Shown: piece by piece, positions 1 through 64,000 of the stretch
Layout: every line of letters begins with the position of its first letter
Numbering within the stretch: the stretch's first letter is position 1
From: a virus
Length of the DNA stretch: 64,000 bases
Virus record (IMG/VR): IMGVR_UViG_3300037247_000703
Span: 1 to 64,000 of that record
Direction: 5' to 3' (one strand)
Position numbers and translations under genes: made by a program
The notes under the pieces: model-generated
What the model saw: only the letters and a program-made list of their open reading frames with translations
Databases searched by the model: none
What the model was told of the DNA's origin: nothing

Positions 1-291
1 GAAATGAAACACGAGCGTCATCTTCGAATCCGAGCTCGTGCCCCCGAGCACCTGTCGCACCGCCTCGAAAACACCGTCTTCGATCTGGCACCGCAGGCGC
101 ACGCACGTCTCTTCGCGCAGTGCTTCGCCCTTCACGTCGTCGGCGTCGGCCTTGATGATGATCGGCTCGCGGAAGTCGAGATCGTAGCCGCTCGTCTCCG
201 GGCCGGGGCCGTCAGGATCTTTCGCCATCGCCACCGTATCGAGCTGGGCCAGATCAACAATGAACGGAAATATTAGTCTTCCGCGCGACAC
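1..291 (-). CDS. Partial phage structural protein of unknown function (C-terminus beyond window)
   Basis: Ninety-seven codons are visible before the frame leaves the window. The frame opens with GTG directly after the stop of the upstream connector-like gene, so the two are tightly coupled; an ATG about 20 codons later, followed by AKDPDGPGPE, is an alternative start. I do not recognise a family. Its place after the capsid, decoration and connector-like genes suggests a head-completion or head-tail joining protein, by synteny only. Confidence 0.6.
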   Translation of the reverse strand, partial: MSRGRLIFPFIVDLAQLDTVAMAKDPDGPGPETSGYDLDFREPIIIKADADDVKGEALREETCVRLRCQIEDGVFEAVRQVLGGTSSDSKMTLVFHF

Positions 292-1365
292 CTACGTCGC
301 CCCGAGCTGAATGGGGCGCGTGTAACGGGCGAGGATCGTATCGATTTCCGGGTCACCCGTGAACGCACCGATCGCGGCGCCGCGTCCAGACGGGATCGCC
401 CATTTGGTTTGCTGATCGCGAGTGCGCAGCTCGGTCAATCGCCATGCGTTGAGTGTATCTTGCCGCTTGTCGGCATCGAGCAAGCTCGGCGCATTCCGCA
501 TCACGAGCAACTTCGTCGCCTGCTCGATCAACGGGGGCACGACGCCGATCGGGCCGGGCGGATCGGTGAATCCAAACACACCGTCGACGATGATATTCTG
601 TCGACCGCGCGTCCAAACGAAGTCGTGCAGGAACGTGACCGAGCCGGCAGGAAGGTTCGCCGTGCTGTGGAAGAAAAACTCAACCTTCGGATTGTCGCGG
701 TCATCCGGGTCGAGCAGCCCTTCGGACAGGTGCCGGTTGTAGACACGGATCGAATCAGGATCGACTTTCTTGTCGGACGGCTCGAACGAGGCGAGCACGA
801 TGCTGATATCGGCGAGAGCGATGATCGCCTCGTTGAGCAACAGTCCGCGCGCGCCATTGCCGTCGACCTGAACTGTCTTGGCCTCTGGCTGAAAGAACCG
901 GCCAGTGTACATGTCGACGTAGGCCGACGCGAGCACGATCAGATCCCGCAAGGCGCCCGCCTTGATCTTCGACGCCTTCACGCCTGCGGCGCGCATCGCC
1001 GCGACGGTTGTATACGCATGCGCGAGCGGATTGCTCACCGAGCCCAACACCTCGAACTCTTGCTTGAACGTTTGGTCGGCGCCGGCCGGCGTAAATTTGA
1101 ACGTCCATTCGACGAACCAAATTCCGAGCGGCGTGGCCGTGACGAATGGTGCGACATAGCGCCCGGTTCCAAGCCGCATGCCGGTCGGGCAGTCGAGTAT
1201 GTCGATCGCCGTCGGCGCGACGACTTCGGTGCCGGCCGAATCAACGATGCGGAACGTGCCGCTGTCAATGTCTTTCAGGAACCCATCAACCGGATCGACC
1301 GCGAGCAATTGCAGCGCAGGGAGCGCACAACTGCTATCCGTTCCGACTGCAAGCGCGACAGGCAT
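292..1365 (-). CDS. Putative head-tail connector / virion protein
   Basis: A 357-aa soluble protein with no signal peptide or membrane segment. Residues about 25-115 look like a beta-rich domain (GTFRIVDSAGTEVV, then IWFVEWTFKF). Residues about 120-357 form a mixed segment with DLIVLASAYVDMYTGRFF, reminiscent of gp6-like head-tail connector proteins, which carry a helical patch followed by a loop that meets the portal. It lies two genes after the major capsid protein plus small decoration-like genes, where connectors usually sit. The assignment rests on synteny and a weak family resemblance. Confidence 0.55.
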   Translation of the reverse strand: MPVALAVGTDSSCALPALQLLAVDPVDGFLKDIDSGTFRIVDSAGTEVVAPTAIDILDCPTGMRLGTGRYVAPFVTATPLGIWFVEWTFKFTPAGADQTFKQEFEVLGSVSNPLAHAYTTVAAMRAAGVKASKIKAGALRDLIVLASAYVDMYTGRFFQPEAKTVQVDGNGARGLLLNEAIIALADISIVLASFEPSDKKVDPDSIRVYNRHLSEGLLDPDDRDNPKVEFFFHSTANLPAGSVTFLHDFVWTRGRQNIIVDGVFGFTDPPGPIGVVPPLIEQATKLLVMRNAPSLLDADKRQDTLNAWRLTELRTRDQQTKWAIPSGRGAAIGAFTGDPEIDTILARYTRPIQLGAT

Positions 1366-1393
1366 ACCCGAAGGCTACCATGCACCGCCGACG

Positions 1394-1864
1394 CTACTGG
1401 AAGGCGGGATCATCGTCAGCGGCGGACTTGTCGCCGCCGCCGCTTGCCGCCGCCGGCTCGTCTTCGTCACCGGCTTTGCCCTCGGCTCGCCTCTTCGTTT
1501 CGGTCGCACGTTCGAGATTGGCCTTCGCGCGCTCGGCGCGGGCTTCCTTGGCCGCATCGCTTTCGAGATCAGCGGTCGTGAGCGAACCCACGAACTCGGG
1601 GTTCTTGACCGTGGCTTCCTTCTCGGCCTCTTGCTCGGCCACGTATTGCGCCTCGGCCTCTTTCTGCGAGTCGAACAGGTCGAAGGCCAGCGGCGAATCC
1701 TCGGGATGGTCAGGACGCGAATGGACCTTCGACAGCTTCTCGGCTATCGCATCGCCGACGTGGTACCAGCGATTCGCCATGAACTTCTGATTGCCGAGAA
1801 CGTACCGGCGCAGCACGTATCCCTTGCGCGGGTTGTAGGGCTTGAGTCGAACCACTTTCGGCAT
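1394..1864 (-). CDS. Small phage head-module protein with charged tail
   Basis: A 156-aa protein. The N-terminal 60 residues are basic and aromatic (VVRLKPYNPRKGYVLRRYV, then NRWYHVGDAIAEKLS), resembling the short beta-folded entry of small head proteins. The remainder is a coiled-coil-prone Ala/Glu/Lys tail ending in an acidic, Gly-rich stretch. No family recognised. It lies in the minus-strand head operon about 30 bp from each neighbour. Confidence 0.6.
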   Translation of the reverse strand: MPKVVRLKPYNPRKGYVLRRYVLGNQKFMANRWYHVGDAIAEKLSKVHSRPDHPEDSPLAFDLFDSQKEAEAQYVAEQEAEKEATVKNPEFVGSLTTADLESDAAKEARAERAKANLERATETKRRAEGKAGDEDEPAAASGGGDKSAADDDPAFQ

Positions 1865-1894
1865 CGTCGTCGCCTTTCTAGTTGGCTAGTTCGT

Positions 1895-2137
1895 CTAGCC
1901 CTTGATCGTGAGCAAGCTGCCGCCTGCAATCGCGTTGAGCGCGGTTTTGATCTCATTGACCAAGGTAATCGCGGTAGGGAGATCCGAGGCGTTGGCAGAC
2001 GCAATCGTAGCGACCTTGAGCAGCACGAGATCGTCGGCGATATCGCGCAAGGTACCGGCCAGCGTCGGCGCACCCTGCGCTTCGTTCGGCGCGAGATTCG
2101 AACCGCCCGAACCGAACTCTGTGGTGATAGTTGCCAT
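1895..2137 (-). CDS. Very small head-module protein, unknown
   Basis: An 80-aa protein with a flexible Gly/Ser/Asn-rich start (TEFGSGGSNLAPNE) and a central amphipathic helix (LRDIADDLVLLKVAT) followed by a second helix. Its size and place between a decoration-like gene and a connector-like gene fit a minor virion component. No motif identifies the function. Confidence 0.55.
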   Translation of the reverse strand: MATITTEFGSGGSNLAPNEAQGAPTLAGTLRDIADDLVLLKVATIASANASDLPTAITLVNEIKTALNAIAGGSLLTIKG

Positions 2138-2196
2138 CGTGTCTCTCCCTGGCTAGTGCCCGGTATCCGTGATCGTCTCCGTCTCGCGCCGCGAGG

Positions 2197-2517
2197 CTAC
2201 TTGCCGATGACGAGCAGCTCAAACGTGATGCCCGACAGGTCCACGGCGCCCGCGACTTCGGCGCCGGTCGACATGAGCTGAACGAGCAGCTTGTCGTTGG
2301 TCTTGTCGTAGCGCGCGACGTGATCGCTGTTGTTCTGCTGCACGACCGCCTCGATCGTGACGCCGGTCACCCCGAGCTTTGCCGCGACGAGCGCGGCGAA
2401 GCCGGCGGTGCCGCCGGTCGGATAGCTGTCGTCGCCCAGAAACGAAATCCGGGCCATCGAGAGCGGGCCGCCCTTGCGGCCGATCTCGTTATCTACGGTG
2501 ATTGCTCCGAGTGACAT
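2197..2517 (-). CDS. Putative head decoration / small virion protein
   Basis: A 106-aa beta-rich protein (ARISFLGDDSYPTGGTAGFA, GVTIEAVVQQNNSDH, KLLVQLMSTGAEVAG). The pattern of short strands ending in a hydrophobic strand (GITFELLVIGK) and its position directly downstream of the major capsid gene match small capsid-decoration proteins in many siphophages. Inferred from composition and position. Confidence 0.5.
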   Translation of the reverse strand: MSLGAITVDNEIGRKGGPLSMARISFLGDDSYPTGGTAGFAALVAAKLGVTGVTIEAVVQQNNSDHVARYDKTNDKLLVQLMSTGAEVAGAVDLSGITFELLVIGK

Positions 2518-2576
2518 AGCTTGTCTCCTAGCTTGAGCTGCCTTAGTTGTGCTCCGTGTGCTGAACTTTGCCGCTA

Positions 2577-3530
2577 CTAGGCGACGAGAACGTTGATGCC
2601 CTTGACGACGGCGGTTTCCTCGGCGTACTTCACGTCGAAACGCATCGTCGCGACGATGATCAGCACGCCCTCGGAGACGAGCTTGTCGGTTTCGATGCGG
2701 ATCTGACGCCAGATGCCGACGTTGATGTTCTTGGGATCGACGAGCAAGGTGTTCGTCGAGTCGTTGCCGCCGCCGAGATCCTCGGGGAACAGCGGCACAT
2801 CGATGATCGGGATGCCCGACCAGTTGACCGGCGTGTCTTGCTCCAAGAACTTGTCACCGAGAACCGTGCCGCGGTCGGCGAGGAAGTCGCGGTAGTCGAT
2901 CTCCGAGTCGATCGACGTGAAAAAGCGCATCGCGCGCTTCGTGCGCAAGAACTCGCTCGGCATCGCCTTGAGCATGTTCTTGAACAGCGTCTTGTTCGTG
3001 CGCGTGGTCGAGTGGTCGACCACGTTCGACGTCGCTTGCTTCAGGATGCCGTCGAGCACCGCGAGGAAGGTGTCCGCGCTCGCGGTATCACCTTGGATGA
3101 TGACTTCATCCATGTCGCGCGAGATCGCCTCGCCCATCAGCGTCATGATGGTCTGACGCAGGGTGCCGCCCTCGATGGAGTCTTCCAACACTTCGTTGTT
3201 CAGGCGGATTTCCGCCTTGAACAACTCAGCGTCCAGCTCCGTCTGCGTCAGATCCGGCTTCGCGCGGTCGGTCGCCGCGAGCGCTGTGGCCTCCTGCCCG
3301 GCGCGCAGCACGCGCGAGGCGAAGCGGATCTTGTTGATCTCTTGCTTGTGCGACTTCATCGGCACAACGGTCGCTTGGTTCATGATGACGGATTCGTTGA
3401 TCAGAATCCGCATGAACTTCTTGGCCTGCGCCGGGGCGAGAAGGCCGCCGTCAGTCGTCAGATCCGACAGCGCGAGATCCGCCTTCTGCAAGATGGTCTT
3501 GTTGTCCATGACGTGTGCGAGCTGCGACAT
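2577..3530 (-). CDS. Major capsid protein, HK97 fold
   Basis: A 317-aa protein that forms the icosahedral shell. Features typical of compact HK97-fold capsid proteins: an N-terminal helical arm ([20 protein letters not shown]), an E-loop region around residues 60-100, a long spine-helix segment ([18 protein letters not shown]), then the P-domain and a C-terminal beta segment ending in a hydrophobic strand. No long delta domain is obvious; assembly may instead use the separate scaffold-like protein at 7917-8612. The gene sits between the protease genes and small decoration genes, the normal order. Confidence 0.85.
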
Positions 3531-3548
3531 TCTGACTCCTCCGGTTTT

Positions 3549-4730
3549 TTAGCGGTCGAAGAATGAACGATGTGTTGGGGTGTTTTTTCGGGTCTGTTCC
3601 CGATTCAGGTCCATCGGCCAAGTCGTATCGTCATCGTCCGACCGCTGGCCCTTTTCTACCGGCAACGCGTTGGAGGTAACGCCCCTGCGCTTGCCCTTCC
3701 TGACACCTTGACGAAGTTTGCGCTCGTGACCCTCGACCTCTTTCGTGAGCTTCGTGACCGTACTGACAAGACTGTCAATCTTGGCCGCCGTCGCTTTGTC
3801 GAGTTTCGCTGTCCGATCGCCGCCGTCGTCGCCCTTCTTCTTCTCGGATTTGCCTGCACCCTCTTTCACTGCCGGGGCAAGCGAGTCTCGCAACGCGAGC
3901 AAAATTTCGACCGCTTCTTTCAACTTGTTAAAGCGGGCCGCTGACATTTTTGCGCCGGCCTTCTTCGTGCCGGTCGGGGCCTTGTCGGCCTTGCTGTATG
4001 ACGTCTTCGCCTTCCGCAAGTCGGCGATCGCCGCATCGGTCTTCTCGATGGCAACCCGCTCGTCGTCGACGTTCTTCATCGCTTCGGCGATGTTGGCGTT
4101 TGCCGCCTTGAGCGACGTCTTGAAATCGTCGTGGCCCGCCTTCGATGCGTCCGTCTTCTCTGCCGCTTCCTCTGCACGCTCGCGCAGTGCGGCCGGAAGC
4201 AACTTGTCGAGCGGGTCATCGGGATCGATCGAAGGCTTGGCGCCGAACTTGAGCTGCGCCTCGACGATGCGCGTGTGCACCACGCGCTTCGAGCTGTCGT
4301 TCTCGTAGTTGTCGGCGAACTGTTTGAACCGGGTGCGTGCGTTGTTGGCGCGGCCAGCCGTGTCGACCGGGAACTTCAGGTTAACCGGATCGGCATACAG
4401 GCTGAGCTTCGTCGGAAAGTTCGCCGGGAACGACAGGTTGCTGTTCGCTTCCAGTACTTCGACGCCGAACTTGCTCGAACGCTCCTGCCGCAGCTCGCGA
4501 AGCTCGTCATTCGTCGCGCCTTCGCGCGGCGCCTGCTTTGCTTCAGCCTTCGCAGTGACGAGATTGCCATCGTCATCCAAGACGATCTCGCCCTCGACCG
4601 TGCCGGACGTGTCACGCTTGACGATCAGAAACGGCTGCAAGTTCGCCGGACGATCCACGAGCGAAACTTCTTCGACCACGATTTCCGTGAGTCGATGAAC
4701 TTGCTCGTCGTCTTGCTTCGTTTTCGTCAT
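3549..4730 (-). CDS. Prohead protease/scaffold-like protein with DUF6582-like region
   Basis: A 393-aa protein. Residues 15-39 carry [20 protein letters not shown], an opening seen in phage XkdF-like prohead proteins. Residues about 85-165 ([18 protein letters not shown], then [20 protein letters not shown]) match my memory of DUF6582, a domain found in such proteins. The rest is a Lys/Ala-rich coiled coil typical of scaffolds, ending with WPMDLN at about 371-376 and a basic tail. The gene lies directly upstream of the capsid gene. No complete catalytic triad is evident, so a scaffold role is as likely as proteolysis. The C-terminal WPMDL is shared with the protein at 7917-8612. Confidence 0.6.
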
Positions 4731-4777
4731 CTCCGTTGCGCTAACAGTCTGGACGCTATCTCACACCTCTGTCAATA

Positions 4778-7700
4778 CTACTCAGGTCGCCGAATCGCGG
4801 AACCTCCGATACTGAACCCGGTGAAGTCCCCCGCTTTCACGTCCTTCCACAGAGCATCCGATAGCACTCTGACAGCGAGCAGCCATGTACCGGCCTTGAT
4901 GACCCGCTCGCCGACGGAAAAGTCGGCGGGGGCAAGGAAGGATTCGAGGATCCTGACCTGTTTGGCGAGTTCTGTGTGCTGAATCCCGATGTTCTGGAAT
5001 TCGGCCATGAACTTGTGCGCAGCGGTCCGAACCTCGTCAGCCGAGTAGATATCCTTCTGCGCATCGACCGTCTCGGGTTCGAGGACGATCCCGTACACGA
5101 ATCTTTCTTCTTCGGCCTTCGCGATGATGAACTCGCCAACGCGGTAGCTCTTGGCGATCGCCTTCGCGGTTTCCGCTCGCGCGATTTTCCAGATTGAATC
5201 GGCGTCTTGGCCCTCGATCGTGAACACCCCCCGGAGCTTCGCGCCTTCGAAGCGAACCTTCATGCCGTCTTCAGTCTTGTCAACTACGACGGCGCGACCG
5301 CGGTCAGCAATCCAGATCGCCGAATCCCCGCTCGAATCATTCATCGGCTCGCCGCCGATCGATCCGCCGGCCTCGACGCCTCCGTCGAAATCGAGCAAAA
5401 CCTTCGAAGATCGATTGCGCTGAATACCGGCGACAGCGGCCTTGCCGATCGGGCTCGCTTGCAGCGTCCATCCGTCGAGCCCCTCGCCGTGCCGATCAAT
5501 GAACAAATGCCAAACGCTCTTGCCGTCTTTCCAGACCTGTTGCGACAGCGTGAACTGGCGCTGTTGATCGAGCGTGGCTTCTTCGATCGCAACTGACTGC
5601 ACGCCCTTGACGACGAAGTTCGACACGAAGACAAGGTTCGCGGTCGAGCACTTCTGAATCGTGAACGGCCTGCCGAACCGCGAGAAGGCGATGCGCGAAC
5701 CGAGCGAATCGGGCGCGGCGATCAGGATCGGCAGTTCGAGCGCAGCGGATTTCCGAACGAGCGAGTCAGCCGTTTCCTTTCCGTCTTGAAGCCAGCGTTT
5801 CGTCACGGCGGGATCGAGAACGATGACCGAATCGGGAAATTCCTTGGCATCGTCCGCGGTCGGGAACGCATCGTCGATCGACCACATCGCACAGCCGCGC
5901 TTGACGATGATCGCGATCACTTCCGCAAATGACTGCGGTCGCGCGAACTCGGCGTCGGCGTCAGGCTGGTCAGGCGAGATAAACCGCTTCGTCAGGATGC
6001 GCGTCAATTGATCGTTGACGACGGCCACATTCTCGCTAGTAAAAAATCCCGACTCGACGAGCGCATCCCGAACTCCTCGCGCACGATCGCCAGCCTTCCA
6101 GTAGCGATAGGCAGGGGGGACCGCGGTTTCGAGCGAGGCCGGCAGACCCGAACCGCTGGCCGGCATTCGCTTCGCCATCACCGCGCCCCACGTCAATACG
6201 TCGGGCAGTCCCTTCGAGAATTGCTCGATTTGGTCTAGCCGATCTTCGGCTTCGCCCTTCGTCGGGAAACATCCGAAATTGCGGCCGGTCGTCTCAGCAA
6301 TGACGCAGTATTCGCCATCTTCGTTTTGCTCGATGCGCTTCTCGGCTTCTTCGCGCTTCTCGGTAACTTCGAAGCGGTCGCGCATTTTGACGACAAGATC
6401 AGCGATCTCGACATGTGGCCGACTGAGATCGGGCGGGCCGCCCAGAATCTTCACGCCCTTCGCGGCATCCGCGCTGAGCATCTGCGCGATCGCTGCCTCG
6501 GCAGACTTGCGCAAGTCGCCCCCGGCGTGCACGTAGAGATTCCCATCCTGCAACACGATGACGGCCTTCTCGGCATCGAAGCTGCGCAGGCCGGCGAGCG
6601 TATCGCCCTTGGCCGCCACTCGCGCCAGCTCGCTCGCTGGCGGGACTTCCGGGTTGCCCTCCTGCGACGGCTCACCCTGCAACCGCCAGAACTCGCGCGG
6701 CGTGAGCGACGTGAGCACGCGCCCTTCGGGGGTCACGACTCGATGCGTGTGACCACCGTCGAATGCGGTCGTCTCGACCTGCATCTCGTGATCGTGGAAT
6801 CCCTCGATCTCGGTGCGTAGCTCGGTGCCGTCGGGAAGCACGAGCGCATGAACGTGCTCACCGTCCCATCCGATGTGCTCGCTGTCTTCGTCGTGAGAAA
6901 ATATCTTGTGCTCGTGCTCGCCGTCTTCGTTCGTCACAACGAGCGTGCCATCGGGCAACACGAACAGGTGGGTGTGCGCGCCGTCGAACTTCGTGCTGCT
7001 GTTGTCGCGATCAATCGCGTGAACGTGAATGCCCGCCTCGGCGTTGCCGCTCGGGAATCCTTTGACCATCGAGTTCGCGCTAAAATCTTCTTCGAGCGCC
7101 TTGAGCGCCTGTTCGCTGATCTCGTAGTTCGAGATCAGCAGATGCACGAACGGCTTGCCGTCAGACCGGGGCGCCGTGTGCCGACTCTCGATCTTTTTGA
7201 CGTGAAATCCGGTCGTGTCGATCTCGGATTTGGCCGTATAGGTGACAAGGAACTTGCCCTTGATCTCCTTGAGCGCCTCGACGAACTCTTCTTCGTCGAA
7301 CGCGTTTTCGCCGACCATCGCGTCGTGGCCGACGTAAGGCGGATCGAGAAAGAAAAACGCATCTTCAGCGTCGTACTTCTTCACCGTGTCGAGATAACTG
7401 CCGGTCAAAACCTCGACGTCTTTCAGGCGATCGCGGAACTTCTCGATCCGTTTCGTGGATGTAAGCCGCGAGCCTTCCTGCGCCGGGTTAAACCCCGCGC
7501 GCGCCTCGCTGCCGGCCACTCCCCCGAACGCGAATCCCGACACGTACAGAAAACGGTGCAGCCGGTCGACCTTGTCGACCGGCTGCTCGCTTGTTCGCAA
7601 TGACGAGTAGAGATCCTTGCTGCCGATCCATTCCTTTTTTTCGAGCTGCTCGAATTCGTCGTCGGTCAGGGTCTGAATCGCCTTGAATGCGAAGGTGATC

Positions 7701-7897
7701 TCCGGGTCAATGTCGTTGATGACCTCGACCTCGGAGGCATCCTTCGCGAACAAGACTGCCGCGGACCCCGCGAACGGTTCGACGTACACCCTGTGTTCGG
7801 GGATGATCGCCGCGAGCGTTTTCGCAAGACGCTTCTTCCCCGCCGGGGAAGACCAGATCGTTTTACCGATCTGGCCGATGTGGTCGGGGAAGGGCAT
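4778..7897 (-). CDS. Fusion: D12-class adenine methyltransferase + HxH repeats + XkdF-type prohead protease
   Basis: A 1039-aa multidomain protein. Residues 1-265 are a Dam-like N6-adenine methyltransferase: SAM motif VEPFAGSAAVLF (39-50), IDPE at 63-66 and catalytic DPPY (185-188). Residues 288-388 hold six GxHxH units (GIHVH, GAHTH, GEHEH, GEHVH, GFHDH, GGHTH), probably metal-binding. Residues 531-560 (CVIAETTGRNFGCFPTKGEA) match a short block common in phage prohead proteins. Residues about 740-905 weakly resemble the LigD 3'-phosphoesterase fold (FTIQK, then IWIADRGR and LRGVFTIEG). Residues 930-1039 are a peptidase S78_2/XkdF domain (YGIVLEPETVDAQKDIYSA; candidate catalytic H974 in GIQH and S1029 in GFSIGG). 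The usual role would be maturation cleavage of head proteins. Why a methyltransferase is attached is unknown; it may be released by proteolysis. The start ATG lacks a clear ribosome site. Confidence 0.75.
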   Translation of the reverse strand: MPFPDHIGQIGKTIWSSPAGKKRLAKTLAAIIPEHRVYVEPFAGSAAVLFAKDASEVEVINDIDPEITFAFKAIQTLTDDEFEQLEKKEWIGSKDLYSSLRTSEQPVDKVDRLHRFLYVSGFAFGGVAGSEARAGFNPAQEGSRLTSTKRIEKFRDRLKDVEVLTGSYLDTVKKYDAEDAFFFLDPPYVGHDAMVGENAFDEEEFVEALKEIKGKFLVTYTAKSEIDTTGFHVKKIESRHTAPRSDGKPFVHLLISNYEISEQALKALEEDFSANSMVKGFPSGNAEAGIHVHAIDRDNSSTKFDGAHTHLFVLPDGTLVVTNEDGEHEHKIFSHDEDSEHIGWDGEHVHALVLPDGTELRTEIEGFHDHEMQVETTAFDGGHTHRVVTPEGRVLTSLTPREFWRLQGEPSQEGNPEVPPASELARVAAKGDTLAGLRSFDAEKAVIVLQDGNLYVHAGGDLRKSAEAAIAQMLSADAAKGVKILGGPPDLSRPHVEIADLVVKMRDRFEVTEKREEAEKRIEQNEDGEYCVIAETTGRNFGCFPTKGEAEDRLDQIEQFSKGLPDVLTWGAVMAKRMPASGSGLPASLETAVPPAYRYWKAGDRARGVRDALVESGFFTSENVAVVNDQLTRILTKRFISPDQPDADAEFARPQSFAEVIAIIVKRGCAMWSIDDAFPTADDAKEFPDSVIVLDPAVTKRWLQDGKETADSLVRKSAALELPILIAAPDSLGSRIAFSRFGRPFTIQKCSTANLVFVSNFVVKGVQSVAIEEATLDQQRQFTLSQQVWKDGKSVWHLFIDRHGEGLDGWTLQASPIGKAAVAGIQRNRSSKVLLDFDGGVEAGGSIGGEPMNDSSGDSAIWIADRGRAVVVDKTEDGMKVRFEGAKLRGVFTIEGQDADSIWKIARAETAKAIAKSYRVGEFIIAKAEEERFVYGIVLEPETVDAQKDIYSADEVRTAAHKFMAEFQNIGIQHTELAKQVRILESFLAPADFSVGERVIKAGTWLLAVRVLSDALWKDVKAGDFTGFSIGGSAIRRPE

Positions 7898-7916
7898 CGT
7901 TCACGGGGCCGGGGGG

Positions 7917-8612
7917 CTAGTGCTGCGTCGAGGCTTCGGGATCCTTGCCCCAATCGTACAGCTCGCGAACTTCGTCGTCGCCGAACGACTTGGCGAGATC
8001 CATCGGCCAGCCCTCGGCCGCGTCAGCGCCAGCCGCCTTCTTCGCGGCAGCGGCCTCTTCTTCGGCCTTCTTTTTGTCGGCGTCTTTCTTTTTGTCGGCG
8101 TCGGCCTTCGCTTTCGCCTTCTCGGCGTCGGTCTGGGCGGCACCCTCGCCCTCGCCTTCGCCTTCGCCCTTGCCTTCTCCTTCGCCGGCACCGGCACCTT
8201 CTCCCTCGCCTTCGCCTTCTCCCTTGCCTTCTCCTTCGCCGGCACCCTCGCCTTCGCCTTCGCCGCCCGCAGCGATTTTGGCGGTCAACTCGGCGACCGT
8301 GGCTTCGAGTCCGGCGACCTTCTTCGCCATGTCGGCCTCGGCCTGCGCGGCTTCGTCGAAGACGGGGATCTCGAACTTGTCCAGCTCCTTCGCGACGAAG
8401 GCGCTGCTCGCGACCGCGATCGACGTTCGCAACGCCGTCAGGCGCGCGATCGCCTTCTCGACCGTGTCGGCCTTCGCCTTCTCGATCTCGCCCGTGGCAT
8501 GCGTTGCGAACTCGTCGGCGGTCATCTCCTTCATGACGAGAGCGGCATCACCCGCATGCCCCTTGAGCACGGTTGCACACGCATCGCTCAGTGACTTGAA
8601 GATTGTTTTCAT
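7917..8612 (-). CDS. Scaffold-like protein with Gly-Glu low-complexity linker and WPMDL tail
   Basis: A 231-aa protein. Residues 1-115 are helical and coiled-coil-prone (KAKADTVEKAIARLTALRT). Residues about 116-160 are an almost pure GEGEGEGAG linker. Then comes an Ala/Lys helix and a C-terminal peptide GWPMDLAKSFGDDE (from 201) with DWGKDPE. Flexible-linker, helix-rich small proteins beside the protease and capsid genes are usually scaffolds or minor internal head proteins. An AGGAG ribosome site precedes the ATG. The shared WPMDL peptide suggests a common docking or cleavage signal. Confidence 0.55.
   Translation of the reverse strand: MKTIFKSLSDACATVLKGHAGDAALVMKEMTADEFATHATGEIEKAKADTVEKAIARLTALRTSIAVASSAFVAKELDKFEIPVFDEAAQAEADMAKKVAGLEATVAELTAKIAAGGEGEGEGAGEGEGKGEGEGEGEGAGAGEGEGKGEGEGEGEGAAQTDAEKAKAKADADKKKDADKKKAEEEAAAAKKAAGADAAEGWPMDLAKSFGDDEVRELYDWGKDPEASTQH
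8143..8266 (-). repeat. Low-complexity tandem repeat inside the scaffold-like gene
   Basis: Imperfect tandem hexamers built on ccttcg/ccctcg (plus-strand view) encode alternating Gly-Glu in the minus-strand protein. Such tracts are prone to replication slippage, so linker length may vary between isolates. Confidence 0.8.
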
Positions 8613-8635
8613 GACTCGGATCTCCTGTTGCGGTT

Positions 8636-8986
8636 TTATCTGCCGTCAGTCGGAACCCAAACAGATCGATCGTCGGGCTCCCAAGATTGGCCGTTCAGCT
8701 CACAGTGCAGATACTCGGGCAGCTTGTCGAGTATCCGCTGAACTCCCCACTGTTTTTCATTGCGCAGGTCACGAAAGATCCGTTCGCAAATCTTGAATCG
8801 ATCGCGGACGTGGCCGGCAGTGAGCTTGCCGCCGCGCACAGGATCGCAATCCTTCGCGAAGCTCTTGGCGATGACGGTGTGAAACCCATTGACTACCTGA
8901 GTCAACACCATCGGGTCGCCCTGTGCAAGTTCGAGGAAGGGCGCAGGGATCTTCACCTGCGGCGCGAGCTGCCGTTTCACCTGCAC
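8636..8986 (-). CDS. Small phage protein, unknown
   Basis: A 116-aa basic protein, no signal peptide, no recognised motif. Composition (FLELAQGDPMVLTQVVNGF, RDLRNEKQWGVQRILDKL) suggests a compact helical fold. It lies between the scaffold-like gene and the minor head gene, with only 3 bp to the stop-start junction upstream, so it is likely co-translated in the head operon. Confidence 0.55.
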   Translation of the reverse strand: MQVKRQLAPQVKIPAPFLELAQGDPMVLTQVVNGFHTVIAKSFAKDCDPVRGGKLTAGHVRDRFKICERIFRDLRNEKQWGVQRILDKLPEYLHCELNGQSWEPDDRSVWVPTDGR

Positions 8987-8989
8987 ATC

Positions 8990-10048
8990 CTAAATGTCGG
9001 GTACGACGATTGAGCGACAACCGCCGTGCAGAGGGGGCATCGTAACGCCCGCAGCCTGTAGCTCAACGTCGCTTAGAGTGTTTGAAAAACGGCCTATTTT
9101 GTCGCGCTGGCCTACCGCAGACTCGACCACGGTCGCCAGCCTCTGAGGCTCGCCGCCGGGCGGGCTGATCTGGATCTCCTGCCCTCCTTCAACGTTTCGT
9201 GTGCGCGCGAACGGCTGCACGTTTCGAATATCGAGCGGATCGGGCAGGGCCTCGATCTTGTCGAATGTCTGGATACCGAGATCGACCGAGAAGAATCGAC
9301 CGTGCATCATTCGGCACACGTCCGACGTGACTTCATCAAGCATCGCCTCGAAGATGAAGCGACGAATGTCGGCATCCTTGAACGCCGAGAGCTGACCGAA
9401 CGTGCGTGACCGATTGACGAAGACGCCGGCCGCGACATTCCAATAATTTTTTGATCTGGCGATGCCGTTCGCTCTGAGATTCTTGTCAAGTCTACCGGCG
9501 ATCTGATCTCGGCCTTCGCCGCGAGCGAGCCCGCCGCTCACGATCTGCCGCGCTTGTCGCGAGAAGACTTCCGAGCGCTGCCCGAACTCGTGCGTGATGT
9601 AGTTACCCTGACTGCTGACATTGAAGTCGATCACGCGCTTGTCAAACGCGTTGGTAGCGACCGCGATGTTGAGGTTGTGCCGGGTGCGCGTAGCCTTTCG
9701 TGTTTCACCAGTCAGTCGCGGACTCTCGACTTCAGCAACGCCGATGACGCCGGGCATCACAGCATTCGCGGAATCGCGAATTATCTGCGAACTCTGCTCA
9801 ATGAATCGGCGCCGCTGTTTCTGGGTTAGCCTCGGCCAGTCACGATCGAGATTTTTGATCGCGCGATCGAGTGCGACTCGCTCAGGCTTCGCGGCTCGCT
9901 CAAATGCCGCCGCCAGACGAATCGACAACACGACAAAATCTTTTCGGTTGAGCGGATTGAGCGCCTTGCGAATATCGATCCCGAACACATCGCAGAGGAC
10001 CGCATCGCAGGCAGCAACGCCGCGCGCATATAGCTCAGTCCGTTGCAT
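8990..10048 (-). CDS. Phage Mu F-like / SPP1 gp7-like minor head protein
   Basis: A 352-aa protein. The C-terminal third shows the signature of Mu F/SPP1 gp7 minor head proteins: DEVTSDVCRMMHGRFFSVD followed about 90 residues later by PPLHGGCRSIVVP, a Cys/His pattern thought to bind metal. The N-terminal part is helical. Family members bind the portal and are packaged a few copies per head, with a role in DNA ejection or assembly. It follows the portal gene and overlaps its end by 14 bp, the usual order. Confidence 0.85.
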   Translation of the reverse strand: MQRTELYARGVAACDAVLCDVFGIDIRKALNPLNRKDFVVLSIRLAAAFERAAKPERVALDRAIKNLDRDWPRLTQKQRRRFIEQSSQIIRDSANAVMPGVIGVAEVESPRLTGETRKATRTRHNLNIAVATNAFDKRVIDFNVSSQGNYITHEFGQRSEVFSRQARQIVSGGLARGEGRDQIAGRLDKNLRANGIARSKNYWNVAAGVFVNRSRTFGQLSAFKDADIRRFIFEAMLDEVTSDVCRMMHGRFFSVDLGIQTFDKIEALPDPLDIRNVQPFARTRNVEGGQEIQISPPGGEPQRLATVVESAVGQRDKIGRFSNTLSDVELQAAGVTMPPLHGGCRSIVVPDI

Positions 10049-12083
10049 CGCCGCCGGTCAACTCGCGCTCGGCTTCGGCTTCGGTCGCCTTCTTCAAAAC
10101 CTCACGCAACTTGATCAGCGCGATCGCCTGTCGGTCAAGCTCGTAGCTCGCGAGAACGCGCTCGATGTTCGACTTGATCTGTGGTCGCAATCTGCGGAAA
10201 CGACGAGCGCCGGGGGCATTCGAGAACGGACCGCCGAAGGGGCCACCTTGCGCGGGCGCCCGCGTGCCCGGCCCTCCGGTCGTTAGGTCGGCCATGTCGA
10301 GCAACTCACCGCCGCCCTGTTCGAGCAAATCGAGCATGTCGCCGAACGCCTCGGCCTCTGCCTCCGGCGTGGCATCGGGATCCTCGCCTTCGTCTTCGGT
10401 GACGATCTCGCCGTCTTCGCCCGTCTGGATTCCGGCCACGGTGAGCGGCACCGGTTGCTTCGCCCAATCGGCGGTGATTGTGCGGAACTCGCGATTGAAG
10501 ACTTCCTCAAGGAGCGGACGCATGTCGAGCGCGGTCACCGCGTTGGAGTTCATCAGATCCTTGATCATCTTCGCGACGACTGCCGGATCGCGAGTGACAG
10601 GCGCGTTCGAAACGTATTTCCAGTAACGGATCCCGAACTCATTGAGCAGCAACCGACGATTGATCATGAAGTCGAAATCTTCACGCTCGGGCTGGAAGAC
10701 TTGCATCTCCGCGAACGCGAGGGCAGCGTCAGCGGTTGCGCGGTTGAAATCACGGATATCGCCGCGCAGCATTCGAGGCAACCGGAACGACATGCCAACC
10801 TTGTCGATGTTGCGTTCGTCATAGTTTTGAAACAGCGCGTCGTTGTGCTGCGCTGCGGTCAGCGGCTTCATCTCGATCTTCACGCGGCCCGAATTTTCGC
10901 TCGCCTTGCTCGATACCGTCTCCGCTTCTAACACCATGACCGAGTGAAAGTTCTTGCGGCCCTTGATGTTGTTCTGAATGAAATCCTTGATGCGTTCGAC
11001 CGAGTTGCCCGACAGCTTGCCGCCACTGATCAAAAGTGCCATCGGCGGAACGCCCTTGCCATCGAAGTAGAGAAAGTTCACTTCCTCGGATTGGCGCGAA
11101 CCAATCACCGAGAGCAGATTGCCGATCCATCGCGGCACGCCATAGGCCGATTCGGGATTGTGAATCGGAAAGTAGAGCAACTCGGTCGCGGGACCGTCGC
11201 TTTCATCTTCGAATTCCGCTTTGCCCTCTTCGTTCGTCGGCATGACCTTGCCAGTCTTCTTCGAGATCACGCGCGGGTCGCCGAACTCCTTGAAGAAGAC
11301 TTCCCGATCTTCAAAAACCTGAATGAAGCGGCGGAACCGTCGCTGCACTGCCACGTCTTCGAATGACAGATCGGAAATACGCACGCGCATCTCGACCTCG
11401 ACGGGATCATCGAGCGGCATCAGGCGAATGCTGAATGCGGGCAAATAGTTGAACTGTACGACTTCACCGCCGTCGTTGCGCAGCGCTTCCCATGTCCCCC
11501 AACCGATAACCTCGCGATCTTGCCGTGACCGCTGGCGCAGTTCCGAAAACGAAATGTCGGGGCAACAGAAGTCGAAGAAGTTTTTGAGCCACGCCTTCTC
11601 AAGCTGCATTTGCAGTTTGATTTCTTCTTTCGCTTTGCCGACGTCTTCATCGGTCGGAATCAACTCGCCGACGTCTTCGGACATGGCCTCGCGCGGATCG
11701 ACACCCTTGTCGTGCAGGCTTTCGAGAAACAGCGCGTTCTTGATTCGTTCGTCAGCGTCTTCACTTTCGAGGTTGATGACCGGCTCGAATCTGTGGCCGA
11801 AGCCGTCGATGTTCGTCTGGTACGCGTCAATATTGGGACGCAGGGAGTTCGAAACCCGATAGAGCGCACACAGATCGTCGGGCTCGAACGGCGGAACCAA
11901 TGCGCCATGCGTGGAGAACCTATTGCTGACTCCGGCCTCGATGACGTTCGAGGTAGGGAGATTTCCGCGATCGATAAAGTGCGCCTTGATCAGCGGTGAC
12001 GTATCGAGCATGTCGCGCAGATTGCGCGGCTCGTCGGGATCAGTCTTCACCTGTCGCGTGTCACTCTTTTCTTCGTCGCCCAC
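10035..12083 (-). CDS. Portal protein
   Basis: A 682-aa protein between the terminase and Mu F-like genes, the canonical portal slot. Recognisable portal features: an N-terminal segment (PFEPDDLCALYRVSNSLRP, NIDAYQTNIDGFGH), the wing with EVEMRVRISDL, IHNPESAYGVPRWIGNLLSV before the clip/stem, and a long helical C-terminus with a disordered acidic/Gly-Pro region near 590-650. Twelve copies would form the DNA-entry ring. Length is larger than SPP1 gp6 but common in PBSX-type portals. Confidence 0.85.
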   Translation of the reverse strand: MGDEEKSDTRQVKTDPDEPRNLRDMLDTSPLIKAHFIDRGNLPTSNVIEAGVSNRFSTHGALVPPFEPDDLCALYRVSNSLRPNIDAYQTNIDGFGHRFEPVINLESEDADERIKNALFLESLHDKGVDPREAMSEDVGELIPTDEDVGKAKEEIKLQMQLEKAWLKNFFDFCCPDISFSELRQRSRQDREVIGWGTWEALRNDGGEVVQFNYLPAFSIRLMPLDDPVEVEMRVRISDLSFEDVAVQRRFRRFIQVFEDREVFFKEFGDPRVISKKTGKVMPTNEEGKAEFEDESDGPATELLYFPIHNPESAYGVPRWIGNLLSVIGSRQSEEVNFLYFDGKGVPPMALLISGGKLSGNSVERIKDFIQNNIKGRKNFHSVMVLEAETVSSKASENSGRVKIEMKPLTAAQHNDALFQNYDERNIDKVGMSFRLPRMLRGDIRDFNRATADAALAFAEMQVFQPEREDFDFMINRRLLLNEFGIRYWKYVSNAPVTRDPAVVAKMIKDLMNSNAVTALDMRPLLEEVFNREFRTITADWAKQPVPLTVAGIQTGEDGEIVTEDEGEDPDATPEAEAEAFGDMLDLLEQGGGELLDMADLTTGGPGTRAPAQGGPFGGPFSNAPGARRFRRLRPQIKSNIERVLASYELDRQAIALIKLREVLKKATEAEAERELTGGDATD

Positions 12084-12086
12084 GAA

Positions 12087-12401
12087 TTACCTCGCCTGCC
12101 GGCGTTTTTTCTGGCGCGGCTTCCGCACGATACGCGACGGGTCTTCGCCCTTCCAGACGTAGACGATGACTGATCCGTATGGCTCGGGATCAGGAGAAAA
12201 CGACAGCGTTCGAAGCTGGTAGTTCTCTTCCGCGAGCTTCTCCTTCACGATTCGCCGGCAGTTCTCCAGCGATGTCGCGATAACATCAAACTCGGTCTTC
12301 AGGCTCGGAGTTGGCCTTTCGGGCGCACCCGCCGTTCGCTCGACCTCGTACACGCGCACCGGGTATTTCATGCCGCCCATACTACGACGCACCTCGGACA
12401 C
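12087..12401 (-). CDS. Small protein between portal and terminase, unknown
   Basis: A 104-aa basic protein (KYPVRVYEVERTAGAP, FDVIATSLENCRRIVKEKL). Strand-helix-strand order and a C-terminal RKPRQKKRRQAR tail suggest nucleic-acid or protein binding. Its stop abuts the portal start (3 bp) and its start directly abuts the terminase stop, so all three are translated together. Function unknown. Confidence 0.6.
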   Translation of the reverse strand: MSEVRRSMGGMKYPVRVYEVERTAGAPERPTPSLKTEFDVIATSLENCRRIVKEKLAEENYQLRTLSFSPDPEPYGSVIVYVWKGEDPSRIVRKPRQKKRRQAR

Positions 12402-14564
12402 TCAATCGATGATGTGGATGCCGATAATCGCACCCTCGCTTCGTAAGGTGCGATCCTTACTGCACGCAAGGGCGCAGGCCCAAAAACGATCAGCGTGACC
12501 CTTATCGGTCGTGTCTGTGCTCGTGAGCTGTGTTCGTCCAGCCGGCGTGATCTTGCGGCGAATCGAATGGATCTGCGACACGAGTTCCCGCTCGCGGGGC
12601 AGCACAATCAGACTCTTCTGTAAGCCGATCTTGAAATCGGTGGCCCACGTTTCTTTCGATGGCCCGGTGAACGTGACGCCCTCGACTTGCGGATAGTCGT
12701 CGGCAAGATTTTCGGTCAAGTGCATGCCGATACCATTTTGATCGATCAGCATTCGACCGATCGGCAACAGGTTCAGCATCTGCCGAAGGCTCGCCTCTTG
12801 CGTTTGAAATTTCACCTTGTCGTAGCGCTTGAGTAGCCGGCAGATGAAGCGACCGTCATCAAGCTCGTCGAAGATCGCGAGTTCGGAAAAGTCTTTCTTG
12901 CGACCGACGTCGAAGCCCGCGTGAAGTCGGCCAATGTGTTTGACCTGCGAGAAGTCGTCAGCAAGTTCGAGCGAATCGTTCGTCGCCGGAAGAATCAGCT
13001 CATAGGGAAAAAACGACATCGCTTCGTCGACGTAGACAACCTCAAACTCCTGCTGAAAGTCATCGAGCGGAAGCGAGGAAAACTGTTCCTTGATGCCCTG
13101 CGTACCGAAGCGCGCAACCCGTTCTTCGGTCGCCATCTTCAACGCATCGCGCGAGGCCGTCACAACGTCGTTGCAGAAGAACGAACACAGCCACCACGGA
13201 ACCTTTTGCCGCCAATAGGATCCGTAGGGCCGAAGCTCTTGGCGGGCGATCTCCCAAAACTGCCCGCGCCGGCCAAGCGGAGACGAGCACACCGTCATCT
13301 GTCCCTTCGCTCGAAGGATCAGCGCGGTCGATCCTTTGTAGACCTCCCTATCGTTGGCGTAGTGAGCAAGCTCGTCGAGGTAAATATCGCCCTTCTTCCC
13401 GCGAGGCGCACGAGACGGATGCGAGATGATTCGACTGACGCGCTTGCTCGACGAGTTGGATCGGAAACCGAGTTCGAGCTTCGAGTCGACGACCTTTTTC
13501 TTCTGAAATTCGAGCGGCAATTCTTCGTGTAGCTGCGCGGCGTAGGCGATCTTTTCTTTCGAGTCAGCGAGGTTGTACGAAACGAAAATCGAGTTGTGGG
13601 TTTCCCGAAGATGTGACCGGGCGATTGCCTCGCATGCGAAGAGAAACGAATAACCAACCTGTCTGCCCTTTTCAACACAGCGATACGGGGCGCGCGTGGC
13701 GAGAAATGCTTGCTGATAGGGTTCGAGCCTCAGCGGCTCGTCATCGAAGCGGGCGATACCCTGGAGAAACCCCGATTCCGTGGCGATCCACTCGCTGAAC
13801 TCTTCCTCGGTGCGTTTAACAACAATGAGCGGCCCTGAGTTGCTTTGTGTTTCCTCTTTTGCTACAATAGCGGCAGACGCACTATCACCATCAGGAGGCA
13901 ACCCATGAGTTTCGCCAATCGGGGGCGACCCCCCATCACTTTGACCGACGTCGAGCAAGCCCGGCTTCTCACTGTCAGCGGAGAGCACCGTGACGGGTTC
14001 CGTGACCACATCATTTTCGCTGTCGCCCTCGGTACTGCCTTGCGCGAATTCGAGATCGCCGCCCTCAACGTCGGCGACGTAGTGACGGGCCAGCTCAATC
14101 GCCGCACTCCAGGCATCAAGCGGCGCGTCACCCTCACCATCTTCAAGCGATGCGCCCAGAAGCCCGCCCCGCAGCAAGTCTTCCTCCCCGATTCGCTCAT
14201 CCACAAGATGCGAACCTTCATCAAGTGGAAGATCAGCAACGGGGAGAACGTCGAGCCCGGCGCCCCGCTGTTCATCAGCCGCAAGGGCAATCGAATCAGT
14301 CCACGCACTCTCCGGTTCATGTTCGCCAACTGGCAGCAGCGCGCCGGCTTCGACCGCCGGTTCACTTTCCACCACCTCCGGCATACCGCCCTGACCAACA
14401 TCTATCGGCGCACTCGGGATATCCGTGTCGTTCAGCGAGCTGCCCGGCACGCCAACATCAACACCACCACAATCTACGCCACCCCCACTGACGAAGATAT
14501 CTTGCGGGCCGTCCGCGACCTGCCCTGTTAGACTCTCGTTGTTCCGCGAGGACGCGGCGGGCAT
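12402..14564 (-). CDS. terL: Terminase large subunit; N-terminal region encoded antisense to a recombinase gene
   Basis: The DNA-packaging ATPase-nuclease. Conserved sequence begins near the codons for EEFSEWIATESGF and includes a Walker A variant (CVEKGRQVGYSF), Walker B-like GDIYLDELAHY, a coupling segment VCSSPLGRRGQF, and nuclease-domain acidic residues (HAGFDVGRKKDFSELAI, LIDQNGIGMH, DKGHADRFWA). The ATG chosen at 14562-14564 has GGGAG five bases upstream. A GTG at 14657 would add 31 residues but lacks a ribosome site. Between the 14564 start and the conserved part lie about 240 codons antisense to the recombinase at 13905-14531, and I see no ATG/GTG start in between that avoids it (only a weak TTG near 13901). 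Either the terminase has an acidic overprinted extension or the recombinase cassette has inserted in frame. Confidence 0.85.
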   Translation of the reverse strand: MPAASSRNNESLTGQVADGPQDIFVSGGGVDCGGVDVGVPGSSLNDTDIPSAPIDVGQGGMPEVVESEPAVEAGALLPVGEHEPESAWTDSIALAADEQRGAGLDVLPVADLPLDEGSHLVDERIGEEDLLRGGLLGASLEDGEGDAPLDAWSAAIELARHYVADVEGGDLEFAQGSTEGDSENDVVTEPVTVLSADSEKPGLLDVGQSDGGSPPIGETHGLPPDGDSASAAIVAKEETQSNSGPLIVVKRTEEEFSEWIATESGFLQGIARFDDEPLRLEPYQQAFLATRAPYRCVEKGRQVGYSFLFACEAIARSHLRETHNSIFVSYNLADSKEKIAYAAQLHEELPLEFQKKKVVDSKLELGFRSNSSSKRVSRIISHPSRAPRGKKGDIYLDELAHYANDREVYKGSTALILRAKGQMTVCSSPLGRRGQFWEIARQELRPYGSYWRQKVPWWLCSFFCNDVVTASRDALKMATEERVARFGTQGIKEQFSSLPLDDFQQEFEVVYVDEAMSFFPYELILPATNDSLELADDFSQVKHIGRLHAGFDVGRKKDFSELAIFDELDDGRFICRLLKRYDKVKFQTQEASLRQMLNLLPIGRMLIDQNGIGMHLTENLADDYPQVEGVTFTGPSKETWATDFKIGLQKSLIVLPRERELVSQIHSIRRKITPAGRTQLTSTDTTDKGHADRFWACALACSKDRTLRSEGAIIGIHIID
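13840..13868 (+). promoter_or_regulatory. Sigma70-like promoter for the tyrosine recombinase
   Basis: TTGCTT (-35), 17-bp spacer, TACAAT (-10), followed about 25 bases later by an AGGAGG ribosome site before the recombinase ATG. It lies inside the terminase reading frame on the opposite strand. Confidence 0.65.
13905..14531 (+). CDS. Tyrosine recombinase, catalytic domain only
   Basis: A 208-aa protein with the full tyrosine recombinase residue set: R47 (GTALREFE), H156-x-x-R159 (HHLRH), H182 and nucleophile Y191 (INTTTIYATP). Xer and phage integrases are usually about 300 aa with an N-terminal core-binding domain; here only about 40 residues precede the catalytic domain, so the arm/core-binding part is missing. 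Start chosen at the ATG preceded by AGGAGGCAACC. It may resolve genome multimers, integrate the phage, or move a cassette. It lies antisense within the terminase gene, and no attachment site was recognised nearby. Confidence 0.85.
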   Translation: MSFANRGRPPITLTDVEQARLLTVSGEHRDGFRDHIIFAVALGTALREFEIAALNVGDVVTGQLNRRTPGIKRRVTLTIFKRCAQKPAPQQVFLPDSLIHKMRTFIKWKISNGENVEPGAPLFISRKGNRISPRTLRFMFANWQQRAGFDRRFTFHHLRHTALTNIYRRTRDIRVVQRAARHANINTTTIYATPTDEDILRAVRDLPC

Positions 14565-14595
14565 TGCTTCTCCCAAAGGAGGCACAACTAGCTTC

Positions 14596-14613
14596 GCCCT
14601 CGCGGGCTCTTTT
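14596..14613 (+). terminator. Weak intrinsic terminator after the recombinase
   Basis: GCCC-TCGC-GGGC hairpin followed by TCTTTTT, 65 bp after the recombinase stop. The stem is only 4 bp, so this is tentative. Confidence 0.3.
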
Positions 14614-14673
14614 TCGAGCTGCTCAGCGAGCAGCGCTTGAAACGAGAGCTTCCCCACGAATTGAGTCTACTGC

Positions 14674-15012
14674 CTAACGCGGGCGACTGCGGGATCGATC
14701 TGGTGTCGGCGGTTTCGTGGCATCGCTGTGCCTGCGCATAAAGTCGGTGCGCTTCTCAATGCCGGGCCGGAACGTGCAAAACAGCGTGACCGTGACACAG
14801 TGAAATTCGTTGTCGCTCGATTGCGTGATTTCGCGATCGACCACCACGAGATGATTGTTTGCCGCGAGCCAACCAGTGATCTTCTCTCCGAGCACGGACC
14901 GATCGCCCGCGGTCGTGCCGGCGAACATTTTGATCACGTCAAAGTTCGGGCATCCTGCCCGGCGGTTCACTTCAACCTGTAATTCTTCGGCGTTGGTTTG
15001 TCTCTCACCCAT
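14674..15012 (-). CDS. Small protein upstream of the terminase, unknown
   Basis: A 112-aa protein (KMFAGTTAGDRSVLGEKITG, then HLVVVDREITQSSDNEFHC, VTVTLFCTF). Helix-then-strands order, with an Arg/Pro-rich disordered tail. No family recognised. The position just upstream of the large terminase is where a small terminase often lies, but no HTH is visible, so I do not call it one. Confidence 0.55.
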   Translation of the reverse strand: MGERQTNAEELQVEVNRRAGCPNFDVIKMFAGTTAGDRSVLGEKITGWLAANNHLVVVDREITQSSDNEFHCVTVTLFCTFRPGIEKRTDFMRRHSDATKPPTPDRSRSRPR

Positions 15013-15200
15013 GCGCTTGCAATCCTTATCGCATCGCGGGCGCAGACTTCATCGCGTGTTTCGAGAAGATCCGCGATTCGATCTCGGATCGCTTCGTTGC
15101 CGTTGTCCACGGCACGCGCGATCGCGAGATAATCCTCACGATGCACGTCAAGGGGATGCGCCGCCGTCCGATCCTCGCCCATTTTGCGGAAGCCTAACAC
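14967..15200 (-). CDS. Small helical protein, unknown
   Basis: A 77-aa protein overlapping the next gene by 46 bp (REDYLAIARAVDNGNEAIRD, RIADLLETRDEVCARDAIRI). Starts with GTG; an ATG six codons inside is an alternative. A divergent promoter for the plus-strand gene at 15326 lies upstream. Function unknown. Confidence 0.5.
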   Translation of the reverse strand: MLGFRKMGEDRTAAHPLDVHREDYLAIARAVDNGNEAIRDRIADLLETRDEVCARDAIRIASAWVRDKPTPKNYRLK

Positions 15201-15271
15201 GGCCGCCGGACACTGAGAATTTGAACCATTTCAATGGGTAACGAAAAAGTACGAAAAATCGACTTTTCCTG

Positions 15272-15300
15272 TTGACGGTTCCCGGTTTGTTGCCTATGAT
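15272..15300 (+). promoter_or_regulatory. Sigma70-like promoter, plus-strand island
   Basis: TTGACG (-35), 17-bp spacer, TATGAT (-10). The downstream leader carries AGAGGCAACC directly before the ATG, the same leader ending seen before the recombinase and the gene at 18313. Confidence 0.75.
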
Positions 15301-15325
15301 GTAAACACCACCCAAAGAGGCAACC

Positions 15326-15841
15326 ATGAGCTACCTGAACGCACCGCAAACCGAACTCATCGCAACTAGTTGCTGTGTCTGCGCCCGTGCGCTCTGCGAC
15401 TCCGTATCCGTCGAGCTGGGCATCGGCCCTGTCTGCCGTTCGAAATTCGGCTTCGACATGGACGCCGACGAAGCCACCCGCGCCGCTGCGAATGCACTCG
15501 TACATCGCATCGCCGTGAACCAGAGCGGCGAGCAAGCTCTCGACGATTGCCGCGAGCTGCGCACGCTGGGATTCGAGAAGCTCGCTGACCGCATCACCGA
15601 GCGGCTTGCCGGTCGCGCCGGCATCATCATCGCCGAAGTCGATGGCGGTTATCTCGTGACCACACCCTACAACGAGGAAGCTACGCCCGCGTGGCGCTGC
15701 GTTCCGGGCCGCCGCTGGAATCGCGACGAGAAAGCGAACTTCGTACCGGTCGGCGCGCGAGGCGATCTGTGGGCGCTCTTGCGCACCTACTTCGCCGGTT
15801 CGGTTGCGCTCGGACCGAAAGGCGGATTCGTCATCAACTAG
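15326..15841 (+). CDS. DUF6011-like Cys-cluster protein
   Basis: A 171-aa protein. Residues 16-40 (CCVCARALCDSVSVELGIGP, then C37) match the CxxC-x-R-x-L-x-D-S-x-S-x3-G-I-G-P-x-C pattern of the DUF6011 zinc-binding module common in phage and plasmid proteins. The remainder (ERLAGRAGIIIAEVDGGYLV, WRCVPGRRWNRDEKANFV) looks like a small alpha/beta domain. The promoter and ribosome site immediately upstream are strong. Role unknown; DUF6011 modules often accompany DNA-modifying or helicase proteins. Confidence 0.7.
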   Translation: MSYLNAPQTELIATSCCVCARALCDSVSVELGIGPVCRSKFGFDMDADEATRAAANALVHRIAVNQSGEQALDDCRELRTLGFEKLADRITERLAGRAGIIIAEVDGGYLVTTPYNEEATPAWRCVPGRRWNRDEKANFVPVGARGDLWALLRTYFAGSVALGPKGGFVIN

Positions 15842-15860
15842 AAAGGGTAGACTCAAATCG

Positions 15861-16553
15861 ATGAAAAACCTGACAGTCATTTTGAAGCGACCCGGGCAAA
15901 ATCCGATCGTCGAGCAGATCGAAAACACCCCGGCGGCAATGCGTCAGGCGGTGCTCGATACCGTGACAAAGCGAACAGTCATCGCGAACAATGGTCACAG
16001 CCGCTTCGTCTTCGTGACCCGTTTCGACGACGAAGGCGAATTGAACTTCGTTATCGAGGGCGCGGCCTTCTTCGGCCCGGCGATCTTCACGAAGCTCGAT
16101 CCATCGGGCAACCGGATCGACCTGACCGAACAAGAGTGCGAAGAATGGATCGGCTACATCAACAAGCTCGTACAACACACCACCGAAGGCCAACCCGAGT
16201 CAGTTGAACGCGCGAAGCCCGAGCGCATCATCAACGACAAACACTCGATCCAGATCGTTCCGGCAGACGCGACCGACACAGAGACGGGTAATCCGCTCAC
16301 GCCCGAGCAACTGATCGAGCGCATGGCCGAACAATGGGGCATCGAGTTCGAGCACGTTCCCCTGACCGATCAGAACGTCTATGGCGCCGCGCTCGTCGTC
16401 ATCGAGTCATCGATCGAGTACACGGTCGCCGATGAAGAGACGATGCTACTCAACATCGGGGAAGGCGGGGCGCCCTACTATCTCAGGGTCATCGAGATCA
16501 CGAAGATCGAGAACGAAGAAGCCCGAGAGCAGTTCCCGCACATCGACGGCTAG
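15861..16553 (+). CDS. Unknown protein, DUF3846-like at both halves (tentative)
   Basis: A 230-aa acidic protein. The first half opens MKNLTVILKRPGQNPIVEQI with a pattern like DUF3846 (strand, short loop, helix); the second half has a similar strand-helix arrangement (FEHVPLTDQNVYGAALVVIE). The start at 15861 follows GAAAGGG; a longer frame from 15804 would overlap the previous gene. Probably co-transcribed with 15326. Function unknown. Confidence 0.65.
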   Translation: MKNLTVILKRPGQNPIVEQIENTPAAMRQAVLDTVTKRTVIANNGHSRFVFVTRFDDEGELNFVIEGAAFFGPAIFTKLDPSGNRIDLTEQECEEWIGYINKLVQHTTEGQPESVERAKPERIINDKHSIQIVPADATDTETGNPLTPEQLIERMAEQWGIEFEHVPLTDQNVYGAALVVIESSIEYTVADEETMLLNIGEGGAPYYLRVIEITKIENEEAREQFPHIDG

Positions 16554-16586
16554 CGGCTGACAGATCCGCGTGCGAGTATTGGCTCG

Positions 16587-17156
16587 ATGCGGATCACGAA
16601 AAGCGCAGTTATCGCCTTGCTCGTCGGCCTCCTGCTCGTGGCCGGTATCGGCATCTGGTACAAGCTCGGTGTCGAGCCGGGGATCCCCGTCTGGGCCGAA
16701 GGCAACAAGGCCGTCGAATGGCCGCGCGAGCGCCTTCCGCTCAAGGTATGGTGCGAATCCGATCAAGACGATTGCCGCGCCGCCGTGAATTTGTGGAACG
16801 ACGCCGCCGACTGTCCGTTCCTTCTGTGGGTCGAGCGGCCTGACGGCGCCGACGTTCGCATCGTCAACGGATCAGCGAACGATCCCGAGCGCGGCGATGC
16901 GTGGGAAAAAACATTCGCGAGCAAGACCGGCGATCAGGTGAACTACGTCGAAGTTCGATTGTACGAGCCGCCCATCAGTCTTAGCTCGCCCTACTCGATA
17001 CGATACGCTGTCAACGCCCACGGGATTTCGCACGGCCTCGGGCTTGCGCACACAACCTTCGGCATCACGCGCGCCGTACTGTCAGGAACCAATCCCTATC
17101 CGCGCGTAGTTGACAAACACGGCCGCGCTTTGCAAGAAAGATACTGCGAACCATGA
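16587..17156 (+). CDS. Membrane-anchored metzincin-like protein lacking the catalytic Glu
   Basis: A 189-aa protein with one N-terminal membrane segment (residues 7-25, VIALLVGLLLVAGIGIW) and the rest predicted outside the cytoplasm. Residues 145-155 read HGISHGLGLAH, the spacing of the metzincin zinc motif HExxHxxGxxH, but Gly replaces the catalytic Glu. The three His could still bind zinc. The protein may be a binding or inhibitory pseudo-protease. No clear ribosome site precedes the ATG. Might act in the envelope, for instance in superinfection exclusion (inference). Confidence 0.65.
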   Translation: MRITKSAVIALLVGLLLVAGIGIWYKLGVEPGIPVWAEGNKAVEWPRERLPLKVWCESDQDDCRAAVNLWNDAADCPFLLWVERPDGADVRIVNGSANDPERGDAWEKTFASKTGDQVNYVEVRLYEPPISLSSPYSIRYAVNAHGISHGLGLAHTTFGITRAVLSGTNPYPRVVDKHGRALQERYCEP

Positions 17157-17169
17157 TTGGAGAAAACTG

Positions 17170-17460
17170 ATGGCACAGATAGTCGAGAAGGATCTCGTAA
17201 TCGACGAAGCGTTCGACATCTCGCGATTCACCGAGAAGAGTCTCGTTGTCCATCCCGGCGCGAGCGGCGACTACGACGTCGAGATTTCGAACGACGGCAC
17301 GATCTTCCTCGATCTCGTGACCGGCATCGTGGCGGATACGTTTCTCCGCGGCGGACGCGGCGCAACCGATATCCCGCTCGCAGTGAAGTTCATCAAGATC
17401 ACGGAAGACGTCGCCGGCACGGATCCGACCTTCAAATTTCTCGGCCTCGACAGCGCCTAG
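17170..17460 (+). CDS. Small beta-rich protein, unknown
   Basis: A 96-aa protein starting 13 bp after the previous stop, with GGAG upstream. Strand-rich (KSLVVHPGASGDYDVEISND, GTIFLDLVTGIVADTFLRG) and acidic, resembling small virion or fibre-associated domains. Not identified. Confidence 0.6.
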   Translation: MAQIVEKDLVIDEAFDISRFTEKSLVVHPGASGDYDVEISNDGTIFLDLVTGIVADTFLRGGRGATDIPLAVKFIKITEDVAGTDPTFKFLGLDSA

Positions 17461-17465
17461 CCTGA

Positions 17466-17657
17466 ATGGCGCTATCACAGCGAACGCACTGGCGCGTCTG
17501 GCGTGTCAATCCGAAGAATCGTCGGGCACGCTATGCCGACGCCGCCTGTCCAACAACCTCGCGCCTACCGCTCAAAACGACAACCGCCCCCGACCGCGTT
17601 GACTGCCAACTATGCCAGCGAATCCTCGCTGCACGATCCCCCAAAAGCCGCAAATGA
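17466..17657 (+). CDS. Small zinc-binding protein
   Basis: A 63-aa protein. It reads HWRVWRVNPKNRRARYADAA followed by C and later DRVDCQLCQRIL: an N-terminal His/Trp strand followed by a CxxC knuckle, a pattern common in tiny phage zinc proteins. Starts 5 bp after the preceding stop. Its stop lies within a perfect ATGAGCT-A-AGCTCAT palindrome (17654-17668), which may mark the end of the plus-strand transcript. Confidence 0.5.
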   Translation: MALSQRTHWRVWRVNPKNRRARYADAACPTTSRLPLKTTTAPDRVDCQLCQRILAARSPKSRK

Positions 17658-17762
17658 GCTAAGCTCATCGACGCGGGTCATGTTCCGCGCCGCTTTCGCC
17701 CTCGGTCGGGTCGCGCTGGCCGGGGGCGGGCTTTATCCGACAGAAATCGACGTAGAGACGCG

Positions 17763-17918
17763 TTACTTTCTGTCAGAATCGGCCGCAGTCTGGGAAGGTC
17801 GGTCACGATCCTCAGAAGGTCGCAAGCGCTTCATCAGGCGAGGCCGGATCGCCTTCTCGACTCGCGCAAAGGCATCGGCTGCGCCGCGGGTAATCGCTGT
17901 GACGAGTCGTTCGAGCAT
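17763..17918 (-). CDS. Very small basic helical protein
   Basis: A 51-aa minus-strand frame beginning MLERLVTAITRGAADAFARV and ending in a charged tail (RPSEDRDRPSQTAADSDRK). An amphipathic helix plus disordered tail is typical of tiny phage proteins. The ribosome site is weak and there is no homology to lean on. It follows the gene at 17928-18191 by 9 bp on the same strand. Confidence 0.4.
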   Translation of the reverse strand: MLERLVTAITRGAADAFARVEKAIRPRLMKRLRPSEDRDRPSQTAADSDRK

Positions 17919-17927
17919 TGGCCCATG

Positions 17928-18191
17928 CTATCGCATCACGTCGCCGATTGCCACGCGCAGATCAAGCAACAACCGATCGACGCGCACAAGTGCCTCAGCT
18001 TTCGCATCAGCGATGTGAGGTTCCCGCAAAACTTCAGGGCCGAGCTTGAGCGCTCCATCAACTGCGACGAACCAAATCTTGCTCTCCGGCGCGCGCTCGA
18101 CAATAACGCGCAGACCATCCATCGGCGACACTTCGTAGCGGCACCGGCTATGCTCCCTCCAGCGCCTCCGCGTGTCCCTTCGCCGTCTCAT
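17928..18191 (-). CDS. Small protein, unknown
   Basis: An 87-aa protein with a basic N-terminus and a compact core (YEVSPMDGLRVIVERAPESK, IWFVAVDGALKLG, ending LLLDLRVAIGDVMR). The ATG at 18191 lies 7 bases after a TATCGT -10-like box, suggesting a leaderless transcript; ATG 18122 is an alternative. Read divergently from the plus-strand gene at 18313. Function unknown. Confidence 0.45.
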   Translation of the reverse strand: MRRRRDTRRRWREHSRCRYEVSPMDGLRVIVERAPESKIWFVAVDGALKLGPEVLREPHIADAKAEALVRVDRLLLDLRVAIGDVMR

Positions 18192-18259
18192 GGTCTGCAC
18201 GATAGCGGGGCAGTGCGACAGCGGAGTCAAAAAAGCTACAAATTTGCGTATTTTTTTGT

Positions 18260-18289
18260 TGCAAGCGCGCGCCGAGTTGTCATAGGATC
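18260..18289 (+). promoter_or_regulatory. Sigma70-like promoter with AT-rich upstream element
   Basis: TTGCAA (-35) and TAGGAT (-10) with an 18-bp spacer, preceded by an A/T-rich stretch. The leader ends AAGAGGCAACC before the ATG at 18313, the same leader motif as at 13905 and 15326. Confidence 0.6.
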
Positions 18290-18312
18290 AGAAGACGCAC
18301 AAGAGGCAACCA

Positions 18313-18627
18313 ATGAACGAACCGAAACACACTGTCGCCGAACTGTCGGAAAAATTCGAGACGATGTTCGGCATCCCCATCGAGCAAGGCATCGAGCGCG
18401 TGAAGCTGCTCATGCGGCGCACGATCTCGATGGGCGAAGCAACCAGCGGCATGAATTGGAATGGATTTTTCGGTCTGTCAGTACGCAGCTGTTCGCGCAC
18501 GACGATCGAGGATCACGACTTCATGATGTTCGCTTTCTTCGCGATGTACGGACTCGGACAGTTCGAGGCGTTGCCAAAGGTCGAGCTTCGCGCGACGCCG
18601 CCGGCCGCGTTGCTTCAGAAGCCCTGA
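18313..18627 (+). CDS. Unknown protein of the plus-strand island
   Basis: A 104-aa protein (AELSEKFETMFGIPIEQGIE, RVKLLMRRTISMGEATS, then a Phe/Met-rich stretch DFMMFAFFAMYGLGQFEAL). The second half could be a buried helix or weak membrane segment. Strong promoter and GAGG ribosome site. No family recognised. Followed by alternate hairpins that may terminate its transcript. Confidence 0.6.
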   Translation: MNEPKHTVAELSEKFETMFGIPIEQGIERVKLLMRRTISMGEATSGMNWNGFFGLSVRSCSRTTIEDHDFMMFAFFAMYGLGQFEALPKVELRATPPAALLQKP

Positions 18628-18674
18628 AAGCGGGGTGTCGCGAATCCAAACACCGTGCGGCTTTGTCACAGACG

Positions 18675-18728
18675 GTAAAACACGCACTTGCGTTTTTTAC
18701 TGTGCGAACCTGTCACGCGGTAAAAAAC
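18675..18728 (+). terminator. Alternate-hairpin terminator or attenuator
   Basis: GTAAAACACGC (18675-18685) pairs with GCGTTTTTTAC (18690-18700) with one mismatch. The same GTTTTTTAC can instead pair perfectly with GTAAAAAAC (18720-18728). Two mutually exclusive stems sharing one T-rich arm, between two small genes. Confidence 0.45.
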
Positions 18729-18786
18729 CTACATGAGTAGTTTTCCGTGGTTACAACTTGGCACCCCGCGTGCATTACCATCCATC

Positions 18787-18966
18787 ATGACGAGCAAGAC
18801 CGGAACCGACGGCCTCCCTCTCAGTTGGACCCCCTCGCGGCGGGCCCGCCATCTCGCGAAGCGCGCCGCAGTACGCGCGGAAGAGAATGCCCGCGCAGCC
18901 GCCTACGAGGCAATGACAGATGCCGAGCGCGCCGCCGAAGTCGTGCGCATCATGGGAGGATTTTAG
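18787..18966 (+). CDS. Very small helical protein
   Basis: A 59-aa protein (PSRRARHLAKRAAVRAEENA, AYEAMTDAERAAEVVRIMGG), a basic amphipathic helix followed by an acidic one. Start uncertain: ATG 18733 would add 18 residues. There is no ribosome site; a weak -10-like TTACCA sits about 6 bases before the 18787 ATG, compatible with a leaderless message. The GGAGG at its end serves the next gene. Confidence 0.45.
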   Translation: MTSKTGTDGLPLSWTPSRRARHLAKRAAVRAEENARAAAYEAMTDAERAAEVVRIMGGF

Positions 18967-18967
18967 G

Positions 18968-19384
18968 ATGACGACGCACACAAACAACAATCCCGAAGAT
19001 TTCACCACCCGCCACGTCGGCGAGCTTTTCGATTCAAATCTCGACATCGTCGAAGTAGCCAAGCTCGTCCGCAAAGCTCTCAAGGGCGCCGGCCTCCGCG
19101 CCTCCGTCCGCGTGCAGCGCTACTCGATGGGCCAGTGCCTGAACATCGCGATCAGCGAAGTCACTTCGGTCGCACTCAAGGCCGAGTTGACCCGCACCGC
19201 GATGAAGCACGCCGACGAAATCGCCAACATCCCCGGCTCGCGCGACTTCGAAAGCTGCTACCGCTACGCCGCCGAGTGCCTCGCGTCTTCCTTCGCGACC
19301 GCCTACCAGCGCAGCGAGAGCGACTCCCACACCGATTACTACTCGGCCAACTTCTCGACGAACGCGACTTTCCGCGCCAACTAG
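18968..19384 (+). CDS. Unknown soluble protein
   Basis: A 138-aa protein starting one base after the previous stop, with GGAGG eight bases before the ATG. Mixed alpha/beta (DIVEVAKLVRKALKGAGLRA, SVRVQRYSMGQCLNIAI), ending in an Asn/Ser-rich tail. The strand RASVRVQRYS plus helix resembles small RNA- or partner-binding folds, but no family is recognised. Confidence 0.6.
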   Translation: MTTHTNNNPEDFTTRHVGELFDSNLDIVEVAKLVRKALKGAGLRASVRVQRYSMGQCLNIAISEVTSVALKAELTRTAMKHADEIANIPGSRDFESCYRYAAECLASSFATAYQRSESDSHTDYYSANFSTNATFRAN

Positions 19385-19413
19385 CAAAAAAGACGAAAAA
19401 GAGTTTTTTATTG

Positions 19414-19442
19414 TTGACACGAACGCCGAACGTAGGCATACT
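19414..19442 (+). promoter_or_regulatory. Consensus promoter positioned for a leaderless mRNA
   Basis: TTGACA (-35), exactly 17 bp, CATACT (-10) ending 6 bases before the ATG at 19449. Transcription would begin at or within a base or two of the start codon, leaving no ribosome site. Confidence 0.7.
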
Positions 19443-19448
19443 AAGAAC

Positions 19449-19682
19449 ATGACGCACACACTCTCAACCAACCCGCCCACCGGCTCGAAGGTTCGCATCA
19501 ATGGCCGCCCCACCGTCTACACCGTGGTGAAGTCGAGCGAGATGGGCTTCGACCTTCGCGGCCCCCGTGGCGGTCTCCGCTCCGTAGTTCGCAACATCCA
19601 CCGCGCCGACGACCTCACCATAATCGTCATGGCCGGCATCTCCGCTCGCTCCGAGCGCATCGACTCTATCGAGGTTCTCTAA
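19449..19682 (+). CDS. Small basic protein, probably leaderless
   Basis: A 77-aa protein with an SH3-like strand pattern (GSKVRINGRPTVYTVVKSSE, then GFDLRGPRGGLRSVVRN). Short basic beta proteins of this kind often bind nucleic acid. Driven by the consensus promoter just upstream; no Shine-Dalgarno sequence. First gene of a four-gene run to 20574. Confidence 0.6.
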   Translation: MTHTLSTNPPTGSKVRINGRPTVYTVVKSSEMGFDLRGPRGGLRSVVRNIHRADDLTIIVMAGISARSERIDSIEVL

Positions 19683-19683
19683 A

Positions 19684-20118
19684 ATGACCACCACCCAAGC
19701 CTGTCGCCTTCTCGCCCACGCCCTGCGCCTGCATGCCGACGTTCCGGCCGAGCCCGGCCTTCCGCTCTTGTCGGAAGTTCCCGACGACTGGAAAGATCGC
19801 GCCAGCCTGTCAGTCAATGAGCACCGCGATCACGGCATCGTCGACACCAAGGGTCGCGCTGTCGGTGGCCGCATCATCGTGCGCCCTTACTTCCGCTGCG
19901 TCACAGGAGAAAAGTACGGCGAATTCGGGTTCTCGGTACATCGCTACAGCGGTCAGTGGGATCTCAACTGTCAGGCCACGCGCAACGGTAACAGCTTCGG
20001 TGCGAGCACTCGGGACAAGACCTATCCCAGCAAGGCCGCCGCGCTGGCCGCTGTTGATGCCACATTCGAGGCCCAGCGCAAGCGCTACGCCAAAAAGTTC
20101 GGCACGGAGGTTCTCTAA
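19684..20118 (+). CDS. Unknown protein
   Basis: A 144-aa protein starting one base after the previous stop. The N-terminal helix (ACRLLAHALRLHADVPAEPG) precedes a beta-rich part (GGRIIVRPYFRCVTGEKYGE, FGFSVHRYSGQWDLN). No catalytic motif. Its last codons (EVL) and stop repeat the ending of the previous gene (SIEVL), with near-identical DNA, gaggttctctaa. Confidence 0.6.
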   Translation: MTTTQACRLLAHALRLHADVPAEPGLPLLSEVPDDWKDRASLSVNEHRDHGIVDTKGRAVGGRIIVRPYFRCVTGEKYGEFGFSVHRYSGQWDLNCQATRNGNSFGASTRDKTYPSKAAALAAVDATFEAQRKRYAKKFGTEVL

Positions 20119-20119
20119 G

Positions 20120-20296
20120 ATGACTGACCTCGAAGCCCTCGCCATCCGCATCAACGAACTGACGCCCGGCCTGATGGTCTCAGCCGAGATGCTCGGGCAC
20201 ATCGCGCAGGCGCTCGCGCTCGACGAAGACGCGGGCATCCTTTTCTTCGGGCTCGTCGCCGAGAAACAGGTCGACGCCGAAGATGACAAACAATGA
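20120..20296 (+). CDS. Very small acidic protein
   Basis: A 58-aa protein (DLEALAIRINELTPGLMVSA, EMLGHIAQALALDEDAG), helical and acidic, starting one base after the previous stop and overlapping the next gene's ATG by 4 bp. Function unknown. Confidence 0.55.
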   Translation: MTDLEALAIRINELTPGLMVSAEMLGHIAQALALDEDAGILFFGLVAEKQVDAEDDKQ

Positions 20297-20574
20297 AAAT
20301 CACACTCACAATCGGCGACAAGAAACTGATCGCGCGCAGACCGCACGATCAGTCGACGTTCGTCGAAGTCAACGCCGCTTGCCCGCGATGCAAGATCGAG
20401 CCGATGCAAGTGCAAGGCAACGGCAATTCGATCGAAAGTCGCGATACCTACCGCGCCGATGCGCGCTGCCTTGCCTGCGGCGAGACGGTCGGCACCCTGC
20501 GCGTGAAAGTGTCAACGATCTTCGGCATCGAAGAAGATGACCGCGTTTTGAACGGACGCTGCCGCGTCTACTAG
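20293..20574 (+). CDS. Zinc-ribbon protein
   Basis: A 93-aa protein with CPRC (residues about 30-33) and CLAC (about 59-62) separated by a strand region, a clear zinc ribbon. N-terminal ITLTIGDKKLIARRP forms strands. Last plus-strand gene of the island; it converges on the HNH endonuclease gene 18 bp downstream. Confidence 0.65.
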   Translation: MKITLTIGDKKLIARRPHDQSTFVEVNAACPRCKIEPMQVQGNGNSIESRDTYRADARCLACGETVGTLRVKVSTIFGIEEDDRVLNGRCRVY

Positions 20575-20591
20575 TTGAGCGTGATCGCGTT

Positions 20592-21122
20592 CTATGTGTA
20601 TAGAGTCCCGTGCATGATGCGAGAGATCGACGATTTCGCGATGCCGTACTTTTCGCTCAACTGTGCGTAGGTTTCTCCGCGCGCTCGATCCTTTTTTAGA
20701 CGCCCGACCTGTCGATCCGTAAGATTGCGCCGGAAGCTCGCAGCGTGTCGCGCGTGTGCCTTGCGTTCCGCTTCAGGCCGATCCAGGGCGTTATCCGTGC
20801 CGCTCCCTATTGCAAGATTCGTGAACCGGTTGTTTGTGTGATCGCCGTCGAGATGTCTTACCTGCGTAACCGAATCTAGCGCTGCCTCTCCGTAAAGCTG
20901 GTATCCGGCCAAACGATGAACAGGAACCGGAACTCTTTTTTTTCGAGAATCAACAACGTTAAAAGTCAGGTACCGAGGCCGCGACGTTCCCGAAGACCTT
21001 GAGCATCCCGAAGACATCCCTAGCTTTCGAAAGGTGCCGGTCGGCGAGAGAACCTTGCCATCCTTCGTCACGCGATAGCCTTTCTCAAAGGCCGTTCGCA
21101 CTGCATTTATCATCACGCCCAT
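20592..21122 (-). CDS. HNH endonuclease with C-terminal HTH
   Basis: A 176-aa protein of the phage HNH homing-endonuclease type. An NUMOD4-like opening (EKGYRVTKDGKVLSPTG, RYLTFNVV) leads to VPVHRLAGYQLYG and the HNH core VRHLDGDHTNNRFTNLAIGS. The C-terminus (YAQLSEKYGIAKSSISRIMH) is a helix-turn-helix that would recognise DNA. Such genes are free-standing mobile elements. Start may be the second Met (21113). It sits at the switch point between plus- and minus-strand genes. Confidence 0.85.
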   Translation of the reverse strand: MGVMINAVRTAFEKGYRVTKDGKVLSPTGTFRKLGMSSGCSRSSGTSRPRYLTFNVVDSRKKRVPVPVHRLAGYQLYGEAALDSVTQVRHLDGDHTNNRFTNLAIGSGTDNALDRPEAERKAHARHAASFRRNLTDRQVGRLKKDRARGETYAQLSEKYGIAKSSISRIMHGTLYT

Positions 21123-21137
21123 TGCTTCGCTACGCTA

Positions 21138-21386
21138 TCACAGGTTGAAAATTTCAGGTGCCGCGATCTCGATCGGCGCGTCGGCATACCATGGCCACGG
21201 ACATTCGGAATCGCCGAGCGCGTGAATGCGGGCTAACTCCTGCTCGCGCGCGCGATCGTGTTCGAGATCGTAGTCGAGGATTTCTTGCGTCATGAGAGCA
21301 TCCATCGTCGCGAACGTCATGCCCGCTTCGATCTCGAACTCGCTGTACTCGCACCCGTGACTGCAAATGTAGGCCGGCTTGCTCAC
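21138..21386 (-). CDS. Small acidic protein with His/Cys start
   Basis: An 82-aa protein read from a GTG that overlaps the upstream stop (GTGA). It begins SKPAYICSHGCEYSEFEIEA and is helical and acidic afterwards. CSHGC may bind metal. An in-frame ATG at 21416 exists but would overlap the upstream gene by 34 bp. Function unknown. Confidence 0.5.
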   Translation of the reverse strand: MSKPAYICSHGCEYSEFEIEAGMTFATMDALMTQEILDYDLEHDRAREQELARIHALGDSECPWPWYADAPIEIAAPEIFNL

Positions 21387-21841
21387 GGCAGATCCGGCAT
21401 CGGCAAAAACTTCCACTTGCCACGATATTTTTTTAGAGGTTCGGAATCGCAGCCATCAATGACAAGCTGACCATTAGGCTCAATCTCCACGTTGAGCGCC
21501 TCGACTGTCTCGATCTCGGCATCGTCAGTGTCGTAGGTTCTTCCGAAAAACCACCACCATCCATCGCAGTCAGGCTCGTTGAGCCAACCTTCGATAACCC
21601 AACCATTGAACGCGCGCCGCGCCTCAGAGCGCTCGACCTTCTTCACGGCGATGTCAGCTTGAATACGCTGTACGGCCGACTTCGCATTCGCGAGCCAAAG
21701 ACGATATTCACCTGGACCGAGCACGTTGACCTTGCTCGCCTTGTCCGAGAGCGCCGCTTGCGCTTCGTTGAGCTGTGCAATTAGTTCGTCGTATTCGCGC
21801 TCGATGCGCTCTTTGTCTTTCTCGATCTGATCGAACGTCAT
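21383..21841 (-). CDS. Coiled-coil protein, unknown
   Basis: A 152-aa protein: residues 1-75 form a coiled coil (DKERIEREYDELIAQLNEAQ), followed by a Trp-rich region (DCDGWWWFFGRTYDTDDAEI). Start chosen at the ATG preceded by GGAAAGG. The Trp cluster is unusual but no family is recognised. Confidence 0.6.
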   Translation of the reverse strand: MTFDQIEKDKERIEREYDELIAQLNEAQAALSDKASKVNVLGPGEYRLWLANAKSAVQRIQADIAVKKVERSEARRAFNGWVIEGWLNEPDCDGWWWFFGRTYDTDDAEIETVEALNVEIEPNGQLVIDGCDSEPLKKYRGKWKFLPMPDLP

Positions 21842-21852
21842 CGTCGCCTTTC

Positions 21853-22080
21853 CTAGTCGCCCGCGAACGCGTTGATGTTGAAATCGAAATGAATGAACTC
21901 TGCCGACTTGGGCGGGGCCACCTGGATCGACACGCAAGGGGCGCCCGTCATCGGATGACGCCTGCAATCGATCTCGCCAATTTTGCAGCCCAGCATCGCG
22001 TACCAGTTCGCCATGTTCGCGGCAGCGTGCATCGCGGCGCGCTTGTAATCGGCATCCATTTTTTCGCAGGCGCTACACAT
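21853..22080 (-). CDS. Small Cys/His protein
   Basis: A 75-aa protein starting MCSACEKMDADYKRAAMHAA, with a CxxC at the very N-terminus and CRRH later; strands at the C-terminus (CVSIQVAPPKSAEFIHFDFN). Probably binds one metal ion. It overlaps the upstream gene by 8 bp. Confidence 0.55.
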   Translation of the reverse strand: MCSACEKMDADYKRAAMHAAANMANWYAMLGCKIGEIDCRRHPMTGAPCVSIQVAPPKSAEFIHFDFNINAFAGD

Positions 22081-22429
22081 CGAGACTCTCTCCCTTTTCG
22101 ATCTTGTCCCATAGTGGATCCGAGGCCACCGGAAGGCAAACGATGATCCGCTCCCAGTCGATCTTGATCGTCTTGCGCTCGACACGGCGGATCGAATTGT
22201 AGTAACCGCCGCCGGGCACGACCACGCGATCAACCACGCGATCGATACCGCTCGGGATACGGTGCACGAGCGGGCCGCAGTCGACGCCGAGTTCGCGCGC
22301 GCGGGCGCGCATCTCGATCATTGTCTCGGCGTTCGACAGCGCGTCCATGAACTCTTCGATCAGGATCTCTTCCGCGAGTCGGAGCCGCGCAGAGGGGATC
22401 GTGTCATCAGGGATCGTTCTCTTAGCCAT
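22073..22429 (-). CDS. Unknown small protein
   Basis: A 118-aa protein: helical N-terminal half (LRLAEEILIEEFMDALSNAE), then a strand-rich half (DRVVDRVVVPGGGYYNSIRR, KIDWERIIVCLPVA). No recognised motif. Overlaps both neighbours by 8 bp. Confidence 0.6.
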   Translation of the reverse strand: MAKRTIPDDTIPSARLRLAEEILIEEFMDALSNAETMIEMRARARELGVDCGPLVHRIPSGIDRVVDRVVVPGGGYYNSIRRVERKTIKIDWERIIVCLPVASDPLWDKIEKGESLDV

Positions 22430-22691
22430 TAGCCCGCCTCGCTTCCAGGCGTTCGAGATCGGTATGCCGCGACCACCCTACATGTCGGCAGTCGAGGCAC
22501 TCGTATTCCCGGCGCTTCGTCGAGTTCCTGCCGCGTGCGTTGCCGTATCGTGCGGCCCTGTGCCGGCCTGTGAGCTTGACCCGGCCTATCCACCCCCGTT
22601 CGCTACGGCGACCATAGGCGCCCTCTACGAGCCTGCATTGGCTGCAGCGGAAGCTGATTGGCTGGCCGGTCCCTGCGTTGGTTCCGGGCAT
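22422..22691 (-). CDS. Zinc-ribbon protein
   Basis: An 89-aa protein with two CxxC knuckles, FRCSQCRLVEGAYG and YECLDCRHVGWSRH, separated by a basic segment. Start at ATG 22691, preceded by GAAGG; an upstream ATG at 22718 would overlap the previous gene. Likely binds zinc and possibly nucleic acid. Confidence 0.55.
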   Translation of the reverse strand: MPGTNAGTGQPISFRCSQCRLVEGAYGRRSERGWIGRVKLTGRHRAARYGNARGRNSTKRREYECLDCRHVGWSRHTDLERLEARRANG

Positions 22692-22701
22692 CAGGCGGCC
22701 T

Positions 22702-22875
22702 TCACCATACGTCACCATCGGGGGGTGGCTTCGGGCGAGTGTTACCGCACAGACAGATGGGAGATACCGGCTCCACGAGTTCGCCACAGGAACAGCGCCA
22801 CGGCTTGCTCAGGAACTCACGTCGCTTCTCGCGAGCCTCGAACTGCCGACGACGCCTTTCTGTCTTGCTGCTCAC
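22702..22875 (-). CDS. Very small zinc-finger protein, RanBP2-like
   Basis: A 57-aa protein read from a GTG overlapping the upstream stop by 4 bp. A basic helix (SSKTERRRRQFEAREKRREF) precedes WRCSCGELVEPVSPICLCGN, a Trp followed by two CxCG knuckles, similar to the RanBP2-type fingers in the protein at 31385. Confidence 0.5.
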   Translation of the reverse strand: MSSKTERRRRQFEAREKRREFLSKPWRCSCGELVEPVSPICLCGNTRPKPPPDGDVW

Positions 22876-23426
22876 TCGTGATCCTTGTCGACTTCGGGCT
22901 GCTCGAACTCGTCGCCGTCGCCGTTCATGTGAATCGCATCGCCGTGCGCCGGCATCACACAATCGGCCACCGGACACGCCAGCGGCGGACCATGCAGCGG
23001 CGGACCATGCAGCGGCGGACACGGCTCTACGTGGTTTCCCGGTGCATCCCGAGGATCGACACAGACATCTTTAGCTAGGAATTTACTCGGCCCGGGTGGC
23101 ACTCTGTGCCCGCCCTCGTGCTTGTCAGGTAGCGTGCACTCGGGGTGACGCTTGCACCGCTCGCCCTTGAACTCGCGCGCCTTGTCGTCGGTCAGGTGTT
23201 CGATCAGTCTTCGCACGATGAAGTGCATCGGACCTGACGAGCATTCGTGGCAAGTGTGAATAGCAATGTCGAAAATCTTCGGCCTGTCTTTGCGCTCGGG
23301 GATAACATAGCGAGTCGCCCACGCCCATTTCGTTGACCAATCCTTCGGCATGTCGCCCGTCGTGATCTCGTCGGTGCCGCATGCGTTGCACGTCCACAGC
23401 TTTCGCTCGACATTTTCAACCGTCAT
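22872..23426 (-). CDS. Multi-zinc-site protein, unknown
   Basis: A 184-aa protein: N-terminal WTCNACGTDEITTGDMP ribbon, a CHEC partner at about 59-62, then CKRHPEC, and a C-terminal Pro/Cys/His-rich repeat (PPLHGPPLHGPPLACPVADC). The repeat corresponds to near-tandem 15-bp units at about 22980-23028. Four-bp overlaps at both ends place it in the coupled chain. Confidence 0.6.
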   Translation of the reverse strand: MTVENVERKLWTCNACGTDEITTGDMPKDWSTKWAWATRYVIPERKDRPKIFDIAIHTCHECSSGPMHFIVRRLIEHLTDDKAREFKGERCKRHPECTLPDKHEGGHRVPPGPSKFLAKDVCVDPRDAPGNHVEPCPPLHGPPLHGPPLACPVADCVMPAHGDAIHMNGDGDEFEQPEVDKDHE

Positions 23427-23665
23427 TGTTTTTCTTCCTCGGGGATTTCCAACGTCATTGACTCGACCGTGACGTGTTCGGCGGGGTAACCGACCGAGAA
23501 GCCGTCACCGACTTGAACCACTGTGCAGCCGTGATAGACCCAGGTTTCCTTGCAAGTGTCGCAGCGTGCACGCATCGTGAACGTGGTGCTGTCTGGATCG
23601 GGCTCGAAGTGCACGACCACGAGACTGTGACCGCACCACACGGGGCCAACTGCGCCATCAGCCAC
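23423..23665 (-). CDS. Small beta-rich zinc protein
   Basis: An 80-aa protein from GTG 23665, overlapping the upstream gene by 8 bp. WCGHSLVVVHFEPDPDSTTF, then RARCDTCKETWVYHGCTVVQ: C, H and CxxC residues consistent with a zinc site in a small beta barrel. Function unknown. Confidence 0.5.
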   Translation of the reverse strand: MADGAVGPVWCGHSLVVVHFEPDPDSTTFTMRARCDTCKETWVYHGCTVVQVGDGFSVGYPAEHVTVESMTLEIPEEEKQ

Positions 23666-24098
23666 CGGCCGGCTCCTTGCCACCCGCATTGGCGAGCACC
23701 TTCTGATCGACCTCGGTGCGCTTGCGCAGCTTGTCTTCCAGGTTCGCGCACAGGTCGCGCACAGCTTGGATCACGGTGCCGCCATAGCCCTTCACGGGAT
23801 CCGAATGCGATCGAAGATGCACACTCGCGATAACTGGCGCGTCGGAATCGAGTTGGTCGAACTCTACTCTGCCGGGTGCCCCCGAAAACTTCACTCGTTG
23901 TTCGAGCACGATCGCGCGCCGCATCAAATCTTCGAGAGTGGTCGTCATTGTGTTTGTCTTCCTTTCACCATCAGGTGGCTTGGCCTTCGACTGCCATTTC
24001 GCTTTGATCTTCCGCACAACTTCGCGACCGGCTTCGTCTGCTACACCGCTGAGCAAGGCTTGCGCCGTAGCGCGGATCGTGTCGCGCAGCCATGTCAC
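23658..24098 (-). CDS. Unknown protein, possibly with an internal start
   Basis: A 146-aa protein. An N-terminal helical part (WLRDTIRATAQALLSGVADE) ends at a second in-frame ATG (TNTMTTTLEDLMRRAIV), preceded by AAAGGAAG, so a shorter product of about 96 aa may also be made. The C-terminal part is a helix-strand-helix domain (VEFDQLDSDAPVIASVHLRS). Four-bp overlap with the next gene upstream. Confidence 0.55.
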   Translation of the reverse strand: MTWLRDTIRATAQALLSGVADEAGREVVRKIKAKWQSKAKPPDGERKTNTMTTTLEDLMRRAIVLEQRVKFSGAPGRVEFDQLDSDAPVIASVHLRSHSDPVKGYGGTVIQAVRDLCANLEDKLRKRTEVDQKVLANAGGKEPAGG

Positions 24099-24268
24099 TT
24101 CATCTCGCCTCGCTCGCGGCGCAGCTCCTTCGCGATCGCAGCGACGAGCTTCTTCTCGCGATCGTCCATGATAAAGCCGCAGTTCTCGCCGCCGCTGTCG
24201 TCGAGGTAATCCTGAACGAGACGGCTGGCGATCAACTCGGGTTTCGCTTTACGTGGTTTCATTCCCAT
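24095..24268 (-). CDS. Very small charged helical protein
   Basis: A 57-aa protein (KPRKAKPELIASRLVQDYLD, MDDREKKLVAAIAKELRRE). Two helices, basic overall. Stop overlaps the next start (ATGA). Unknown function. Confidence 0.5.
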   Translation of the reverse strand: MGMKPRKAKPELIASRLVQDYLDDSGGENCGFIMDDREKKLVAAIAKELRRERGEMK

Positions 24269-24269
24269 T

Positions 24270-24599
24270 CTATTTCTCCAACGCGGCGCGCGGCCCGACA
24301 TGGGTGAACGAGCAGTCGCACAACTCGCAGTGAAACTCGATGCCCGACATTCGAAGATGCTCGTCAAGCGGGTGCCCGCACCGCTTGCACTCCGGCTCTT
24401 TGCGGAACCCCGTGTTGTCGCGCTGTAGGCCCAAAAAGCTCCCCGCACCGCGTAATCCCGGCTGCCAGAGTCGACCAAACGCAACGATGATGCCGGGCAA
24501 GTGCAACGTCAACGACGGTCCGGTGTGGTCAAAACTAAAACCGATACTGAGCCACCAATTACGACCGAGTTGCAGATCCCAATTACGCATCGTATTCAT
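24270..24599 (-). CDS. Membrane-surface-like protein with C-terminal zinc ribbon
   Basis: A 109-aa protein. The first half (WDLQLGRNWWLSIGFSFDHT, GPSLTLHLPGIIVAFGRLW) is hydrophobic and beta-like. The second half is a zinc ribbon (CKRCGHPLDEHL then CELC). Residues 14-42 parallel the neighbouring small protein at 24583 (GFSFDH-x-GPSL versus GVHFDH-x-DPSL), so the two are tandem relatives. Confidence 0.6.
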   Translation of the reverse strand: MNTMRNWDLQLGRNWWLSIGFSFDHTGPSLTLHLPGIIVAFGRLWQPGLRGAGSFLGLQRDNTGFRKEPECKRCGHPLDEHLRMSGIEFHCELCDCSFTHVGPRAALEK

Positions 24600-24747
24600 C
24601 TTCCTTGAGGTTTCCTAGATCGAGCCACACGCCGAACAAATGAAATTGCAACGATGGATCACTGTGATCAAAATGGACGCCAAGCCCTAGACGCAGAAGA
24701 CGACCGAACCGAATGCCCCATCTACGGCGGATCGCTATCGTCTTCAT
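24583..24747 (-). CDS. Small paralog of the adjacent protein
   Basis: A 54-aa protein, RLLRLGLGVHFDHSDPSLQF then HLFGVWLDLG, which lines up with the first half of the product of 24270-24599. Tandem duplication followed by loss (or absence) of the zinc ribbon is the simplest reading. Overlaps that gene by 17 bp and its upstream neighbour by 4 bp. Confidence 0.5.
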   Translation of the reverse strand: MKTIAIRRRWGIRFGRLLRLGLGVHFDHSDPSLQFHLFGVWLDLGNLKEDEYDA

Positions 24748-25058
24748 GCCTTCGCTTTCGCCGCGTGCTCGCGGCAAACATCGATCGCTTCACTGCGCGA
24801 GTCGGCGCAATCAGTCAGCCATGGACGGTCGACCGGCCCGCAACGCGCTCCCCACAGTGTGCCTTCGTCGCGCGGGCGCGCTTGAACCCACACGACGTAT
24901 TCGCCGCAGCGCCACACGCTCGCCTCACGATCGAAAATGAACTTCATCGTCATCCGCCTCGCCGCCTCCGCTTCTCTCTCAGTCTTGGCGCAATAGTGAC
25001 AAAACCAACCGCACACCAGACTTGCGCCACATCCAACGCATTCAACATCATCAGCCAA
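24744..25058 (-). CDS. Zinc-ribbon protein
   Basis: A 104-aa protein with an N-terminal CVGCGASLVCGWFCHYC cluster (two CxxC-type pairs), a helix, and a strand region (FIFDREASVWRCGEYVVWVQ). Likely a structural zinc site at the N-terminus. Overlaps both neighbours. Confidence 0.6.
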   Translation of the reverse strand: MADDVECVGCGASLVCGWFCHYCAKTEREAEAARRMTMKFIFDREASVWRCGEYVVWVQARPRDEGTLWGARCGPVDRPWLTDCADSRSEAIDVCREHAAKAKA

Positions 25059-25416
25059 GCAGTGTCGCTATCAACTTGTCGCGCGCCGACTTCGCATCGT
25101 CAACAAACGCTTCGCCGCACTCTTCCGCGAGTGATTCGGTACAGTCGGCATCATTGAGATACTTGTTGAGCACGTAGACCGCCGCGAGGCGTTCGTCACG
25201 GCCGATCGGCGGGCACTTGGATTGCAGCGCGTAGCGGCGCTGTGTCTCGACTCGCTCGACGATCTCATCAATCGCCGTGGCGATCTTGAATCCGGCCGCC
25301 TGCGCGATCTTCAGAATCAGATTGCTGTATCTGATCCGCTGGTTGTCGTAGCACACAAAGCACTTCACGTCGGCGGGCAGCTTCAGTTCGCTGCACTGGC
25401 ATTCGAGATTGCTCAT
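25051..25416 (-). CDS. Zinc-binding helical protein
   Basis: A 121-aa protein beginning SNLECQCSELKLPADVKCFV with CxC and CxxC pairs, then helical (NLILKIAQAAGFKIATAIDE, RLAAVYVLNKYLNDAD). Start chosen at 25416, where it overlaps the upstream stop by 4 bp (ATGA). Confidence 0.55.
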   Translation of the reverse strand: MSNLECQCSELKLPADVKCFVCYDNQRIRYSNLILKIAQAAGFKIATAIDEIVERVETQRRYALQSKCPPIGRDERLAAVYVLNKYLNDADCTESLAEECGEAFVDDAKSARDKLIATLLG

Positions 25417-25667
25417 GGTCGGGATCCTTTCTTCATCGCCATTACGACGGCGACTTCGGCGATCTGATCGAGCGCGGCGCGCGCGGCGATGATGAACTTC
25501 GGCATGCACTTCAGACAGATCCGAAACGAGAAGTGACCGACGGCGCGCACATTGATTACGGCCTTCGCCCCGTTGTACCGCTGGCGATACGTGTTACACA
25601 TCGCGCACTGGCCGGCACGCGCCACGGTCGAGGGTTCGGCGACGAAGTTCGGTTCAGGCATTGTCAC
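25413..25667 (-). CDS. Zinc-ribbon protein
   Basis: An 84-aa protein with AGQCAMCNTYRQRYN and FRICLKCMPKF, a clean two-knuckle ribbon of about 30 residues, then a hydrophobic helix (IIAARAALDQIAEVAVVMAM). Confidence 0.6.
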   Translation of the reverse strand: MTMPEPNFVAEPSTVARAGQCAMCNTYRQRYNGAKAVINVRAVGHFSFRICLKCMPKFIIAARAALDQIAEVAVVMAMKKGSRP

Positions 25668-25837
25668 TCGTCTTCCATCGGGTTCTCGTCGGTTTCACCC
25701 GTGATCCAGCGAAGCGCAGCATCAACGCCTTGCTCGTAGCTCATGCCGCCCCACCTTGAACCTTTGTCGATTCCATCGGCGGCCTTGTTGAGCACGTCGT
25801 CGATCTCCTTCTGCGTTCGTTTCACCGGTTCGTTCAT
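25664..25837 (-). CDS. Very small acidic protein
   Basis: A 57-aa protein (KEIDDVLNKAADGIDKGSRW, then YEQGVDAALRWITGETDENP), two helices. Overlaps both neighbours by 4 bp. Unknown. Confidence 0.5.
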   Translation of the reverse strand: MNEPVKRTQKEIDDVLNKAADGIDKGSRWGGMSYEQGVDAALRWITGETDENPMEDE

Positions 25838-26109
25838 GACACCGCCCGCCTTTCTAGCGCTTCTTTGTTCGCGTAATCGAGATCGTAGCGCTTGCCGTTT
25901 TTTTGCAAGCGAGACTCGACGCGATACCATTCGGCTTTCACTTTGTCGGTGAGTTTCGAGACGCGATTCCAATCCACCGATGCGCCCCCGGTGACCGCTG
26001 AGAGTTGCTGGCATGCGCTCTCCAGTCGATTCTGTGCGTCTTCGATGTAGCGCAGCGCGGCGGCCACTCGCTCACGGGCTGCGGCCTTCGTGTCGATGGG
26101 TTCGCTCAT
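25834..26109 (-). CDS. Small coiled-coil protein
   Basis: A 91-aa helical protein (KAAARERVAAALRYIEDAQN, RVSKLTDKVKAEWYRVESRL), Lys/Arg/Glu-rich. Start taken at ATG 26109, which overlaps the upstream stop. Unknown. Confidence 0.5.
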   Translation of the reverse strand: MSEPIDTKAAARERVAAALRYIEDAQNRLESACQQLSAVTGGASVDWNRVSKLTDKVKAEWYRVESRLQKNGKRYDLDYANKEALERRAVS

Positions 26110-26384
26110 GCTGTTACTACCGACCACAGTTCCGCGGCTTGTTCGCCGCCGAGTGTGTCAACGAGGAAGGGCCGATAGTCGTCGTGCCGATCCCTGAGAG
26201 AGCGACACCTGAACAGCGCGCGCAACGCGATCTCGATGCCCGGCTGATTGCCGACGTCGGCGATGACCCACGCTTCGCGCAGATGGATAATCGCCGCGAC
26301 GATGCGCGTTGAAAAGCCTGTCAAGAACGCGGTGTTCATCTCGACTTGTTCGAGCGTCTTGATGCAATCGGGTTTACGCTTCAT
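26106..26384 (-). CDS. Unknown small protein
   Basis: A 92-aa protein: KRKPDCIKTLEQVEMNTAFL, then REAWVIADVGNQPGIEIALR. Alpha/beta. No motif. ATGA overlaps on both sides. Confidence 0.5.
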   Translation of the reverse strand: MKRKPDCIKTLEQVEMNTAFLTGFSTRIVAAIIHLREAWVIADVGNQPGIEIALRALFRCRSLRDRHDDYRPFLVDTLGGEQAAELWSVVTA

Positions 26385-26581
26385 GGTTGCGTCCTTGGCT
26401 TGGGTGCGTCGGTCAACTTGTAGTGTTTTTTGATCGTCTTGCGAGTGGTCTGCCGAGCGGCGCCAGTGCTGACGTCCTGCATTTGCACGACACCGGTCTT
26501 CGTATTGACGCTGCGCACAATCAAGATGTCACCTCTTCTGTGCACGTAGTGCTGACCGACCTCGACCTTGGTGCGTATCAC
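26381..26581 (-). CDS. Small basic beta protein, possible nucleic-acid binder
   Basis: A 66-aa protein: KVEVGQHYVHRRGDILIVRS, then KTGVVQMQDVSTG and a basic tail. The strand pattern around a DILIVRSV core is like small SH3/Tudor-type folds that bind RNA or DNA. Inferred from pattern only. Confidence 0.5.
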   Translation of the reverse strand: MIRTKVEVGQHYVHRRGDILIVRSVNTKTGVVQMQDVSTGAARQTTRKTIKKHYKLTDAPKPRTQP

Positions 26582-26593
26582 GGCTAGACGACT

Positions 26594-27397
26594 TCACTTG
26601 ACATCGATTTTCTCCAACGCCGGATCGAGCGTGATCAGCGGATGCCGACTGCGCTCGACCTCCTTGAGCGCGGTATCGAGCCTGTCAAGGTGGCGTCCGA
26701 CGGTCTTGCACAATTTCTCTTCCAACGCATCGAGCGCGGCCTCGACCGTATTTCCGAAAGCAGCTATCTCTACCTCTCCTGTCGCCGCCGGAAGCGCAGT
26801 CACTTGAAAGCCGCCACGCTGAGAACTGATCTTTGCGCTGACATCGGTGCCCGGCGTTCGGCAGTTGACTCTGACGAGCTTGCAGATATTCTCGATACGA
26901 TCATCGACCGCGAGCGCGACGATCGCCGACTCACCGTCGCGGTTGACCGCGCGCCATGCCCGGCGCAACTGATTCGTCAGCGGCTCGCCGAATGCCGGCA
27001 CGTAGCCGCTCTCGCGCACTGTGGCGAGGCAGTCGCCAACTACGTCGATCAGTTGCTTATACCGGTTGCCGACCTCGCGCTCGATCGCAGCGTGTTCAGC
27101 AAAGGTGCGGTCCGCACGCATTTCGAGTTCGTGCGCCTGTTGTCTCAGTCGGCCGACCGCCTCGACGATATCGGCGCGGTTCTCGCTTTCCGGCAGATCG
27201 AGCATTTGTCTGATGATCGCGAGCGCGTTCGCGTCCCTATTGCTCTCGGCCACTTCGACCCGAGTGAACTCGCGCAGGTATTCGACCATTCTCTCGATCA
27301 GTTCTTGGCGCGTTTCGGGCGAATTCTCTTCGCCAACGAACTCACCGATCGCGTTCTGAAGTCCGGCAATAAACCTATCCAGATCAAAACCCATCAT
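26594..27397 (-). CDS. Unknown 267-aa coiled-coil-rich protein
   Basis: N-terminal helices (FDLDRFIAGLQNAIGEFVGE, RQELIERMVEYLREFTRVEV), a heptad-like middle (VEAVGRLRQQAHELEMRADR) and a beta-containing C-terminal third (GFQVTALPAATGEVEIAAFG). No catalytic motif. One of the few mid-sized proteins in the small-gene field. Confidence 0.6.
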   Translation of the reverse strand: MMGFDLDRFIAGLQNAIGEFVGEENSPETRQELIERMVEYLREFTRVEVAESNRDANALAIIRQMLDLPESENRADIVEAVGRLRQQAHELEMRADRTFAEHAAIEREVGNRYKQLIDVVGDCLATVRESGYVPAFGEPLTNQLRRAWRAVNRDGESAIVALAVDDRIENICKLVRVNCRTPGTDVSAKISSQRGGFQVTALPAATGEVEIAAFGNTVEAALDALEEKLCKTVGRHLDRLDTALKEVERSRHPLITLDPALEKIDVK

Positions 27398-27658
27398 CTA
27401 CGCCCTCCCTGCTTTGACTTCTTCGCCGAAGGCATCGAGTTCATCGCTGATGCACTCCATGATCTTCTCGTCGTAGTCGGTCACATCGTCGGGATTGCCC
27501 GTGTCCGACAGCGCGTTCATCATCGTGTGGAGCAACCCGCGCGCGCCCGCGAAGAAGGCGCGCTTCATCTCACGCTGTTGGGTCGCGGTGCATTCTGCGA
27601 GTTTGATGGCGTCGTAGAATGACCGCCACTGTTGTTCGATCAGCTTAGGATTGATCAT
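27398..27658 (-). CDS. Small helical protein
   Basis: An 86-aa protein (EQQWRSFYDAIKLAECTATQ, QREMKRAFFAGARGLLHTMM), all helical, acidic C-terminus. This resembles conserved phage early proteins of the pattern W-x-x-F-x-x-A...Q-x-x-E-x-x-R-A-F-x-x-G, often annotated hypothetical. Start ATG overlaps the upstream stop by one base. Confidence 0.55.
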   Translation of the reverse strand: MINPKLIEQQWRSFYDAIKLAECTATQQREMKRAFFAGARGLLHTMMNALSDTGNPDDVTDYDEKIMECISDELDAFGEEVKAGRA

Positions 27659-27858
27659 CACTTCTTCTTTCGCTTGCGACGATTGCGGTTTGTGCTGCGC
27701 TTGCATGACGATTCACTCTCGCGACGAATCGGAAAGACCCGCACGTATTCGCAGTCGACGCAGACACAGCGGCCTCGCTGCGGGCACGGATGGATCCACG
27801 TCCAGCGGTGCGAATTGTCTTGCCAGACTTTCTCACCGGGCTCCGGGGTCGTCGGCAT
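27658..27858 (-). CDS. Small zinc protein with basic tail
   Basis: A 66-aa protein: KVWQDNSHRWTWIHPCPQRG, CVCVDCEYVRVFPI, then a strongly basic end (KRSTNRNRRKRKKK). The C/H arrangement suggests one zinc; the tail would bind nucleic acid. It overlaps the upstream gene by 26 bp. Confidence 0.5.
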   Translation of the reverse strand: MPTTPEPGEKVWQDNSHRWTWIHPCPQRGRCVCVDCEYVRVFPIRRESESSCKRSTNRNRRKRKKK

Positions 27859-28057
27859 GTAGTTCCCCCGCTGTCACGAGCAACCCGCACCCACCCGAAC
27901 ACAGATAACCGCCAGCCTCGAACGATCGCCACGGCGGGGGCGGAGCCTTGAAGGATCCTATCGGCTCGAAGCCGCGCTCGGTTGCCGAGAAGCCCGTGAT
28001 CAGCGCGTCGACCGCAATGGTGGCTTTACATGCCTTGCGTCGGCAATAGATGATCAT
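27833..28057 (-). CDS. Small zinc protein
   Basis: A 74-aa protein starting MIIYCRRKACKATIAVDALI and ending YLCSGGCGLLVTAGELHADD: two Cys pairs about 45 residues apart, a ribbon-like arrangement. Start at ATG 28057, overlapping the upstream stop by 4 bp. Confidence 0.55.
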   Translation of the reverse strand: MIIYCRRKACKATIAVDALITGFSATERGFEPIGSFKAPPPPWRSFEAGGYLCSGGCGLLVTAGELHADDPGAR

Positions 28058-28368
28058 GCGGCCTCGCGCGCGGTGCAGGCCGTATAGCCGCACTCGCCTT
28101 CGTAGGGAAAGCCTCGGCACATCTCGGGGCGAGTTTCGTAGACGCCGCAGTCACCGGACGGCAACAAGTTCGAGCACGAATAGAAGTGCAGCGGATTGGC
28201 GGGCGGCACTCCTTCGTTCGACTCCGTTGATGTGTGACGTAGGCCGACGTAGACGACCATCGCCGCGATCTGTTCGCCATCCTCGGCGGAGCCCTTCTTT
28301 TCTTGCAATTCCTCGGGACCGTAGGGCAGCGGGAAACAGCGACAGCAATGACCGGTGCAGCGGCTCAT
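28054..28368 (-). CDS. YkgJ/UPF0153-like CxxCxxCC protein
   Basis: A 104-aa protein with CTGHCCRCFPLPYGPEEL near the start and DCGVYETRPEMCRGFPYEGE at the end. The Cys pattern followed by Y-x-x-R-P-x-x-C-R matches the YkgJ family, which binds zinc or an Fe-S cluster; family function is unknown. Start chosen at ATG 28368. Confidence 0.6.
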   Translation of the reverse strand: MSRCTGHCCRCFPLPYGPEELQEKKGSAEDGEQIAAMVVYVGLRHTSTESNEGVPPANPLHFYSCSNLLPSGDCGVYETRPEMCRGFPYEGECGYTACTAREAA

Positions 28369-28583
28369 GCGGACCTCAACGGATCGAGATAGTCGGTAAC
28401 GACCGAAGGCGCGGCACCCTTGCCTTCGAGCCAGTCGAGCACCTCGAAGCACTGTTCGTCAGTGAAGTCTTCGACGCGAAGGCGCGGTGTGGTCGCGATC
28501 TTCATCAGGTCGATATCCTTCATCAGCTCGTCCATGCGCGGCGACGTCGCCATCGCTAGGCGCAGCCTGTCTCGATCGATCAC
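28365..28583 (-). CDS. Small acidic protein
   Basis: A 72-aa protein read from a GTG overlapping the upstream stop (GTGA). DRDRLRLAMATSPRMDELMK, then FTDEQCFEVLDWLEGKGAAP. Helical; unknown. Confidence 0.45.
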   Translation of the reverse strand: MIDRDRLRLAMATSPRMDELMKDIDLMKIATTPRLRVEDFTDEQCFEVLDWLEGKGAAPSVVTDYLDPLRSA

Positions 28584-28825
28584 AGTTGCCTCTTGTCTAC
28601 GAAATATGGATCGCTCCACGCTGGATCCGAGAAACTGCGCGCCCACAGAATCACGCCGTCGTCCGACGTCATTACCATTGCCACAGGCGGATGCTCGATT
28701 GCTGTACGAAAACCAATCGCGCCGAGCACAGACCAGAACGCATCCCATCGCCAGCGGGCGTAGATGCGCTCGAACTGGGCGATGTCGACGATGGTCAATC
28801 GATGCTCGACGATCATGCTTGGCAT
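28580..28825 (-). CDS. Small alpha/beta protein
   Basis: An 81-aa protein (IVEHRLTIVDIAQFERIYAR, WRWDAFWSVLGAIGFRTAIE). The Trp-rich core and strand VAMVMTSDDGVILWARSF suggest a compact fold. Start at ATG 28825, coupled to the upstream stop (TGATG). Confidence 0.5.
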   Translation of the reverse strand: MPSMIVEHRLTIVDIAQFERIYARWRWDAFWSVLGAIGFRTAIEHPPVAMVMTSDDGVILWARSFSDPAWSDPYFVDKRQL

Positions 28826-29310
28826 CAGCCGGCTCGGGGCGGACTGCAGCGCTGCATTTCTTTCAATCGGCGCATCCGATCGCGGATCAGCTTGTCGAGA
28901 ATCTCTTGCGTGACGACGACGACATCCGGCTGACCGTCTTGCCATTCCTGATAGGCGAGCCACAGTGCCGCCCCATCCTTGCCGCGTGCGGCCATCCCGT
29001 CATAGTCTTTGAGCGGGTATTTCTCGTCATCCCACGCGCGTTCGACCATCGTGCGTTTGAACTCCAGCATCCGAGCCTTCGTGCAGTCGATGAACATGCG
29101 CGAGCCGACTTCGGGAACGTGCAGTGTGCTGCGGGTGTCGTCTTGCCAGTTGACGTGTTGCATTTCGACGCCGTCAACCGAGCCCAGACAAAACGGGGTC
29201 ACGCCGTCGCGACTATTCCAGAGCACTTCTTTCGTCTTGCCGTCATCCGATGCGTAGTTCATCAGGCAGAACGCTTCGCCGTGCAGATATTTGCCGTCGT
29301 GCAGTTTCAT
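28825..29310 (-). CDS. Unknown 161-aa protein
   Basis: A beta-rich first half (KYLHGEAFCLMNYASDDGKT, EVLWNSRDGVTPFCLGSVDG) and a helical second half (KARMLEFKRTMVERAWDDEK, QEILDKLIRDRMRRLKE). No motif recognised. Confidence 0.55.
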   Translation of the reverse strand: MKLHDGKYLHGEAFCLMNYASDDGKTKEVLWNSRDGVTPFCLGSVDGVEMQHVNWQDDTRSTLHVPEVGSRMFIDCTKARMLEFKRTMVERAWDDEKYPLKDYDGMAARGKDGAALWLAYQEWQDGQPDVVVVTQEILDKLIRDRMRRLKEMQRCSPPRAG

Positions 29311-29501
29311 CGTCGAACCTCCAACTCTCCGTAGAAGTGAACCTCGGCGCCGCCGCCGACGGGGCGACAGACCACGCTCTCGCCATCGTGCGCGACAACT
29401 TCAAGCCGCTCGGGGAATATGTCGCGCTCGGGATAGATGAACAACTCCCAGCCGGCACCCGGCGTGATGACCGTTCCAATCGATGCTTCCTTGAGCTTCA
29501 T
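29307..29501 (-). CDS. Small beta-rich protein
   Basis: A 64-aa protein (KLKEASIGTVITPGAGWELF, then RLEVVAHDGESVVCRPVGGG), a string of short strands like an SH3 or OB-type mini-domain. Start at ATG 29501, overlapping the upstream stop. Confidence 0.5.
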   Translation of the reverse strand: MKLKEASIGTVITPGAGWELFIYPERDIFPERLEVVAHDGESVVCRPVGGGAEVHFYGELEVRR

Positions 29502-29785
29502 GATTTTTCTCCGGGGTGGGTCAGGCGATCGGGGCGATAGTAGATCGCGTAACGTCTCAGATGGAACGCGAGAGACAGCGCGTGGATGATTCGAATCAGC
29601 GCTTCGAGATCCCAATACGGATCGCTGGGCTCAGGCGTGCCCATGGGAACGCCCGCGCGGCAATCGATGCACTCCATCCGACCGGCGATGACACCGCTGT
29701 GTCGGCACACCGGGATGATCGGACCATCGGCCAGCAAAACGGCGATGCACTGGAAGCCCCACTGATTCATCGCCGGCTCGGTCAT
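29498..29785 (-). CDS. Small Cys-containing protein
   Basis: A 95-aa protein: FQCIAVLLADGPIIPVCRHS, MECIDCRAGVPMG, then a helix (LEALIRIIHALSLAFHLRRY). The C-x-n-C-x-H...CxxC arrangement may bind zinc. Overlaps both neighbours. Confidence 0.5.
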   Translation of the reverse strand: MTEPAMNQWGFQCIAVLLADGPIIPVCRHSGVIAGRMECIDCRAGVPMGTPEPSDPYWDLEALIRIIHALSLAFHLRRYAIYYRPDRLTHPGEKS

Positions 29786-29952
29786 CAGAAATCCTGTGAT
29801 CCGCCCGACGATCTCTCCGACGTTAGCTCGTGGTCTTCGAGCCAGCAGTCGAGATCCTCCGGGGTGCGCACGTAGTAATCGAATTCAGCGACCAGCGATT
29901 CGAAATACTCATCATAGAAGTAATCATCGAATGGGAATTCGAGTTGCTCCAT
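29785..29952 (-). CDS. Very small acidic, Tyr-rich protein
   Basis: A 55-aa protein starting EQLEFPFDDYFYDEYFESLV, extremely acidic and aromatic. Such compact acidic phage proteins sometimes mimic DNA (inference). Start and stop each share a base with a neighbour. Confidence 0.5.
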   Translation of the reverse strand: MEQLEFPFDDYFYDEYFESLVAEFDYYVRTPEDLDCWLEDHELTSERSSGGSQDF

Positions 29953-30509
29953 CAGTCGCCCTCGGGCTGCGGGCGCATGACATGGATGACACAATCGATG
30001 CAGGCGAGCCCGCCGCTGTCGGTGGCGAGCTTCTCGATCAACTCGACGCCGCTCACCGATAACCGATCACAAACCGCGCGACCGTTTTCGATCCAGTGCC
30101 AGACCGGATCGGCCTGATACCACCCGCGACCTTCGTCGGCGATGAGCCAGCCGGCCGCCTTCGCGAGATCCTCCCATTGGGTATCAGTCTCAGCCGCCTC
30201 GATGATGTCGTTGCGCAGCGGTTCAAGCGCGCCTTCCAGAACCGCCACCCGCTCCTTGGCGGTGTCGGCGTCGTCTCGGAATTTGCCGAGGAAGTGTCGT
30301 TCGCCTAGAAGCTGTTGGTGGGATTTTTCTGCGGCGGCTTTCCAAAAGTTCCGCTGTTCCAATGCTACATCCCGCTCCCATTTCAGTTCTTTCGCGATGT
30401 CGATATCAGGGGCTCCGTCTTGCTGGCACTCTTCCCCGGGCTCAAGCCAGTGCATCCCGCGACCGTCCTGATCGGCGTGGGCGCAGAGTCGTCGTTTCTC
30501 GTCGGCCAT
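29952..30509 (-). CDS. Coiled-coil protein with Cys-containing ends
   Basis: A 185-aa protein: N-terminal CAHADQDGRGMHW segment, a long helix (ELKWERDVALEQRNFWKAAA, ERVAVLEGALEPLRNDIIEA) and a C-terminal ACIDCVIHVM. Unknown function. Start ATG shares its first base with the upstream stop. Confidence 0.55.
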   Translation of the reverse strand: MADEKRRLCAHADQDGRGMHWLEPGEECQQDGAPDIDIAKELKWERDVALEQRNFWKAAAEKSHQQLLGERHFLGKFRDDADTAKERVAVLEGALEPLRNDIIEAAETDTQWEDLAKAAGWLIADEGRGWYQADPVWHWIENGRAVCDRLSVSGVELIEKLATDSGGLACIDCVIHVMRPQPEGD

Positions 30510-30874
30510 CAGTCGCCGCCCTGCCCGACAACGGCTTCCGCGAGCATCTCGGAGCGCGAACGCCATCGACGGTCGACGAATACAAGCTCGCCGTCGTTGT
30601 ACGCATCGAGCAGATAGCGCTCCATCAATCGAACGAGCTTCTGAGCGAAACGTTCTTCAACCTTCTCGTTGTTGTGATCGCGCTTCCATTTCAGGATCAA
30701 CGATTCGAGCGAACCGCGCGTTCGCTTGGGTAGCTCACCAAATCTTTCTGTAGGGCCACCACGATCTAGAATCGGCCTTGCGATGACGTGAAGCTGATCG
30801 TCGTTCCAACCAAACGTTGCGATGAGCTTGATCGGATCGGTATCGTCTTGCAGACTGATATCGCGTTCGGCCAT
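30509..30874 (-). CDS. Unknown small protein
   Basis: A 121-aa protein: a strand (KLIATFGWNDDQLHVIARPI) followed by helices (RGSLESLILKWKRDHNNEKV, AQKLVRLMERYLLDAYND). Not recognised. Confidence 0.5.
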   Translation of the reverse strand: MAERDISLQDDTDPIKLIATFGWNDDQLHVIARPILDRGGPTERFGELPKRTRGSLESLILKWKRDHNNEKVEERFAQKLVRLMERYLLDAYNDGELVFVDRRWRSRSEMLAEAVVGQGGD

Positions 30875-31200
30875 CAGATCCCTCCTTGCTTCTCGACAGC
30901 GGCGCGCGCACGCCTGAGAGTGTTGCCGTAGACTTGGCTTTGACTATTGAAGATGGCGTTGTCGATCGCTTGCAGGAGATGCTCTCTCTCGATGGCGTCT
31001 ACCTCGAACGTCACCGCCTTCACCTTCTCGCGCAACGCGCGCACCGCTACTTCGTCCGGGTGGAATGCAAAGTACGGAACTCTGAAATGCCAATAGTCCG
31101 TAACCGCAGTCTCGACATGCCATCGCTGCGCATCGGTGAAGACGACGCGAGTTTTCTTCTTCGGAGCCTTGTCGATGGTCGTCGGTTCCGTCTTCATCAC
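30874..31200 (-). CDS. Unknown small protein
   Basis: A 108-aa protein starting at GTG (or the following ATG). VVFTDAQRWHVETAVTDYWH, then VDAIEREHLLQAIDNAIFNS. Helical; no motif. Its GTG overlaps the stop of the small zinc protein upstream. Confidence 0.5.
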   Translation of the reverse strand: MMKTEPTTIDKAPKKKTRVVFTDAQRWHVETAVTDYWHFRVPYFAFHPDEVAVRALREKVKAVTFEVDAIEREHLLQAIDNAIFNSQSQVYGNTLRRARAAVEKQGGI

Positions 31201-31373
31201 TGCGCCTCGCCGGCCGCTTGCGACATCGGCTTCCGATCCGGGTAGGCAACCGTCGTGCCGGTGCCGTCAGGAAAGCACCGAAACGAACCGTTCTTGTGAA
31301 GCCAATCGTCGCCGGCTTCGTCTTCGATCGGCCAAACCGGTCGCCCGCAGTTGACGCAGTGATAGCTCGCCAT
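31197..31373 (-). CDS. Tiny zinc-ribbon-like protein
   Basis: A 58-aa protein derived by hand translation: ASYHCVNCGRPVWPIEDEAG, then WLHKNGSFRCFPDG. CxxC, a Trp/His segment and a further Cys form a plausible single-zinc fold seen in small phage and actinobacterial proteins. Its stop overlaps the next start (GTGATG). Confidence 0.55.
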   Translation of the reverse strand: MASYHCVNCGRPVWPIEDEAGDDWLHKNGSFRCFPDGTGTTVAYPDRKPMSQAAGEAQ

Positions 31374-31384
31374 CGTCGAGGCTC

Positions 31385-33430
31385 CTAGAACTCGGGGTCG
31401 GAATCACGCGCGCTGTCGATATGCGCTTGAGACGCGACCGCGCGCGGCGAACCGTCACCACGGTCGCGACTGCAATCGAACTTGTCGCCATCCCAATCAG
31501 GCAAACCGCTCGCACGCGGCGTCGACAAGTCATCGCCGTTGCGCTCTGGATCCGACTTGGCGCGCCATCGGCCGACGTCGCATGACCAGCATTTGTCACG
31601 GCTCGTCGAGTTGTCGACGCCACAGCGGCAGGTCCATGCGTGAACCAATACCGATGCGGCAACCTCGGGGCCGTAGGGCTTGCCGGCCGCCTTGTCGTCG
31701 CCGCACTTCCAACAGGAGCCGGACGTGACCTGATTGCCGGCGCCGCAATTACAGCGCCACGCCTTGTACTTGACGTCGCCTTCGGTGCCGTACGCGACGA
31801 TGGCCTTGGCGTCGATGCCGCATGACCAGCAAGCCGACCGATCAACCGAGTTCGTCTTCCCGCAGCGACCGCAGTCCCATGCTGGCGGTTTGGAGTCGCT
31901 GGGATTCGGCAACGGATCGCCATCGGCAGGTCTCGACGCAGTGACGCCGTTAAGCGAGCTACCGTACCTCGCTTCAACCCCCGCAGTCGTCATGCCTTCG
32001 ACTACCGTTGGTCGAGGCGAGCCGCAGTTGGTGCAGATCGTGCGCAGCTCGGAGCTTGCCGACGTGATCCAGTTGCATTGCATCGAATCGCAGCCGGGGC
32101 ACTTCCAATCATCGGCAGACGTCTCGGAAAACAGAGTCGGCGCGTCTGGCTTCGCGGTCGTGCAACGCCAACAGTTTGTGACGTCCGCGCGATTGACCGC
32201 GCCGCACGTCGTTCGATCGGTCACCCTACGCTGAATGCAGCGCCACTTGTCGCCCTCGCGATACTCGCGCGTACGACCGGCTTCGTGTACCGCCTCGGCA
32301 ACCATGGGGCCCACATCCGTCAATTGAGCCCCGGCAGCGGCGGCGGCGTGTGTGGCCGCGTAGGCCACTGCCTGCGGGTCACCGCCATAGGCTGCGATAC
32401 GCCGCGCCTCGGCCGCAGCGGCGAGCGCGCGACCGGCGAGCGTCTTGCCGGCGCCCAGCATGCCCAGCATCGCCGTGTTCGTCTCTTGGCACAACTCGGG
32501 CAGCGGCGGATAGACGCCATCAGCCGGCGGAGGTGGCACGTAGACGCCGATGCCATCGCCGGGTTTACGTGCCGGTCGCTCTGTTTCGCAGTGCCAACAG
32601 CGCAGGCCGTCGGCGATATTCATGATGCCACACTCGGGGCACTCCCAGTCAGCGCCTCTCGCGCGGGCCGCCGCAGGCGTCGGAATCGGGCCGCCGATCA
32701 GTGTCCGCATCCGTTCCGCGAACGCCATAACTCCGCGCTCGACGGCTGCCGCGTTGTCGCGAGTGAGTCGCCGTAACGACGCGTTTGGGATCAGCACGCG
32801 CAGATCGTCGAGATGGCTCGCGCTTCGGGTATAGACGAGAAGGCCGCCGGGCAGCTTGCTTCGAAGCGCGACCGCTACGCGTGCCCATTCGCCCGACTCT
32901 TCCGGGGGGCTGTCTGGTACCTCTGCCGGGGAGTCTTCGGTCTTCGCGCTGGCTCTCTCGACGAAGCCAAGCGCCATGCGGATCTTTCCGCCCAACGCCT
33001 TGAGCCGTTCGCGATCAAGATGGCGCGGCAGCAACAATCGGCCAATGCGCTCGACGAAGTCAGCGTCAGACTTGTTGAGCAGTACGACGCCATTGAAGAT
33101 CGCGTTCGCTTCATCGATCCGCTTGAGGTACTCGACCATGCGGCGCAGTCGCGGTCGATCCTTGTACCAGCTCGGGCGGTCCGACAGCCGGGTCAGGAAC
33201 TCGACATCGGTTTCGTCGGGCTTGATGTGGCCGCGCGCTTTTTTCTCTTGCAGCGCTTGCTCGTTGTCGTCGAACAGACTGGCGATGCGCCGAAGTCGAT
33301 CGCGATCGATGTCAATTGGAAGCGAAGTTCGGGTCGAGAGCCGCAACAAGAAGGCGCTCACCTTCTCGGAGCCGTCCTGCGGATCTAGCTCATTTCGCAA
33401 CTCGGTTTCGAAATCGGTTTTGTCCGACAA
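31385..33430 (-). CDS. 681-aa protein with six RanBP2-like zinc fingers
   Basis: Residues 25-150 hold three related helical units (AFLLRLSTRTSLPIDIDRDR, EFLTRLSDRPSWYKDRPRLR, DFVERIGRLLLPRHLDRERL). Six W-x-C fingers follow: about 262-286 (WECPECGIMNIADGLRCWHC), 396-423, 442-469, 518-537, 558-576 and 599-617, most with the N-x6-C-x2-C second half of RanBP2 fingers. Between fingers 1 and 2 is GMLGAGKT (323-330), a P-loop-like string too short to be an NTPase domain. RanBP2 fingers bind single-stranded RNA or ubiquitin in eukaryotes; in a phage, RNA, ssDNA or a host protein is more likely. It heads the small-gene operon. Confidence 0.7.
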   Translation of the reverse strand: MSDKTDFETELRNELDPQDGSEKVSAFLLRLSTRTSLPIDIDRDRLRRIASLFDDNEQALQEKKARGHIKPDETDVEFLTRLSDRPSWYKDRPRLRRMVEYLKRIDEANAIFNGVVLLNKSDADFVERIGRLLLPRHLDRERLKALGGKIRMALGFVERASAKTEDSPAEVPDSPPEESGEWARVAVALRSKLPGGLLVYTRSASHLDDLRVLIPNASLRRLTRDNAAAVERGVMAFAERMRTLIGGPIPTPAAARARGADWECPECGIMNIADGLRCWHCETERPARKPGDGIGVYVPPPPADGVYPPLPELCQETNTAMLGMLGAGKTLAGRALAAAAEARRIAAYGGDPQAVAYAATHAAAAAGAQLTDVGPMVAEAVHEAGRTREYREGDKWRCIQRRVTDRTTCGAVNRADVTNCWRCTTAKPDAPTLFSETSADDWKCPGCDSMQCNWITSASSELRTICTNCGSPRPTVVEGMTTAGVEARYGSSLNGVTASRPADGDPLPNPSDSKPPAWDCGRCGKTNSVDRSACWSCGIDAKAIVAYGTEGDVKYKAWRCNCGAGNQVTSGSCWKCGDDKAAGKPYGPEVAASVLVHAWTCRCGVDNSTSRDKCWSCDVGRWRAKSDPERNGDDLSTPRASGLPDWDGDKFDCSRDRGDGSPRAVASQAHIDSARDSDPEF

Positions 33431-33654
33431 GGTTGCCTCCTGAATGTCGAGCCCCGTCGCAGAGTGTAGCCGCGACCTCCGACTCTAGTGTTTAGTAGCA
33501 CAGTCGGACGCTCGGGCGAAAGCACGAAATCGAGTTTTTTTGTGTTTGGCCCGGGAGTGCCGTGCTACACTTCGTTTGGGACTGAACCGCCGGCTCTGGC
33601 GCCCTCCTTGACGCCCTGTGCTCCCCAGCATGGGGCGTTCTCTTTGAAAAAAGA
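33431..33654 (-). other. Upstream region of the zinc-finger gene and tRNA 3' flank
   Basis: 224 bp without a supported gene. It holds the ribosome site for the zinc-finger gene, an imperfect ACGCCC/GGGCGT hairpin (about 33612-33638) and GGGACTGAACC at about 33579-33589, a sequence that recurs in the tRNA anticodon arm. The T-rich run next to the tRNA 3' end may be its terminator. Confidence 0.5.
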
Positions 33655-33738
33655 AGGAGAGGACAGGGATCGAACCTGCGTAGCCTTTCGACTGCCTCCG
33701 GGACTGAACCGGGCCCATTACCTCTCTGGCACCTCTCC
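33655..33738 (-). tRNA. tRNA-Leu (anticodon CAG), type II
   Basis: 84 nt on the minus strand. The acceptor GGAGAGG/CCTCTCC pairs fully. D arm CCA-GAGAGGTAA-TGG. Anticodon arm CCCGG-TTCAGTC-CCGGA (one C-A mismatch) with anticodon CAG after U33. Variable arm AGTC-GAAA-GGCT marks type II. T arm GCAGG-TTCGATC-CCTGT. CCA is not encoded. Odd points: T at position 37 (normally a purine) and T as discriminator (Leu usually A). A T-run follows. Confidence 0.75.
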
Positions 33739-33811
33739 TATTTCTAAGCATGCCATCGTGGCCCCGAGAAGTCAACAAAAAAGAACGCACAATCGTCTTT
33801 TTCTGCTAACC

Positions 33812-33837
33812 ACGCAAAACGGTTGGACGCAAAACGG
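33812..33837 (+). repeat. 15-bp-period direct repeat ACGCAAAACGG x2
   Basis: ACGCAAAACGG at 33812-33822 and 33827-33837, separated by TTGG, adjoining a strong hairpin. Confidence 0.7.
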
Positions 33838-33861
33838 GTGCCTGACCGACGCCAGGCACCC
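33836..33861 (-). terminator. Strong hairpin, probable terminator
   Basis: GGGTGCCTG and CAGGCACCC form a perfect 9-bp stem with an 8-base loop; on the minus strand it is followed by GTTTTG. It would end the transcript of the secreted-protein gene at 33901-34275. Confidence 0.55.
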
Positions 33862-33874
33862 GCTCGTTTGGGAA

Positions 33875-33902
33875 AGCCGCTCAGCCGGTGAGCTAAACGG
33901 CT
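33875..33902 (-). other. tRNA-like D-arm hairpin overlapping a stop codon
   Basis: On the minus strand the sequence reads GCCGTTTAGCTCACCGGCTG, then AGCGGC, matching the 5' end and D arm of a tRNA (TAGCTC...GAGC). No T arm or 3' acceptor follows, so it is at most a tRNA remnant. The outer AGCCG/CGGCT stem contains the stop of the gene at 33901. Confidence 0.4.
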
Positions 33903-34275
33903 AGGACGAAATTCCGACCGCACCGTCGGCGAAGTCGTCGGCACGTCGGCCGTCGTCGTTCCTGTAGTGGATCATGGCCAGGTTCGTCTGCATGCCTGTG
34001 GCGTCGATTCGTATCGATAGGCGAGCAGTCAGCACGATCTCGTGCCGGTCGATCAGGTACACGTCGGCGATCGGACGCTCCGATACGTCGAGGATATCGG
34101 CGGTCGTGACGTCGATCGGGATGGCCCAATCGAAGACGGCCGTCGTCACACTCGGCGAATCGACCGCGCGAGCCTCCGTGATGGTCGGCGAGTCATAGTC
34201 GTATGCCTGCGCAGATCGATCGGCGCCCAGCGTCACCGCTAGGCCCAACAGCAGTAGCAGCAAAATTCGATGCAT
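33901..34275 (-). CDS. Small secreted protein
   Basis: A 124-aa protein with a clear signal peptide (RILLLLLLGLAVTLGA, cleavage likely after SAQA). The mature part is beta-rich and acidic (DVSERPIADVYLIDRHEIVL, TARLSIRIDATGMQ). Strong GGGAGGA ribosome site. An exported phage protein could act in the periplasm, for example in superinfection exclusion or lysis regulation (inference). Confidence 0.65.
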   Translation of the reverse strand: MHRILLLLLLGLAVTLGADRSAQAYDYDSPTITEARAVDSPSVTTAVFDWAIPIDVTTADILDVSERPIADVYLIDRHEIVLTARLSIRIDATGMQTNLAMIHYRNDDGRRADDFADGAVGISS

Positions 34276-34384
34276 CGAAATTCCTCCCTGAATGGCCTTT
34301 GGCCGTTGTGATTTCAGACCATACAGCCGGCCTCCGACAGTTCACCCCTTGGCGGGGCAGCATGGCCCGGTTACAGTGTCGCTG

Positions 34385-34478
34385 CGCGGACGGTGATGCA
34401 CAAGACAGGCTTAGACCGAGCCCCGCCCGGTTGAAGCCGTCGCAAGGCTGGGTAACGGCATCACTGTCCGCGTTTTTT
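34385..34478 (+). ncRNA. Candidate structured RNA with U-tract
   Basis: CGCGGACGGTGATGC (34385-34399) pairs with GCATCACTGTCCGCG (34458-34472) over 15 bp with one wobble, followed directly by TTTTTT. Inside are ACCG-x9-CGGT and AGCC-x7-GGCT hairpins, giving a three-way junction. Orientation with the U-tract is plus strand. On the other strand it could be a leader of the gene at 33901. No known riboswitch or ribozyme core recognised. Confidence 0.4.
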
Positions 34479-34646
34479 CTGACCGAGATTTTTTTCCGGT
34501 TCGCTCGGGTCGTCGTCGACTGACCTGAAACCGCCATAACAGCAGTCATCGTCGCCGCAGTGGTAGTGGTCGCACTTCGGACATTCGTTCGGCCATCCGT
34601 CGTAGTCGAATTCGTGCTCGCAGTTGGTGCATCGGAACCGAGTCAC
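34461..34646 (-). CDS. Small zinc protein, acidic
   Basis: A 61-aa protein from a GTG overlapping the upstream stop: TRFRCTNCEHEFDYDGWPNE, CPKCDHYHCGDDDCC. Rubredoxin-like two-knuckle ribbon with extra Cys. The 3' end lies inside the large inverted repeat. Confidence 0.6.
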   Translation of the reverse strand: MTRFRCTNCEHEFDYDGWPNECPKCDHYHCGDDDCCYGGFRSVDDDPSEPEKNLGQKKRGQ

Positions 34647-34882
34647 AATTGTTCTCCCACTCCAACCAAAATATTTAGGCCGGCTTCGGTCACCGACACC
34701 ATCACCCGATTCCGAGCCCCACGCGACCTGACGGCATAGCCGGCCTTCGCAAGCGAGAAGGTGCACTTGTCGGCCACCCTGCGCGAAAGCCCGGCTAGCC
34801 CGGCCACGACGTCGACCGTCCGCGGTTCGTAGTCGAGAGCGCTGAGCGCCTTGCGCTGGTTTCGGCCTAGCTGCTTTCTCAC
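34643..34882 (-). CDS. Winged-helix DNA-binding protein
   Basis: A 79-aa protein: NQRKALSALDYEPRTVDVVA, GLAGLSRRVADKCTFSLAKA, GYAVRSRGARNRVMVSVTEA. Helix-helix-turn-helix with a wing, as in MarR/ArsR-like mini-domains. A candidate transcription regulator; the hairpin about 40-75 bp upstream could be its operator. Confidence 0.6.
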   Translation of the reverse strand: MRKQLGRNQRKALSALDYEPRTVDVVAGLAGLSRRVADKCTFSLAKAGYAVRSRGARNRVMVSVTEAGLNILVGVGEQL

Positions 34883-34922
34883 TTGGGATTGGTCTCCGGC
34901 TGGAGTTAGTATGACAAGGTTA

Positions 34923-34957
34923 ACACAAAGTGACGCCTGTGGCGTCCTTTAGTGTTA
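34923..34957. promoter_or_regulatory. Long inverted repeat, operator or terminator
   Basis: AACAC-AAAG-T-GACGCC-TGT-GGCGTC-CTTT-A-GTGTT: an interrupted stem of 15 base pairs around a 3-base loop, upstream of the winged-helix gene. GTTAGTAT flanks it on both sides. Confidence 0.5.
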
Positions 34958-35037
34958 GTATCCGAAATCACGGCCACATGTCGAGAGCCATGGTAGGAAG
35001 GCTGACTGTAACCCAAAGTTCACGGCCGATCGAGGCC

Positions 35038-35069
35038 ACCCCCACCTACACGGCCCCACCCCCACCTAC
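35038..35069. repeat. Two ACCCCCACCTAC repeats, 20-bp period
   Basis: Exact 12-bp copies at 35038-35049 and 35058-35069. A two-helical-turn period suits protein binding on one DNA face. They lie downstream of the small-terminase-like gene. Confidence 0.55.
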
Positions 35070-35402
35070 CCTAGAATCGAAGGGGGGTCTTCTCTGCACG
35101 CAACCGAAACGCACCGGCCGCCCTTCGATCGGTGACGAGCTTGTTGCGATCGTCAAGCTGCTCGAACTGGGCAACGGTCGACGGCCAGAGACGAACGCAT
35201 CGAGCCCCACTCCCACCCAGGGCATGGGGCCGCCGGCAGCGTCGAAGCGAATGCGGCAGTAGCGTTCCCCGTTCCGTCTCGATGCCGCGGTCTGATCTCG
35301 CTGCGTTGCCAGCAACCAAGACCGGCCGAACTGCCGAGTTACTACAGAAGCGGCAGAGCGCTGTCACGGTTCGAGCGATCGATCCGTTAGTACCGAGCGG
35401 GG

Positions 35403-35993
35403 TCAACCCACCATGCGTGACTCGTCAACGAGTACGCCCGCCAAGGCCGCGTCGACCTCATCTCGCTTCTCTCGGATCTTGCTGTGCGTGCGTTGCAGGT
35501 CGTCAAGCGTGAGCCCGTTCTCGCCGTCCTTACCGAGTGCGCCCTGCTGCTCGATGTATGTCTTCAGGCGGATGGCGATGTTGAAGTCGCTGAGGCTGTC
35601 GACCTTCACCATATCCTTTTCGAGCAGCGCCTTAAATTTCAGCAGCCACGAGTCGAGAATCGCAGCACCCTCAGCTAACGATAAGGCTCGGGACTTTGCG
35701 ACTTCTTCTGCAACGAACTTCGAAGCCTGTCTTTCCCAGGTCTCTCGCTTAAACTTCCAGTTGCGCTTCTTCGAATGGTATGCGACGAGCGATGCCTTGC
35801 AATTCACACGTCGAGCGACGTCGCTATAGTTCGGCTTGCGTCGAACAAGATCGCCTCGCTTGCTCTTCTCTTCGACGATCTCGCCTTGGATGTAATACGT
35901 TTCGGCAAGTTCCCAGTCGACATCGACCCTTGCGTACTTGCCGGGATGATTGCGTCGAACGCCTTTGGGCTTAGGAACCAACCTCTCGCTCAT
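35403..35993 (-). CDS. HTH protein resembling a terminase small subunit
   Basis: A 196-aa protein. Residues 20-60 have the small-terminase pattern (YARVDVDWELAETYYIQGE) followed by an HTH (PNYSDVARRVNCKASLVAYH) with SKKRNWKFKRETWERQ. The C-terminal half is helical (RLKTYIEQQGALGKDGENGL, DLQRTHSKIREKRDEV), suited to oligomer formation. It is about 21 kb from the large subunit, unusual but not unknown. A generic phage DNA-binding protein is the alternative. Confidence 0.5.
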   Translation of the reverse strand: MSERLVPKPKGVRRNHPGKYARVDVDWELAETYYIQGEIVEEKSKRGDLVRRKPNYSDVARRVNCKASLVAYHSKKRNWKFKRETWERQASKFVAEEVAKSRALSLAEGAAILDSWLLKFKALLEKDMVKVDSLSDFNIAIRLKTYIEQQGALGKDGENGLTLDDLQRTHSKIREKRDEVDAALAGVLVDESRMVG

Positions 35994-36060
35994 GTCAACG
36001 ACAGTCTACATCGAACTATCGATGAAATCACCCATCGGGCTCTCGCCCATATGGGAAGAG

Positions 36061-36279
36061 TCAACGACGCCATAGATCATCGACGACTAGCTCACCCCTG
36101 GCAACCTTGAGAGCAGCACTGCGGACACACAGCTTGCAGGGCTGCTCGGTGCCGTTCATGTCTCGCGAGTGCGACAGTGGGAGAGAGTCGCACAACGACC
36201 ACAGGCCATTGTCGAACGAGAAGATGTGGACCTTGACGATCTTGTTGCGTCCTTTGCTCGCTCTCCAGAAGCCCTGCAT
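36061..36279 (-). CDS. Small zinc protein
   Basis: A 72-aa protein: KVHIFSFDNGLWSLCDSLPL, CKLCVRSAALKVARGELVVD. One CxxC plus a Cys in an N-terminal strand. The pattern L-C-x-n-C-x-L-C-x-R is common in tiny phage ribbons. Its start abuts the upstream stop. Confidence 0.55.
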   Translation of the reverse strand: MQGFWRASKGRNKIVKVHIFSFDNGLWSLCDSLPLSHSRDMNGTEQPCKLCVRSAALKVARGELVVDDLWRR

Positions 36280-36663
36280 TCAGTCAGCGCTCTCGTGGAA
36301 GTTGCAATCGCTGATCACAGCGAACCATCCCTCGCGGAACATTTCCGCGGTGTGCCTTCCCATCTCGCAAACCTCGACATGCTCGCAACCGATGCACAGG
36401 TGTTGCTCGGTATAGCGTCGAACCATCTCACCTCGGCCCTCGGCCTGCGATGGTCTGCCATCGTCTTCAGGCTCGGGGCCTTCCTCCTGTAGATCCGATG
36501 GGGATTGTGTTTCGGTTTCCGATTCCGATGGGGGCACGGATAAAGAGTTCACGTCTTCGATCTTCTGCGAAACGAAGATGTGTCGCACATCGTGATCGTC
36601 CTTTGTCCGTCCACAGCAACCGCACGTCTCCACGATAAGTGGTGGCTTCCCGAGTCCCATCAC
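36280..36663 (-). CDS. Zinc protein with disordered middle
   Basis: A 127-aa protein. N-terminal TCGCCGRTKDDHD and C-terminal HLCIGCEHVEVCEMGRHT Cys pairs flank a disordered acidic/Ser-Pro segment (residues about 43-80). The start is GTG at 36663, overlapping the RuvC-like stop, or the next ATG. Confidence 0.55.
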   Translation of the reverse strand: MMGLGKPPLIVETCGCCGRTKDDHDVRHIFVSQKIEDVNSLSVPPSESETETQSPSDLQEEGPEPEDDGRPSQAEGRGEMVRRYTEQHLCIGCEHVEVCEMGRHTAEMFREGWFAVISDCNFHESAD

Positions 36664-37205
36664 GACACTCCCTTCAGCATGACGAAAACTTCAGAGTTCT
36701 TACAAACCTCTATGGCGATCATCGCGTCGTAGGCGTGCTCGCGCTTCGACTTCACGGTCACAGATTCGATCAACGTCGCCATCACCGGATAGCGATCGGT
36801 GATCTCTTCGTGCAATTCCCTGTCCGTGCTGTTCACCTTTCCGCAGAGCTTCTTCTTCAGCATGTTCGGGCTTATTTGAACCATCGGGATTTCCAGCTCG
36901 CTACAGATGCTCGCCAAGACTCCCCAGGCGAACCCGAGCATTCTGATCGTCTTCGCATTGCGTGGCGACGACATGCCTTCGGCGCAGATCAGCTTCACAT
37001 CGTTGCGGTGAACCAGAGCCATCAAGGCTGCATGCAGTTCCTTGGTTCGACGGAACTCATCATCAGGTGCGAGCACCTTGTTTCGACGGTGCGATTTTTC
37101 GGTCAACACGACTCCCACGCACAGGGGGTCGATCCTTTGACCCACAACGCTGGCAAGAGTCCATCCAAAGTTTGCATAACCGGGGTCGACGCCGAGAACG
37201 TTCAT
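36660..37205 (-). CDS. RuvC-like Holliday junction nuclease
   Basis: A 181-aa RNase H-fold protein. VLGVDPGYANFGW (3-15) carries the first catalytic Asp; KLICAEGMSSPRNAKT carries the Glu after strand 4; the C-terminal KREHAYDAMIAIEVC carries the final His/Asp pair. It would cut four-way or branched DNA during recombination or packaging. Translated in a chain with the XRE and RecB-like genes (4-bp overlap). Confidence 0.8.
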   Translation of the reverse strand: MNVLGVDPGYANFGWTLASVVGQRIDPLCVGVVLTEKSHRRNKVLAPDDEFRRTKELHAALMALVHRNDVKLICAEGMSSPRNAKTIRMLGFAWGVLASICSELEIPMVQISPNMLKKKLCGKVNSTDRELHEEITDRYPVMATLIESVTVKSKREHAYDAMIAIEVCKNSEVFVMLKGVS

Positions 37206-37492
37206 GCGTGTCGTCTCACCTGTTGACGTAGGCGCTTGAGCACCCGCGGATTGTTCAGGATGTAGCGCTTGATATCGGTCGGCATTCGACCGGCGAGTCG
37301 CATCAGTTCGTCAGCGTTCATACCGAGTGCAGACGCGAGCGACAGAATCAGCGACTCCGAAGGCGTACATTCGATCGATTCCGTCTCGACTCGCGACAGG
37401 TACGCGGGCGAGATATTGATTCGCTCTGCCAACTCGCGAAGGCCATAGCCAGCTTCCTCGCGAGCACTTCTCACTGTCGTTCCGAACGTCAT
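37202..37492 (-). CDS. XRE-family HTH regulator
   Basis: A 96-aa protein with a textbook Cro/C1-type HTH: FGTTVRSAREEAGYGLRELA, ERINISPAYLSRVETESIEC, LILSLASALGMNADELMRLA. The C-terminal tail is basic. Likely a repressor or activator; its own operator was not identified. Lies between two nuclease genes with 4-bp overlaps. Confidence 0.85.
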   Translation of the reverse strand: MTFGTTVRSAREEAGYGLRELAERINISPAYLSRVETESIECTPSESLILSLASALGMNADELMRLAGRMPTDIKRYILNNPRVLKRLRQQVRRHA

Positions 37493-38781
37493 TTTTTTGC
37501 CTTCTCCTTCTTCTCTTTCTTCTTCTCAGGCTTCTTCTCGGGCTCAGGCTTTTCCTTCCGAGCGGAGAACCGACTCTGATAGCCAGACTCGGCCATCGCG
37601 TCGATCTCGATCTTGAGCATCTTCGCTTCTGCGGCGTTCATATCCTTCGCGACCTTCTTCACGAGCACGTCGACTTTCTTGACATCGATGCTCATCACCT
37701 TCGACCGCACTTCCTCTTCTTTCAGCTCAGCCTTCTTCGCCAAGACATTGATCACGCTGTCGGGAAATTTCCGACCGTGCTTCGCCTTGTTGATCGCGTA
37801 GGTGATCCCGTTGACACTGAACGTGCCGTCGCCCTTGATCTTCGCCTTGATCAGCTTCTCCAACTCTTCCTTGCGACCCTTGAGCAGCTTGAAAATATAC
37901 GTCACACGCTCTCGCTCTGCGGTGACCTCCTGCATCACTTCGGGATTCGCAATAAACATCTCGGCGAGCTTCTCATCATCGGTCGCTAAGGCGTTCTGAT
38001 ACTTCGGGCATTGGTTGCGCTGATCGCACCATGCGCAGAACTCGTTCAGACGAGCGGGATAGGGTCCTACCTCGCTCTGTCGCATCAGCGACTCGACGAA
38101 GTTGCATGCGCTCTCGATCTGTTCTTCGTCACGCGTGGTCTTCATGTCGATGCCGTGACGGAGCATGTCGAACGTGAAGGTGATCTTTTTAGCGTTCGGG
38201 TAGAGCTGTTTCGCAGCCCAGAGGTAGATCGACGGTTGCAGGTCGTTGTCGACCTGATCGCGATCGAACAGCACTCGATTCGTCTTGTAGTCTCTGACGT
38301 CGATGTGGTCGTCGCCTAGATCGTCAATGCGATCGATGAAGCCGAGGAAGTTCCAACCGGCGAGGGGCAGCTCGAAGCGCTGTTCGATCCCAATATGCCG
38401 AGCGTAGTCGACCATGCCGTTGCGTGCAGCGTAGTCAACGAGGATGTGCCGACCTTCCTCGAAGATTTCGAACTCGCTGATGTGCTTGTTCTTCTCGAAG
38501 CTCTCGCGGTAAATTTCCATCATCAGATCCTTGGGAAACGGACCGGCGATCTTCCCGTCAACGATTTGGGTCATCGTCGTTTCCAGCGTGCCGTGCATGA
38601 GGTTGCCAAAATGCAGTGGCAGACCGGGCTCGGACTTGAGACGCTGGACGTAACGCATCTCGAACGAGAGCGGGCACTGCTCGAACCGCTTGACTCTCGA
38701 CACGCTGATCAGATCATTCGCGTAGGCCGGGCGTTCGCGGTGCAAGACGATAGGAGTGGTCAGGTGATTGAGCGAGAGCAT
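37489..38781 (-). CDS. RecB/Cas4-like PD-(D/E)XK nuclease with Fe-S Cys set
   Basis: A 430-aa protein. Motifs: C36 (KRFEQCPLSFEMRYV), H58/H63 region (LHFGNLMHGTLE), GFIDRIDDLG with D150, VRDYKTNR with D164 and K166, and LQPSIYLWAAKQLY (Q-x3-Y). C249, C252 and C258 (FCAWCDQRNQCPKY) with C36 form the Fe-S clamp of AddB/Cas4-type nucleases. The C-terminal 150 residues are helical with a Lys/Glu/Pro tail. Exonuclease in phage recombination or host DNA degradation. Confidence 0.85.
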   Translation of the reverse strand: MLSLNHLTTPIVLHRERPAYANDLISVSRVKRFEQCPLSFEMRYVQRLKSEPGLPLHFGNLMHGTLETTMTQIVDGKIAGPFPKDLMMEIYRESFEKNKHISEFEIFEEGRHILVDYAARNGMVDYARHIGIEQRFELPLAGWNFLGFIDRIDDLGDDHIDVRDYKTNRVLFDRDQVDNDLQPSIYLWAAKQLYPNAKKITFTFDMLRHGIDMKTTRDEEQIESACNFVESLMRQSEVGPYPARLNEFCAWCDQRNQCPKYQNALATDDEKLAEMFIANPEVMQEVTAERERVTYIFKLLKGRKEELEKLIKAKIKGDGTFSVNGITYAINKAKHGRKFPDSVINVLAKKAELKEEEVRSKVMSIDVKKVDVLVKKVAKDMNAAEAKMLKIEIDAMAESGYQSRFSARKEKPEPEKKPEKKKEKKEKAKK

Positions 38782-38785
38782 GGTT

Positions 38786-39400
38786 CTAAGCCTCCACGAA
38801 GGTTTTGGTGAACTGGGAAACGCGACAGCCGGGAAACGCGGCGATCAGCCGACACAGCGTCAACAGATGCTCGGGGGTGATTTCTTTTCGATTCGCGTCG
38901 GTGTAGTTGGGCACGAGCCAGAACTCGCCGATCGCTTCGGACGTAATGCAGACCTCTACACCGAGTGCTCGAAAGCTCGCTACCTCGATCTCCGAGGGCA
39001 GGCCATCAACCTTGAGCTGTCGGTCATCATCGGCCGCCACAGGCGCTGTAACGGCCTGTGGCGTCGGCGGTGGCGACAGCGGTGCCGTCGGCTCATCGGG
39101 GGAGGCATCCGTAACGGGGAAGCTGGTGAGACGGTCGAGCATCTTCGCCTTCCAACCCGGCCGGAAGTACAGCTCGTCGGCGACCGCACTCACGTAGTCG
39201 GGGTTCGCTTCGACGAAGGCCGCTGACATCGGATTGGGGATGGGTTTGCCACTGTTCCGGCGAAGCCACTCTTCACAAACGGGGTGGGCGAGCAGACCGC
39301 ATGACCGATCCTCCGCGAAGTGCCGACAGCGTTTTTTCTCTCCCTCGGCCTCGTACTCAGGACAGAGGATCTGACTCGAATTGGTTTTGATAACCATCAA
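38786..39400 (-). CDS. Unknown protein, Cys/His N-terminus
   Basis: A 204-aa protein. N-terminal CPEYEAEGEKKRCRHF and CGLLAHPVCEEWLRR could bind metal; a Pro-rich linker follows (about residues 100-125); the C-terminal part is alpha/beta (EIEVASFRALGVEVCITSEA, HLLTLCRLIAAFPGC). First gene left of the repeat region and beside the RecB-like nuclease, so a role in DNA metabolism is plausible. Confidence 0.55.
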   Translation of the reverse strand: MMVIKTNSSQILCPEYEAEGEKKRCRHFAEDRSCGLLAHPVCEEWLRRNSGKPIPNPMSAAFVEANPDYVSAVADELYFRPGWKAKMLDRLTSFPVTDASPDEPTAPLSPPPTPQAVTAPVAADDDRQLKVDGLPSEIEVASFRALGVEVCITSEAIGEFWLVPNYTDANRKEITPEHLLTLCRLIAAFPGCRVSQFTKTFVEA

Positions 39401-39429
39401 ACTCTCTTTGTTGGACCTATTTTCAACCA

Positions 39430-39890
39430 GTTAGACCGAGTTACCGGTAACTCATTGATGATTTACCGAGTAAGTCGTCGCCAAAAACAATGAACAATAA
39501 CAGCAATCTAAGTATGGTTTACCCCGTGATTACCGGGTTTACCGGGTTTTGTCAGATGAAACTACCTACACTAGGGATCACATACACGCAGAGGGGGGAG
39601 GGGGTTTTTATCTCTCACACCCTCTAGTATAGATATATATATATATTAGGTAATATAGGTAACTAAGGGGTTTCTCCCAGCCTACCTCGTGGAACTCTTC
39701 AGCTTTCTCCTGCCACCCCCAACCGGTAAGATGCCACTTAGATCCGGCATCTTGGTCGGTGCTGCCACAAACCGTGCCAAGCCGACTTGACATCGTGCGG
39801 AACACTTGTTGCATACGGCCCTGTGGCAAAACAGCATGGGGGCCCGGGACCATCAACCCGGAAACCCGGTAAACCCGGTAACTCGGGGGC
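39430..39890. other. Candidate replication origin: TTACCGGG iterons plus AT tract
   Basis: Perfect palindrome GAGTTACCGGTAACTC (39438-39453); TTACCGAGTAA (39463); TTACCGGG twice with 9-bp period (39530, 39539); CCGGTAA (39723); inverted CCCGGTAA twice with 9-bp period (39865, 39874); between them an AT tract (39625-39656). Iterons facing each other around a meltable AT tract are typical of initiator-dependent origins. It partly overlaps the 3' part of the gene at 39608-40396. Confidence 0.5.
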
Positions 39891-40396
39891 AAGACTCGTT
39901 GAGCCCCTTCGCGTCGAGTCTCGCGACTCGCGACGTCAATCGAGCCCCTTCTAAGGTGCTGATCTAGCGAACCTTGAGTTTGCTCTCCGACCCTACGAGC
40001 ACGCCCGATTCGACCATGAGACCCCCCGACCGGCCCTAGTTGCCCCCCGAGCGGGTAGGTGGCCTGCGGACTGAGGTACGCCGCAGCGAGAATGGCGCCT
40101 ACGCAGGCCCCGAGCACGGCCGCGACAGCGCGCGTAGGACGCCCGTCACGCCCGCGAAGTGATGTCGGCGCCGCGATGGTCCGGGCTCGCGGAACGGCTG
40201 CCACAGGACGCCTGACAGCTCCGTCGACGGGCAGTCTACCGCCCGCCTGCCGCCCGGATTCCCGGTCGCCTGCGCTGGCGAACAGAGCCACGATCGCCTC
40301 GCGCGCCGACCACTGCGGATTGCTCGCCCACCACGCCATCGCGCCGTAGACGACCGCCATCGCCCCCACAACCCCATACACCGTCCACAACCCCAT
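39608..40396 (-). CDS. Two-helix membrane protein with unusual C-terminal run into the repeats
   Basis: A 262-aa frame from ATG 40396. Membrane segments at about 2-22 (LWTVYGVVGAMAVVYGAMAW) and 88-107 (AVAAVLGACVGAILAAAYL). The last about 100 residues are encoded across the GGTAA repeats and AT tract and end in an Ile/Tyr run (YLIYIYIYT), so the C-terminus may be non-functional read-through or the real gene may be shorter. Starts just after the upstream stop. Confidence 0.45.
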   Translation of the reverse strand: MGLWTVYGVVGAMAVVYGAMAWWASNPQWSAREAIVALFASAGDRESGRQAGGRLPVDGAVRRPVAAVPRARTIAAPTSLRGRDGRPTRAVAAVLGACVGAILAAAYLSPQATYPLGGQLGPVGGSHGRIGRARRVGEQTQGSLDQHLRRGSIDVASRETRREGAQRVLPPSYRVYRVSGLMVPGPHAVLPQGRMQQVFRTMSSRLGTVCGSTDQDAGSKWHLTGWGWQEKAEEFHEVGWEKPLSYLYYLIYIYIYTRGCER

Positions 40397-40398
40397 AC

Positions 40399-40719
40399 TC
40401 ACGAGTGGAGCCCCGCATCGCAAGGATCGAGCGGTCCCGCCCCGCAGACGTCGCAGGCGATGCACGCCGACCGCGGCATTTTTCGGGGTCGGCCCGCCAT
40501 CGCCGACAGCCGGGCATCGCGAATCGCCTCGATACTCCGACGGACCGGATCGGCGTTGAGCACGCGCGCCCGCGGCACCTGTGGCGGGGTCCCCGCCTCC
40601 GGGGGCACGATTTCGCCCTCGAACTGTCGCCGCCGTCGGGTGTAGACGATCTCGGTGATCACGATGCCAGCTGCGCTGGAGAGGCAGAAGGCGAGCGAGA
40701 TCCACATCGTGAGGGTCAC
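40399..40719 (-). CDS. Small single-pass membrane protein
   Basis: A 106-aa protein: membrane segment TLTMWISLAFCLSSAAGIVI, a basic stop-transfer RRRR, and a cytoplasmic part with VPPEAGTPPQVP and a Cys cluster (CIACDVCGAGPLDPC). VPPEAG is shared with the next protein, suggesting duplication. Confidence 0.6.
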   Translation of the reverse strand: MTLTMWISLAFCLSSAAGIVITEIVYTRRRRQFEGEIVPPEAGTPPQVPRARVLNADPVRRSIEAIRDARLSAMAGRPRKMPRSACIACDVCGAGPLDPCDAGLHS

Positions 40720-41303
40720 GAGCGCCGCCTCCTACCGCCGCCGGGAAGCAACGAGAACGGCCCCTCGATCTTCGGGGGCTTGGGGGGGTCTGCCGCCGGA
40801 GCCTTGCGGCCTACGTCGCCTATGGGCAGGCTGAATACGTCGCCAGACGGTGAGCGCGTGGCGGGTGTCTGGCCGATCATGCCGCTCTTGTCGGTGCCAC
40901 GCCGCCCACCGCCGGGAAGGCACGAGAACGTGCGCTCCGATTTTTTGTCGTCGTCGTCGCTCCAGGGGCGCTCCCAGCCCTCGCCCGCATGGGACCAGAA
41001 GCGCGGCGCACGTTCGTCAGGCGGGTCGACGTGGCTGACCGCGCCAAAGTCGTTGTGCCGCTCGATGGCCGGCAGCGCTTGTCGCCGGATCGCCGGGAAC
41101 CTCGACCTCGGCATCGCGGTCGCCGTCGGTAGCGGCGCCATAGGCCCGCCGGCTTCCGGTGGCACTTCGTCTTCGGTCCAGCCGCGCCACGCGCGCCGTA
41201 GCACTGCCACGCCGCCGACGACCACCATGACGGTTGCAACCGCCGCCAGCGTAAACGCCAGCCACGAGACGCCGATATGGGCTTGGATAAATTCGTAGAT
41301 CAT
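40716..41303 (-). CDS. Single-pass membrane protein, Pro/Gly-rich
   Basis: A 195-aa protein: membrane segment WLAFTLAAVATVMVVVGGVA, basic stop, then EDEVPPEAGGPMAPL and a low-complexity tail with the repeated FSxLPGGGRR unit (FSCLPGGGRRG and FSLLPGGGRRR). Topology: short N-terminus out, tail in. Overlaps both neighbours by 4 bp. Confidence 0.6.
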   Translation of the reverse strand: MIYEFIQAHIGVSWLAFTLAAVATVMVVVGGVAVLRRAWRGWTEDEVPPEAGGPMAPLPTATAMPRSRFPAIRRQALPAIERHNDFGAVSHVDPPDERAPRFWSHAGEGWERPWSDDDDKKSERTFSCLPGGGRRGTDKSGMIGQTPATRSPSGDVFSLPIGDVGRKAPAADPPKPPKIEGPFSLLPGGGRRRRS

Positions 41304-41509
41304 TGTGCTCTCCTGCGCCTCGACATGTCGCGCGCTGTGGGCATCGGATCCGGTTCGGGCTCCGATGCTGGGATGCCGCCTGTCGCGAGTCGATGTTCAG
41401 TGTCTCGAATGACGCGCATGACCTGTCGGACGATCGGCCCGACGCCGACGGCAATAATGATCAGGAGGATCGCGTTCACGATCTCGTTCGCGACGTATTC
41501 GAGCGTCAC
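41300..41509 (-). CDS. Small membrane protein
   Basis: A 69-aa protein: hydrophobic NAILLIIIAVGVGPIV, then charged tail (RDTEHRLATGGIPASEPEPD, RDMSRRRRAQ). ATGA overlaps. Confidence 0.55.
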   Translation of the reverse strand: MTLEYVANEIVNAILLIIIAVGVGPIVRQVMRVIRDTEHRLATGGIPASEPEPDPMPTARDMSRRRRAQ

Positions 41510-41763
41510 AGGTTCATCCCCTCGAATGCTTCATCAACGCGAGCGCGCCATTCCTCTTTTGGGAATGATCGCGCGTACAAAAATGCGGTCAGTTCACCGA
41601 CGCCGTAGCCGCCGCGACAAGACCCGGTAATCATCGCAGCCTGCGGTCCCCACAGGTGGCAGTACACCTCGTAGGCTCGCAGCACCACCTCTTCTCTGAG
41701 CGTGGCGCGCCGGAGATTTCTTGTCTGCGCGATCTGCACAGGCATCGTCTTGACGTCGCTCAC
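41506..41763 (-). CDS. Unknown small protein
   Basis: An 85-aa protein from GTG 41763, overlapping the MazG-like stop by 4 bp. TLREEVVLRAYEVYCHLWGP, then GELTAFLYARSFPKEEWRAR. Helical; no motif. Confidence 0.5.
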   Translation of the reverse strand: MSDVKTMPVQIAQTRNLRRATLREEVVLRAYEVYCHLWGPQAAMITGSCRGGYGVGELTAFLYARSFPKEEWRARVDEAFEGMNL

Positions 41764-42062
41764 GAGCCCCGCTCCTTGTGCCACGTCTCGAACAGTTTCA
41801 GCTTGTCGCGTGCACGTTTCTTGATACGCCCTCCGTCGAGCCCGTTGTGATAGATCACGAAGTCCCATGCCGCGATCACGTCGGCTAGCTCGTCTTCGAG
41901 TCGTTCGCGAAGATCGGTGCCATCCCAATGGTTCGACTCGCCTGCGAGTGCGATCAGCTTGCCGCACACTTGTGTGACTTCGCCCGCTTCCTCGATCAGT
42001 TTGCTGATGCCCGGCCACACGTTCGAGCCGATGGAAAAATCGCCGCTTCCTTGTGGTGTCAC
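41760..42062 (-). CDS. MazG-like nucleotide pyrophosphohydrolase
   Basis: A 100-aa all-alpha protein with the MazG metal motif: KLIEEAGEVTQVCGKLIA (E-E-x2-E) and LEDELADVIAAWDFVIYH (E-x2-D). Phage MazG proteins hydrolyse NTPs or dNTPs and are thought to alter ppGpp signalling or clean the nucleotide pool. The start is GTG, overlapping the upstream stop. Confidence 0.75.
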   Translation of the reverse strand: MTPQGSGDFSIGSNVWPGISKLIEEAGEVTQVCGKLIALAGESNHWDGTDLRERLEDELADVIAAWDFVIYHNGLDGGRIKKRARDKLKLFETWHKERGS

Positions 42063-42238
42063 CGTGCGTCTCCGATGACGACTGTCGCCACCTCGATCAG
42101 TCGTGGCCCATGCGCGCCGCAGTCACCGCCTGAAAGGCGTGCGCAGTCGCGGCACCATCGCCACCATCGCGGCGGACAAATGCAGTGCCGCCCCGTGGAG
42201 CCGCCGCATGCGCTGCAAGGATTCAACGATCGTGTCAT
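42059..42238 (-). CDS. Tiny Cys-rich protein
   Basis: A 59-aa protein found by hand translation: LNPCSACGGSTGRHCICPPR, WWRWCRDCARLSGGDCG. Eight Cys suggest two zinc ions. Four-bp overlaps with both neighbours support it as a real gene. Confidence 0.55.
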   Translation of the reverse strand: MTRSLNPCSACGGSTGRHCICPPRWWRWCRDCARLSGGDCGAHGPRLIEVATVVIGDAR

Positions 42239-42408
42239 CGTGCTCTCCTACTCCGGGCCACTGCCCGTGCTGCTTGCCGGTTCCGGCGCCTAGCCGCGCC
42301 CGCCCGCTCTCGATAGCTCAGCGGCTTTTTTGGCTTCGTCCATCGCCAGATTCCGAAGAACACCAAACCGACCGCGATCCCGACCACGATTGCCATCCCC
42401 TCGCTCAC
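42235..42408 (-). CDS. Tiny membrane protein with basic tail
   Basis: A 57-aa protein from GTG 42408: membrane segment MAIVVGIAVGLVFFGIWRW, then a very basic tail (GAARRRNRQAARAVARSRRA). Overlaps both neighbours by 4 bp. Confidence 0.5.
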   Translation of the reverse strand: MSEGMAIVVGIAVGLVFFGIWRWTKPKKPLSYRERAGAARRRNRQAARAVARSRRAR

Positions 42409-42749
42409 TTCGAACCTCCGATCGCCGTCGCCGGGCAGCCGGGCTGACCGCAGCATACCTCTAGATCGCCTACAGCCGCGCCGCAGCCGATACATGTTCC
42501 TGGACCGCCAACGTCCAGACCGCCGCGTATGATCGCGCATGACCCCGGCTCGCCTGCGACAGCTCGCCGCGCCTCTTCAACGCTGTCGAATGCGCCATCG
42601 CATTGGGCATTCCGAATCGCGGCGACGGTCTCACTGATCGATGAGGTATCGATTGTCGGTCGGCGACGTCGTCGACGCCACGCGCTGAAGGCGTATCCCC
42701 AGCCGAACAGACCGACCGCGCAGACGATGATCAGCAGTACGTCGCTCAC
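42405..42749 (-). CDS. Membrane protein with C-terminal Cys cluster
   Basis: A 114-aa protein from GTG 42749: membrane segment LLIIVCAVGLFGWGYAFSA, basic stop RRRRRR, a cytoplasmic region similar in layout to 40399-40719 (I-x-A-I-R-x-A, then a Cys cluster TCIGCGAAVGDLEVCCGQPG). Probably a third member of that small membrane family. Confidence 0.55.
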   Translation of the reverse strand: MSDVLLIIVCAVGLFGWGYAFSAWRRRRRRPTIDTSSISETVAAIRNAQCDGAFDSVEEARRAVAGEPGSCAIIRGGLDVGGPGTCIGCGAAVGDLEVCCGQPGCPATAIGGSK

Positions 42750-43384
42750 GGCGAGCACGCTCCGTCGTGGCCGTAGAGGCGCCTGCAGGCTACTCGAACG
42801 CGCCCGATGCCGCACGTTGGATGACCGTTCCATGTGCACTCGTCTTTGTGGTCGGTGTCCAGCGAGCAACCGGGCTCGTGCCAGAGCCACAGTAGTTCTC
42901 CGTGCAACACGGCGCTCGATCGCATTCGGCAGGTCAGTTCGCGCTCGTGGCCGGCGATCAGCGCGCAGTTCAGCTCGTCGCAGCGTTTCGAGCGATCGAT
43001 GTCGCCCATCATCTCGTCAGGGTCGTCGCCGTCGACAGTGACTTTCTCGGCCGCGAGCGACATCAGCTTCCCGCCGGCACGCTTGCCGGCACGCACGATC
43101 GAGATGGTCACGCCGAGATCGGTCATCAATTGTTTCTCGTTCCGCGAGTCGTTGAACAGCGCCAACGCGCCTACTGGCGTCCACAGACATTTCGCGTGAC
43201 AAGGCAGGCGCGAGCCAGCCCATGGTCGCCATTTGTCATTGCAGACCGGGCATGTTCGCCACGCGCTTGCGCCGATAGGCCATGCTTGCGCGCGCATCGA
43301 CATCACGAACCATTCGTGCGTGACGCCGATTTCGTAGGGTTCGACGAGTATGGCTCGCGATGCTCTGTGACCGACGGCTCTCAT
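42746..43384 (-). CDS. Multi-Cys protein, unknown
   Basis: A 212-aa protein. WRTCPVCNDKWRPWAGSRLP, then HAKCLWTPVGAL; a middle alpha/beta part (MTDLGVTISIVRAGKRAGGK); and C-terminal C/H pairs repeated in a LxxGHxxxxxC-like layout (CALIAGHERELTC, CSLDTDHKDECTW, ACRRLYGHDGACS). The repeated CxLxxGHxGxC-type units are common in actinophage and other phage small proteins. Start at ATG 43384. Confidence 0.55.
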   Translation of the reverse strand: MRAVGHRASRAILVEPYEIGVTHEWFVMSMRAQAWPIGASAWRTCPVCNDKWRPWAGSRLPCHAKCLWTPVGALALFNDSRNEKQLMTDLGVTISIVRAGKRAGGKLMSLAAEKVTVDGDDPDEMMGDIDRSKRCDELNCALIAGHERELTCRMRSSAVLHGELLWLWHEPGCSLDTDHKDECTWNGHPTCGIGRVRVACRRLYGHDGACSP

Positions 43385-43878
43385 GATGCACACTCCGACA
43401 GCAGCGGCGCCGCGCAGCTCGGGCACGCCGCCATCGAGCGCCGCAGCATGGACGCAATGAATCGCCATGTCGGCGCGTCGGTTTCGCGCCACGGCGCTTT
43501 GACGGTGAACTCGACCTTCGTCGCGACGTGCCGGTTCGGTTCGTCGTTCGTGATTTCGATCAGGCCGCACTCGATCGGTATGTTCGCCGGGCTGATGACG
43601 CCCTTGGGCGCGACGAAGTAAAACTGATTGGCGTAGAGCAGCGCCGGCCGTCTCTTGACCGGCTGTTCGAGTTCGCGCAAATAGTCGCGCTTGCTCACCT
43701 TGATTTCGTAGGCGGTGCGCACGTTGTGCTTGCTCGGATACGGCGACATCGCGAACGCGTCGATCCGTCGTTCGCTGTCGACGCCCCATCCTGCCCCCGC
43801 GCGCAGCTCGGCGAAGAAGATGTCTTCGGCGTGTAGCTCGCGCAGGAGTGCGGTGATTCGCTTTGATGTCCACTTCAT
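43381..43878 (-). CDS. PD-(D/E)XK nuclease-like (MmcB-type) protein
   Basis: A 165-aa protein: RRIDAFAMSPYPSKHNVRTA, YEIKVSKRDYLRELEQPVKR, QFYFVAPKGVISPANIP. The D-x-n-E-x-K layout (D40 and EIK) with the Y-F-V-A-P-K-G end matches MmcB-like and related PD-(D/E)XK folds. The C-terminal CPSC may be an added zinc knuckle. Likely a DNA repair or restriction-type nuclease. Confidence 0.6.
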   Translation of the reverse strand: MKWTSKRITALLRELHAEDIFFAELRAGAGWGVDSERRIDAFAMSPYPSKHNVRTAYEIKVSKRDYLRELEQPVKRRPALLYANQFYFVAPKGVISPANIPIECGLIEITNDEPNRHVATKVEFTVKAPWRETDAPTWRFIASMLRRSMAACPSCAAPLLSECAS

Positions 43879-44093
43879 GACTTCAATTCCTCTATCGCAT
43901 CCGGCTCAGTCAACGCGTCGGCAAGGTCTTCATCACCGGCTTCGATCTGCTCGCTTAGATCGGCGCCAAACTCTTCGGTCCAACCGCACGCCATGCACCA
44001 CGACGGCGATGTCATCACGCCCACGCCGACGTCGACTTCGTTGCGATCAATCGAGTCTTGCCCGCACTCGGGGCACAGCTCCTTTTTCGTCAT
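43875..44093 (-). CDS. Zinc-ribbon protein
   Basis: A 72-aa protein: ELCPECGQDSIDRNEVDVGV, SWCMACGWTEEFGADL and an acidic tail. Standard two-knuckle ribbon. ATGA overlaps. Confidence 0.65.
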   Translation of the reverse strand: MTKKELCPECGQDSIDRNEVDVGVGVMTSPSWCMACGWTEEFGADLSEQIEAGDEDLADALTEPDAIEELKS

Positions 44094-44386
44094 GCGCGCG
44101 CCTCTTTGAGTTCGGCGATAGCCGCGAGCGCACGCTCACCGAATAAGTTGCCGCCCTCGTTGTCGTATTGAATGAACGCTAGGTGCGGTTGCCCATGACC
44201 GCAACAAGCATTCATGACGCCGGGCAAGGTGCCCAGGCAGCCATCGTGCCCGTCGGGCGTATTGGCGAGCCCGCAGAAACCGCAGTCCCTGTTCGGCGTC
44301 TCGGCGACAGGTTCGCGCGTGTCGGCGTAGAGGCAGAGAACGCGGTGTCCTCTGTGCATGTCTTCGCTCTTGGCTGTGGAAGACAT
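44090..44386 (-). CDS. Conserved phage Cys protein (DGHDGCLGTLPGVMNACCGHG type)
   Basis: A 98-aa protein. DCGFCGLANTPDGHDGCLGT and LPGVMNACCGHGQ form a block I recall from many phage genomes, always uncharacterised; it presumably binds a metal. The remainder includes LAFIQYDNEGG. No function known. Confidence 0.7.
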   Translation of the reverse strand: MSSTAKSEDMHRGHRVLCLYADTREPVAETPNRDCGFCGLANTPDGHDGCLGTLPGVMNACCGHGQPHLAFIQYDNEGGNLFGERALAAIAELKEARA

Positions 44387-44389
44387 GGG

Positions 44390-44593
44390 TTACGTTTTCT
44401 GTGACTCCAGGTAGGCGATGTATCGCCCGAGCCAGCCATGAACGCGCCGTAATCCTTCCAGTGTCGCGCGCGGCGCGGCATCCTCTCCCCATAGGATGTC
44501 GATGTTTGCATCTCTTGCTGCGGGTGCGGCTTCGAGAACGATTACCTGATCATCTAGATAGAGCGGTCGCGGTTTCTTAGTCGTGGAAGACAT
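44390..44593 (-). CDS. Small protein, unknown
   Basis: A 67-aa protein: DDQVIVLEAAPAARDANIDI, RVHGWLGRYIAYLESQ. Its start MSSTTKKP resembles the next gene's MSSTAKSE, and the upstream DNA is alike (a small local duplication of the gene head). Overlaps the Gp88-like gene by 17 bp. Confidence 0.5.
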   Translation of the reverse strand: MSSTTKKPRPLYLDDQVIVLEAAPAARDANIDILWGEDAAPRATLEGLRRVHGWLGRYIAYLESQKT

Positions 44594-45377
44594 AGCTCAC
44601 GTTCCTTACGTTGGGGGACCAGCAAGCGCGGCACGAGCCGCAGCGGTGTTCGCGCGACGGAGCAAGGCACTCGATCGACTCGTTGGCCTTGTCGCCGCGT
44701 ACAGGATGCCCGGTGAAGCGGTGCACGCTCGACGTCGTGAGAGCAGCGAGCCGGCCCTCGAACTCGGGCCACTCGTCAAGATAGTCGGCCGACAATCGCA
44801 CGACGAGATTCTCGGGGAATCTGTCGGCCGCGTCGTCATCGACGAGCGCGAGGTAATCGGCGACCATCAAATGCTCGCGCGTCGGAAGCCAGTGGTGAAC
44901 GGTCTCGGTCCGGTAGGCCACCGAGACGATGTTGCGAAGGTGCCAGACCGCGGCAAGGTCGCCCGAGTCGTGCCATCGAAACCACGACTTCTCAGGACCG
45001 ACGCAGCGCAGCCGAATCATCCGAACCATCGCATCGACCCATCGCGGATCGTGGATCGCCTTCTGTCGATAACTGCGTGACTTGGCGCTCGTGCTGAATT
45101 GGTAAAAGCCTCCGAGCGTGTAGCAGCCCGAGCACACCGAGCCTTCCTCGACCATCAGTTTCTGACCGCGTTTGCATTCGTGCGAGTCGAGGCCGTAGGT
45201 GTAGCCGGGCATCTTTGTCGTATGCCCGAGCTTGCCCGCGATCATCTCCGCGCGCCGCAGCGTGATGCGCCGGTCCGGCTCGACTGGCCCGTGTTTCACT
45301 TCGTCGAGCAGACAATCCGGGCAGCGACACCACGGCGGATCTCTGAGCACAGGAAGATTCAATCGCCGAACACTCAC
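44577..45377 (-). CDS. Gp88-family phage protein
   Basis: A 266-aa protein matching the family named after mycobacteriophage gene product 88. Markers: PGYTYGLDSHECKRGQKLM, CSGCYTLGGFYQ, WFRWHDSGDLAAVWHL, HHWLPTREHL, then a C-terminal CLAPSREHRCGSCRACWSPN. Conserved Cys and His suggest a metal or Fe-S site. Function unknown. Start GTG 45377 overlaps the upstream stop; the annotated family is about this length. Confidence 0.8.
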   Translation of the reverse strand: MSVRRLNLPVLRDPPWCRCPDCLLDEVKHGPVEPDRRITLRRAEMIAGKLGHTTKMPGYTYGLDSHECKRGQKLMVEEGSVCSGCYTLGGFYQFSTSAKSRSYRQKAIHDPRWVDAMVRMIRLRCVGPEKSWFRWHDSGDLAAVWHLRNIVSVAYRTETVHHWLPTREHLMVADYLALVDDDAADRFPENLVVRLSADYLDEWPEFEGRLAALTTSSVHRFTGHPVRGDKANESIECLAPSREHRCGSCRACWSPNVRNVSYVFHD

Positions 45378-45670
45378 TTCGCTAGCTCGCTGCGTATCTG
45401 TGCGGCGATCTGCGCGCAGTGTTTCCCCCACGGACCGTCGACGCCGTTGTCGTCGGCCATGATCAGTTCGTATAGCTCTGGATACTCCTTCTCGAACTCG
45501 GCGACACCGGTACAGTCGGAGAGCACAACCGGCAGCGCAGACCATAGCGCCGTCTGCGCGTTGCCCAGAGCGATCGCGAGCTGCGCGTGCTCGGCGCGCG
45601 CGCGATGACGCATCGGCAGCTTGTTGACGATCTCGGCAAGCGTCAGCTCTCTACTCGGGCCGCCCATCAT
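45374..45670 (-). CDS. Small helical protein
   Basis: A 98-aa protein: ELTLAEIVNKLPMRHRARAE, AQTALWSALPVVLSDCTGVA, KHCAQIAAQIRSEL. Helical. Start ATG 45670 overlaps the upstream stop. Unknown. Confidence 0.5.
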   Translation of the reverse strand: MMGGPSRELTLAEIVNKLPMRHRARAEHAQLAIALGNAQTALWSALPVVLSDCTGVAEFEKEYPELYELIMADDNGVDGPWGKHCAQIAAQIRSELAK

Positions 45671-46230
45671 CCACCTTCCTTCGCAATCGCTTCGCACGCG
45701 CAGTGCAGCGCGCAGCCGCCGCAGGGTTCGCACGCGATATCGCCCCAACAGCCTCCGGGCGGTGGCGCATCCGAGCAACAGAACTCAACGCCCAGATCGT
45801 CGCCGTACAACAGGCGCCGCTGATCGGTCGCCATAAGAATCAACAACCAACCGGATTCCCTGAGTGCGTTCGTGCGCACGATTGTGTTCACCCTTGCCGT
45901 TATCGCTTTGTTCTCGATGATGATCGGCGCGTCGATGAATTCGATCTCTCGATGTAGCTCGGCGATCTGTTCTTCAAGGTGTCCGACGTCGAGAGCACGC
46001 CGACCGAGACAGGTGAAGCAATACTCGATCTGATGCACGCCCGGGATGTAGCGAAACCGCACCGCGCAGTCGACGCAGTACATGACCTCGGTACCGAGCG
46101 CGGCAAGTTCAGCTTCGGCGGCCTCGTGTCGTCGCTCGCTCTCGTCGAATCGTTGTTCGATCTTCGCGAGTTTGTCGAGGCGTTTGGCAGCGTGGCGCAG
46201 CGCCTCTAACGCATCGTTGTGGCTATCCAT
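45667..46230 (-). CDS. Coiled-coil protein with Cys cluster
   Basis: A 187-aa protein: coiled coil (AKIEQRFDESERRHEAAEAE), CVDC and CFTC pair (about residues 52-75, ribbon), a second coil, and a Cys-rich C-terminus (CCSDAPPPGGCWGDIACEPC, GGCALHCACEAIA). Possibly three zinc sites. Unknown function. Confidence 0.55.
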   Translation of the reverse strand: MDSHNDALEALRHAAKRLDKLAKIEQRFDESERRHEAAEAELAALGTEVMYCVDCAVRFRYIPGVHQIEYCFTCLGRRALDVGHLEEQIAELHREIEFIDAPIIIENKAITARVNTIVRTNALRESGWLLILMATDQRRLLYGDDLGVEFCCSDAPPPGGCWGDIACEPCGGCALHCACEAIAKEGG

Positions 46231-46453
46231 CGTCGTCGGCCTTCATCGCTTTGAACAACTCCCTGAGCGCGTCGAGGGTTCGCGGCGAGTGGCCGCCCGA
46301 GTTGCAGAACTCGACGGACGAACCAAGACCCTCTTCACCGGACTCACGGACGGACACGATGATGTCGCCGTCGTCTTGCAACAACAGTCCAAGTCTGCCG
46401 TCGGGCGACATATCCTCGGTACGGCGGACAATGCGTGGATCGCGATCAGCCAT
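46223..46453 (-). CDS. Small protein, unknown
   Basis: A 76-aa protein: LGLLLQDDGDIIVSVRESGE, SVEFCNSGGHSPRTLDAL. Strand-helix layout similar to other conserved phage hypothetical proteins (DDGDIIVSV ... FC..GG.S). Overlaps the next gene by 8 bp. Confidence 0.55.
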   Translation of the reverse strand: MADRDPRIVRRTEDMSPDGRLGLLLQDDGDIIVSVRESGEEGLGSSVEFCNSGGHSPRTLDALRELFKAMKADDDG

Positions 46454-46454
46454 G

Positions 46455-46877
46455 TCACTTGCCTCCGCCGGACAGCGCGCCTTCGAAGGCACAGGCCGCA
46501 TCGCGGAGGATGCCTGCGGTGAACACGGTGCCGGCCGGTCCACGGTTCTGATCTTTCACCCACTCCTTCAGCCTCAAGTATTCGTCCGTCGTGAATCGGT
46601 CTGGTTCCTTGCTGACGGATGCCCTATCATTGGCAACGGCGGCACGGGCGATACACACGACACACGGCGGCAAAAGAACACAGTGGGCGCGTACGTCGCC
46701 GATAGTTGGCACGTCGCGATCTAAACAGCCATGAGCAGCGATCTCTCGTAGCTGTCTTTCCTGTTCGCGCAAGCGTTCCTCGGCCTCGATGAGCAGCTCG
46801 ATGTAGAACTCAGTTTCGTTGTCGCCTTCTTCGCCGCGCCATCGCGCGATTCGGTCTGCAATGCTCATCTCCATCAT
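46455..46877 (-). CDS. Unknown helical protein
   Basis: A 140-aa protein: FYIELLIEAEERLREQERQL, then CVLLPPCVVCIARAA and a C-terminal helix (DEYLRLKEWVKDQNRG). Start ATG 46877 overlaps the radical SAM stop. CxxC in a hydrophobic region is notable. Confidence 0.5.
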   Translation of the reverse strand: MMEMSIADRIARWRGEEGDNETEFYIELLIEAEERLREQERQLREIAAHGCLDRDVPTIGDVRAHCVLLPPCVVCIARAAVANDRASVSKEPDRFTTDEYLRLKEWVKDQNRGPAGTVFTAGILRDAACAFEGALSGGGK

Positions 46878-47878
46878 TCGCCTCCGTCCGGCATCCTGAG
46901 CAGCCGAAGCTGCGATGACTGCCTGCGTTTCAGTTTTCGTGGATTCCACCGAGCCGCGGTCCATTCTTTCCATGGGATCTTTTTGTCGTAGGCGCCGACC
47001 ACCCATCGCTGAAATCCGAGCAGCTCCGGCGTGCGCTCGTAGGGCATCGGATAGGGTCGTGCGCCGAACTCGCGCAGTTGCCGGCGCCGCTTGTTGCGTT
47101 CCGCGTGCGCTTCACCGGGCTCGTAACCAATCAGCATGTACACCATGATGTGATCGGGTTTGACGCCATGCCGAACGAGCGCCTTAAGACCGGCGAACAG
47201 TCGCCCGCGATCTTCCAGTCGATCCCATGCCGTATAGATCCGCCGCGTCTTGAAATCGAGCGAGCGATAGTTCATCGACGCCATCGCGCTCGCGCTCTCG
47301 TCGTCGAGGAAGCGAGCGTTGATGCCTTGCAACAGCGACACCCGGAACGGCCCCGCGTTGATCGCGTCAACGTGCTCACGCCAGTTCGGCTGCCCGAAGA
47401 AGTCGTTGTCTAGGAGGGCCAGATCCCGAGGCCACGGCTCGCCGCGCCACAGTTGCTCGACTGTCTGTGCGGCGCGAACCTTCCCCTCCTTCTGCGGCAC
47501 GACGCAGAACTTGCAACGCAGCCGGCAGCCGCGTTGTGTGAATCCGATCGACGGTCGATAGCTCGGATAGATCGAGTAGTCTTGCACCGCCGTTGTGATG
47601 CCGCGGTCTTCGAGTGAGCCCGATACGCTCCATCCGGTTCCGCCCAGAATCGCGCTTGGGTATTCGCGCAGGACCGCATCGGCGACGGGCCGCGTCTTCA
47701 GGAAGATCAGCGAGCCGTAAACGCGGTCAAACTCGTCGCCGAAACGACGGCACACGGTGGACGCGTTGCCGGCCTTGCGCAACTCTACGTCATCACCGAG
47801 AGCGCGGTGATGCGCAGCGATTCGCATCAAGGCAACGTTCGGCAACTTGCCATCGAGCTGCAAGAGCAACACCTTCAC
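46874..47878 (-). CDS. Radical SAM protein
   Basis: A 334-aa protein. C118, C122 and C125 (GCRLRCKFCVVPQKEG) form the CxxxCxxC Fe-S motif. N-terminal residues 1-105 (VLLLQLDGKLPNVALMRIAA, DRVYGSLIFLKT) resemble the Rossmann-like domain of the B12-binding/radical SAM class, and an LLDNDFFGQPNW strand follows the cluster. The reaction is unknown; methylthiolation or base/protein modification is possible. Co-localised with the Gp88-like protein and the MazG-like enzyme. Confidence 0.8.
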   Translation of the reverse strand: MKVLLLQLDGKLPNVALMRIAAHHRALGDDVELRKAGNASTVCRRFGDEFDRVYGSLIFLKTRPVADAVLREYPSAILGGTGWSVSGSLEDRGITTAVQDYSIYPSYRPSIGFTQRGCRLRCKFCVVPQKEGKVRAAQTVEQLWRGEPWPRDLALLDNDFFGQPNWREHVDAINAGPFRVSLLQGINARFLDDESASAMASMNYRSLDFKTRRIYTAWDRLEDRGRLFAGLKALVRHGVKPDHIMVYMLIGYEPGEAHAERNKRRRQLREFGARPYPMPYERTPELLGFQRWVVGAYDKKIPWKEWTAARWNPRKLKRRQSSQLRLLRMPDGGE

Positions 47879-48186
47879 TAGTCCGCGCCTCCGTCTTCCG
47901 ACATCATCTTCGTCGCCTTGCTGATGCGGTCACCGAGTGCGGTGATCAGCAACACCGACAGCAGCTCCCACGGTCCGATACGTTTGCTCTTGCGCGGCCA
48001 GCCGCGGATCCGCCCGCGCTTCCACACCTTGTTCGTGTTCTTGGAGTAGTGCGCGCCCTTGTAGATTTCGAATAGGTAGTTACCGCGCATGCTATCGCCG
48101 CTGCCGTCGTTGATGATGTGCGCGCGGCCAAGGTCAATGACATCGCCCTTGCCGGCACGATGGAACTCTAGCTTGATGACGATCAC
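47878..48186 (-). CDS. Conserved phage protein, unknown
   Basis: A 102-aa protein: IVIKLEFHRAGKGDVIDLGR, AHIINDGSGDSMRGNYLFEI, then GRIRGWPRKSKRIGPWELLS. The RGNY...W-x-L-L pattern recurs in hypothetical proteins of many phages. Shares one base with the radical SAM start. Confidence 0.6.
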   Translation of the reverse strand: MIVIKLEFHRAGKGDVIDLGRAHIINDGSGDSMRGNYLFEIYKGAHYSKNTNKVWKRGRIRGWPRKSKRIGPWELLSVLLITALGDRISKATKMMSEDGGAD

Positions 48187-48189
48187 CGT

Positions 48190-48462
48190 CTACTGACCCT
48201 TGAGCGCCGCGCGCGCCTCGAACGATGCGTTATCGCAATCCTTCTCGACCTCGCTCAGAGAGTCGGACAGATTCTCAACGTCATCGGGATCGGGGCCGCC
48301 TTGTCGTTGTGCTGCCCCCGCCTTGCGCGATATCTCGTCGAGCGCATCCGCTGCGCTGTCGAGCGCGGTAGTCAGGTCGTCGATGCGATCTACGATCTCA
48401 CCGGCATCGTGCCATTCGCCTTCGACGTGAATTCTAACTTCTGTGTCGCCATCAGTTGCCAT
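48190..48462 (-). CDS. Small acidic coiled-coil protein
   Basis: A 90-aa protein: VRIHVEGEWHDAGEIVDRID, ALDSAADALDEISRKAGAAQ. Starts with a short strand, then helices; strongly acidic. Start at ATG 48462. Confidence 0.55.
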   Translation of the reverse strand: MATDGDTEVRIHVEGEWHDAGEIVDRIDDLTTALDSAADALDEISRKAGAAQRQGGPDPDDVENLSDSLSEVEKDCDNASFEARAALKGQ

Positions 48463-48487
48463 CGTCGTCGCCCTTCGTTGTAGTTGA

Positions 48488-48649
48488 CTACGTTTTGCTC
48501 TCAGCAAACATGACGAATTGTTCGAACCAGTCTGGCTCGCCCTGATCTTCAACTTTTGCTTCGGGATACTTTCGGTTGCATTCATCGATGTAGGCGTTGA
48601 ACTCGTCCACATCCTTGTGAAGCTGTTTGATGAACTCGATCTTCGTCAT
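48488..48649 (-). CDS. Tiny acidic protein
   Basis: A 53-aa protein translated by hand: KIEFIKQLHKDVDEFNAYID, NRKYPEAKVEDQGEPDWFEQ. Helical, with AAGGGA upstream of the ATG. Unknown. Confidence 0.5.
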   Translation of the reverse strand: MTKIEFIKQLHKDVDEFNAYIDECNRKYPEAKVEDQGEPDWFEQFVMFAESKT

Positions 48650-48663
48650 CGTCGCCGTCCCTT

Positions 48664-50451
48664 CTATCCCTCTAGAAAAAGCATGTCGGCCGCCGTGGTT
48701 TTACTCGGCGCCGAGTAGATGACCAGCCCCAGGCTTCGAAGCTGGCCGCGCAGATTGTTGAAGTTGCCGGACGTCTTGCGGTAGTCCGCTTGCTCAGCGA
48801 GTTCCTCGTTGGACAGGCCATCCGGCCAATGCTCAAGGAGCGGCGCGAGCAGTCGCCGCTGTGACGCCGTCACCATGCCGAGAACGGTCTGATGCAGTTC
48901 CTCGGTCGTCGGCAGCTTCTCGGGCCTGTTCGCCAGAGCGGCGCCCTCAACCGTGAGTTCTGTCTTGCCGCTCACGTACTGCACGAACCCCTTTGCCTTG
49001 AGCTTGCCTCGGAGGTTGTGGAAGTTTCCGCTCGTTGGTTTGTACCTTGCGAAAAACGCCATCGAGAAGTGATTCGCCGGCTTGATGCCGATGCTTTCGA
49101 GGCGCGCGAGCGAGTCGAGCAGCCGTTGCTCCGACTTGTTAATGTCATTCGCCTCCGAGTCTTGCTGCGGGCCAGCGGGTGCACGCGCAGGCGCGGTCGT
49201 GCGCCGCTGTTTTGTCGCCGCCTCTCTCGCTTCAGGATTCGATGCCTTCAACTTGGCTAGCGTGGCCTGCGCCTTCGCGATACGCGCCGAGAGCGTCTTC
49301 AAGGTGCCGGCCGCATCAGTCAGCAGCCGTGTTGACGTGTCCATGTCGCCCATCACGCCGGACACAAGCTCGGTCATGTCTTCGAAATCTTCGACCTCGA
49401 ACGGGGTGAGGATCTGAACGATGGCTTCGGCTTCGTGCTTCTCGTTCGCAAGCCCGCGCTCTAGCTCAGCGATGCGCTTCTGTTGCGCGCGCACCTTCTT
49501 CGCGAGTTCTTTCGGGTCGGTCTCTTTGGCCTTTTCGATCGTGGCTTCGAGCGCCTCGCGAATGCTGCCGACGTTGATCTCGGACAGTTTCGGGGGTGGT
49601 TTGTCTTCCTGCCCGAACTCGGGTGTCGCGCTAGCGTCGTAGGTCCACTTCTTCGAGATTTTTACTTGCTCGAAGATGCGGCGACGGGGGGACCATATGA
49701 ACGCCTCGCCCTTCGCGAGTTCATCGAGCGTGCCCCACCAATCGTCACCGGAGAGCGACTTCGCTACCTCATTGACCCATTCGCGCACCGCTTTCTTTTC
49801 GTGCTTCCCGACGAGTTGCAACACGATGAGGTTCTGCGCTTGGTTGAGTACGTCTTTGTTGACCGACTGCGGACGCTGATCCATCAGCGTGAGCCCGATG
49901 CCGTAGTTCCGGCCACGCCGCGCGATGTCCTCGATGGCACCGAGCATGCGCGCTGCGCCTTCGTCGCCTTTACGCAGGGTCTGCGGCACGAACACGCGCG
50001 CCTCTTCGAGCATCAGATTGACTGCCGATCTGTTCTTGCGCTTCATCACGAAGAACTCTTCCGCGAAGTCCGCCATCCAACGACGCATGTGCGACTTGCG
50101 GAAGTGCGAGACGTCGATGACCGCGCTGATCCTCTCTTTGACGAGAAGCCTCGCCACCTCGGCGCCAGACTCCTTGGGTAGCGGCAGGTCGCCTTGATCG
50201 CCGCCGAAGATCGGTATGTCGAGTCCGCGCCCCTTGCCGTTGGCCTTGAGGCGCAAGCCGTACCAGTTGCCGACTGGCTCGACCGCGATGAACTGCGCGC
50301 CTAGCCGGTGCATCTCTTCGGCGTACCGGCCGCCCGTGTAGGTCTTGCCCGAGCCCGAGATGCCCATGATGGCCGTGACCTCAGTGATGATCGATGGCGG
50401 CAGTTGCAGCCATCGACCGCCGCGCTTCGCGAGCTTGATGATCTCTCCCAT
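48664..50451 (-). CDS. HerA/FtsK-like ATPase with two C-terminal winged-helix repeats
   Basis: A 595-aa protein of the HerA/DUF87 class. Walker A GISGSGKT (30-37), IISAVIDVSHF-like Walker B region, VNLMLEEARVFVP, arginine-rich finger (RRGRNYGIGLTLMDQRP, a hallmark of HerA-type ATPases). Residues about 300-440 are a coiled coil. Two matching C-terminal units follow: YKPTSGNFHNLRGKLKAKGF and YRKTSGNFNNLRGQLRSLGL, both helix-turn-helix-like. It probably translocates DNA at a site the HTHs recognise. It lies next to the replication genes; packaging is handled separately by TerL. Confidence 0.75.
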   Translation of the reverse strand: MGEIIKLAKRGGRWLQLPPSIITEVTAIMGISGSGKTYTGGRYAEEMHRLGAQFIAVEPVGNWYGLRLKANGKGRGLDIPIFGGDQGDLPLPKESGAEVARLLVKERISAVIDVSHFRKSHMRRWMADFAEEFFVMKRKNRSAVNLMLEEARVFVPQTLRKGDEGAARMLGAIEDIARRGRNYGIGLTLMDQRPQSVNKDVLNQAQNLIVLQLVGKHEKKAVREWVNEVAKSLSGDDWWGTLDELAKGEAFIWSPRRRIFEQVKISKKWTYDASATPEFGQEDKPPPKLSEINVGSIREALEATIEKAKETDPKELAKKVRAQQKRIAELERGLANEKHEAEAIVQILTPFEVEDFEDMTELVSGVMGDMDTSTRLLTDAAGTLKTLSARIAKAQATLAKLKASNPEAREAATKQRRTTAPARAPAGPQQDSEANDINKSEQRLLDSLARLESIGIKPANHFSMAFFARYKPTSGNFHNLRGKLKAKGFVQYVSGKTELTVEGAALANRPEKLPTTEELHQTVLGMVTASQRRLLAPLLEHWPDGLSNEELAEQADYRKTSGNFNNLRGQLRSLGLVIYSAPSKTTAADMLFLEG

Positions 50452-50463
50452 CGTCGTTCTCCC

Positions 50464-51135
50464 CTATCTCTCGATCGTCAACGCCCACAGCCCGTCATCG
50501 CGCTCCGACCACTCGCCGATATTGATGCTCTTGCCATTGCCGTCTTCGATCTCGACAAAGCGGGCGGGCGCATGCGAGGGCGGACCGTCGAAGACGATGA
50601 CGATCTTGTCGGGCTTGGGCTCCGGGCTGTGCCTGTTTCGAAGATCGGGATGCTCCTGCTCGATCATCTTGAGCGCGGTGTCAACCTGATGAACGCGAAG
50701 CTGTGGCGCGATACCGCTGAGCCATTGGTGCACGTTGGTGATCAGGCCAAGCGCGAGCAGCAATCGGCTGCCGGTATTCACGGGCACGTCGTGCAACTTC
50801 TCTCCCATGCGCAAGGTGGCGAGCGAATTCTCGATGTGCTTTCGCACGTTGTCGATCAGGTCGTAGGACAGCGCCGCGTGTAACTCGGCCTCGACCTGTT
50901 CGAGCGCATCAGCCACGGCGCGCAAGCCCTTCGTCGCTCGCGCGAATGGCGTCGGGCCTTCGAACGGTGCCATGAGCCAGCCGGCGAGCATCGGCGCCGC
51001 GGCACCGGGGAACCAGACGCGGCCCGCCGCTTCTTCGTCATTCGAGATCAGCTCGATGCCATCGTCGAGCCGTCGGGCGACGATCGTGCTATTGCCGTCA
51101 TCGCTCGACCATACGGTGATCAGTTCATTGCTCAT
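50464..51135 (-). CDS. Unknown protein next to the primase-helicase
   Basis: A 223-aa protein: N-terminal strands (ITVWSSDDGNSTIVARRLDD), long helices (ATKGLRAVADALEQVEAELH, NVRKHIENSLATLRMGEKLH), C-terminal strands (KIVIVFDGPPSHAPARFVEI). No motif. Overlaps the primase start by 4 bp, so the two proteins are probably made together. Confidence 0.55.
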   Translation of the reverse strand: MSNELITVWSSDDGNSTIVARRLDDGIELISNDEEAAGRVWFPGAAAPMLAGWLMAPFEGPTPFARATKGLRAVADALEQVEAELHAALSYDLIDNVRKHIENSLATLRMGEKLHDVPVNTGSRLLLALGLITNVHQWLSGIAPQLRVHQVDTALKMIEQEHPDLRNRHSPEPKPDKIVIVFDGPPSHAPARFVEIEDGNGKSINIGEWSERDDGLWALTIER

Positions 51136-54100
51136 TTGCTTTCTCCGTCAACGCCGTCTAGCTCGGCTTGGAAGCCCCATGATTTTTCGTTCTCGACAGG
51201 GAACGGCTCGATATCGAGACCGTTCGGAATCTCGTCGACCTTGATGCGCAAGCATCGCCGGATCGACTCGGCGAGCTTCACGCGCGCATCGTTGCGCTTG
51301 ATGTAGGAGCCGCGCTCGATCTTCTCGCGGATGACTCGGCGCAATGCGCGCAAGCCGTTCGTCGCGTCTTCTAGCCCTTGCTTCTTCCGCTCGCGCAGGT
51401 ACACGCCGTAAGCGGTCTGAACGTGCAGCGCGATCTCCCCGTCGATGCCGGCGTAGTGAATGCCCTCGCGCAACGTGCCTTCCTGCGCGCATGCCGACAG
51501 CGATTCGAGAAACTGATCGAAGACGTCTTTCGCCCCGGCCTCGCCTTCAAGGAAGTCGTCACATTGGTAGGCGATCGCCGCCTGGAAGTCGGGGTCGGGC
51601 AACGAGACGCCTAGATTCTCACCGAAGCTCTGATAGGCGATCAGCCCGAACGCCATGACGACGAGATTGTCGATCACGCGACCGGGCACGTCTTCGGCGC
51701 CGCTGATGATGCTCTTGCCGTCGTCATCGGCTTGGGCGAGAAACTTGTTCGTAATCGACCGCGCCGCGTCGAGCCAGTCACCGAACGGCGCCTGCACCGC
51801 GAACTGGATCATCGGCAAGGCGAGCGCGCCCAAGTCGGCACGCCGGCAGATCGCGAACGCGCGGTGATGCTCGGGTGAGAGTTCGATCGTGTTCTTGTTC
51901 GGTGACGAACACAGGATACGCTCGGCGACGGCGGGGTCATGGTCGGGCTTGTTCTCGCCTGTGACGGACAGCGGCGCCGCGAGCACGTAGTTCGCCAGCG
52001 TCAGATCCGGCCGCCCACGCGATTCGGTCTCGCCACCATAGACGCGCCGCACGTAACGCATCAGTCGGTTGACGTTGCGCTTGAGCATGTCCGCCGGCTT
52101 GTACTCGTCGAGAACGATCGGCACGCCGTTCGTCGAGCTGAGCAGTCGCAGCATCGAGAACTCGGTCTCGGTCGCCGAGAACGGCTCGGCGTCGGTGACG
52201 CCATGAATACGCCAGAAGATTAGTTGCAGCGACGTCTTACCCGAGCCCTGTGTGCCCCAGTTCCACAGAATCGGAAAGTGACCCATCGCATCGGTGATCG
52301 GCTTGCGGAACGGCGCCGCGAAGTACCAGCCAATCAGCGGTAGCATCACGGCCGGCGTGTTGAGCTTCATCAGGTTTGGCAAGACCTCGGCCGCGATCTC
52401 CTTGACCTTCGCTTCGTCGACGACGGTGTACTTGACGCGCGCCGCGAGTGGGGAGCCGTTGGCGACGTAGGCAAGTTTTTCGTCGGCCTCGATGCCGTTC
52501 GGTCCGATGATGCCTTCCGGTGTAATCCATCGAACGTCACCACTAGCGCCGTTGGCGTACCACCCGAGCATGGTCGAGCCCGTGCGCTTCACAACGTCGG
52601 CGTCGGCGACGATGCGCAGGAGGCCCTGAACCTGATCGTCATTGCCGGTCCATTGCAGGTCAGGCGAGATCCGCGTGATCGCCGCGAGGAATTGCCGCCG
52701 GCCCTGCCATGCGTTCGGCGGGAAGGCCACGCCCTTGATCGTCTTGTTCTTGTCCGTGATGATGTCGCCTGTGATCTGCTCGACCCCCTCGACGCTCACG
52801 CGCTCGGTCGGGGTGATCTTGAACGACGACAAGACAACCATGTCGCCATCCATGTTATGCGTGAAGTAGAAGTTCACGCCCTCGACGATCTCGCCCTTGA
52901 GCCGTTCGCGTTTGTCTTCTTCTTCCTTCGCGGCATCGCGCTTCTTCTTCTTTAGGAACTCGGCGCGGTCGCGAATCAGTTTCTTGACGTCAGCCTTGCC
53001 GACCTTGAACCGCTTGGCGATCGTCGCGATGTATCCGGTCTGCTCGATGGCCGCCATGCCGACGAGTACATCGATCGCCGGTTCGAGCTTGCGGCCGATC
53101 TGGCTTGGCTCGGTCGCAGGCGACACGCGCTCGATCAGGTACTCGGGCAACCGTGTCGCGTGTTCGAGCACGCTGAGCAGCTCAGTGCCGCTGTTGGCGC
53201 GCAGGAACTCGTTGACGTCGATTTTGTCTACGCCATCGGGCTTCGGCAGTTGTGCGAGCCGTGCATCGACGCCAGCCGCGAACAGAATCGATGCCGTCTT
53301 GACGGCGCCCTTTTCGCCCGCGCCGCTGTCTTCGGCGTCGTTGCAGATGACGAGCCGCTTGACGCGCTTGGCGAGCTTGACGAGTTTCTCGGTATCCTTG
53401 TCGCGGAAGCGAACGGTGACGGGCGAGATACATGGGATGCCGACTTGTTGTGCGCTGATGCAATCGGTCACGCCCTCAGTGACGAGCCCGACGTCGATGA
53501 CTCCGGTGAACGCGTCTTCGTTGTAGAAGATCGAGTTCTCGATGTGGTCGCTCACGTAGGGGTGCTTCTCGCTGTGCGTCAGTAGCTTTTTGTACTTCGC
53601 CAGCTCGTGAGGGTCATCGCCCGAGTACGGCTCGCACCGCCGCGCGATGGCGTACTTCGGCATGCCGTGCTTCCAATAGGGGAAGACGATCCGATCCGCG
53701 AAAAAATCGACGATTTTTCCATTTCGGAATTTGATGAACAGCCCCGACGCGAGGCACTGATCCTCTTCGAACCCCTCCCCCTTCAGATACTCGAACAGCC
53801 GACCGTTGCGCCCCTTGTGATCGACCTGCGGCCCCGCCCATCCGAGCATCAATCGATCGATCGTCTCGTCGATGAAGCCATAGTGATCGCGCAAGACCTC
53901 GTTGCGGATCTTGCTCGGTAGCGCGTTGTGGTAGTAGATGAACGCCGCTTCCAGTACCTTGCCGATCGCGTGCTGCGCGACGTAGCGCGCCTCCTGCTCG
54001 GCGGTGCGCTCCATGCGTTCGACGCCGTAGCGGTCGGCGAGGTAGTCGGCCGCAGCCATGAACGACCATCCGCGGATCTCTTGCAGCCACGAGAACACGT

Positions 54101-54287
54101 CGCCGCCTCGGTCGCCGCCGAAGTCGCGCCACGTCCCGTTAGGCCATGCGATCAGCGACGGCCAATCAGCAGCGCCGCGGTATACGTTGCCGCTTTCGGT
54201 TAGTCCAGTGACGTCTTCGAGCATGACCTCGAACAGGTTGGCCCGTTCGCGGATCTTCTCGATGTAGTCTTTGAACTCGACCGACAC
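51132..54287 (-). CDS. Primase-helicase fusion with degenerate zinc-binding domain
   Basis: A 1051-aa protein. Residues 1-90 align with the DnaG zinc-binding domain (ESGNVYRGAADWPSLIAWPN, GTWRDFGGDRGGDVFSWL) but the zinc Cys/His ligands are replaced. About 150-260 is the catalytic N-part, with a TOPRIM core at 265-325 (LVTEGVTDCISAQQVGIPC, RLVICNDAEDSG; candidate E271, D317, D320). Residues about 670-735 carry a helicase Walker A (GTQGSGKT, 678-685) and Walker B (IVLDE, 724-728), with further AAA-like motifs to about 900. This joins RNA priming and unwinding in one chain, like T7 gp4 but much longer. Alternative: an inactive primase half used as a loader. Confidence 0.8.
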   Translation of the reverse strand: MSVEFKDYIEKIRERANLFEVMLEDVTGLTESGNVYRGAADWPSLIAWPNGTWRDFGGDRGGDVFSWLQEIRGWSFMAAADYLADRYGVERMERTAEQEARYVAQHAIGKVLEAAFIYYHNALPSKIRNEVLRDHYGFIDETIDRLMLGWAGPQVDHKGRNGRLFEYLKGEGFEEDQCLASGLFIKFRNGKIVDFFADRIVFPYWKHGMPKYAIARRCEPYSGDDPHELAKYKKLLTHSEKHPYVSDHIENSIFYNEDAFTGVIDVGLVTEGVTDCISAQQVGIPCISPVTVRFRDKDTEKLVKLAKRVKRLVICNDAEDSGAGEKGAVKTASILFAAGVDARLAQLPKPDGVDKIDVNEFLRANSGTELLSVLEHATRLPEYLIERVSPATEPSQIGRKLEPAIDVLVGMAAIEQTGYIATIAKRFKVGKADVKKLIRDRAEFLKKKKRDAAKEEEDKRERLKGEIVEGVNFYFTHNMDGDMVVLSSFKITPTERVSVEGVEQITGDIITDKNKTIKGVAFPPNAWQGRRQFLAAITRISPDLQWTGNDDQVQGLLRIVADADVVKRTGSTMLGWYANGASGDVRWITPEGIIGPNGIEADEKLAYVANGSPLAARVKYTVVDEAKVKEIAAEVLPNLMKLNTPAVMLPLIGWYFAAPFRKPITDAMGHFPILWNWGTQGSGKTSLQLIFWRIHGVTDAEPFSATETEFSMLRLLSSTNGVPIVLDEYKPADMLKRNVNRLMRYVRRVYGGETESRGRPDLTLANYVLAAPLSVTGENKPDHDPAVAERILCSSPNKNTIELSPEHHRAFAICRRADLGALALPMIQFAVQAPFGDWLDAARSITNKFLAQADDDGKSIISGAEDVPGRVIDNLVVMAFGLIAYQSFGENLGVSLPDPDFQAAIAYQCDDFLEGEAGAKDVFDQFLESLSACAQEGTLREGIHYAGIDGEIALHVQTAYGVYLRERKKQGLEDATNGLRALRRVIREKIERGSYIKRNDARVKLAESIRRCLRIKVDEIPNGLDIEPFPVENEKSWGFQAELDGVDGESK

Positions 54288-54292
54288 AGTGT

Positions 54293-54583
54293 TCAGTTCT
54301 CTGTGGTCAACATGGGGAACATTGGTTGCGCGAGATCGCGGCGCATCTCGTCGCCGAACTCTCGCAGCCCGACTAAGCCGTGCACGCTGTGAAGCTGTCG
54401 CAACGAATAGCAGATTCGCACTACCTCTTCGCGCGGTATTTCGTTGGCGTATCGGTCTGCAATGGCTTTAGCGAAGGCTTCATACGACTCGACGAACGCA
54501 TCGATCTGTGCGCAGATTTGATCCACGAGATCGATCGTGATGATCGAAATCGTGCCGCGCAGCATGATGGTTTCATAGGTCAT
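54293..54583 (-). CDS. Small helical protein
   Basis: A 96-aa protein: TISIITIDLVDQICAQIDAF, VESYEAFAKAIADRYANEI, then EVVRICYSLRQLHSVHGLVG. Helix bundle. The start may be the next Met (MLRGT). Unknown. Confidence 0.5.
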   Translation of the reverse strand: MTYETIMLRGTISIITIDLVDQICAQIDAFVESYEAFAKAIADRYANEIPREEVVRICYSLRQLHSVHGLVGLREFGDEMRRDLAQPMFPMLTTEN

Positions 54584-54858
54584 CCGCGCAGCTTGTCGGC
54601 GAAGTGCTTGTTGACTCTGCCCGCCTCGTAGCCGGGCAACTCGCTAACCGGTTGCTTGAGCGCGTTGTCGCTATCCCACGGCACGGGTGTCGGTGCCTCT
54701 GTGATCTGATCGACGCAGCACTGACCGATGTTGACCTCGCGCTCCGTCTCCGAGCCGAACGAATCGCGATAGTGCTTCAGTCGCTTGGCGGTGATGACCT
54801 TGACTGGTCGTTCTCCTGCCGGCCGTACCTTGCCACAGTTGTCGCATCGAAAGCTCAC
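54580..54858 (-). CDS. Zinc protein, unknown
   Basis: A 92-aa protein from GTG 54858, overlapping the upstream stop: VSFRCDNCGKVRPAGERPVK, then NIGQCCVDQITEAP. A CDNCGK knuckle plus a CC pair suggests one zinc site. Reminiscent of phage DUF-type ribbon proteins. Confidence 0.55.
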   Translation of the reverse strand: MSFRCDNCGKVRPAGERPVKVITAKRLKHYRDSFGSETEREVNIGQCCVDQITEAPTPVPWDSDNALKQPVSELPGYEAGRVNKHFADKLRG

Positions 54859-55130
54859 GTTTTCCTCCGTAGTAGTTTGCGCAGCATCGAGGCCGCGTCG
54901 GCGCATCGGTCCTGTGCATCGCCTTGTGTGATGTCTTCCAGGGTCGCGAGCACGTCGATGATCGCGTCGTCGTGTTTGATGATTTCTCCGCAGGAGTCGC
55001 ATACGCCATCGGTAAGCATGCGCACGTCGCCGCACATCGAGCACCGTGGGATCGACTTGGCCCGGATCGGCTCGCGCTCGCTCTCGCCATCGGGACAAAC
55101 GACCGCGAGGATCAACGGGAGCTTCTTCAC
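54855..55130 (-). CDS. Zinc-ribbon protein with helical tail
   Basis: A 91-aa protein: RCSMCGDVRMLTDGVCDSCG forms a ribbon about residues 30-48, followed by helices (DDAIIDVLATLEDITQGDAQ). First 20 residues (KLPLILAVVCPDG) are hydrophobic, more like a strand than a signal. Confidence 0.6.
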   Translation of the reverse strand: MKKLPLILAVVCPDGESEREPIRAKSIPRCSMCGDVRMLTDGVCDSCGEIIKHDDAIIDVLATLEDITQGDAQDRCADAASMLRKLLRRKT

Positions 55131-55699
55131 GCGTCTCGCTCCGGGTAGACCGGCATGCCCTCAGTCGACTCGCGCATCGGCATCACGACCGCGAGAAAAT
55201 GCTCGTGCCGAAACACAATCGGTGCGAGATTGTCGCGCGTGTGGGGATAGACCGCGACGATCCCATCTTCATCGCCGAACGCAAGCGCCATCGCGATCAG
55301 GTTTCGATCGATGGCGCGGTCGAACAAGTTGCCGCCGTACCGGGCGACGTTCATGCCCTGCTCGCAGTGTGGGCAGCGGCGGAACTTCGGGGTGCCACAC
55401 CACCCGCGCAGATCCTTGAGTCGGGCATCGATCGCGTGCGCACTCGTCGGCGCGAAGTAACTGAAGAAGGTGGTCGCATACGTTTCGGGCAACGGCTTGA
55501 GTCCGCGCGCAGCGGTGTCGCTGATCAGTTTCGTGCTCACCGCGAGCATTGACCAGCCGTTCGACGACACCGCGTAAGTCTTCCCGCCCTGCGTAAACGC
55601 GAACACGCGCGACGTGATATCGCGCTCGGCATGTCTCTTCTCGAACGTGCGCAAGGCTTCAAGAGTCTGGTACGCGTTGACCGATGTGGCTTGGCTCAT
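55127..55699 (-). CDS. Unknown protein with CPHC knuckle
   Basis: A 190-aa protein: YQTLEALRTFEKRHAERDIT, then FTQGGKTYAVSSNGWSMLAV and KFRRCPHCEQGMNVARYGG, ending in strands (FRHEHFLAVVMPMRESTEG). The strand-rich N-terminal half with GKTYAVSSNGWSM is seen in phage proteins of unknown role. Start chosen at ATG 55699, overlapping the upstream stop. Confidence 0.55.
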   Translation of the reverse strand: MSQATSVNAYQTLEALRTFEKRHAERDITSRVFAFTQGGKTYAVSSNGWSMLAVSTKLISDTAARGLKPLPETYATTFFSYFAPTSAHAIDARLKDLRGWCGTPKFRRCPHCEQGMNVARYGGNLFDRAIDRNLIAMALAFGDEDGIVAVYPHTRDNLAPIVFRHEHFLAVVMPMRESTEGMPVYPERDA

Positions 55700-55938
55700 G
55701 GCTTCACGATCCTCGGTTGCTCGCGCGGCTGCACTCCCTTGCACCTGTGCGTTTCGGTACAGCCGTCACAGATGAAATACTTGCAGGTCACGCACTGATT
55801 GACGTGCTGCTCGGCGGTGAAGTCTTCGCCGCAGTCGGGGCATCGCGGCTTGAACTTTTTGATCAGCTCTTGCCGCTTGCGAAGCTCCTTGGCTGCGAGC
55901 TTGGCATCTCGGTTCGCTTTCTCATTGCGCCCGCTCAC
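55696..55938 (-). CDS. RING/treble-clef-like zinc protein
   Basis: An 80-aa protein: basic helix (NRDAKLAAKELRKRQELIKK), then CPDCGEDFTAEQHVNQCVTC, KYFICDGCTETHRC. Eight Cys/His in a C-x2-C...H-x4-C-x2-C...C-x2-C...H-x-C order suggest two zinc ions cross-braced like a RING or B-box. Phage RING-like proteins are rare. Confidence 0.6.
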   Translation of the reverse strand: MSGRNEKANRDAKLAAKELRKRQELIKKFKPRCPDCGEDFTAEQHVNQCVTCKYFICDGCTETHRCKGVQPREQPRIVKP

Positions 55939-55941
55939 GAG

Positions 55942-56166
55942 TCAGGCTTTATGGGTGATGCTCGACGGCTTCTCGTTCACGGTGCGCGTCGTCAGGCCCG
56001 GCTGTGGTTCCATGTTGTACCAAGCATCGCGTGCTTGAGTTGCGGTGTTGAAGGCGTGAAGCGAATCCATCATGTACTGCGCGAGAATAAAGTCAGGCGT
56101 GTTGCTCTCATTTTCCTGGCACGCCTTGTTGAGTATGCGGGCCAATTCTTTTTCGAATTCAGTCAC
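55942..56166 (-). CDS. Small protein, unknown
   Basis: A 74-aa protein from GTG 56166, overlapping the upstream gene by 8 bp: TEFEKELARILNKACQENES, DFILAQYMMDSLHAFNTATQ. This pattern (FEKELARILN...S-x-T-P-D-F-I-L-A-x-Y-M) is a common phage hypothetical, sometimes near DNA-modification genes. Confidence 0.6.
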   Translation of the reverse strand: MTEFEKELARILNKACQENESNTPDFILAQYMMDSLHAFNTATQARDAWYNMEPQPGLTTRTVNEKPSSITHKA

Positions 56167-56497
56167 TGTCGTCTCCTTCGATCTTGGGTTCTCGGAAATC
56201 GTCGTCGAAAACGCCCCCCGCCGGAAAGCGAGTCGGCTTCTTCGATGGCGTCTTGCTGTCGGTTTCATCGAGCGCCGCGATCACAATCGTGATGAGCGAA
56301 TCATTTGCCTCGCGCATGGCATCGAGCACCGCGCGCCCGCTCGTGCCCTCGGGCGGATTGTCGAATGCCTCGCGCAGCTTCTCGGTCGGCAGCAACATGC
56401 GGAACTGTGTGTCGAGCTGTCGGTGTAGCGCGGCGCGATCTTCGAGTAACGCGCGCAGGTCGTTGACGACATTCACTTCCTTGATGTCGATGCTCAT
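56159..56497 (-). CDS. Small helical protein
   Basis: A 112-aa protein: VVNDLRALLEDRAALHRQLD, TSGRAVLDAMREANDSLITI. Helical with an acidic tail ending DDSD. Start ATG 56497 overlaps the upstream stop. Unknown. Confidence 0.5.
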   Translation of the reverse strand: MSIDIKEVNVVNDLRALLEDRAALHRQLDTQFRMLLPTEKLREAFDNPPEGTSGRAVLDAMREANDSLITIVIAALDETDSKTPSKKPTRFPAGGVFDDDFREPKIEGDDSD

Positions 56498-56715
56498 GAC
56501 CTGACGATCCTCCATTCTTCCTCTTCGCCGTGTTGCTCAAATTGGAAGTCGATGTCCATGCACACGATGAACTTTTCGTTGAGCTGCCGGATGCCGTACC
56601 ACTCGGGCGCATCGCCGCGCTGTGTGAGCGCCATGAGTAGCTTCACTTGATCGATGTCGAGCTTCCGTTGCGTGAACGTCGTGCCCGAGATGAAGCCCAT
56701 GATCGGATTAGCCAT
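56494..56715 (-). CDS. Small protein, unknown
   Basis: A 73-aa protein: FISGTTFTQRKLDIDQVKLL, EWYGIRQLNEKFIVCMDIDF. Strand-helix. Its ATG shares its first base with the methyltransferase stop. Confidence 0.5.
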   Translation of the reverse strand: MANPIMGFISGTTFTQRKLDIDQVKLLMALTQRGDAPEWYGIRQLNEKFIVCMDIDFQFEQHGEEEEWRIVRS

Positions 56716-58514
56716 CAACTCTCTCCCTGTTCGAGTTCGTGAAGACCGTGCGGCAAGTCCGCATCGGGTTCGGCAATCCTCTGCGCATAGATCGACATTC
56801 CAATCGCGCGATCCCATGCGTCGAGTGCGCGTTCTGCGTCAGTCAGCTCTGGTTCATCTTCCGTGATTGTCTGTTCGGAATCGGCCGCCGCCTGATCGAG
56901 CAGCGCTTCCGCGCTGTCGAGAAATTGTGACTCGGCCGCCGCTTGTAATCGCTCGGTCATGTCGAGCTGTTCGAAGCGAGTCTTCTCGTCGACGCCGGCT
57001 GCCTTGAGTAACGGGGCTTGTTCGGCCTCCCACTCTTCCCAGAACTTGATCCGAGCACGCGCGAGCGCGGCGTGCTTCTCGCCCAGCTCGAACCCGAGGA
57101 AGTCGAAGCCCTCGATGACGGCCGCGCAACCGGTCGGCCCCGACCCGCAGAACGGATCGAGCACGACGCCGCCCGGGGGTGTGATGATGCGGACGAGCCA
57201 CGACATGAGCGCGACCGACTTGACCGTCGGATGCGTGTTCTTGGCGCCCCCTGTGCGCCCTGCGCCCGCCCGCGGATTCCCGAGCCCCTTGCTCCCATCC
57301 TTGCGATCGGTCGCCTGACCGGCTGTGGACGCCTCGAACGCGTCGAGGCCCGCGTCACGCTCAGCCCGGCTGGGCTTGGCCTCGTAGCGGAAGGTCGCGA
57401 AGAACCGCGAGGCCCCGCCTATGTCGCCATAGGTGGCTAGACTGTCGGTCAGGTTTGGCTTCCGCGAACCGTGGGCGCGTGTCGATATGGCGGTGCGCCC
57501 GCTGTCGGCGTTGCTCCGGGCAATGCCGCCGCCCGCTAAGCCGCTTTGACGGTCTAGCTCAGCGACGGGGCACCCGACAGCGCAGTTCCACAGCACGACG
57601 CTCTCGTCGCCATACAGCGGCCCTGACGGCTTGTTGTCGCCGGCCTCGGCTCCGGTGTCCACAAAGCCCGCTGGCCGGCTCCCCTGACTACCCTGACGCC
57701 GGTCGCCGCGGATATGCCCCGTGCCAACAGGCTCGCAGTCCGGCCCGTGCGACAGGATCAGGTTCGCCGGCCAGCGGCCACCGTTCTTGCCGGCCACGGC
57801 TGAGCGGTTCGTGCTCGCCCAGCCGCTCGCCGACATCGTTGACTTGCCGAGTTGTCGTTCGAGCTTCTCGTCGGTGCCGATGCGACAGGCATCAATATTG
57901 AGCGCGCCCGTGCCGTACAGCAACACGTTGCGCGCGACAGTCTTCTCGATCGGTTTGCGCGCGAGAATCCAATGCTCGGTAGCTGGCTTGAGTGCAGTTC
58001 CCCAACCTTCCCACTGCTTGGCGGATTCTGTGGCAGGAGCGGTTATGTCCATCGATCCACCCTTGTCGGGACCGCTGCCGTAAACAAAGTTAGGTCCGTA
58101 GCTTTCCAGCTTCGAAACACTGCCGACGACATCACGCTCAGCCCCCGCCGCCCTGTCGATCGCCTTGCTCACGTCGAGCGACTTTGGAAAGCCGTTGCCG
58201 AAATGGTGATGCACGATGTCGCGGATCTCGAACTGCGCATCTTCGATCGCAAACGCGGTCCAATGAGAGGTACGAGGCAGAGCCCACACGAGCAGGTGCC
58301 CACCCGGCTTGAGTACGCGATAGCACTGCGACATGATCGTGAACAGCCAATCGATCCAGACGTCGCGCCCGCCTTTGTTCGAATCCCACTTTTTCCCCAT
58401 GAACGAAATGCCAGCGGGCGGATCGGTCACGATCGAGTCGATGCACTCGTCAGGCAACGCTGGCAAACCGAAACGTCGATCCATGTTCGGCGCGGTGATC
58501 ACGTTCCACGTCAT
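56715..58514 (-). CDS. DNA methyltransferase, DPPA type
   Basis: A 599-aa protein. The catalytic motif reads SIVTDPPAGISFMGKKWDS, so the usual aromatic residue of DPP(Y/F/W) is Ala; the SAM motif near the C-terminus is VVLDPFCGSGPTGCAAVIEG. A long insertion of about 250 residues lies between them. Motif order (catalytic before SAM) is that of the beta class (N4-cytosine or N6-adenine). A DPPA variant is known to me from other phage methylases. Probably modifies phage DNA against host restriction. Start ATG 58514 gives the shortest conserved N-terminus. Confidence 0.8.
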   Translation of the reverse strand: MTWNVITAPNMDRRFGLPALPDECIDSIVTDPPAGISFMGKKWDSNKGGRDVWIDWLFTIMSQCYRVLKPGGHLLVWALPRTSHWTAFAIEDAQFEIRDIVHHHFGNGFPKSLDVSKAIDRAAGAERDVVGSVSKLESYGPNFVYGSGPDKGGSMDITAPATESAKQWEGWGTALKPATEHWILARKPIEKTVARNVLLYGTGALNIDACRIGTDEKLERQLGKSTMSASGWASTNRSAVAGKNGGRWPANLILSHGPDCEPVGTGHIRGDRRQGSQGSRPAGFVDTGAEAGDNKPSGPLYGDESVVLWNCAVGCPVAELDRQSGLAGGGIARSNADSGRTAISTRAHGSRKPNLTDSLATYGDIGGASRFFATFRYEAKPSRAERDAGLDAFEASTAGQATDRKDGSKGLGNPRAGAGRTGGAKNTHPTVKSVALMSWLVRIITPPGGVVLDPFCGSGPTGCAAVIEGFDFLGFELGEKHAALARARIKFWEEWEAEQAPLLKAAGVDEKTRFEQLDMTERLQAAAESQFLDSAEALLDQAAADSEQTITEDEPELTDAERALDAWDRAIGMSIYAQRIAEPDADLPHGLHELEQGES

Positions 58515-58885
58515 TCGGCTAGGCCCCCATTGATGACCGACAGCTCTGCCCACGAGTCGAGCACGCGATACTCGATCGGGATGCCGCGCCCCTCGGCGTG
58601 TGCGATCCCGTACTGCATGCCCTTCGTGATTCCGAGGTTCGTATAGACGACCGTGGCATCGGCGACATCGCGCCACAGGAAGCCCGCCTGAATGCCTCGC
58701 TCGCGCTCGACCGGGATGCGATCATCGAGCACGCCCGGCTGAGTGTAGAGACCGTGCGAGGCGTAGGGGGCTTCGTCGTGGTTGACGATAGCATCGCGCA
58801 TGCACGCTCGAAGGAAGCGCAGGTTGCGCTCGACGATCTGATCGTCGTCGCTACCGTAAGGCGACTCGATGACGACGCGCCTCAT
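58511..58885 (-). CDS. DUF7768-like nucleoside 2-deoxyribosyltransferase-fold protein
   Basis: A 124-aa protein: VVIESPYGSDDDQIVERNLR (strand plus N-R pair), YASHGLYTQPGVLDDRIPVE (H and R patch), and DATVVYTNLGITKGMQYGIA. These three blocks match the deoxyribosyltransferase-like fold (DUF7768). May act on nucleosides or be a non-catalytic relative. Overlaps both neighbours by 4 bp. Confidence 0.65.
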   Translation of the reverse strand: MRRVVIESPYGSDDDQIVERNLRFLRACMRDAIVNHDEAPYASHGLYTQPGVLDDRIPVERERGIQAGFLWRDVADATVVYTNLGITKGMQYGIAHAEGRGIPIEYRVLDSWAELSVINGGLAE

Positions 58886-59064
58886 GGCTTGACCGGCCCT
58901 CGGTCGACATCGGCCTTCGGCATCGGTTCTCGACCGGAACCATTACAGTGGCCACAGGTTTTTTTGATTGGCTTTCCGTGGCGCCACAACCCTGTAGGAA
59001 GTGCTCGCGCGCCGTTGCAGCTCGTGCACGGTGTATCGGTGTCAATGTTCTTGATCGGCGTCAT
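58882..59064 (-). CDS. Tiny DnaJ-type zinc-finger protein
   Basis: A 60-aa protein: CTSCNGARALPTGLWRHGKP, KKTCGHCNGSGREPMPK. CxxCxG repeats as in the DnaJ central domain, one zinc expected. Overlaps both neighbours. Confidence 0.55.
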   Translation of the reverse strand: MTPIKNIDTDTPCTSCNGARALPTGLWRHGKPIKKTCGHCNGSGREPMPKADVDRGPVKP

Positions 59065-59768
59065 CCGTTGCCCTCGAAGATGCGGATGACTTCGGCGTAT
59101 GGCTTGCCGCCGGCCTCGCTGTGGTAGATGCGACCGAACGTGATCTCTCCCTCGACCTCGACGACACGTTCCGTCATGTTCTTGCGGAACGGCCACATGA
59201 AGTAATAGGGCGGCCCGGTGAACTCGTTGACGATCCACTCGATCGTCGACCGTCGAATGCTGCCGTACCGCCAGACGTTGACGACCATGTTCATCGCATA
59301 GCCGCGCAACTCAGCATCGCGACGGAAGGCCGCCGGCCACGGTGCGGTTGACACGAGTCCGAGTAGCGGGAACGTCCACCACGGGGCACCGACGACAGCG
59401 CAGACGATAGCGCCGGTCAGAGCGAGCGGGAAGGTGAGGGACTGTGGCAGGAGGTAGCAGAACTTCCACCACCGTTGTTCGCCCTTGGCGTCGAGCAGGT
59501 GAACATACTCATGTGCGAGAATCTTCGTCGCCTTCCACGGATTCTCTGCGACGAACTCGCGACTCGGGAACCAGACGATCGGATAGATAGTCGACACATA
59601 CTTTTTCATGTAGTGACGATTGAAAATCCAGACAACGACCGCGATCAGCTTCTGAACAAAGCTCTCGTTCTTGTAGCGAATCTCGAATCCGGGGATTTCG
59701 CGCGCGATGAACGCCGACAGATCGGCAAACAGGATTGCCGCCCGCTTTCGTGTGACTTGTGTTGCCAT
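59061..59768 (-). CDS. Membrane zinc metalloprotease-like protein
   Basis: A 235-aa protein. HEYVH (86-90) is an HExxH zinc motif; the third ligand may be in DAELRGYAM (about 150-158). Hydrophobic segments near 40-58 (LIAVVVWIFNRHY), 105-125 (LLPQSLTFPLALTGAIVCAV) and 126-145 anchor it in the membrane. The pattern H-E-Y-V-H-L-L-D...D-A-E-L-R-G-Y resembles uncharacterised phage metalloproteases. Substrate unknown; envelope or virion maturation roles are possible. Confidence 0.65.
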   Translation of the reverse strand: MATQVTRKRAAILFADLSAFIAREIPGFEIRYKNESFVQKLIAVVVWIFNRHYMKKYVSTIYPIVWFPSREFVAENPWKATKILAHEYVHLLDAKGEQRWWKFCYLLPQSLTFPLALTGAIVCAVVGAPWWTFPLLGLVSTAPWPAAFRRDAELRGYAMNMVVNVWRYGSIRRSTIEWIVNEFTGPPYYFMWPFRKNMTERVVEVEGEITFGRIYHSEAGGKPYAEVIRIFEGNG

Positions 59769-59776
59769 TGGTTCGC

Positions 59777-61846
59777 CTAGAACGGAATGTCACCGTCGGG
59801 TAAGTCGCCGCTGCCTCCGAAGCTGTTGTTCGCTTCGAGTAGGTTGCCTTCGGTGCCGAGAAACTTTGCGACGTCGCCAAGGTCTTCGGACCGTGGCACG
59901 CGGGGCAAGCTGCGAGTGAACCGCTTACCGTAGCCCTTGGTAACGAGTCGGTTGTCGAAGCACACGATCACGCCGCGATCGTCTTCGTCGCGAATGAGAC
60001 GACCGAAGCCTTGCTTGAACATCACGATCGCCCGCGGCACCGAGTGCACCATGAACGACGAATTCATGAACGACTCGCCTCGGAGCTTCTCGTTCAATGC
60101 GTCGAGCACTGGGTCGCTCGGTGACGGGAACGGTAGCTTGTCGATGATGACGCACGACAGGGACTCACCCGGCACATCGACACCGGCCCAGAACGACGAC
60201 ACACCGAACAGCACGCTGTCGATTTCGCGACGGAAGTCTTCGACGAGTTGTGTGCGCGGCTTGTCGCCTTGCTTGAACAGCGCCACTTGTTGAATCTGTG
60301 AGGCCGCGACGTCGTAGCAGTAGTTCAGATTTCGGAATGACGTGAACAGGCACAGCGTGCGCCCGCGCGCTTGACGGATGACGTGAACGATTGCGTCGGC
60401 GAGAGTCTCTTGGAAGTCGCGGTCGCGCGGATCGGGAAACTTGCGCGGCACGATCAATAGCGCTTGCTTGTGGTTGAACGGCGACTCGACGATCAGCCGG
60501 CTCGGCTCCTGAACACCAATCTCGTCTTCGATGTAGTCGAAGGTCTCGTCGGTTGCCAAGGTGGCCGACGTCATGATCACAGACGGCACGCTGTGAAACA
60601 ACGCGACCTTGAGCAGACCTGCGACATTGATCGGCTTGCCTTTGAGCGCGACCTTGTTCGCATCGCGGAAATCTTGCTCGATGAACACGACGGTGTTGTC
60701 ATCTTCCAGCTCCATCGAGTTGGCGATGATGTCTTTCATCGACTTGGCGCGGTTGCGCTCGATCTCGATGTCGGCCTTAGCGTCTTCCGTCGGCGCCGAC
60801 GCCTGATGCTGCCGCAGATTCTCTTCGACTTCATCGAGTGCCGCGACGAGCGGCTCGTACTTCACGACGCCCGGCTTACGAAGGCGCACGTTGTAGTTGT
60901 CGCTCTTGGCGTATTCGCGCAGGTCGTCAAAGAATTCCTCGCCGCGCTTGTTCATCTCGGTTGCCAGACCCGGTAACTTCTGCTTTTCCAGAAACCTCGA
61001 CAACCGCTTGAACGCACCCGGCGCCATTCGGTAGCCGAGAAAATCACGCGCGATGTCGACCGCCTCGTGCGCTTCGTCGAGGATCGCGACATCGAACGGC
61101 GGAAGCACTGCGCCGGCATACTTGATGTTCGCGAACAGAACATGATAGTTGCACACGATGATGTTCGCGAGTTTGGCTTCCTCACGAGCGAGCAATGAGA
61201 AGCATTGCAAGGCATGCCGGCATTTCTTGCCCTTGCAATCGTCGGCACCGACCGACAACCGTGACCAGTTGATGCCCGATGGCACGAAGGGAAGCTCGGA
61301 CTTGTCGCCGGTTTTCGTCTCGTTGGCCCACGCGAGCAGCTTCTTCATTTCGCCGTCGAACGTGTGGGCGGTCGTCTTGTCGGCGAACATGTCTTTCTGT
61401 TTCGCGCGCTCGGTGTCGCCGAGTAGCTTGGCCTCTTGACTGAGGCACAGATAGTTCGATTTGCCCTTGAACAGAGCGAAAGAGAACCGCCACGGTATGA
61501 TCTCTCGCAGCCGTGGCAGGTCTTTTTCGCAGAGCTGTTCTTGAAGCGCGATGTTCGCGGTCGCGACGACGATCGTCTTGCCGTAGAAGACGGACTGATA
61601 GATCGCCGGCACGAGATACGCGAACGACTTGCCCGTTCCGGTCGGCCCTTCACAGATCAGGTGATCGCCGGTTGCGATCGCCGAGAGCACTGCACGCGAG
61701 AGCGAGATTTGGCCGGGTCGCGGTTTGTATCCGTCGAACTTCTGCGAGAGGTATCCGCTCTCGCCGAAGGTTGCCTCGATCGGATCATCTACGCGCGGCC
61801 CCGCCATGCTCGTGAGCGAGCGCACCTGTTCTGTTTCGGTTCCCAC
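59777..61846 (-). CDS. dinG: DinG/XPD-family DNA helicase
   Basis: A 689-aa superfamily 2 helicase. Walker A EGPTGTGKS (66-74), VVATANIALQEQL, DEAH (257-260), SATLA-type motif (VIMTSATLATDETFDYI), and motif VI (QGFGRLIRDEDDRGVIVCFD). Cys at 134, 204, 209 and 215 form the Fe-S cluster site of XPD/DinG enzymes. Unwinds 5' to 3', probably at recombination or R-loop structures in phage replication. Starts 43 bp after the SSB-like stop. Confidence 0.9.
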   Translation of the reverse strand: MGTETEQVRSLTSMAGPRVDDPIEATFGESGYLSQKFDGYKPRPGQISLSRAVLSAIATGDHLICEGPTGTGKSFAYLVPAIYQSVFYGKTIVVATANIALQEQLCEKDLPRLREIIPWRFSFALFKGKSNYLCLSQEAKLLGDTERAKQKDMFADKTTAHTFDGEMKKLLAWANETKTGDKSELPFVPSGINWSRLSVGADDCKGKKCRHALQCFSLLAREEAKLANIIVCNYHVLFANIKYAGAVLPPFDVAILDEAHEAVDIARDFLGYRMAPGAFKRLSRFLEKQKLPGLATEMNKRGEEFFDDLREYAKSDNYNVRLRKPGVVKYEPLVAALDEVEENLRQHQASAPTEDAKADIEIERNRAKSMKDIIANSMELEDDNTVVFIEQDFRDANKVALKGKPINVAGLLKVALFHSVPSVIMTSATLATDETFDYIEDEIGVQEPSRLIVESPFNHKQALLIVPRKFPDPRDRDFQETLADAIVHVIRQARGRTLCLFTSFRNLNYCYDVAASQIQQVALFKQGDKPRTQLVEDFRREIDSVLFGVSSFWAGVDVPGESLSCVIIDKLPFPSPSDPVLDALNEKLRGESFMNSSFMVHSVPRAIVMFKQGFGRLIRDEDDRGVIVCFDNRLVTKGYGKRFTRSLPRVPRSEDLGDVAKFLGTEGNLLEANNSFGGSGDLPDGDIPF

Positions 61847-61889
61847 CGATTACCCCCTGACCGGGTTGCAGTTCGCCGCTAGCTAGCGA

Positions 61890-62654
61890 CTACTCGAACG
61901 GATCGATCTCCGCTTCCGGTTCGGGGGCGTTGCCGCTCTTGTCGGCGAGCCACTTCATCGCGGCGTCGAGCTTCGCGCCGGGCAGCTCCTTGACGCGCTT
62001 GATGTCGAACTTCGTCAGGAACGAATCCAGCTCGCTGCGGTCGAGCGCCTTGAGGCCAGCGATCAGCTCCTTGCTTTGTTTGTCGCTGATGACGCCGTTG
62101 CTCGAACTGCTCGTGCCCTTCTTCTCGTCGTCGCTGCTCGCGTTCGGGTTGGCCAGATCGTGAAGCTGAGCCTTCGCGATCTTGTCGACGAGACCCGGCA
62201 CGTCTTCGATCTTTTTGTCGGGGAGCACCGAGTAGGTCGTCTTCGGATCCTTGGCCTTGCCCTTGCGCTCCATCTCGAAGATCCACACGCCGAGTCCGTA
62301 CTTGGTTTTGCATTTGACGAGATCGTTGAACCAAGTCACGCCGTTCTCGAACATCGCGACTCGCTCGTCTTCCTTCATGCTGTCGCCGTTGCCCGTCGCG
62401 AGAACGTAGCAGTTGATCGACGCGCGGAAGCTCGGTTTTTTGTCGGCGTGATTGTCGGCGTAGGCTTTGCCTTCGTCGCTGTCAGCCTCGATGTACTGCT
62501 CTTGCTTCGTGTCCCAAAACACGAGCCGAGAGTGCGGCTCGCCAAGAAAGACGACGACGCACTTGTCGCCGTCGTCTTTCAGGCTGAGAAACTTGCCGCC
62601 GACACTTGCGTCGTCGGCCATTTGCTGACCGGTGTCCCATCCACTTTGACCCAT
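61890..62654 (-). CDS. Single-stranded DNA-binding protein
   Basis: A 254-aa protein: N-terminal OB-type segment (KFLSLKDDGDKCVVVFLGEP, HSRLVFWDTKQEQYIEADSD, then KYGLGVWIFEMERKG) and a C-terminal acidic tail ending AEIDPFE, the usual protein-docking tail of phage SSBs. Residues about 165-235 have a Ser/Asn linker and helices (ELIAGLKALDRSELDSFLTK). AGGAG precedes the ATG at 62654. Strong promoter upstream fits high expression. Confidence 0.7.
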   Translation of the reverse strand: MGQSGWDTGQQMADDASVGGKFLSLKDDGDKCVVVFLGEPHSRLVFWDTKQEQYIEADSDEGKAYADNHADKKPSFRASINCYVLATGNGDSMKEDERVAMFENGVTWFNDLVKCKTKYGLGVWIFEMERKGKAKDPKTTYSVLPDKKIEDVPGLVDKIAKAQLHDLANPNASSDDEKKGTSSSSNGVISDKQSKELIAGLKALDRSELDSFLTKFDIKRVKELPGAKLDAAMKWLADKSGNAPEPEAEIDPFE

Positions 62655-62699
62655 GATTCGATCTCCTGTTGGCAAAAAGGTTTCGGGTTGCGGAAACGC

Positions 62700-62729
62700 T
62701 TAATACCGAATCGGTCTGACAGGATGCAA
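62700..62729 (-). promoter_or_regulatory. Sigma70-like promoter of the SSB gene
   Basis: Minus strand TTGCAT (-35, 62724-62729), 18-bp spacer, TATTAA (-10, 62700-62705). Two DnaA-box-like 9-mers, TGTGGATTT (62742) and TGTGGGCAA (62761), lie just upstream. Confidence 0.55.
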
Positions 62730-62790
62730 CTGTTTTGAGCCTGTGGATTTGTGCGCAAGCTGTGGGCAAGCTGCCTAGTTCCGCGCAGCC

Positions 62791-63000
62791 TCAAGGAGTT
62801 CCGTTTCGAATTTTTTTTATGTGCTCGTCGAGGGCAAGTCGCTTGACATAGCGACACAGGGATCGATGCGAAACGTCGAGATGCTCGGCCGCGCGCGTCG
62901 TGTTCCCGTCGGTCGCGAGAAAGGCTGTGAGGATGCGCTTGCGCGCTTCTGCCGGGTGTTTCTCGACGAGCTGCCCCCACGGTGTTCTACGGTATGACAT
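62791..63000 (-). CDS. Fis-type HTH protein
   Basis: A 69-aa protein: LTAFLATDGNTTRAAEHLDV, SHRSLCRYVKRLALDEHIKK. The helix-turn-helix of Fis/NtrC (HTH_8) type is clear. Small DNA-binding regulator or architectural protein; start at ATG 63000. Confidence 0.75.
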   Translation of the reverse strand: MSYRRTPWGQLVEKHPAEARKRILTAFLATDGNTTRAAEHLDVSHRSLCRYVKRLALDEHIKKIRNGTP

Positions 63001-63013
63001 GGCTTGCCGGCTC

Positions 63014-63922
63014 CTAGTCTTCGTCTTCGTTGTCGTCTTCGTCTTCGTCGTCGGTGAGGCTGTCGCCGACGGCATTGCGCAGGGTCGCCTTGTCGTCTTC
63101 TTCCTGCGAGATGATGGCGTCCATTATCTCGTGATCGAGAATGCCCTCGAACGCGTCGGTGATGACCTCTTCGAGCACTTCGGGATCGAGCGCGTCGACC
63201 TCCCACGATGACGTTCCGTATTTAGCGACATATTCAGGCGCTCGCACGTCAGTCATCTTCGCCGGGTTTGGGGGCGGGTCGTACTCGTGCACTTGTTCGA
63301 TTGTCAGGGCGATCTTCTCGACAGTGAGTCCACAGATGCCAAACTCGTGCATGCGTGTACGAATGTCGCGCACCATGTCTTCGCCGGACGGATCCAGGTC
63401 GCCGAGATAAAACAGTGCGAGCTGGCGATCGTACTCGTAGGGGCGGAACCGCTCGGCGCCTTCCTTCATCGCTGACGCCGACGAGTAACCGCGATTGACC
63501 ATCAGGGTGACGTGGAACTGTCGCGCGAGTGGAGCGAGCACCGACGCGAGCGCATCCTTCTCGACCCACAGTTCGGCGTAATACTCTTGGCCCCTCCATC
63601 GCGGCAGTCGGTAACTCCGAAGCGCGGTCTCGACGAGATCCGACAGGCTGCTGAATTCTGGCGGATTCCTCGGCTGTCGGACGCGGTCTTCGATCGCGTG
63701 CCAATCCATCAGTCCCGCGAGGCGAGCGCGCGTGACCAGTGACGACAGGTTTTGGTAACTGCGCTCGGTATTCGGCACGATGTTTTTGGAGACGAGTTGG
63801 TAGTAGAGCTGCCGCAGCGTGAGCTGGTACTTCGACAACCTGCGGATGATCGCGTTGCACGTCGCTACCAGCTCCCTTGAATGGGCTCGCGGGTTCCACT
63901 CTCGGAATTTTTCCCTCGCCAT
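63014..63922 (-). CDS. Spo11/TopoVI-A-like protein with TOPRIM
   Basis: A 302-aa protein. Residues 35-80 (LTLRQLYYQLVSKNIVPNTE, RARLAGLMDWHAIEDRVRQP) match the winged-helix/catalytic-Tyr domain of TopoVI-A/Spo11, where the T-x-R-x-x-Y-Y motif holds the active Tyr (here Y41/Y42 in LRQLYYQL). Residues 110-205 form a TOPRIM domain (AELWVEKDALASVLAPLARQ, VNRGYSSASAMKEGAERFRP, LFYLGDLDPSGEDMVRD). The C-terminal 90 residues are acidic and disordered, ending in a DEDEDDNEDED tail. It may cut DNA in a topoisomerase-like or programmed-break reaction; no TopoVI-B partner is visible. Confidence 0.7.
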   Translation of the reverse strand: MAREKFREWNPRAHSRELVATCNAIIRRLSKYQLTLRQLYYQLVSKNIVPNTERSYQNLSSLVTRARLAGLMDWHAIEDRVRQPRNPPEFSSLSDLVETALRSYRLPRWRGQEYYAELWVEKDALASVLAPLARQFHVTLMVNRGYSSASAMKEGAERFRPYEYDRQLALFYLGDLDPSGEDMVRDIRTRMHEFGICGLTVEKIALTIEQVHEYDPPPNPAKMTDVRAPEYVAKYGTSSWEVDALDPEVLEEVITDAFEGILDHEIMDAIISQEEDDKATLRNAVGDSLTDDEDEDDNEDED

Positions 63923-63923
63923 C

Positions 63924-64000
63924 TCAGTCGCCTCCGTCTTGCAGGGTCCACCCTTCGGGCATGATCCACTCGGGGCCGTCGGCCACGAGCTTGATCTCGC
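63924..64000 (-). CDS. C-terminal end of a partial gene
   Basis: Only 24 codons are visible: IKLVADGPEWIMPEGWTLQD then GGD and stop. The rest lies beyond the window. One base separates its stop from the Spo11-like start, so the two are coupled. Function unknown. Confidence 0.5.
   Translation of the reverse strand, partial: EIKLVADGPEWIMPEGWTLQDGGD

Follow-up and report, generated by a model that had tools for sequence, protein, structure and literature searches.

A predicted adenine methyltransferase in one reading frame with an XkdF head maturation protease: a possible carrier of enzymes in phage heads

Introduction

Polyvalent proteins, found in phages and conjugative elements, unite several unrelated enzyme domains in the polypeptide of a single late gene and have been predicted to be packaged and injected (Iyer et al. 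2017, PMC5512222). Where they include an assemblin-like peptidase, it invariably lies at the C-terminus, with a possible role in protein processing during assembly; such peptidases are "rather limited in their distribution" (PMC5512222). Phage P1 carries its Dar proteins, one of which is the methyltransferase-helicase DarB, inside the head and ejects them along with the DNA. MuF-effector fusions and Alt of phage T4 are further cases of a head protein that acts as enzyme carrier.

Here, we relate these systems to a gene in 64,000 nucleotides of viral DNA (the window), part of a 100,330-base IMG/VR virus record (IMGVR_UViG_3300037247_000703). A preliminary description had proposed that one frame of this window joins an intact adenine methyltransferase, six HxH repeats, a LigD-like segment and an XkdF protease, an architecture that open reading frame, Pfam and Foldseek analyses confirm. 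As in polyvalent proteins, at least two unrelated enzyme domains share a polypeptide, which is encoded among the virion genes of a portal-terminase phage. XkdF fusions and the proteins of PMC5512222 also have inorganic pyrophosphatase (InPase), 2H and Pol-beta NTase domains in common. In XkdF fusions, however, it is the head protease that stays constant, and the main text of PMC5512222 is without XkdF, D12, LigD, DNA ligase or Myxococcota. DarB resembles the cargo proposed here in being a head-delivered methyltransferase, and protects DNA in cis; it is nevertheless a separate methyltransferase-SWI2/SNF2 protein of another methyltransferase class, unfused to a maturation protease. In MuF-effector fusions and T4 Alt, MuF or a free internal protein takes the place of the protease as carrier. 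The XkdF proteins of the isolated phages PaP1, rV5, Lactococcus 98201 and Alteromonas PT11-V22 have the same domain in the same place, between portal and scaffold/capsid, but, at 156-190 aa on their own or 349 aa with a scaffold part, carry no cargo. Our literature search found no paper on an XkdF-methyltransferase fusion.

Domain architecture of the fusion

The fusion is a single frame that opens with ATG and has no internal stops. Its parts are as follows.

4778-7897, minus strand: complete fusion gene, 1039 aa, stop codon counted in the coordinates
7112-7870, minus strand: predicted D12 class N6-adenine DNA methyltransferase, residues 10-262
6743-7033, minus strand: six GxHxH units, 15-20 residues apart, residues 289-385
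6362-6601, minus strand: possible nucleotidyltransferase-like remnant, residues 433-512
6209-6343, minus strand: small inserted element, residues 519-563
5978-6205, minus strand: helical domain with the pattern MPPxGxSxLPxSLE..VP..RYW, residues 565-640
5615-5923, minus strand: putative second D12 methyltransferase, decayed C-terminal half, residues ~659-761
5174-5575, minus strand: modelled LigD 3'-phosphoesterase fold, catalytic residues lost, residues 775-908
4778-5128, minus strand: predicted XkdF (S78_2) head maturation protease, residues 924-1039

Residues 10-262 are predicted to be an intact D12 adenine methyltransferase. Pfam MethyltransfD12 (PF02086) matches residues 20-203 at 2.5e-24, with 86.9 bits far over the curated cut-off of 22, and the SAM-binding and DPPY motifs are both there (PFAGSA, residues 41-46; DPPY, residues 185-188), as first reported. 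The nearest PDB entries by sequence are Dam, DpnM and Mcbe1. At the other end, residues 924-1039 are predicted to form a complete XkdF maturation protease: Peptidase_S78_2/XkdF (PF14550) matches residues 924-1034 (8.6e-30; 103.8 bits, far over its curated cut-off of 24) across positions 5-122 of the 126 in the model, and the catalytic pair is kept, with H974 in GIQH and S1029 in GFSIGG.

Between these enzymes, GxHxH occurs exactly six times (at 289, 306, 326, 346, 366 and 381), the number originally counted. None of 2000 shuffles of the fusion protein contained six, the maximum being two, and all 12 histidines of the units are invariant in four relatives. The predicted model of this region is beta-rich, at low confidence; it is a candidate for a possible metal-binding domain.

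The model of residues 270-780 is of low confidence (pLDDT 58.5) and was never used by itself, the sole claim made within it being a methyltransferase remnant, on profile evidence. Residues ~659-761 match the C-terminal half of the relatives' second methyltransferase (hhalign 97.8%, 1.1e-12) and none of four control profiles. The DPPY position here reads DPAV; a fold search with the low-confidence model placed Dam structures on top at 5.5e-3, which is not significant alone. By its profile we read this stretch, overlooked in the preliminary description, as a decayed second methyltransferase that has lost its active site.

The LigD-like segment had been placed at residues 740-905. Modelled together with ten relatives, residues 775-908 reach an AlphaFold pLDDT of 93.8, and the only PDB folds returned by Foldseek at E <= 0.001 are the LigD phosphoesterases 3p4h (1.1e-5, TM 0.69/0.78) and 3p43 (2.5e-5), which the sequence profile likewise ranks first. 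On this model the LigD phosphoesterase fold stands, over a span of ~775-908, and the active site does not: other residues stand in place of the catalytic HxDxR and the metal-binding His, both in the window and in the profile, so the domain is not expected to act as a phosphoesterase. Together with the second methyltransferase, it would be at most a spacer or binding domain.

In the rest of the middle, residues 433-512 resemble by eye a segment of another XkdF fusion, L007, for which the NTP_transf_2 match is 0.055, and may possibly be a remnant of a nucleotidyltransferase-like domain. The element at residues 519-563 (phrog_2859, 4.9e-7) has a counterpart in L065 and none in L001. The helical domain at 565-640 recurs in many XkdF fusions; it has no Pfam or PHROG match, and neither it nor residues 425-515 matched any profile tried.

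A separate internal start for the protease was sought in the window and not found: no start in frame between residue 578 and the protease is preceded by a Shine-Dalgarno match of at least 4, and most relatives have no such start within 40 codons upstream of the protease. As no plausible ribosome site precedes it, the protease is apparently translated only within the fusion.

Genomic context

The surrounding head genes of the window are these.

12402-14657, minus strand: terminase large subunit, first ~270 codons doubtful (Pfam and PHROG)
10035-12083, minus strand: portal protein (phrog_12, 4.3e-28)
8990-10048, minus strand: MuF-like minor head protein (Pfam and PHROG)
7917-8612, minus strand: upstream head gene, GE-rich, with C-terminal WPMDLA (from the sequence)
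3549-4730, minus strand: scaffold-like protein, next gene after the fusion (scaffold part of phrog_3017, 8.6e-9)
2577-3530, minus strand: major capsid protein (Pfam Phage_capsid, 3.5e-13; phrog_1623, 6.6e-96)

The block runs terminase, portal, MuF-like protein, two small genes, fusion, scaffold and capsid, and the fusion thus sits between the portal and the scaffold/capsid genes. The order terminase, portal, MuF, fusion, scaffold, capsid is common to the window and its relatives, and in most Myxococcota loci the stop of the fusion and the start of the scaffold gene overlap. That the next gene is a scaffold had also gone unremarked; phrog_3017 is a protease-plus-scaffold PHROG, of which it matches the scaffold part, and its product has the motif SLVDRPAN at the start and WPMDLN close to the end. 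Elsewhere, the window encodes a second, free DNA methyltransferase gene (56715-58676, minus strand; phrog_67, 3e-52), and the fused copy therefore probably has another role.

Several smaller observations concern this block. A tyrosine recombinase (13845-14531, plus strand; phrog_216, 4.2e-32) lies antisense to the first ~270 codons of the frame at 12402-14657, so that the terminase itself probably begins near 13,840. WPMDL[NA] stands at the C-terminus of both genes flanking the fusion (3620 and 8009, minus strand), with similar cases in L001, L012 and L050, and is perhaps a shared capsid-binding signal. The scaffold gene opens with a conserved segment (from 4730 downwards), of which a diverged form starts the PaP1 scaffold; in Lactococcus 98201 a like segment precedes the protease within one protein. 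The scaffold also has a weak DUF6582 match, and a stretch of similar look, LPDDAFL...LRHFP...HLRNAIARIPQ, recurs in the linkers of L005, L012, L031, L131 and L135.

Conservation and variable cargo

The same architecture is present full-length, at 46% identity and in the same gene order, in L001, another IMG/VR contig. A scan of genome contigs gave 55 loci, mostly of Myxococcota, and relatives in total come from more than 80 loci on separate contigs and genomes, mostly of soil myxobacteria. In a set of 45 aligned proteins, chosen partly by their methyltransferase pattern, 42 reach the protease; all 42 have methyltransferase and protease in one frame and keep the protease His and Ser, and the methyltransferase motifs are kept in 44-45 of the 45. 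The linker between the two enzymes is shortest in Archangium-like loci, at 26 aa, and longest in L007, at 1324 aa; one or two additional methyltransferases are present in some members. Median dN/dS is ~0.27-0.38 for the methyltransferases and 0.32 for the protease, values which, although many pairs approach saturation, suggest that the fused methyltransferases are kept by selection. Mx8 Mox, named from a review, is a candidate relative. Among 50,697 isolated-phage records scanned, none covers at least 80% of either fusion query.

A repeat search that used only the protease as query found 218 relatives on virus contigs, of which 80 were kept, representing 76 distinct frames; 44 of these carry one to three methyltransferases. 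In the 195 genomes grouped with an M. xanthus genome, the protease occurs in 31, nearly always in frames of at least 430 aa, which speaks against a methyltransferase that is always a separate gene. The exception is a complete 186-aa XkdF frame; the tail of a second methyltransferase is kept upstream of it, and so this frame is a remnant.

The N-terminal cargo differs between XkdF frames. Six contain an ATP-dependent DNA ligase (L007, L083, L090, L100, L105 and L112), two an InPase, placed before the protease in L134 and behind it in L097, and one a 2H phosphoesterase (L140, 6e-10); phosphoesterase-fold domains are also among the cargo. In L126, a Tad3 Thoeris inhibitor (1.8e-8) stands beside three to four methyltransferases, with XkdF at the end. 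Mapped onto the protease tree, the cargo label requires 21 changes, against a possible minimum of 6; the tree has many unresolved forks, and its starred branches force fewer changes.

In the linker of L008, a QPRDEGGRFSETGG motif is followed by a segment resembling an ADP-ribosyltransferase; an assignment as such a domain was dropped, the Pfam DRAT match being just 0.043. A different XkdF protein (L154:3662-4957, minus strand) has a KHPRADDGKF motif similar to that of L008, and its N-terminal part looks by eye like a uracil-DNA glycosylase.

Discussion

The proposal of an enzyme tethered to the maturation protease, and perhaps packaged with it, is still the best explanation of these sequence features, strengthened by the ligase, Tad3, 2H phosphoesterase and InPase found as other cargo. 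The coupling of capsid maturation to DNA modification that was first suggested is hypothetical. A C-terminal virion-assembly protease on multi-domain phage proteins has already been proposed (PMC5512222), an idea that the XkdF family fits, and XkdF fusions are best explained as a branch of the polyvalent proteins built on a prohead protease. We lean towards reading the fusion as a head-gene polyprotein whose C-terminal XkdF would load, process and free the N-terminal enzymes for delivery with the DNA. Inside the procapsid, the protease would co-assemble with the scaffold, which the next gene encodes, and whatever is fused N-terminally would ride in with it. On maturation, it would cut the scaffold and probably also itself free, and the N-terminal enzymes would stay in the filled head and exit with the DNA. 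For the window phage, the working cargo would be one D12 adenine methyltransferase and the HxH domain; once injected, the methyltransferase would methylate the incoming genome ahead of restriction enzymes. A cleavage motif seen by eye at domain junctions and at the capsid N-terminus, [ILV]xK|[AG], was not accepted, because its positions belong to conserved starts of methyltransferase and protease domains and occur also in the Lactococcus 98201 protease.

Much of this evidence bears equally on a role in the producing cell, in which a procapsid-tethered methyltransferase would mark DNA before or during packaging and be removed or destroyed at maturation, undelivered. Such methylation would leave the same sequence signs, including the kept methyltransferase active-site motifs, and the fusion adjoins packaging genes. 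We nevertheless consider it rather unlikely, given that it leaves the ligase, Tad3, 2H and pyrophosphatase cargo unexplained, enzymes whose likely use is on entry, and that a purely in-cell role is less needed in a phage that already encodes a free methyltransferase. Still less probable, in our judgement, is a mainly structural role, in which the N-terminal domains would bind DNA or fill space, aiding assembly or head size, with any activity incidental. The window's second methyltransferase and phosphoesterase domain, both without active sites, and the wide range of linker lengths would suit it, but the catalytic motifs of the first methyltransferase are kept in nearly all members, and its dN/dS is like that of the protease. 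As for an artefact, in which an assembly join, a frameshift or a missed start masks two normal genes, we give it almost no credence: every one of the more than 80 loci is a single frame, and a frameshift or join is ruled out by the full-length L001 homologue together with the single-frame complete fusions.

If delivery by the head-gene polyprotein holds true, the maturation protease also serves to carry cargo, and its N-terminal partner marks what the phage injects. This would provide a search rule for anti-defence proteins, with one case already containing a Tad3-like domain, as well as a natural design for putting enzymes into capsids. More tentatively, and with slightly less than even confidence, we suggest that XkdF may be a general loading tag, on which phages of Myxococcota and of many uncultured hosts would mount interchangeable anti-defence and DNA-repair enzymes for procapsid entry, self-cleavage and delivery. 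In that event, the N-termini of XkdF frames lacking an assigned domain would constitute a list of anti-defence candidates.

The fusions also offer an explanation for XkdF proteases that are mislabelled in databases. PaP1 gp048 (L060:3896-4366), Lactococcus 98201 gp34 (L061:2857-3906) and PT11-V22 ORF3 (L063:2875-3378) are labelled "DNA methyltransferase", and Pfam finds only XkdF in them and no methyltransferase domain. Such labels on XkdF-only proteins were probably copied from fused proteins. The same label is borne by rV5 gp063 (L062:2842-3414) and phrog_1530, the Pfam scan having covered the other three proteins.
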